A stretch of DNA of 19,891 bases from Chloroflexota bacterium (GTDB lineage: Bacteria > Chloroflexota > Dehalococcoidia > Dehalococcoidales > JAHJRU01): contig JAHJRU010000207.1 of NCBI GenBank assembly GCA_018830745.1, positions 1-19,891 of the forward strand, written 5' to 3'. A program made the translations under genes and the position numbers. The notes under the pieces were generated by a model. That model saw only the letters and a program-made list of their open reading frames with translations, was not told the origin of the DNA and did not search any database. Below are positions 1 through 19,891 of this stretch, piece after piece (the stretch's first letter is position 1; every line of letters starts with the position of its first letter).

Positions 1-326
1 ACCCTGCCCAGGTTTATGCCGATATTGAGCCCCTCAGGCTTAAATACCGGCCGCAGAATACTGGTACTCCGTTGTACTATTTTAAAATGCTCCTCTAGCT
101 CATCGGCAGTTAGCTCTTCCAGACTGGCGGTATGGCGGTAGGGGACCACCAAAAGGTGGCCCGGATTATATGGATACGCATTCAGGATAACAAAGTTCTG
201 TTCTCCACGGTGCAGTATGTAGTTAGCAGCATCGTTATCCTCTTTCGGTTTATCGCAGAAAATGCATCCTTGCGGTTTCTCCATTTCGATGTATTTTATC
301 CGCCAGGGTGCCCAAATTCGCTTCAT
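1..326 (-). CDS. HIT-family nucleotide hydrolase/transferase, 3' end cut by window edge
   Basis: The visible 108 residues begin MKRIWAPWRIKYIE and carry a CxxC pair (C21, C24) followed by ILNAYPYNPGHLLVVPYRH, the classic N-terminal part of the HIT (histidine triad) fold of the diadenosine-tetraphosphate phosphorylase/hydrolase type. The catalytic HxHxH triad would lie just beyond the visible GINLGR segment, outside the window, so catalysis cannot be confirmed. The ATG at 326-324 is preceded by a good Shine-Dalgarno sequence (AAGGAG) and about 25 nt of leader from the promoter at 358-387. Known HIT proteins cleave or transfer nucleotidyl groups from dinucleoside polyphosphates or adenylated compounds; the exact substrate is unknown here. 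Confidence 0.9.
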   Translation of the reverse strand, partial: MKRIWAPWRIKYIEMEKPQGCIFCDKPKEDNDAANYILHRGEQNFVILNAYPYNPGHLLVVPYRHTASLEELTADELEEHFKIVQRSTSILRPVFKPEGLNIGINLGR

Positions 327-357
327 AGAGTTCTCCTTCTTCGGTGGTATCCATGCT

Positions 358-387
358 ATTTTAGTCGGATGAACCCCTGGTCGTCAA
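358..387 (-). promoter_or_regulatory. Predicted sigma70-type promoter of the HIT gene
   Basis: On the minus strand TTGACG (382-387) is followed after 18 nt by TAAAAT (358-363). The predicted transcript starts near 351, giving a leader of about 25 nt that includes the AAGGAG ribosome binding site. The call is motif-based only. Confidence 0.5.
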
Positions 388-401
388 AGGGACGGGCACA
401 T

Positions 402-431
402 TTGTAAAGAAACACCATTTTACTTTATAGT
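402..431 (+). promoter_or_regulatory. Predicted promoter of the MBL-fold gene, nearly leaderless
   Basis: TTGTAA (402-407) and TATAGT (426-431) are separated by 18 nt. The -10 box ends only 10 nt before the ATG at 442, so the mRNA would have almost no leader. There is no Shine-Dalgarno sequence here, which fits. The in-frame GTG at 430 overlaps the -10 box and would not be transcribed. Confidence 0.4.
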
Positions 432-441
432 GTTGATGGCT

Positions 442-1212
442 ATGGCAGAGACAATAACTTTTCTCGGTACCGGTGGAGCCAGGTTTGTGGTTATCAACCA
501 GTTTCTGGCTACCGGGGGTTTATGGCTCAGCCTGAATGGCACGGAGATACTCCTTGACCCTGGCCCGGGTTGTCTGGTTCATGCCATCAAAAGGAAGCTG
601 GTGGCCAAAAAGCTCAGCGCCATTATCGTGTCACACCGCCACCTGGACCATTCGGCGGATACCAACATCATGGTAGAGGCGATGACGCAGGGAGGCTTTT
701 ATCCCCGCGGCCGGCTTTTTGCGCCGGCTGATGCCCTGGAGACCGAGCCCATCATCTTTTCCTACCTCCGGGATTATCTTGACGGAGTCACCGTATTAAG
801 AGAGGGCGGTTCATATTCGATAGGTGATGTCTCCTTTGTTACCCCAATTAAGCACATACACGGAGTGGAAGTCTATGGGATGGTTTTCAATACCGGCCAG
901 CATACCTTCTCCTATATTCCCGACAGCCGCTATTTCGAGGGCTTGAGTCACAGCTACAGTGGGGAATTACTGATTATAAATGTGGTCAGGCTGGACGCCG
1001 ACCATCCCTGGGACCACCTGTCGGTGCCGAATGCCAGGGAAATCATTATGACAATCAAGCCCAAGGTAGCCATATTGACCCATTTTGGCATGAGTATGTG
1101 GAAGGCTAAGCCATGGGAAGTGGCTGAAGGACTTTCTCAGGAGACCGGAGTAAAAGTGCTGGCGGCTCGAGATGGTATGAAATTTGACCTGTCGCAACTG
1201 GACGAGAGCTGA
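442..1212 (+). CDS. MBL-fold metallo-hydrolase (ribonuclease Z-like)
   Basis: The protein (256 residues from this ATG) opens with ITFLGTGGAR, the usual first strand of the metallo-beta-lactamase fold, and has the metal-binding HRHLDH motif at residues 65-70. A later aspartate (YIPDSRYF) and the histidine in ILTHFGMS supply the remaining expected metal ligands. Families with this layout include RNase Z-like phosphodiesterases and related hydrolases; the sequence does not fix the substrate. In-frame GTG, TTG and ATG codons at 430, 433 and 436 are alternative starts. I prefer 442 because it matches the family N-terminus and the promoter seems to overlap 430. The gene is divergent from the HIT gene. 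A 7-bp inverted repeat (1207-1213/1225-1231) spans the stop codon but lacks a T-run. Confidence 0.85.
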   Translation: MAETITFLGTGGARFVVINQFLATGGLWLSLNGTEILLDPGPGCLVHAIKRKLVAKKLSAIIVSHRHLDHSADTNIMVEAMTQGGFYPRGRLFAPADALETEPIIFSYLRDYLDGVTVLREGGSYSIGDVSFVTPIKHIHGVEVYGMVFNTGQHTFSYIPDSRYFEGLSHSYSGELLIINVVRLDADHPWDHLSVPNAREIIMTIKPKVAILTHFGMSMWKAKPWEVAEGLSQETGVKVLAARDGMKFDLSQLDES

Positions 1213-1235
1213 GGCAGCGATAAACTCAGCTAAAC

Positions 1236-1267
1236 TTGCCTTAGTAAGCGAAATATGCTAATATAAT
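1236..1267 (+). promoter_or_regulatory. Possible promoter before the citrate-synthase-like gene
   Basis: TTGCCT (1236-1241) lies 17 nt before TAATAT (1259-1264), inside an AT-rich block that also contains a perfect TATAAT (1262-1267, but 20 nt from that -35). The predicted leader would be about 85 nt. The call is weak because the two elements do not both sit at their best spacing. Confidence 0.3.
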
Positions 1268-1355
1268 ATTTATAAATCCCCTTCAACCCTTCTGATGTTT
1301 TCTCAAGTATTTTAAGCCGTCAAGCTTATTCTTTGGTGGTGGGAGTAGAGATAAA

Positions 1356-2594
1356 ATGCCTAAGATTTATTTAATCGATGTCACCAATCGTGATGGTGTA
1401 CAGACAGCCAAGCTTGGCTTGTCCAAGCTGGAAAAGACCATGATTAATATGTATCTCAATGAGATGGGGGTCTTTCAGTCCGAGTTTGGTTTTCCCACTA
1501 CCCGCCATGAGTCCCGTTACCTGCAGGCGAATCTGGAACTGGCGGAGATGGGAGTTTTCCAGCCAATACATCTGGGGGGGTGGATAAGGGCTGTTATTGA
1601 TGACGTTAAAACGGCTTTTGTGCTGGTGCCGGGCCTGAAGCATCTCAACCTGTCTATTTCAACATCAGAGCAGATGATTAGTGGCAAGTTTAGAGGGAGG
1701 AAGAAGGGGCAGGACATCATCGATGATATGGCGGCGGCGGTAGATGCGGCGCGTAGTATGGGAGTGGAGAGCCTTGGAGTTAATGCCGAGGATGCTTCCA
1801 GGACGGACCTGAAATTTCTGATTAAATTTGCTCTGGCGGCTAAGGAGCATGGGGCAGACCGACTAAGGTACTGCGATACCCTGGGCTACGATAATCCGTT
1901 TACCATTTATGAGGCTACCAGGAAACTGGCTAAAAAAACCGGCATACCGATAGAGGTGCATTGCCACGGCGACCTGGGGATGGCGGTAGCCAATTCCCTG
2001 GCTGGAGCCAAGGGGGCGGTAGATGGCGGACAGGACGCCTATATCAATACCACCATTAACGGGATTGGGGAAAGGGCCGGGAACGCCGACCTCTTGGCAG
2101 TCGTCCTGGCGCTGACCAAGTCCAAGGGTTTCGCCGACAAATACGAGCTGGGGAATCCTATTGATTTATCTGTAGCCTGGAAGATAGCCAAGTTTGCCAG
2201 CTATGCCTTTGGGGTGCCCATTCCGCTTAATCAGCCCGGGGTGGGCGCCAATGCCTTTGCTCACGCCTCCGGCATTCACGCCGACGGTGTCTTGAAAGAC
2301 CCGGAGAACTATGAGCTATACAGCTATGAAGAGTTGGGGCGCGGCGAACCGGTTTATGTAGAAACCGGGAGGGAGATTATTGCCGGGCAGTATAGCGGGA
2401 TATCTGGGTTCAGCCACGTGATGGGCGAATTGGAGGTGTCCTTTGCTGATGAAGAGGAAGCCAGGGAGATTCTGGAACTGGTCAGATATGCTAACGTTGC
2501 CTCGCATAGGCCCCTGGTGGAGGAAGAATTACTCTTCATTGCCAAATACCCCAAAATTGTTAGGAAACTGTTAACCATGACTCCGCTGGAATAG
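1356..2594 (+). CDS. Re-type citrate synthase / homocitrate synthase-like (HMGL-family) enzyme
   Basis: This 412-residue protein has a DRE-TIM barrel: TNRDGVQT at 10-17 holds the catalytic Arg-Asp pair, VHCHGDLGMAVANSLAGA (201 on) supplies the metal-binding HxH, NGIGERAGNAD follows at 235-245, and ASGIHADGVLKDPE at 304-317 is the C-terminal signature of isopropylmalate/homocitrate synthases. These enzymes condense acetyl-CoA with a 2-oxo acid. In Dehalococcoides and some clostridia a member of this family is the (Re)-citrate synthase that replaces the normal enzyme. The NRDGVQT start and absence of any leu or nif genes here favour that role, but homocitrate or another alkylmalate product cannot be excluded. 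A GGGAG sequence about 11 nt before the ATG may be the ribosome binding site. Confidence 0.75.
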   Translation: MPKIYLIDVTNRDGVQTAKLGLSKLEKTMINMYLNEMGVFQSEFGFPTTRHESRYLQANLELAEMGVFQPIHLGGWIRAVIDDVKTAFVLVPGLKHLNLSISTSEQMISGKFRGRKKGQDIIDDMAAAVDAARSMGVESLGVNAEDASRTDLKFLIKFALAAKEHGADRLRYCDTLGYDNPFTIYEATRKLAKKTGIPIEVHCHGDLGMAVANSLAGAKGAVDGGQDAYINTTINGIGERAGNADLLAVVLALTKSKGFADKYELGNPIDLSVAWKIAKFASYAFGVPIPLNQPGVGANAFAHASGIHADGVLKDPENYELYSYEELGRGEPVYVETGREIIAGQYSGISGFSHVMGELEVSFADEEEAREILELVRYANVASHRPLVEEELLFIAKYPKIVRKLLTMTPLE

Positions 2595-2600
2595 AGTGCT

Positions 2601-3056
2601 ATGGCTGATGAACGACCGGACATGACATTGAAAGCCATTGGCTTCGTCAGGAACGAAATCAAGAGACCGATGCGAGAGGGATGGGAGAAGGTTGTTTCCG
2701 AGATTGTGGTTGAGAATAACCTGACCGATGCCCTGGATGACCTGGAGGAGTTCTCTCATATCACGGTTATCTTCTGGATGCACCTGGTTGATACTTCCGT
2801 CCAGTTACCGCACAAGGTGCACCCTATGGGTAGGGGGGAGTTGCCCCTGGTAGGCTTATTCGCCACCCGCTCACCCCACAGGCCGAATCCTCTGGGGGAA
2901 ACGACGGTACGTTTGCTGAAGCGCCGGGCAAATGTACTGACGGTGGAGGGACTGGATGCCGTTGACGGGACACCGGTGATTGATATCAAGCCTTACCTCC
3001 AGAGATATGATTCTACAACCAATCCCAGAGTAGCTCCGTGGGTGACCAACCAATAG
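2601..3056 (+). CDS. trmO: tRNA (N6-threonylcarbamoyladenosine37-N6)-methyltransferase TrmO
   Basis: The 151-residue product is a TrmO (TsaA/YaeB) family protein. The N-terminal AIGFVRNEI and the highly diagnostic FATRSPHRPNPLG segment (87-99), followed by VDGTPVIDIKPYL (121-133), match the SAM-binding beta-barrel family that methylates t6A at position 37 of ANN-decoding tRNAs. It is single-domain and of the short bacterial length. Only 6 nt separate it from the upstream synthase, and its end abuts the next gene, so the three are probably co-transcribed. The ATG at 2622 (MTLKAIGF) is an alternative start that looks closer to the family's usual N-terminus. Confidence 0.9.
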   Translation: MADERPDMTLKAIGFVRNEIKRPMREGWEKVVSEIVVENNLTDALDDLEEFSHITVIFWMHLVDTSVQLPHKVHPMGRGELPLVGLFATRSPHRPNPLGETTVRLLKRRANVLTVEGLDAVDGTPVIDIKPYLQRYDSTTNPRVAPWVTNQ

Positions 3057-3061
3057 GGCAG

Positions 3062-3727
3062 ATGCTGCTTGAAATTTATAAACGGCTTATGGCTCACTAT
3101 GGTCCCCAGCACTGGTGGCCCGCCGATGAGCCCTTTGAGGTGATGGTCGGCGCAATCCTTACTCAGTCAGCCGCCTGGGGCAATGTCGAGAAGGCTATTG
3201 CCAATCTGAAAGCTGCCGGGGCGCTATCACCGGAAGGGATACGCCGCTTACCTCCGGTTGAACTGGCGGAAATCATCCGTCCCAGCGGTTACTTTAACGC
3301 CAAAGCAGGCAAACTTCAGTCTCTGTCTAGCTGGCTGGGCGATAAATATAGTGATGACCTGGGACGGCTGTTTGCCAGCGATATTGGCCCTCTCCGTGAG
3401 CAGCTTCTTTCTGTCCATGGCATCGGTCCGGAGACCGCCGATTCCATCATCCTGTACGCGGCTGACAAGCCCATCTTCGTTATTGATGCCTATACCCGTC
3501 GTATAATGGGCCGAGTTGGACTGTCACCAGCAGATGGCAGCTACGGCGCTTATCAATCGCTTTTTATGGATAACCTGCCTGCCGATGTGCGGCTATTCAA
3601 TGAATACCATGCGCTGCTGGTCTGCCTGGCCAAGAATGTGTGCCGCCGGCAGCCCCTTTGCTGGCAGTGCTGCCTCAGAGAGATATGCTCTCGTATTGGG
3701 CTTGACGTCGGCCATAATGCCAGTTAA
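3062..3727 (+). CDS. HhH-GPD DNA glycosylase, MagIII/endonuclease III-like
   Basis: This base-excision repair glycosylase has an alpha-helical HhH-GPD fold: VGAILTQSAAW near the N-terminus, the helix-hairpin-helix LLSVHGIGPETADSIIL, and the catalytic aspartate in FVIDAYTRR (D142 from this start). Four cysteines (194, 200, 203, 209; spacing C-x5-C-x2-C-x5-C) suggest a [4Fe-4S] cluster, one residue tighter than endonuclease III. Where endonuclease III has its Schiff-base lysine in the hairpin (GxGxKTA), this protein has Glu (GIGPETA). That resembles monofunctional 3-methyladenine glycosylase MagIII, so it should remove bases without lyase activity. A GTG at 3038, overlapping trmO by 19 nt, is an alternative start; the ATG at 3062 gives the family's usual LLEIYKRLMAHYGPQ beginning. 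Confidence 0.87.
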   Translation: MLLEIYKRLMAHYGPQHWWPADEPFEVMVGAILTQSAAWGNVEKAIANLKAAGALSPEGIRRLPPVELAEIIRPSGYFNAKAGKLQSLSSWLGDKYSDDLGRLFASDIGPLREQLLSVHGIGPETADSIILYAADKPIFVIDAYTRRIMGRVGLSPADGSYGAYQSLFMDNLPADVRLFNEYHALLVCLAKNVCRRQPLCWQCCLREICSRIGLDVGHNAS

Positions 3728-3775
3728 TATTGGCTCGGTGGGATGACAACTAACTGGAAAACAGGGGGGATTACT

Positions 3776-4555
3776 ATGGAAATGCAAGATTTTGATGACC
3801 TGGCTCGCCAGGTGGCTGACCTTATTCTGAGTTCTAAGCGGATAGTGGTCTTTACCGGGGCTGGTGTCAGCACGGAGTCGGGAATTCCTGATTTTCGTAG
3901 CTCCGGAGGAATCTGGAGTCGTTTTGACCCGGACGACTTCACCTATCAGAAGTTTGTCAGTGACGTTGACGCCAGGAGAAAACACTGGCAGCTTTTGGGC
4001 GAGGGGAGTTTGACCACCGATGCCAAGCCTAATCCTGCTCACTTCGCTATTGCCGAACTGGATAGAATGGGCATGCTGGATTGTGTCATAACTCAGAATG
4101 TGGACAATCTCCATCAAAAGGCGGGGCTTGCCGATGAGAAGGTGTTTGAACTTCACGGCAATCTGCTGTGGGCGGAATGCCTGAGCTGTGGTCAGCGTTA
4201 TCCATTCGACCAGATGGTGGTCAGGCTGGGGCAGGGTGAGGAGATTCCTGACTGCGAGTCATGCCATGGTATCCTGAAACCGGCGGCTGTTTTCTTTGGC
4301 GAAGCCCTGCCGACTGACGTGCTCATGGAAGCCACCCGCCGGGCGCAGAGTTCGGACCTTTGTATTGTTATCGGGTCCACTCTGGTGGTTTACCCCGCCG
4401 CCTATATGCCGCAATATGCCGTTAGCAGCGGTGCCAAGCTGGTTATTATAAACCTCAGCTCCACCCCGATGGACGGGGACGCCGATGTTCTTATCAGGGC
4501 TAAGGCTGGCGATGCTATGGCCAAGGTCATGGAGCTGGTAAGGGGAGCGAGATAG
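3776..4555 (+). CDS. cobB: Sir2-family NAD-dependent protein deacylase
   Basis: The 259-residue protein is a complete sirtuin: FTGAGVSTESGIPDFRS (26-42) binds NAD, TQNVDNLH (106-113) precedes the catalytic histidine H127 in FELHGN, and two cysteine pairs (C135/C138, C160/C163) form the structural zinc site. IGSTLVVYP and INLSSTP complete the Rossmann part. The Tyr-x-x-Arg pair that gives E. coli CobB and SIRT5 a taste for succinyl groups is not obvious (the region reads DARRKHWQ), so simple deacetylation or deacylation is likelier. The ATG at 3776 has a G-rich ribosome binding site (AGGGGGGA) 5 nt upstream, so I prefer it to 3743. A plausible role is control of acyl-CoA enzymes by lysine deacylation, but that is inference. 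Confidence 0.93.
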   Translation: MEMQDFDDLARQVADLILSSKRIVVFTGAGVSTESGIPDFRSSGGIWSRFDPDDFTYQKFVSDVDARRKHWQLLGEGSLTTDAKPNPAHFAIAELDRMGMLDCVITQNVDNLHQKAGLADEKVFELHGNLLWAECLSCGQRYPFDQMVVRLGQGEEIPDCESCHGILKPAAVFFGEALPTDVLMEATRRAQSSDLCIVIGSTLVVYPAAYMPQYAVSSGAKLVIINLSSTPMDGDADVLIRAKAGDAMAKVMELVRGAR

Positions 4556-4623
4556 CCGGTTTGCCGAAAAGACTTAAAAGCAGGTTCTCAACAGTACGAA
4601 GCACTGGCTGAATAGTCGGTAAA

Positions 4624-5091
4624 TCAGTCTGTATTCTCCGCCTGTTCCAGGCTTCGCAACCAGCCGACTTCATCTTTCTTCACATCCAGAATTAAAAAGG
4701 TCTCGCTTCTTCTTATACCCGGTATCTTGGCCAGATAATCCTTCACAAACCACGTGAGCTCGCCCGATGAGCGGAACGACGTGCCGATGAAAATATCGTG
4801 GTTGCCGGTGCAGAGAGATACGTAGCGCACGTTGGGACAAATAGCCAGGGATTCGGATACTTCATCAATGCTGCCCAAATCTACTTCCAGGGCAAGGATA
4901 GCCATAATATTATAACCAAGCTTGGCCGGGTTTACTATGGCGCTGAAGGTGATGACACCGTCATCTTCCAGGCGTTGAATGCGGCGCCGAATAGTAGTCT
5001 CGCTGACATTCAGTTTACGCGCCAATTCGGCACTGTTCTGTCTGGAGTCCTGGGTTAATTCAGCCATAATGCGATGATCTAATTCGTCCAT
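4624..5091 (-). CDS. Lrp/AsnC-family transcriptional regulator
   Basis: The 155-residue protein has an N-terminal winged helix-turn-helix (about residues 5-50, with DSRQNSAELARKLNVSETTI and RRRIQRLEDDGVI) and a C-terminal RAM ligand-binding domain (about 60-145). Proteins of this family form dimers or octamers that sense amino acids. It is transcribed away from the acyl-CoA mutase operon, so regulation of that operon by an amino acid such as valine is a natural hypothesis. A GTG at 5100 is in frame, but the predicted -10 box (5102-5107) is immediately next to it; the ATG at 5091 is the more likely start on a nearly leaderless message, with no Shine-Dalgarno sequence. It converges with the sirtuin gene, with 68 nt between them and no clear terminator. 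Confidence 0.92.
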   Translation of the reverse strand: MDELDHRIMAELTQDSRQNSAELARKLNVSETTIRRRIQRLEDDGVITFSAIVNPAKLGYNIMAILALEVDLGSIDEVSESLAICPNVRYVSLCTGNHDIFIGTSFRSSGELTWFVKDYLAKIPGIRRSETFLILDVKKDEVGWLRSLEQAENTD

Positions 5092-5101
5092 GGCAGACAC
5101 C

Positions 5102-5130
5102 AGTATGGCACCAGGCGCTTAAAGTGTCAA
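5102..5130 (-). promoter_or_regulatory. Predicted promoter of the Lrp-family gene (leaderless)
   Basis: On the minus strand a perfect TTGACA (5125-5130) is followed after 17 nt by CATACT (5102-5107). The -10 box ends 10 nt before the ATG at 5091, so transcription should begin within a few bases of the start codon. Any Lrp autoregulation would need to act here, but I see no clear operator overlapping it. Confidence 0.6.
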
Positions 5131-5326
5131 ACTATCTGGCTGGCGAAGCGCAGCCCGGTCATTTCCACGGTAACAGGTCACGTCAAAAACCTTCAAATAC
5201 TCACCGACCGTTGCTTTAAAGCTTATTTTGGCACCCGATGGTTGGTTACCGGCATAAATAGGGCAGAAGTGTGTAAAACGAACGCTGTTGGCATACATCA
5301 CGCCTCTTTCCGCCGAGTTTCACCCC

Positions 5327-5355
5327 TTGACCATACCGGCAAATCAGTAAATAAT
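5327..5355 (+). promoter_or_regulatory. Predicted promoter of the acyl-CoA mutase operon
   Basis: TTGACC (5327-5332) and AATAAT (5350-5355) are 17 nt apart. The predicted start near 5362 gives a leader of about 49 nt ending in a strong ribosome binding site, GAGGAGGAGGA. The -10 box is imperfect, which would suit an activated or repressed promoter. Confidence 0.45.
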
Positions 5356-5410
5356 TTAATTAGAGTTCACCAAAGCCCAGGTCTAATGAAGCATATTGAG
5401 GAGGAGGACA

Positions 5411-7048
5411 GTGAAAGGAACCTATGAGCAGCCGGGGCAAGCCACTGGAGGCAAAGAGGAGTCAAAACGCTTCTCCACCGTTTCTGACTTAGAGATTAAA
5501 AGTCTCTATACCCCTGAGGATATCAAGGATTCGGATTATGAGGCTGACATCGGCCATCCCGGCAGTTACCCCTTTACCCGTGGTTGCCAGCCTGATATGT
5601 ACCGGGGAAGACTATGGACTTTTCGCATGTTCTCCGGCTTTGGCAGTGCTGAAGACACCAATAAAAGGTATCATAAACTTCTGGATGAAGGTGAAACCGG
5701 CTTGAGTGTCGCTTTCGATTTTCCCACACTGATGGGTTATGACAGTGATTCTCCCAGAGCCCATGCCGAGATTGGCAAATGCGGGGTGGCTATTGACACC
5801 CTGTTTGATTACGGGGTGTTGTTCAATAAAATTCCACTGGACAAGGTGACTACGTCTCAGACAATCAATCCGCCGGCCAGCATCACCTGGGCGATGCATC
5901 TGGCATTGGCCGATAAGCAGGGAGTACCCTGGGATAAAATTGGCGGTACTATCCAGAATGACATGCTTAAGGAGTTTGTGGCGCAGAAGACTTTCATGCT
6001 TCCCCTGGAGCCCTCGATTAAGATTGTCAGTGATACCATCGAGTTCGGCACGCAGTATGTTCCACGCTGGAACACGGTGAGCATCAGTGGCTATCATATA
6101 AGGGAGGCGGGTTCTACTGCGGTTCAGGAGCTAGCCTTTACTTTAGCCGACGGTATTGCCTATGTGCAGGACGTTATTGAACGCAAAAAGATGGACGTTG
6201 ATGCCTTTGCCCCCAGGCTTTCCTTCTTTTTCGACTCCCATATAGACTTCTTTGAGGAGATAGCCAAAGTGAGGGCGGCTCGCCGAATATGGGCCAGGGT
6301 AATGAAGGAGCGGTTTAAAGCCAGGGACCCCCGTTCCTGGTGGATGCGTTTTCATAGCCAGACGGCGGGTTGTTCCCTTACCGCCCAGCAGCCGTTGAAT
6401 AACATTGTCCGGGTGGCTGTTCAGGCTCTGGCAATGACTCTGGGGGGAACGCAGTCCTTACATACCGATTCCTTTGACGAGACCTTGGCTTTGCCCTCCG
6501 ACCAGGCGGTCACGGTTGCCCTGCGCACTCAGCAGATTATTGCCGATGAGACCGGCATAATTAACACCATCGACCCACTGGCCGGCTCTTATTTTGTGGA
6601 GGCTTTAACCAACGAGATGGAGGAGAAAGCCTTGGAGTATATTGAGAAAATAGATAAAATGGGAGGTATGCTGGCGGCTATTGAGCAGGGATTTCCTCAG
6701 ATGGAGATTTCCGAGGCAGCTTACAATTACCAGAAGCAGGTGGACCGGGGCGATAAAGTGCTGGTGGGGGTGAATAAATATATATCAGAAGAAGAAACCC
6801 CCATTGAGACGCTGAAGATAGATGAAAAGCTGGAAGAGAAACAGATTAAGTGTGTCCAGGAGGTTAGAAGGACGAGGGACAACCGCACGGTAGCTCGTAC
6901 CCTTAATGAACTGCGACAGGCATGTAAGGATGACAAGAACGTAATGCCCTACGTGATTGAGGCGGTCAGGGCTTATGCTACCGAGCAGGAAATCTGTGAT
7001 GTATATCGCGAAGTTTACGGGGAATACCGGGACCCTGGCTTCTATTAA
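5411..7048 (+). CDS. B12-dependent acyl-CoA mutase large subunit, isobutyryl-CoA mutase-like
   Basis: The 545-residue protein is the catalytic TIM-barrel subunit of the methylmalonyl-CoA mutase family without the B12 domain, which is the next gene. Conserved catalytic features are present: SISGYH with the essential histidine (H229), FAPRLSFFF, and FHSQTAG. Key specificity positions differ from true methylmalonyl-CoA mutase. Tyr89 of the Propionibacterium enzyme is Phe (RMFSGF, F74), and Arg207, which holds the substrate carboxylate, is Gln (FVAQKTF, Q192). Isobutyryl-CoA mutase has Phe and Gln at these places, while 2-hydroxyisobutyryl-CoA mutase has Ile and an extra Asp (here Ala, in SVAFD). 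It therefore probably rearranges an uncharged acyl group such as isobutyryl/butyryl-CoA. The GTG start follows a GAGGAGGAG ribosome binding site; the TTG at 5396 lies before it. Most pipelines would label this methylmalonyl-CoA mutase. Confidence 0.9.
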   Translation: MKGTYEQPGQATGGKEESKRFSTVSDLEIKSLYTPEDIKDSDYEADIGHPGSYPFTRGCQPDMYRGRLWTFRMFSGFGSAEDTNKRYHKLLDEGETGLSVAFDFPTLMGYDSDSPRAHAEIGKCGVAIDTLFDYGVLFNKIPLDKVTTSQTINPPASITWAMHLALADKQGVPWDKIGGTIQNDMLKEFVAQKTFMLPLEPSIKIVSDTIEFGTQYVPRWNTVSISGYHIREAGSTAVQELAFTLADGIAYVQDVIERKKMDVDAFAPRLSFFFDSHIDFFEEIAKVRAARRIWARVMKERFKARDPRSWWMRFHSQTAGCSLTAQQPLNNIVRVAVQALAMTLGGTQSLHTDSFDETLALPSDQAVTVALRTQQIIADETGIINTIDPLAGSYFVEALTNEMEEKALEYIEKIDKMGGMLAAIEQGFPQMEISEAAYNYQKQVDRGDKVLVGVNKYISEEETPIETLKIDEKLEEKQIKCVQEVRRTRDNRTVARTLNELRQACKDDKNVMPYVIEAVRAYATEQEICDVYREVYGEYRDPGFY

Positions 7049-7081
7049 ATCCGATAGTATATATTGTGTTGGTGAGGTAGA

Positions 7082-7507
7082 ATGGAACATCAAACTAAGT
7101 TGAGAGTACTGGTAGCCAAACCGGGACTGGATGGCCATGACCGGGGAGTTAAGATAATTGCCCGGGCATTTCGGGATACCGGCTACGAGGTAATCTACAC
7201 CGGTGTTCACCAAACTCCGGAGCAAATTGTCAGTGCCGCCATACAGGAGGACGTTGACCTGATTGGCCTGAGTTGCCTTTCCGGTGCCCACCTGTTTCTT
7301 TTCAACGAGGTTGTCAGACAGTTGATAGAGCAGGACGCTGGTGACATCATCGTTATAGGTGGTGGTATAATACCGGAAGAGGATATTACCAGGCTCAAAG
7401 GGGCGGGAATCAAGGAGATCTTCTTGCCGGGCACATCTCTTGATGAGATACTGAAATGGGTGGAAGAAAATGTAAAGCCCCTGAGTCAGCGTGGCGGGTC
7501 TAAGTGA
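7082..7507 (+). CDS. Acyl-CoA mutase small subunit, cobalamin-binding domain
   Basis: This 141-residue protein is a free-standing B12-binding Rossmann domain. GLDGHDRG (15-22) carries the DxHxxG motif whose histidine (H19) coordinates cobalt in base-off cobalamin, and the nucleotide-tail pocket is formed by LSCLSGAH and [22 protein letters not shown] is typical of the mutase subfamily. It follows the large subunit by 33 nt with a GAGGT ribosome binding site, and its last codons overlap the start of the next gene. Together with the large subunit it would form the holoenzyme; the two-gene layout resembles IcmA/IcmB and archaeal mutases, not the fused MutB or IcmF forms. Confidence 0.95.
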
Positions 7508-8451
7508 CTGTAGAGCTAGTTAATAGAATACTTGAAGGGGATGTTCGGACGGCGGCGCGGCTGATGAGGGGTATTGAGGATGGAGCCGCCGATGCCTTTG
7601 GGGAGATGGCGGACCTCTATCCCCATACCGGGAAAGCCTACATAGTGGGGATTACCGGCGCTCCCGGTGGCGGTAAGAGCACCCTGGTCGATACGCTGAT
7701 AACCACCTTCAGACAGAGGGATATGACGCTTGGCGTGGTGGCTATTGACCCCACCAGCCCTTTTACCGGGGGGGCGATACTGGGGGACAGGGTGAGGATG
7801 CAAAAGCACAGTACGGATAGCGGGGTATTTATCAGGAGCGTAGCTACGCGGGGGTGGCTGGGGGGATTGGCCCGGGCGGCGGTGAGCATTATTCACATTA
7901 TGGATGCAATGGGCAAAGATATTATCCTGGTGGAGACGGTGGGTATCGGGCAGCAGGAGGTAGACGTTACCCGGCTGGCGGACACCTCTATCTTTGTTCT
8001 GACGCCGGGGTCGGGAGACGCCATTCAGATGATGAAAGCCGGCATATTGGAAGTAGCCGATATATTTGTGGTTAATAAGGCTGACCTGGAGGGAGCTTCC
8101 CGTTCTAAAATGGAATTGCAGGCCATGCTGGGCATGAAAAGCGGCGCCTGTGAGGAGTGGGAGCCGTCCGTACTATTGACCGAGGCAGTGAATAATATTG
8201 GCATTGAAGAACTGGTGGACGAGATATTAAAGCACCAGGCGTTCCTTGTCTCTGGCGAGGGGATGGAAAAGCGGCGTAAGGAGAGAGCTAGACTGGAGCT
8301 AACCGAGGCTATTGAGAGCTCGCTAAAGGATTATATCGATTCGAACGTCGATAAGGCTTTCCTGGAAAAGCTGGTGGATGACCTGGTCCAGAGACGAACT
8401 AATCCTCAGGCGGCGGCTTCGCAGATAATCGGCAAATCGATTAAAAGGTAG
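7504..8451 (+). CDS. meaB: MeaB/ArgK-type G-protein chaperone of the acyl-CoA mutase
   Basis: The 315-residue P-loop GTPase belongs to the MeaB (ArgK/YgfD) family. The Walker A motif is GAPGGGKST (52-60), [11 protein letters not shown] (144-154) is the switch region, and NKAD (191-194) gives guanine specificity. Family members gate delivery of adenosylcobalamin to the mutase and eject damaged cofactor, protecting against radical inactivation. The GTG start overlaps the stop of the B12-binding subunit (GTGA), so translation is coupled and stoichiometry with the mutase is likely. In IcmF enzymes the same G domain is fused between mutase domains; here it is separate. Confidence 0.95.
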
Positions 8452-8462
8452 ATTATAATAGT

Positions 8463-9026
8463 ATGCCCCATAAAGAGCCATCATCAGCTTCATCGCCGAA
8501 ACCGTTTGGACCGGGACTGGTGGAGGTGTTTACCGGGGATGGCAAGGGTAAGACCACAGCGGCGCTCGGTATAGTACTGCGCGCCATCGCCCATAACCTG
8601 AAGGTTTATATCGTTTATTTTATGAAAGGCGGCTACCCCTACGGCGAGCAGCAGGTATTCTCCCGATTGCCTAATGTAGACTTTAGCGTCTTTGGGTACG
8701 AGTGGTTGACTGACCCCGAGAACATAAAGCCCGGGGAGATAGAAGAAGCCGGAAAAGCGCTGGCAAAGGCTCGTGAGGTCATATTCAGTGGTAAATATGA
8801 CGTGGTGATACTTGACGAGGTAAATGTAGCTGCAGCGTGGAAGCTTATAGATGTGGCTGAGGTGCTGGAATTGGTGAGGAACAAGCCCGGGGATATAGAG
8901 CTTATACTGACAGGGAGATATGCCGACTCCAGGGTGATTGATGCCGCTGATTTAGTTACGGAGATGAAGAAAATCAGGCATCCTTACGACAGTGGAATAC
9001 GGGCGCGTAAGGGAATAGACTGCTAG
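8463..9026 (+). CDS. cobO: Cob(I)alamin adenosyltransferase, CobO/CobA type
   Basis: The 187-residue ATPase has VEVFTGDGKGKTTAALG, whose P-loop GDGKGKTT (25-32) is the unusual inverted Walker A of the CobA/CobO/BtuR family, then VVILDEVNVA (Walker B) and the C-terminal VTEMKKIRHPYDSGIRARKGID. The enzyme transfers the 5'-deoxyadenosyl group of ATP to Co(I) of a corrinoid, making the adenosylcobalamin the mutase needs. It lies 11 nt after meaB in the same operon, so its job is probably cofactor supply and not de novo corrinoid synthesis; no other cob genes are in the window. The first 18 residues are a Ser/Pro-rich extension. There is no clear ribosome binding site before the ATG, and a GTG at 8519 would trim the extension. 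Confidence 0.93.
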   Translation: MPHKEPSSASSPKPFGPGLVEVFTGDGKGKTTAALGIVLRAIAHNLKVYIVYFMKGGYPYGEQQVFSRLPNVDFSVFGYEWLTDPENIKPGEIEEAGKALAKAREVIFSGKYDVVILDEVNVAAAWKLIDVAEVLELVRNKPGDIELILTGRYADSRVIDAADLVTEMKKIRHPYDSGIRARKGIDC

Positions 9027-9062
9027 TTGCGGTTGACATAATATTAACTTAAGGGGGCAAGG

Positions 9063-10208
9063 ATGGACTTCTCATTGACGGAAGAACAGAAAATGTTGAA
9101 GGCGATGGTGCGTGATTTCGCTACCAAGGAGATAGAACCGATTGCCGCCCAGATAGATGAGGAGGCCACTTTCCCTGCGGAGAGCATTAAAAAGATGGCG
9201 GAGCTGGGGCTGATGGGCGTGCCGTTTCCCGAGGAGTATGGAGGAAGTGGGGGTGGTCCGCTGGAATTCACCATCGTGGTGGAGGAGTTAGCCCGGGTCT
9301 GTGCTTCCACTGCCGGTATATACTTTGTCACCGCCGGGCTGGGGGGGAAGCCATTATACAAGGCGGGCAATGAGGAGCAGCGCCAGCGCTACGTGGTGCC
9401 GGTAGCCAGGGGGGAAAAAATATCCTGCTTTGGCTTGACCGAAGCCGGGGCAGGCAGTGACGCCACCGCCATTGCCACCAGCGCCGCTCGCCGGGATGGT
9501 GGTTATGTCCTTAACGGGAACAAGCTTTTTATCACCAACGGTAATGAGGCTGATGTGGCGGTTGTCTTTGCCACCCTGGATAAGTCACTGCGGCACAAGG
9601 GAATCTCCGCCTTTATAGTGGAGAAGGGGACTCCCGGTTTTTCCGTGGGCAAACTGGAGCATAAGATGGGAATACGGGCGTCATCCACCGCCGAGCTGGT
9701 CTTCGAGGACTGCTTTGTGCCGCAGGAAAACCTTTTAGGTGCGGAGGGTGAGGGTTTCAAGATTGCCATTGAGTCCATTGATTCCAGTCGCTTGAGTGTG
9801 GCCGCTCAGGCGATAGGTATTGCCCAGGGAGCCTTTGATAAGGCTCTGGCTTACGCCAAGGAGCGCCAGCAGTTTGGTCAACCCATTATTAACTTCCAGG
9901 CTATTCAGTGGATGCTGGCGGACATGGCGACCCAGATTGAAACCGCGCGGTTGCTGAACTACCGGGCTGCCTATCTGGAGCAAAATGGTCTCCCCTTTGT
10001 CAAGGAATCATGCATGGCCAAGCTTAACGCATCCGAAGCGGCCATGTTCGTTACCGATAGGGCAATCCAGATATACGGTGGTTACGGCTATATTAGAGAG
10101 TATCCCATAGAGCGCTACTTCCGTGACGCCCGAATCTGTGGTATCTATGAGGGCACCGATGAGATGCAGCGGATGACTATCGCCCGGCATCTCATGCAGG
10201 AAGTTTAG
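9063..10208 (+). CDS. Acyl-CoA dehydrogenase, short-chain (butyryl-CoA dehydrogenase-like)
   Basis: The 381-residue flavoenzyme shows the full acyl-CoA dehydrogenase layout: alpha-helical N-terminal domain (1-110), the beta domain with CFGLTEAGAGSDA and FITNGNEADV, and the C-terminal helical domain with RQQFGQPI, IQIYGGYGYIREYPIERYFRDAR and the catalytic glutamate in IYEGTDEMQR (E363). The glutamate position and the YGGYGY/IYEGT motifs are those of short-chain and butyryl-CoA dehydrogenases. It would oxidise an acyl-CoA to the 2-enoyl-CoA, passing electrons to ETF, which is not encoded here. The start is fixed by AAGGGGGCAAGG just upstream. Being last in the mutase operon, it could act on the mutase product. 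Confidence 0.93.
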   Translation: MDFSLTEEQKMLKAMVRDFATKEIEPIAAQIDEEATFPAESIKKMAELGLMGVPFPEEYGGSGGGPLEFTIVVEELARVCASTAGIYFVTAGLGGKPLYKAGNEEQRQRYVVPVARGEKISCFGLTEAGAGSDATAIATSAARRDGGYVLNGNKLFITNGNEADVAVVFATLDKSLRHKGISAFIVEKGTPGFSVGKLEHKMGIRASSTAELVFEDCFVPQENLLGAEGEGFKIAIESIDSSRLSVAAQAIGIAQGAFDKALAYAKERQQFGQPIINFQAIQWMLADMATQIETARLLNYRAAYLEQNGLPFVKESCMAKLNASEAAMFVTDRAIQIYGGYGYIREYPIERYFRDARICGIYEGTDEMQRMTIARHLMQEV

Positions 10209-10298
10209 ACCTTTACGGCGCAAAAAAGAATGGCTATTGCTCCGATTTAATTCAGAACAGTAGCAATTTCATTTGAAACCGTTGCCGGGACCGGGATG

Positions 10299-10712
10299 CT
10301 AGGCTACCAGATGGAAATTAGAGCTGGCTCCTTCGCCGGCGGAATACTTGTCCCCGGCGAAAACCAGATTATCCTTCATTATAACCGGCTTTCCGATTAT
10401 ATCCATGGTAACATTAGCCGGATCAACCCCGCCGAGATTACCCGTCAGCCACGGGCCTTCCTCGAGCTCAACCATCACTACGGTATAGGGAACCTCCGCC
10501 TCACGTCCTTCGGGGGCCACGTTGATGGTGGTAAAGGTTTGAATCTTGCCCTTGCCACTCAGTTCGATTATCTCCATATCCGTGCTGTTGCATTTTCCGC
10601 AGACCATCTTCGGCGGCACAATAATATTGCCGCATTCCAGGCACTTTAATCCCAAAAGCTTATCGTTTTTGAGAGCCTCATTATATTCCTGAAAAGTCAG
10701 TTTATATTCCAC
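10299..10712 (-). CDS. DUF35 zinc-ribbon/OB-fold protein, thiolase partner
   Basis: This 137-residue protein has an N-terminal zinc ribbon (C24, C27, C38, C41) and a C-terminal OB-fold segment (GKGKIQTFTTINVAPEG, PYTVVMVELEEGPWLTGNL). Proteins of this family (DUF35/OB_aCoA_assoc) pair with thiolases or thiolase-like aldolases, for instance in the archaeal acetoacetyl-CoA thiolase/HMG-CoA synthase complex, in BbsA/BbsB of anaerobic toluene degradation and in ChsH2/Ltp2 of steroid breakdown. Here the thiolase gene lies 34 nt upstream on the same strand. The GTG start has a near-perfect ribosome binding site, AGGAGGT. The gene converges with the acyl-CoA dehydrogenase. Confidence 0.92.
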   Translation of the reverse strand: MEYKLTFQEYNEALKNDKLLGLKCLECGNIIVPPKMVCGKCNSTDMEIIELSGKGKIQTFTTINVAPEGREAEVPYTVVMVELEEGPWLTGNLGGVDPANVTMDIIGKPVIMKDNLVFAGDKYSAGEGASSNFHLVA

Positions 10713-10746
10713 GCTTACCTCCTAAGTTAAGCCGTTTATTTTAAGT

Positions 10747-11925
10747 CTACCAGCCTCGCTCCAGAATCAGGTTGCAGAGGGTGGCGCCAACGCCGCCCAG
10801 GGTGTCAGTCATGCCGATTTTGGCTCCTTCCACCTGCCTTTCCGGTTCTACTTCCCCCCGGAGCTGTTTGGCTATTTCATATACCTGACCGGCACCGGTA
10901 GCCCCGATGGGATGGCCCTTAGCCTTGAGCCCACCGGAAGGGTTAATGGCTATCTTGCCGCCAATGTCAGCTTCGCCCTTGAGCCAGGCTTCACCAGCCG
11001 TGCCGTACTCAAAAAATCCAAGGCATTCGGCGGCAATGATAGCGGCGGTGCTGAAGCAATCGTGAAGCTCACAGACATCTATGTCCTCGGGTTTGCGCCC
11101 GGACATCTTATAGGACTGCTCGACGGCTAATTCCCGGGCTCGGATGCGGGGCAGGTAATCGTTCTGGTTTGATAACGGCCCATTTGACGCCTGACCAATG
11201 CCGGTAATGTACACCGGTTTACTGGTAAGCTTTTTCGCCACTTCTTCGGAGGCTAAAATCAGCGCTGCTCCTCCATCTGAGAAGGGACAGCAGTCGTGCA
11301 ATTGCAGAGGAGTGCAAACCATAAATGCTTTAAGCACATCTTCCATGCTCACCTCTTTCCGGAAATGAGCTTTGGCATTGGATTTGCCATGATGGTATGA
11401 CTGTACCGATGTATAAGCCATCTGTTCCTTGAGCTTGGGTAGGGGGATGCCGTGTTTGGCGGCATAGAGATGGGTGAGTAAGCCGAAGACACCGGGGAAA
11501 GTCAAACCCGAAGGGTATTCATACCGGCTATCACCAAACATGGCGAAGGTCCGGGTGGCTAGCGGTGTGCCCATGGTGGCGGCTCTCTCTACGCCGCCAG
11601 CCAGAACGATATCGTAGAAACCGGAGGCAACCCACATGAAGGCGTCTCTCACTGCTATACTGCCTGAAGCACAGGCACCCTCATACCGGTTGGCGGGAAT
11701 GTTGTGTAAGCCGAGGTTTTCCGCGGCGAAGGCCTGTATTGAGCCTTGCCCTTCGGAGAAATCCCCCAGCACGTTACCGAGAAACAGAGCCTGGACGTCC
11801 GTTTGTTTGAGTTGTGATTCGTTGAGAGCATCCATGGCTGCTTCGGAGAACAGCTCAACCCCGGTCTTGGTCTGAGCGCCGCTGAATTTAGTCTCACCGA
11901 CACCAACAACAGCTACTTTACGCAT
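10747..11925 (-). CDS. Thiolase-family acetyl-CoA acyltransferase (SCP2/DUF35-associated type)
   Basis: The 392-residue protein has the double thiolase fold. The nucleophilic cysteine is C85 in YEGACASGSIAV, the second site is H288 in CELHDCFS, and H338 sits in GGLKAKGHPIGATGAG. This HDCF version marks the SCP-x/archaeal thiolase branch that works with a DUF35 partner, which is the next gene. Because the active cysteine is kept, true thiolysis or Claisen condensation is likelier than the retro-aldol reaction of the Cys-less Ltp2 aldolases. Substrate is uncertain: acetoacetyl-CoA would close the butyryl-CoA route suggested by the neighbouring operon. The ribosome binding site AGGAGG (11933-11938) is strong. 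Confidence 0.9.
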   Translation of the reverse strand: MRKVAVVGVGETKFSGAQTKTGVELFSEAAMDALNESQLKQTDVQALFLGNVLGDFSEGQGSIQAFAAENLGLHNIPANRYEGACASGSIAVRDAFMWVASGFYDIVLAGGVERAATMGTPLATRTFAMFGDSRYEYPSGLTFPGVFGLLTHLYAAKHGIPLPKLKEQMAYTSVQSYHHGKSNAKAHFRKEVSMEDVLKAFMVCTPLQLHDCCPFSDGGAALILASEEVAKKLTSKPVYITGIGQASNGPLSNQNDYLPRIRARELAVEQSYKMSGRKPEDIDVCELHDCFSTAAIIAAECLGFFEYGTAGEAWLKGEADIGGKIAINPSGGLKAKGHPIGATGAGQVYEIAKQLRGEVEPERQVEGAKIGMTDTLGGVGATLCNLILERGW

Positions 11926-11959
11926 AAAAATTCCTCCTGCATGATTACTGTGGGTGATA

Positions 11960-11992
11960 TTTAGCGTACATTATCCCCGCTAAACTTGTCAA
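11960..11992 (-). promoter_or_regulatory. Thiolase promoter region with an operator-like palindrome
   Basis: A perfect inverted repeat, TTTAGCG (11960-11966) and CGCTAAA (11978-11984) with an 11-nt centre, lies directly after a minus-strand TTGACA (11987-11992), the probable -35 box; TACGCT (11963-11968) at 18 nt is a weak -10. The repeat has no following T-run on either strand, so it looks like a protein binding site more than a terminator. It would cover the promoter spacer and -10 region. Confidence 0.45.
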
Positions 11993-11993
11993 A

Positions 11994-12485
11994 TCAGCGG
12001 AAGGTCCTGACGGCTATCCAGATGCCCAGAGCCAGGGCAGCCAGCTTAATAAGCAGGTAAAGCGGATTCGAAGTAAGAACGAAGAACCCGCCGAAAGGAA
12101 GCAGGCTGACCAGGTAGCTCACCACCACGGCAACGCCCGCCACTACCGCCAGTCCGGTTCCCCGCTTTCGGTTGACCGAGCGGCTGACCACCTGGGCAAT
12201 TACATAACCAGCCCCGGCAGCCAGCAAGAAATTCAGGAAAAAGGGTGAGAATAAATCGATTAACGCCCAGAGGAGACCACAGACAATCGCCATAACTGAA
12301 GCAGTGCCAACCGCCCTCAGGTAATAGGCGGGGGTGACTCTGTACGTGGGCAGTTTATGTAGCCGGGCGCATTCCGGGCATCTGGCGCCTACGGGGGCAA
12401 GAACCATGCATTTGGGACATATCGGCTTGCCGCACTTGACACATGTCAGGCTGGTTTCTACTTTGGGGTGAGTGGCGCAATTCAC
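11994..12485 (-). CDS. B-box-type zinc-finger membrane protein of unknown function
   Basis: I do not recognise a specific family function. The roughly 163-residue product begins with a cysteine/histidine-rich module (NCATHPKVETSLTCVKCGKP, then CPKC and CPEC) resembling a B-box zinc finger, followed by four hydrophobic segments (around YLRAVGTASVMAIVCGLLWA, FFLNFLLAAGAGYVIAQVV, GLAVVAGVAVVVSYLVSLLPF and YLLIKLAALALGIWIAV). Such N-terminal fingers also precede some bacterial rhomboid-type membrane proteins, but there is no protease motif here. I chose the GTG at 12485, 4 nt after the plsY stop; the ATG at 12521 would overlap plsY and sits behind a 7-bp hairpin (12522-12540). It is the last gene of the rny-plsY run. 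Confidence 0.75.
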   Translation of the reverse strand: MNCATHPKVETSLTCVKCGKPICPKCMVLAPVGARCPECARLHKLPTYRVTPAYYLRAVGTASVMAIVCGLLWALIDLFSPFFLNFLLAAGAGYVIAQVVSRSVNRKRGTGLAVVAGVAVVVSYLVSLLPFGGFFVLTSNPLYLLIKLAALALGIWIAVRTFR

Positions 12486-12489
12486 CAGG

Positions 12490-13209
12490 TCAATCCCTTT
12501 CCGGTTTGGTCTCCGGTTCATCCCGCTCGGTTTGAGCGGGAGTTCGGTGTATCCAGGCTTCCCTGTTTCTTATATCACGGTCAAAGAGAAGTCGATTTAA
12601 AAGCAGATCGGCGGTGCTGAGTGAGGCTGATATAGCCGACCGCGGCACGGTGGCGCGCCTGATAAGGGTTAGCACAAGTATCACCATAAATCCCAGGGTG
12701 AGCGGGAGGGGGTCATCAGTAATACCCAGCGGCTGGCTGAGGAACCAGCTGCATATGGGGAGGGCGGCTACGGCAATTAGCATGCCCAAAGCCAGCTGCC
12801 GGAACAGGCCGAGAATAAGGGTGAAAGTCACCAGGGACAGGCCGAGAGGTGGTGACAGGGTAATAGCGACTCCGGCGATGGCCAGGCCGCCACGGCCACT
12901 GCTGAAGCGTAGAAAGACTGACCAGTTATGCCCCACAATGACCGCCACCCCTACGGCTGCCTGTTGGGCTATGTCCAATCCTATCCACCGAGCTATATAG
13001 ATGGCAGCCACACCTTTAAGCAGGTCAAAAGCCACCACCGCAACTCCCCAGCGCTTGGATACGGTGGTTATTACATTGGCGGCACCTATATTACCGCTGC
13101 CATATTGCCTGAGGTCGATGCCGCGCACCCACTTGGCTATCAGGTAGGCGGCGGGCACGGCCCCCAGAAGGTAGGCGCCGATAACGGTCAGGATAAATAT
13201 TGCGGTCAT
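12490..13209 (-). CDS. plsY: PlsY-family glycerol-3-phosphate acyltransferase
   Basis: This 239-residue integral membrane protein matches PlsY, which moves an acyl group from acyl phosphate to glycerol 3-phosphate in the first step of phospholipid synthesis. Motif 1 is present as GSGNIGAANV (38-47). Motif 2 is recognisable but altered: GHNWSVFLRFSSGRGGLAIAG, where the usual FKGGKGVAT loop has become SSGRGGLA. Motif 3 is hard to find (LLLNRLLF). It also has a hydrophilic tail of about 40 residues rich in Arg, Glu and Pro beyond the normal length of about 200. The ribosome binding site is AGGAG, 5 nt before the ATG. Either the enzyme is a divergent PlsY or it has shifted substrate. Confidence 0.85.
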   Translation of the reverse strand: MTAIFILTVIGAYLLGAVPAAYLIAKWVRGIDLRQYGSGNIGAANVITTVSKRWGVAVVAFDLLKGVAAIYIARWIGLDIAQQAAVGVAVIVGHNWSVFLRFSSGRGGLAIAGVAITLSPPLGLSLVTFTLILGLFRQLALGMLIAVAALPICSWFLSQPLGITDDPLPLTLGFMVILVLTLIRRATVPRSAISASLSTADLLLNRLLFDRDIRNREAWIHRTPAQTERDEPETKPERD

Positions 13210-13217
13210 TGTTTCTC

Positions 13218-14075
13218 CTAGGCTTGCGGGTTGGCCAGCCGGAGTTTCTTGCGCTTAGCCAGGGCTATAAGCTTGTCGGCTGACTCCATCGGCACATCCG
13301 CGCCGCCTAGTATTGCCTCGAAGCTCCCGTCAAAACCGTGGTAGTCACTACCGCCAGTGGTGATGAGGTCGCGCTTCTCGGCTATGCTAAGCAATTCGCT
13401 GACCTGGTCATCAGTGTAGTAATTGTAGTAGGCCTCAATACCGGCCAGGCCGACTTTCTTCAGCTCGATAATCATCGCTTCCGGCTCGGGGATAGTGAAT
13501 GGATGGGCGAGTACGGGTAATCCGCTGGCGTGTATTATCAGTTCCACCGCCCCGGTTGGGGTTATCTTTTCTCGTTCAACATAGGCGGGACCGTCCTTAC
13601 CGATATACCTGGAGAAGGCTTCCCTGGTGGAAGCGATATACCCCTTCTCCAGGATTTCCTTGGCAACGTGGGGGCGGCCAATTGTCCCGCCGCCGGCTAT
13701 CTCTTGAACTCGTTCCCACTCGATGTGAACGCCCAGAGTAGCCAGTTTGGCAATCATTTTCTGCGCCCGCAGGCGGCGGTAGTCCCGTAACTTTGCGAGG
13801 GAGTCGTTTAGCTCCTGGTCCGTATAATCTATGAAATATCCCAGGACGTGGGCTTCACCGTTGGGGATATCGGTGTTGATTTCCACCGATGGTATTACGG
13901 TGAGCTTGGGATAAGCCCGGGCTGCTTCAAGTGCTTCCGCTATACCGTTCACCGAGTCGTGGTCGGCGAGGGCGATGACGCTCAAGCCGAGCTTGGCCGA
14001 TTTGTGGACCACCTCCGATGGGCTTAGCTGACCGTCAGAGGCGGTGCTGTGGATATGAAGGTCTACTTTGGACAT
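13218..14075 (-). CDS. PHP-domain phosphoesterase (RNase AM/nucleoside bisphosphatase-like)
   Basis: The 285-residue protein carries all PHP metal motifs: DLHIHSTASDG (5-15), ADHD (37-40), SVEI (63-66), GRPHVA (133-138), LAHPF (189-193) and GGSDYHG (241-247). This is the single-domain YciV/TrpH type, whose E. coli member (RNase AM) is a 5'-3' exoribonuclease on short RNAs and hydrolyses 3',5'-nucleoside bisphosphates such as pAp. It starts 2 nt after ymdB and ends 8 nt before plsY, so all are in one operon. Its place beside RNase Y and YmdB supports a role in RNA turnover, by inference. Confidence 0.88.
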   Translation of the reverse strand: MSKVDLHIHSTASDGQLSPSEVVHKSAKLGLSVIALADHDSVNGIAEALEAARAYPKLTVIPSVEINTDIPNGEAHVLGYFIDYTDQELNDSLAKLRDYRRLRAQKMIAKLATLGVHIEWERVQEIAGGGTIGRPHVAKEILEKGYIASTREAFSRYIGKDGPAYVEREKITPTGAVELIIHASGLPVLAHPFTIPEPEAMIIELKKVGLAGIEAYYNYYTDDQVSELLSIAEKRDLITTGGSDYHGFDGSFEAILGGADVPMESADKLIALAKRKKLRLANPQA

Positions 14076-14077
14076 GG

Positions 14078-14845
14078 CTACTCTACCTCGTGGTAGATTC
14101 GCTCTATACTTATCGCCCGGCCGCTTGCATCGTCTATATTCACCAGGATGGCGGTGAAAGCTGTCTTGCCGCTTCCGACGGACAGGCGGTGGGGTAATCT
14201 TGTCAGGAATCGTTGCAGCACCTGCTGGGTATCGTCACCGATTATGGAGTTAATGGGGCCGGTCATGCCGATGTCGGTGACATAGGCGGTGCCGCGAGGG
14301 AGTACCTGAGAATCGATGGTGCCTACGTGGGTATGGGTGCCGAGAACAGCGCTGACCCGTCCGTCCAGGTATCGTCCCATGGCGGCTTTTTCCGATGTTG
14401 CCTCGGCGTGAAAATCAACGATTATAATGGGTGGTTTGTTCTCAACCTGGGCTAGCAGCTTGTTCATAGCCTGAAACGGACAATCGATCTCACTCATGAA
14501 GGTTCTTCCTATCACATTGACCACCATAGTTTGCCCCATGATGAGGTAGCCTTTGCCGGGCACTCCAGGCGGATAGTTTAACGGGCGCAGGACAGGCCTT
14601 TCACTGTCAAGGTAGGGGATTATCTCCCGGTGCAGCCATATGTGGTTGCCGGAAGTAATAACGTCAACCCCGGCTTCAAATAGTTCCTCAGCGGTAGATA
14701 TAGTCAGACCGATGCCTCCGGCGGCATTCTCACCATTGGCTACCACCAAATCCAGCCCGTGCTCCTGACGGAGTTTCGGCAATAGCCTTTTTACTGCCTG
14801 CCTTCCCGGCTTGCCTATTATGTCGCCAATACCTAGTACTAACAC
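14078..14845 (-). CDS. ymdB: YmdB-family metallophosphoesterase (TIGR00282)
   Basis: The 255-residue protein is a calcineurin-like phosphoesterase with GIGDIIGKPGR (D8), VVANGENAAGG (E39, N40), VITSGNH (N67, H68), FHAEATSEK and GTHTHVGT metal ligands, and VTDIGMTGP. Bacillus YmdB hydrolyses 2',3'-cyclic nucleotides and affects RNase Y-linked RNA turnover and biofilm choices. The usual GNHTWD reads GNHIWL here, losing the aspartate after Trp. The GTG start lies 15 nt past the rny stop with GGAGGG upstream, so the genes are co-transcribed, as in many bacteria. Confidence 0.92.
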   Translation of the reverse strand: MLVLGIGDIIGKPGRQAVKRLLPKLRQEHGLDLVVANGENAAGGIGLTISTAEELFEAGVDVITSGNHIWLHREIIPYLDSERPVLRPLNYPPGVPGKGYLIMGQTMVVNVIGRTFMSEIDCPFQAMNKLLAQVENKPPIIIVDFHAEATSEKAAMGRYLDGRVSAVLGTHTHVGTIDSQVLPRGTAYVTDIGMTGPINSIIGDDTQQVLQRFLTRLPHRLSVGSGKTAFTAILVNIDDASGRAISIERIYHEVE

Positions 14846-14860
14846 CGGCTTGAATCCCTC

Positions 14861-16399
14861 CTACTTGGCGAAGTCTACCGCTCTGGTCTCCCTGATTACG
14901 GTAACTTTTATCTTCCCTGGGTATTCCAACCCTTCCTCTATTTTCTTGACAATGTCTCGAACCAGTCTCATGGCGCCTAGGTCATCAATCTCCTCCGGTT
15001 TAACCAGTATGCGGATTTCACGACCGGCCTGAATAGCATAGGATTTATCCACGCCTTTGAAGCTATTGGCAATATCTTCCAGGCCTCTCAGACGCTTGAG
15101 GTAATTCTCCAGTGACTCGCGCCTGGCTCCCGGGCGAGCTGCGCTGATAGCATCGGCAGCGGACATGATGTAGCCCCAGACGCTGGTGGTGCCGGTTTCC
15201 AGGTGGTGCTCGGCAATGCCCTGAATTACCTCAGGTGACTTTTCCCATTGCTTAACCAGGTCAGCCCCGATAGCCGCGTGAGTGCCTTCTACCTCGTGGT
15301 CTACTGCCTTGCCGATGTCGTGGAGCAGACCGGCTTTCTTACCCAGGCTGATGTTAGCTCCCAGTTCCCCGGCAATCATACCTGCCATCTGAGAGGTTTC
15401 AATACTGTGCTGGAGGATATTCTGCCCGTAGCTGGTGCGATATTTAAGCCGACCGAGCAGTTTAATTAGCTCAGGACGTAGCCCGTGCACTCCGCACTGG
15501 TAGGCGGCCTGCTCTCCCGCATTAATGATAGTGGCTTCTACCTCTTCCTTAGCCTTGGCTACCACCTCTTCGATACGGGCAGGGTGGATGCGGCCGTCCA
15601 GAACCAGTTTTGTTAGAGCCTGACGGGCTATCTCCCGTCGCACCGGGTCGAAGCCGGACAGGGTTACTGCCTCGGGGGTATCATCGATAATCAGGTCGAC
15701 CCCGGTGGCTTGTTCCAGTGCCCTGATATTGCGTCCCTCACGCCCGATGAGCCTCCCCTTCATATCGTCACTTGGCAGGGGCACTACGGAGACCACCGTC
15801 TCCGACACTACATCAGAGGCGCAGCGCTGAAGAGCCTGAGACAGTATTTCCTGCGATTTAGCGTTGGCTTCTTCCTTCAGTTCGACTTCCCACTCTCGCA
15901 GTCTACGGGATGTTTCACTCTGCAATTCTGTTTCCATGTTCTCCATCAGCTGTTGTTTGGCTTCAGAGCTGGATAGGCCTGAAATGAGTTCCAGCTGCTG
16001 TAGCTGCCTGTCCCGGAGCTCGGTAAGGTTAATACGGATGGCTTCTGATTCCTTTTCCTTGGCCGCCAGGTTGCGGTCACGCTGCTCCAGTCCTTCCGTC
16101 TTGCGGTCAAAGCTTTCACCTTTTTGGGTTACCCGCTGCTCCTGGCGCTGGAGTTCTGAACGTCGTTCCTTGTATTCAGCTTCAAGCTCATACTTTGTTT
16201 TGTCTGCCTCTCGCTTGGCTTCATTGACTACATTCTTAGCCTCAATGGTGGCGTCAGATATCATTCTGGTGGCTTTTCTCTCGGCGATACGGATCTGGCG
16301 GTTTATCAGCGTCCGGCGCAGGAGAAAAGCAGCCATAGCTCCAAATATGGAGCCAATAACAAAGCTAAAGAAAATTGCCAGTACTACATCTAGTCCCAT
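14861..16399 (-). CDS. rny: Ribonuclease Y
   Basis: The 512-residue protein has the standard RNase Y layout: one N-terminal membrane helix (about 4-27), a long charged coiled coil (35-200), a KH RNA-binding domain with the GxxG loop GREGRN (219-224) in [16 protein letters not shown], and an HD domain with H331, the HDIGK motif (H360, D361), then H368 and H374. It is the membrane-anchored endoribonuclease that starts mRNA decay. A GGGGGTG ribosome binding site precedes the ATG. It sits 77 nt after recX on the same strand. An overlapping long frame on the other strand reflects its repeated codon pattern only. Confidence 0.97.
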
Positions 16400-16476
16400 T
16401 TTTCACCCCCTTCTTAAGTATTTTCCGGCTGCCGGGGACGGGTTATGGTGTTATACGCCCGAATTCCCCATGAGTT

Positions 16477-17118
16477 TCAGGACGACGTGTTGTTACTCCC
16501 CAGCTCTTGCCACAAGCGTTCCACTGTATGATTGATCACTTCATAATTAAAACCGCGGTTTTTGAGATAATAAGATAGCCGGCGGCGGAAATTACTGCGG
16601 TCGGACCGGGGCAGGCGATGGGCTTTGTTCAGTGCCGCCCGGTAGGCGCTCTCCTGGTCATCTATCTCACTGACCACCCCGTCTATGGTATCGGCGGCTA
16701 TCCCTTTTCGGCTAAGCTCCACTCTGGTAAGCCACTGGCTGCGCGGACTGAACGTTTGCCGATTATCCTTCCAGAACCGGGCAAAGGCGGTGTCGTCTAT
16801 CAGCGCCTGCTCTTTTAGCCTGGTGAGCGTGGCTTCGATGCTCTGGTTGTCAAATCCACGTTGCTGCAGTCGCTCCCTCACCTCAGATTCACTGCGCGGC
16901 CGGTAGCTCAGATAATGCACGGCGGCGTTAAAGCAGCGTTGGCGCTGGTCTACCATGAGCAGTTCGTCCATCTGGCTGCTGGTCAGCTCCTGCCCGGTCT
17001 TCAGTTGCGCCTTGGTGGCGACTTCCGCATCCATACTGAGAGCAAACTTGCCATCCAGGAATAGATTTACTCGCTGCTGGCGACCCTTCCCGGCACGGAT
17101 AGCCGTAATCTTGCTCAC
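16477..17118 (-). CDS. recX: RecX-family regulator of RecA
   Basis: The 213-residue, helix-rich basic protein matches RecX: an N-terminal beta part (MSKITAIRAGKGRQQRVNLF and LDGKFALSM), then repeated three-helix modules such as YLSYRPRSESEVRERLQQRG, LIDDTAFARFWKDNR and YYLKNRGFNYEVINHTVERLW. RecX caps or blocks RecA filaments. The GTG start follows AAGGATAAGGA. It lies downstream of recA on the same strand, with a terminator hairpin between them, so its expression probably depends on read-through, giving much less RecX than RecA. Confidence 0.92.
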   Translation of the reverse strand: MSKITAIRAGKGRQQRVNLFLDGKFALSMDAEVATKAQLKTGQELTSSQMDELLMVDQRQRCFNAAVHYLSYRPRSESEVRERLQQRGFDNQSIEATLTRLKEQALIDDTAFARFWKDNRQTFSPRSQWLTRVELSRKGIAADTIDGVVSEIDDQESAYRAALNKAHRLPRSDRSNFRRRLSYYLKNRGFNYEVINHTVERLWQELGSNNTSS

Positions 17119-17140
17119 TCTTTTTCCTTATCCTTTCACC

Positions 17141-17174
17141 AAATAAAACAGGCTGAAACCTGCGCCTCAGCCTG
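17141..17174 (-). terminator. Intrinsic terminator between recA and recX
   Basis: On the minus strand CAGGCTGA (17167-17174) and TCAGCCTG (17149-17156) form a perfect 8-bp stem with a 10-nt loop, followed by TTTTATTT (17141-17148). This is a good rho-independent terminator for recA. A second, shorter repeat (CTAATC/GATTAG, 17197-17216) sits directly after the recA stop codon. Confidence 0.75.
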
Positions 17175-17219
17175 GTGCGAAATTTATCAAATATAGCTAA
17201 TCTTTTTAATGATTAGTTG

Positions 17220-18212
17220 TCAATGTATAGGTGAGGCTGAGGCTCTAATATTCTGCTCAAGTTCCTGGGCAAGCTCGGGATTCTGCTTCAGGTATTCTCT
17301 GGCATTCTCCCTGCCCTGCCCCAGGCGAAGCTCACCGTAGGAGAAGAAAGCGCCGGCCTTCTTCACCAGCCCCAGTTCAACACCAAGGTCCAGTATATTA
17401 CCCTCTCGACTTATGCCGTGGTCGAACATAATATCAAATTCGGCCAGACGGAATGGAGGGGCAACCTTATTTTTAACTACCCTTGCCTTTACATGGCTAC
17501 CTATCGCTTTATCTCCCTGCTTTAGGGTATCGGTGCGCCTGAGGTCAATCCGGACCGAGCTGTAGAACTTTAAGGCTCTACCGCCGGGCGTTACCTCAGG
17601 ATTGCCGAAAATAATGCCCACCTTTTCTCTTAGCTGGTTGATGAAAATCACGGCTATTCCAGACTTGCCGATGGCTCCGGCAAGTTTTCTCAATGCCTGC
17701 GACATCAGCCTGGCCTGTAAGCCAATAGTCTGGTCGCCTATTTCTCCCTCAAGCTCGACTCGGGGAACCAGTGCGGCGACACTATCGATTACAATCACGT
17801 CAATTGCTCCACTTCTGACCAGTGCCTCGGTGATTTCCAGAGCCTGCTCGCCGGTATCCGGTTGAGAGATATAGAGGTCATCGATATTAGTCCCGCAATT
17901 AGCTGCGTAGGTGGGGTCCAGCGCGTGTTCGGCGTCAATATAGGCAGCCATACCTCCTCGTTTTTGGGCTTCGGCAATTACGTGTTGGGCTAGAGTAGTC
18001 TTCCCTGATGCTTCGGGGCCGAATATTTCGGTAATCCGTCCCCTGGGGATGCCACCAACACCCAGAGCCATATCCAAGGCTAACGAACCGGTAGGTATAG
18101 CCTCTACCACTACGGTAGCGGCTTCCCCCAGCTTCATTATCGAGCCTTTGCCAAACCGCTTTTCAATATGGTCGATAGCCAGCTCTAGTGCTTTCTCTTT
18201 TTCGGTGGTCAT
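17220..18212 (-). CDS. recA: Recombinase RecA
   Basis: The 330-residue protein is a full RecA core: Walker A GPEASGKT (65-72), [19 protein letters not shown] (Walker B and loop 1 region), the [16 protein letters not shown] loop 2 segment and [12 protein letters not shown]. It binds single-stranded DNA, drives strand exchange and would stimulate LexA cleavage. It is shorter than the usual 345-355 residues; the acidic C-terminal tail that tempers DNA binding in E. coli RecA is missing (it ends [14 protein letters not shown]). I see no clear LexA box in the upstream region, only a strong promoter. There is no proper Shine-Dalgarno sequence. Confidence 0.98.
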
Positions 18213-18225
18213 CTTCGCCTAATTC

Positions 18226-18254
18226 ATGATAGCACTTACATTTTGTTTTAGCAA
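18226..18254 (-). promoter_or_regulatory. Predicted recA promoter
   Basis: On the minus strand TTGCTA (18249-18254) is followed after exactly 17 nt by TATCAT (18226-18231). The -10 box ends 13 nt before the ATG, so the predicted leader is about 7 nt, too short for a normal ribosome binding site. No E. coli-type or Bacillus-type SOS box was seen around it. Confidence 0.6.
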
Positions 18255-18291
18255 GGAATGTTTGGTCTTGCTTTAACGGCATAATGGGTGT

Positions 18292-19026
18292 CTAATCCGG
18301 GGAATCGGGGTATGGTGGGGGCTGACATTTGTGCGCGCTGGCGGCTATCATCGCATCGAGTTTTTTCTTCAATTCAGGCGCGGCATCACCCGTAGTGATA
18401 TACCGGTCCAGCTCTTCATAGCTGAATCCCATTTCAGCTTCGTCGGTTTGTCCCACCCACAGACCGGCCGAGGGCGGCTTATCAATAATGACTTGCGGGA
18501 CGCCGAGGAAACGAGCCAGTTCTCGCACCTCTCCTTTGACCAGATTGCCCAGAGGCAATACATCTACCCCGCTGTCCCCGTGCTTGGTGAAGTAGCCCAC
18601 GGCAAGCTCGCTCCGGTTACCGGACCCGACGACCATATAGTTCAGCCGGTTGGCGAAATAGTACAGGGTGAGCATTCTTAGCCTTGCCTTGAGGTTGGCT
18701 TCAGCCAGGCGGGCGGTTGTCTGGTCGCTCAGGTCGTCAGGCAGCGTTTGGAGCAGGGTATCAAAGGCATTGTCTAGTGCCACCATCCTGGTTGAAATAG
18801 AGAACTTGCCGGCTACCGCCCGGGCGTGTTCTTCGTCCTCGGGATTGCTGTGGCAGGGCATAATCACCCCCAGTGTGCTCTGCGGAAAAGCGCGCTGACA
18901 TATCACCGCCAGCACGGAAGAATCAATGCCGCCGCTCATACCCAGCACTACCCCCTGGCAGTGGGCTTCATTTACCCTGTCCTGTAACCATGAGACCAGC
19001 TCTCCGGTTAACTGTTTCGCATTCAT
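18292..19026 (-). CDS. nadE: NAD+ synthase (ammonia-dependent)
   Basis: The 244-residue protein has the N-type ATP pyrophosphatase P-loop SGGIDSS (31-37 from this start), GSGNRSELAVGYFTKHGDSG for deamido-NAD binding, PLGNLVKGEVRELARFLGVP and KPPSAGLWVGQTDEAEMG. It makes NAD+ from nicotinate adenine dinucleotide, ATP and ammonia, the last step of NAD synthesis. It has no N-terminal glutaminase domain, so ammonia is the nitrogen donor. The ATG at 19026 follows GGAG with good spacing; the ATG at 19038 contributes that GGAG and is less likely. It is upstream of recA on the same strand, but recA has its own promoter. Confidence 0.95.
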   Translation of the reverse strand: MNAKQLTGELVSWLQDRVNEAHCQGVVLGMSGGIDSSVLAVICQRAFPQSTLGVIMPCHSNPEDEEHARAVAGKFSISTRMVALDNAFDTLLQTLPDDLSDQTTARLAEANLKARLRMLTLYYFANRLNYMVVGSGNRSELAVGYFTKHGDSGVDVLPLGNLVKGEVRELARFLGVPQVIIDKPPSAGLWVGQTDEAEMGFSYEELDRYITTGDAAPELKKKLDAMIAASAHKCQPPPYPDSPD

Positions 19027-19037
19027 CTGAATCTCCA

Positions 19038-19087
19038 TTGTTGTAATAAGTTATGAGTAGTATACTAGCCAATGGACAGCAGGTCAA
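19038..19087. promoter_or_regulatory. Symmetric bidirectional promoter for nadE and the amidohydrolase gene
   Basis: AGTATACT (19059-19066) is a perfect palindrome that provides TATACT on both strands. On the minus strand TTGACC (19082-19087) lies 17 nt from it; on the plus strand TTGTTG (19038-19043) also lies 17 nt from it. The minus promoter gives nadE a leader of about 26 nt. The plus promoter would start near 19073, about 64 nt before the amidohydrolase ATG. Confidence 0.55.
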
Positions 19088-19136
19088 AAAGGCGGGAAGC
19101 AGCCTATTTGCTTGCGTAAAGCAGGAAATCACCGAT

Positions 19137-19891
19137 ATGCCGACAGCCGATATTATCCTCCAGAATGCCAGCGTGATAACTATGGAGCCCGGTCAGCCAC
19201 GAGCTGAGGCGGTGGCCATTAAGGGCGACAGCATCTTGCTGGTGGCCAGCCGTGAAGAAGTGGAGCCACTGCGTGGAGCCAGGACCAGAGTTATTGACTG
19301 CCAGGGTAAGACGGTGGTTCCGGGCTTTAATGATGCCCACTGCCACATTTTCTCTTTTGTGCGGAAACTGCTCAGCCTTGATTTGAGTCCGGCATCAGTT
19401 GGCTCCATCGGTGACATAAAGGCAGTCATACGGCGGCAGGTGGAGAATACGCCGTCCGGTGAGTGGATAACCGGGACCGACTATAACGAGTTTTACCTGG
19501 CGGAAAAGCGCCACCCGAATCGATGGGATTTGGATGAAGTGGCGCCACATCACCCGGTTTTCCTGACACACCGCTCTCTACACGCCGGCGTGCTCAACAG
19601 CCGGGCGCTCTCCTTAGCGGGCATCACTGCGGAGACCACGGAGCCGCCGGGCGGTATTATGGATAGAGACTTAAACACCGGGGAGCCAACTGGATTGCTC
19701 TTTGAGATGGTGGGGCATCTCAGGGAGAGGGTGCTCCCGCCGCTGTCTGAAGCGGAGATACGGAAGGGCATAAGCCTGGTCAGCCAGCACTATCTGTCTC
19801 TGGGTCTTACATCGGTGCAGGACGCCACGGTGGTCAATGATTTCAGACGGTGGGAGACCATTAACCGGTTGAAGAATGCGGGTGAACTTAA
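19137..19891 (+). CDS. YtcJ-like amidohydrolase, 3' end cut by window edge
   Basis: The visible 251 residues open with ADIILQNASVITMEPGQPRA, the N-terminal beta-sandwich strand of amidohydrolase family 3, then VVPGFNDAHCHIFSF with the first metal-binding HxH, and continue through FLTHRSLHAGVLNSRAL and LGLTSVQDATVV, typical of the YtcJ type. These zinc enzymes hydrolyse amide or ester bonds in small molecules; the substrate is not known. The remaining metal ligands lie beyond the edge. An in-frame ATG at 19053 would lengthen the protein by 28 residues, but it lies upstream of the predicted transcription start and has no ribosome binding site, so I use 19137 (AGGAA upstream). Confidence 0.9.
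   Translation, partial: MPTADIILQNASVITMEPGQPRAEAVAIKGDSILLVASREEVEPLRGARTRVIDCQGKTVVPGFNDAHCHIFSFVRKLLSLDLSPASVGSIGDIKAVIRRQVENTPSGEWITGTDYNEFYLAEKRHPNRWDLDEVAPHHPVFLTHRSLHAGVLNSRALSLAGITAETTEPPGGIMDRDLNTGEPTGLLFEMVGHLRERVLPPLSEAEIRKGISLVSQHYLSLGLTSVQDATVVNDFRRWETINRLKNAGEL

Follow-up and report, generated by a model that had tools for sequence, protein, structure and literature searches.

Does the gene at 5411-7048 of a contig from an uncultured Chloroflexota bacterium (Dehalococcoidia), which owes the name methylmalonyl-CoA mutase to its matches to TIGR00641 and PF01642, really act on methylmalonyl-CoA? We examined it in the window, by which we mean the whole analysed stretch of 19,891 nucleotides. 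The open reading frame encodes 545 amino acids from a GTG start, and GGAGGAGGAC at 5400-5409 adjoins this start immediately on the 5′ side. Judging from sequence and context, the gene very probably encodes the larger of the two subunits of an AdoCbl-dependent isobutyryl-CoA mutase and is a new member, in uncultured Dehalococcoidia, of an isobutyryl-CoA mutase group that has already been proposed. The features discussed are:

5411-7048, + strand: acyl-CoA mutase large subunit, proposed isobutyryl-CoA mutase (alignment and profile matches)
7082-7507, + strand: B12-binding small subunit (PF02310, TIGR00640)
7504-8451, + strand: MeaB-type GTPase chaperone (TIGR00750 above cut-off, PF03308)
8463-9026, + strand: CobO/CobA-type corrinoid adenosyltransferase (NF004637 and TIGR00708 above cut-off; PF02572)
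9063-10208, + strand: acyl-CoA dehydrogenase (nearest solved relatives are short-chain/butyryl-CoA dehydrogenases)
10299-10712, − strand: zinc-ribbon/OB-fold (ChsH2-type) protein, probable thiolase partner, loosely associated
10747-11925, − strand: thiolase, nearest to acetoacetyl-CoA thiolase 6esq, loosely associated and on the opposite strand

We aligned the mutase with MutB (1req), human methylmalonyl-CoA mutase (MCM, 2xij) and 2-hydroxyisobutyryl-CoA mutase (HCM, 4r3u), using HMMER against solved mutases and MAFFT. Residue 74 is Phe at the position of MutB Tyr89 (codon 5630-5632), residue 192 is Gln at the position of Arg207 (codon 5984-5986) and residue 101 is Ala at MutB position 116 (codon 5711-5713), where HCM has Asp. 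An earlier sequence-only reading had named these residues and had placed the Phe and Gln codons exactly, and the alignment places no Arg at position 207. The solved IcmF 4xc6 has Phe and Gln at chain positions 618 and 762, which align to MutB 89 and 207 and which we take to be Phe598 and Gln742 after removal of a 20-residue tag. The pair is presumably the mark of the isobutyryl-CoA mutase family, and the earlier attribution of Phe/Gln to that pattern agrees with the solved IcmF. At MutB position 119 the window mutase has Phe, where MutB has Leu, HCM has Met and the IcmF genes compared have Ser, so that its acyl pocket differs; we counted this against the isobutyryl-CoA reading. The AlphaFold model, based on a 32-row alignment, was poor (mean pLDDT 57.6).

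The Phe/Gln pair is not a chance substitution, since it is kept by all 121 proteins of one sample (the query plus the 120 listed best of the 8000 homologues scored, among which is the window's own protein), by each of the 80 named genome loci and by all 22 loci that represent the clade in the Syntrophomonas UBA4911 order, although these samples are close kin by construction. The 80 named loci also invariably have Ala116 and His244. Among relatives of the window's genome, five of the six clade loci carry Phe/Gln and the sixth is incomplete, with Gln alone visible. Two further residues, Met73 at MutB Gln88 (codon 5627-5629) and Gln60 at MutB Tyr75 (codon 5588-5590), had been regarded as unusual even for isobutyryl-CoA mutases, but this did not hold. 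Met88 is found in 120 of the 121 proteins, in all 22 loci of the UBA4911 order and in 78 of the 80 named loci (the others have Leu and Gln once each); position 75 is Gln in all 121 proteins and in 73 of the named loci, with His in the other seven. Cupriavidus IcmF reads T-R-M-F at Phe598, and one of the two Chloroflexota IcmF genes compared also has Met before Phe, so Met88 is ordinary for isobutyryl-CoA mutases. Both residues occur among MCM-type Tyr/Arg rows as well (Gln75 in 11 and Met88 in 5 of 31), and we dropped them as marks of a special subgroup.

For phylogeny we computed a careful IQ-TREE tree of 61 rows, without Streptomyces IcmA and with 18 of 79 rows omitted, mostly long branches or far paralogues. 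The window mutase falls in a clade of 27 rows (support 98/99), every one of them Phe/Gln, which spans Dehalococcoidia, Desulfobacterota and Firmicutes syntrophs. Within it, an inner set of 23 rows (support 100/100) contains the Syntrophothermus lipocalidus mutase, and a quick tree of all 79 rows recovered the same 27-row clade with support 99. The 25 Tyr/Arg rows make up their own starred group, HCM and its relatives another, and IcmF lies far away. The backbone between IcmF, HCM, MCM and the window's clade is not resolved in the 61-row tree, and for this reason we do not claim that the Phe/Gln code is convergent. Xaut_5043, which we take to be pivalyl-CoA mutase, stands outside the clade but on a very long branch; a literature search by the name pivalyl-CoA mutase found no paper. 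Two plasmid mutase genes fetched for comparison carry Tyr/Arg.

A clade member with at least 73 % identity was found in 7 of the 61 genomes searched (the window's genome and 60 of its order), and five of these seven also have an MCM-type mutase, the window's being counted by similarity. In the UBA4911 order, 21 of 63 genomes have a clade member. We also noted several observations on the wider family. Phe/Gln occurs outside the clade in a haloarchaeal gene (L117:4911-6611) and in a Deinococcus plasmid gene (L170:4022-5638), both annotated as methylmalonyl-CoA mutase. Near-identical kin are filed under Bacteroidota (P0010, 88 % identity) and Methanoregulaceae (L036, 70 %, on a contig of 4,146 bases), probably through binning errors. 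Two loci (L078 and L079) have tandem mutases, one Tyr/Arg (55-56 % identical to the window protein) and one Phe/Gln (67-69 %). Other mutase paralogues of the relatives (L095-L098, L099, L104, L105, L109) keep Arg207, with Leu or Ile at 89 and Asn at the catalytic His244. A far mutase of 35-36 % identity (L004:8574-10442 on the − strand, and L132) seems to have Tyr at the Arg207 position and, in L004, Asp at His244, the alignment being uncertain at such distance; the L004 gene is adjoined by its own B12 subunit, MeaB and CobO.

The five genes from the mutase to the acyl-CoA dehydrogenase are co-directional, with gaps of 33, −4, 11 and 36 bases. The small subunit carries DGHDRG, which we take to be the DxHxxG motif of B12-binding subunits. 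The dehydrogenase is nearest to 5ol2 and to the short-chain enzymes 1jqi and 7y0a, with the short/branched-chain 2jif, ACAD8 1rx0 and isovaleryl 1ivh enzymes ranking behind; its best NCBIfam model is acryloyl-CoA reductase, below cut-off. Among the window proteins scanned, we identified none for the two middle beta-oxidation steps. Over 5000-10800, the promoter scan gave 7 sites (5.9 expected) and the terminator scan 0 (5.3 expected), and no tRNA was found in the window. Elsewhere in the window, 1356-2594 (+) encodes an HMGL-like protein of the isopropylmalate/homocitrate synthase type; in all 25 NCBIfam models that it matched, its score stays under the cut-off.

The gene order recurs in part around other clade mutases. 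Of the 80 named loci, 73 have room for a B12 subunit gene downstream, and it follows the mutase directly in 72 of these. For the 36 loci that extend 4.5 kb to either side of the mutase, same-strand neighbours within this distance included MeaB in 33, CobO in 24 and an acyl-CoA dehydrogenase in only 9, the last of which we counted against an isobutyryl-CoA mutase. Over 82 loci, whatever their room, the respective counts were 64, 43 and 21, with the B12 subunit in 78. We scanned one representative of each of ten other recurrent neighbour families. Some fit fatty-acid metabolism (enoyl-CoA hydratase at 12 of the 82 loci, thiolase at 10, 3-hydroxyacyl-CoA dehydrogenase at 8, a protein like 4-hydroxybutyryl-CoA dehydratase at 6), and we counted the first three in favour of an isobutyryl-CoA mutase. 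Others have no plain link to it, namely DUF2284 (15), the redox-active C_GCAxxG_C_C family (11) and an IF-2B-like family (11), which also count against the isobutyryl-CoA reading, as well as peptidase M24 (6) and a sigma-54 activator (6); one family (13 loci) had no Pfam match. The dehydratase-like representative, L056:6029-7498, is nearest to the 4-hydroxybutyryl-CoA dehydratase/vinylacetyl-CoA isomerase structures 1u8v and 6vjr, and at those six loci this neighbour may link the mutase with the metabolism of 4-hydroxybutyrate or GABA.

One mutase of the clade belongs to an organism that is described as an isobutyrate isomeriser. According to passages of PMC5017805, S. lipocalidus TGB-C1 isomerises isobutyrate to butyrate, its genes Slip_0757-0760 are assigned on genomic grounds to an isobutyryl-CoA mutase with adenosyltransferase and MeaB, the cluster is related to a group in sulfate-reducing bacteria, and S. 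wolfei Gottingen is called non-BCFA-metabolising. The mutase that we take as that of S. lipocalidus is the sole match to the query in its genome (782,463-784,055), and over the query's length it shows 100 % identity with a record bearing the name of this species; adenosyltransferase, B12 subunit and MeaB genes adjoin it. It shares 69 % identity with the window mutase and the same residues at 75, 88, 89 and 207. The two clusters hold the same four kinds of gene, but the adenosyltransferase is upstream in S. lipocalidus and downstream in the window, which adds the acyl-CoA dehydrogenase. Similar genes are proposed in parts of PMC6687939 for Syntrophomonas BUT1 and a similar cassette in parts of PMC8674449 for Syntrophomonadaceae bin23. 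The core idea that the clade mutase is an isobutyryl-CoA mutase is thus already in print for syntrophs. We came upon no assay of any clade member, and count this, together with the genomic basis of the published assignment, against the isobutyryl-CoA reading. Among the papers listed in our literature search, and in PMC4959651 searched by term, we came upon no report of such a mutase in Dehalococcoidia, though such a search is a weak guide.

The window's genome (1.53 Mb, 72 % complete) shows one further mutase, at the start edge of a contig:

Contig C124, L112:1-5057: methylmalonyl-CoA operon, beginning with the C-terminal part of the mutase (profile matches)

Only 213 residues of this mutase are visible, and its own residues 89 and 207 lie beyond the contig edge. 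It is 65-80 % identical to ten Tyr/Arg mutases of Dehalococcoidia, at most 57 % identical to the Phe/Gln rows shown and 54.5 % identical to the window protein. Downstream follow a B12 subunit, methylmalonyl-CoA epimerase (above the TIGR03081 cut-off), a carboxyltransferase (best model TIGR01117, below cut-off) and succinyl-CoA ligase beta and alpha subunits (above cut-off). From these similarities, the bacterium seems to possess a distinct methylmalonyl-CoA mutase encoded outside the window, and the window gene, because the second mutase sits in a methylmalonyl-CoA operon, looks like a specialised paralogue.

How do other substrates fare against this evidence? We consider it highly improbable that the annotation is right and the gene encodes a methylmalonyl-CoA mutase whose pocket has changed. 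The enzyme shares the fold family and His244 with 1req and 2xij and bears the database name, and of the eight clade genomes to which other loci led us, five have no TIGR00641 match besides the clade member, a count that we also entered in favour of the isobutyryl-CoA reading. However, Tyr89 and Arg207 are both replaced, the MCM equivalog NF006944 gives 623 bits against a cut-off of 876 (a full-length model whose cut-off a large subunit could hardly reach), and the window's own genome has the other mutase in its methylmalonyl-CoA operon. There is even less to be said for 2-hydroxyisobutyryl-CoA, for which we see hardly any chance. HcmA (4r3u) is the best solved-structure match, shares the two-subunit form and has Gln at 207; we did count it against the isobutyryl-CoA reading that the closest solved enzyme by sequence is HCM and not IcmF. 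But HCM has Ile at 89 and Asp at 116 where the window mutase has Phe and Ala, its Asp is replaced by Ala in every named clade locus, and its rows group separately in the tree.

That the enzyme serves a different uncharged acyl-CoA (isovaleryl-CoA, pivalyl-CoA or another branched C5 compound, for example), with isobutyryl-CoA at most a side substrate, is unlikely but deserves more weight than the two preceding alternatives. Passages of PMC10481361 state that IcmF also interconverts pivalyl-CoA and isovaleryl-CoA, so the substrate cannot be read from Phe/Gln alone; since position 119 is moreover aromatic in the window's clade, these C5 compounds are conceivable. Against this, the clade holds the mutase of the organism that passages of PMC5017805 describe as isomerising isobutyrate, and the neighbouring dehydrogenase is closer to short-chain than to isovaleryl-CoA enzymes. 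The fused form of the enzyme was rejected for the window. In IcmF a single chain combines the B12, GTPase and mutase parts, whereas the window has separate genes, whose proteins reach 316.6, 76.8 and 133.3 bits with the fused-IcmF model NF045497 (cut-off 1500). What we found in the window is the Phe/Gln pair, a separate B12 subunit as in the IcmA/IcmB form, and membership in a clade with an isobutyrate isomeriser. The residues, the S. lipocalidus clade, the gene block and the second mutase with its operon favour the earlier suggestion of an uncharged acyl-CoA substrate, most likely isobutyryl/butyryl-CoA, and uphold its warning that the name methylmalonyl-CoA mutase misleads.

The most likely function is therefore given here as AdoCbl-dependent isomerisation of isobutyryl-CoA and butyryl-CoA feeding beta-oxidation, and we infer its substrate pair, direction, rate and mechanism as far as sequence and family allow. 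The large subunit would work with the B12 small subunit and with the MeaB chaperone and adenosyltransferase encoded behind it, the latter two presumably loading AdoCbl as in the family. A 5′-deoxyadenosyl radical would, again by analogy with the family, start the 1,2-shift of the CoA-carbonyl group that interconverts isobutyryl-CoA and n-butyryl-CoA, with Phe and Gln in place of the Tyr and Arg that hold the free carboxylate of methylmalonyl-CoA. The short-chain acyl-CoA dehydrogenase of the next gene is predicted to oxidise butyryl-CoA to crotonyl-CoA, so the net direction is likely from isobutyrate into beta-oxidation; the reverse, from butyryl-CoA to isobutyryl-CoA, is possible.

The window gene leaves knowledge of the enzyme mechanism unchanged, but it bears on naming and on physiology. 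A database name would be corrected throughout a large anaerobe group, and the replacement of Tyr/Arg by Phe/Gln, together with the gene block, would offer a readable marker for isobutyrate isomerisation, a step in the anoxic breakdown of branched-chain amino acids. For Dehalococcoidia, isobutyrate is suggested as a candidate substrate. More tentatively, and with rather less confidence than we would need to favour it, the clade may be an isobutyryl-CoA mutase lineage separate from the fused IcmF and present in syntrophs, sulfate reducers and uncultured Dehalococcoidia, its Phe/Gln code being either convergent or ancestral. If this is true, Dehalococcoidia would be overlooked oxidisers of isobutyrate, and hence of valine carbon, in anoxic sediments.
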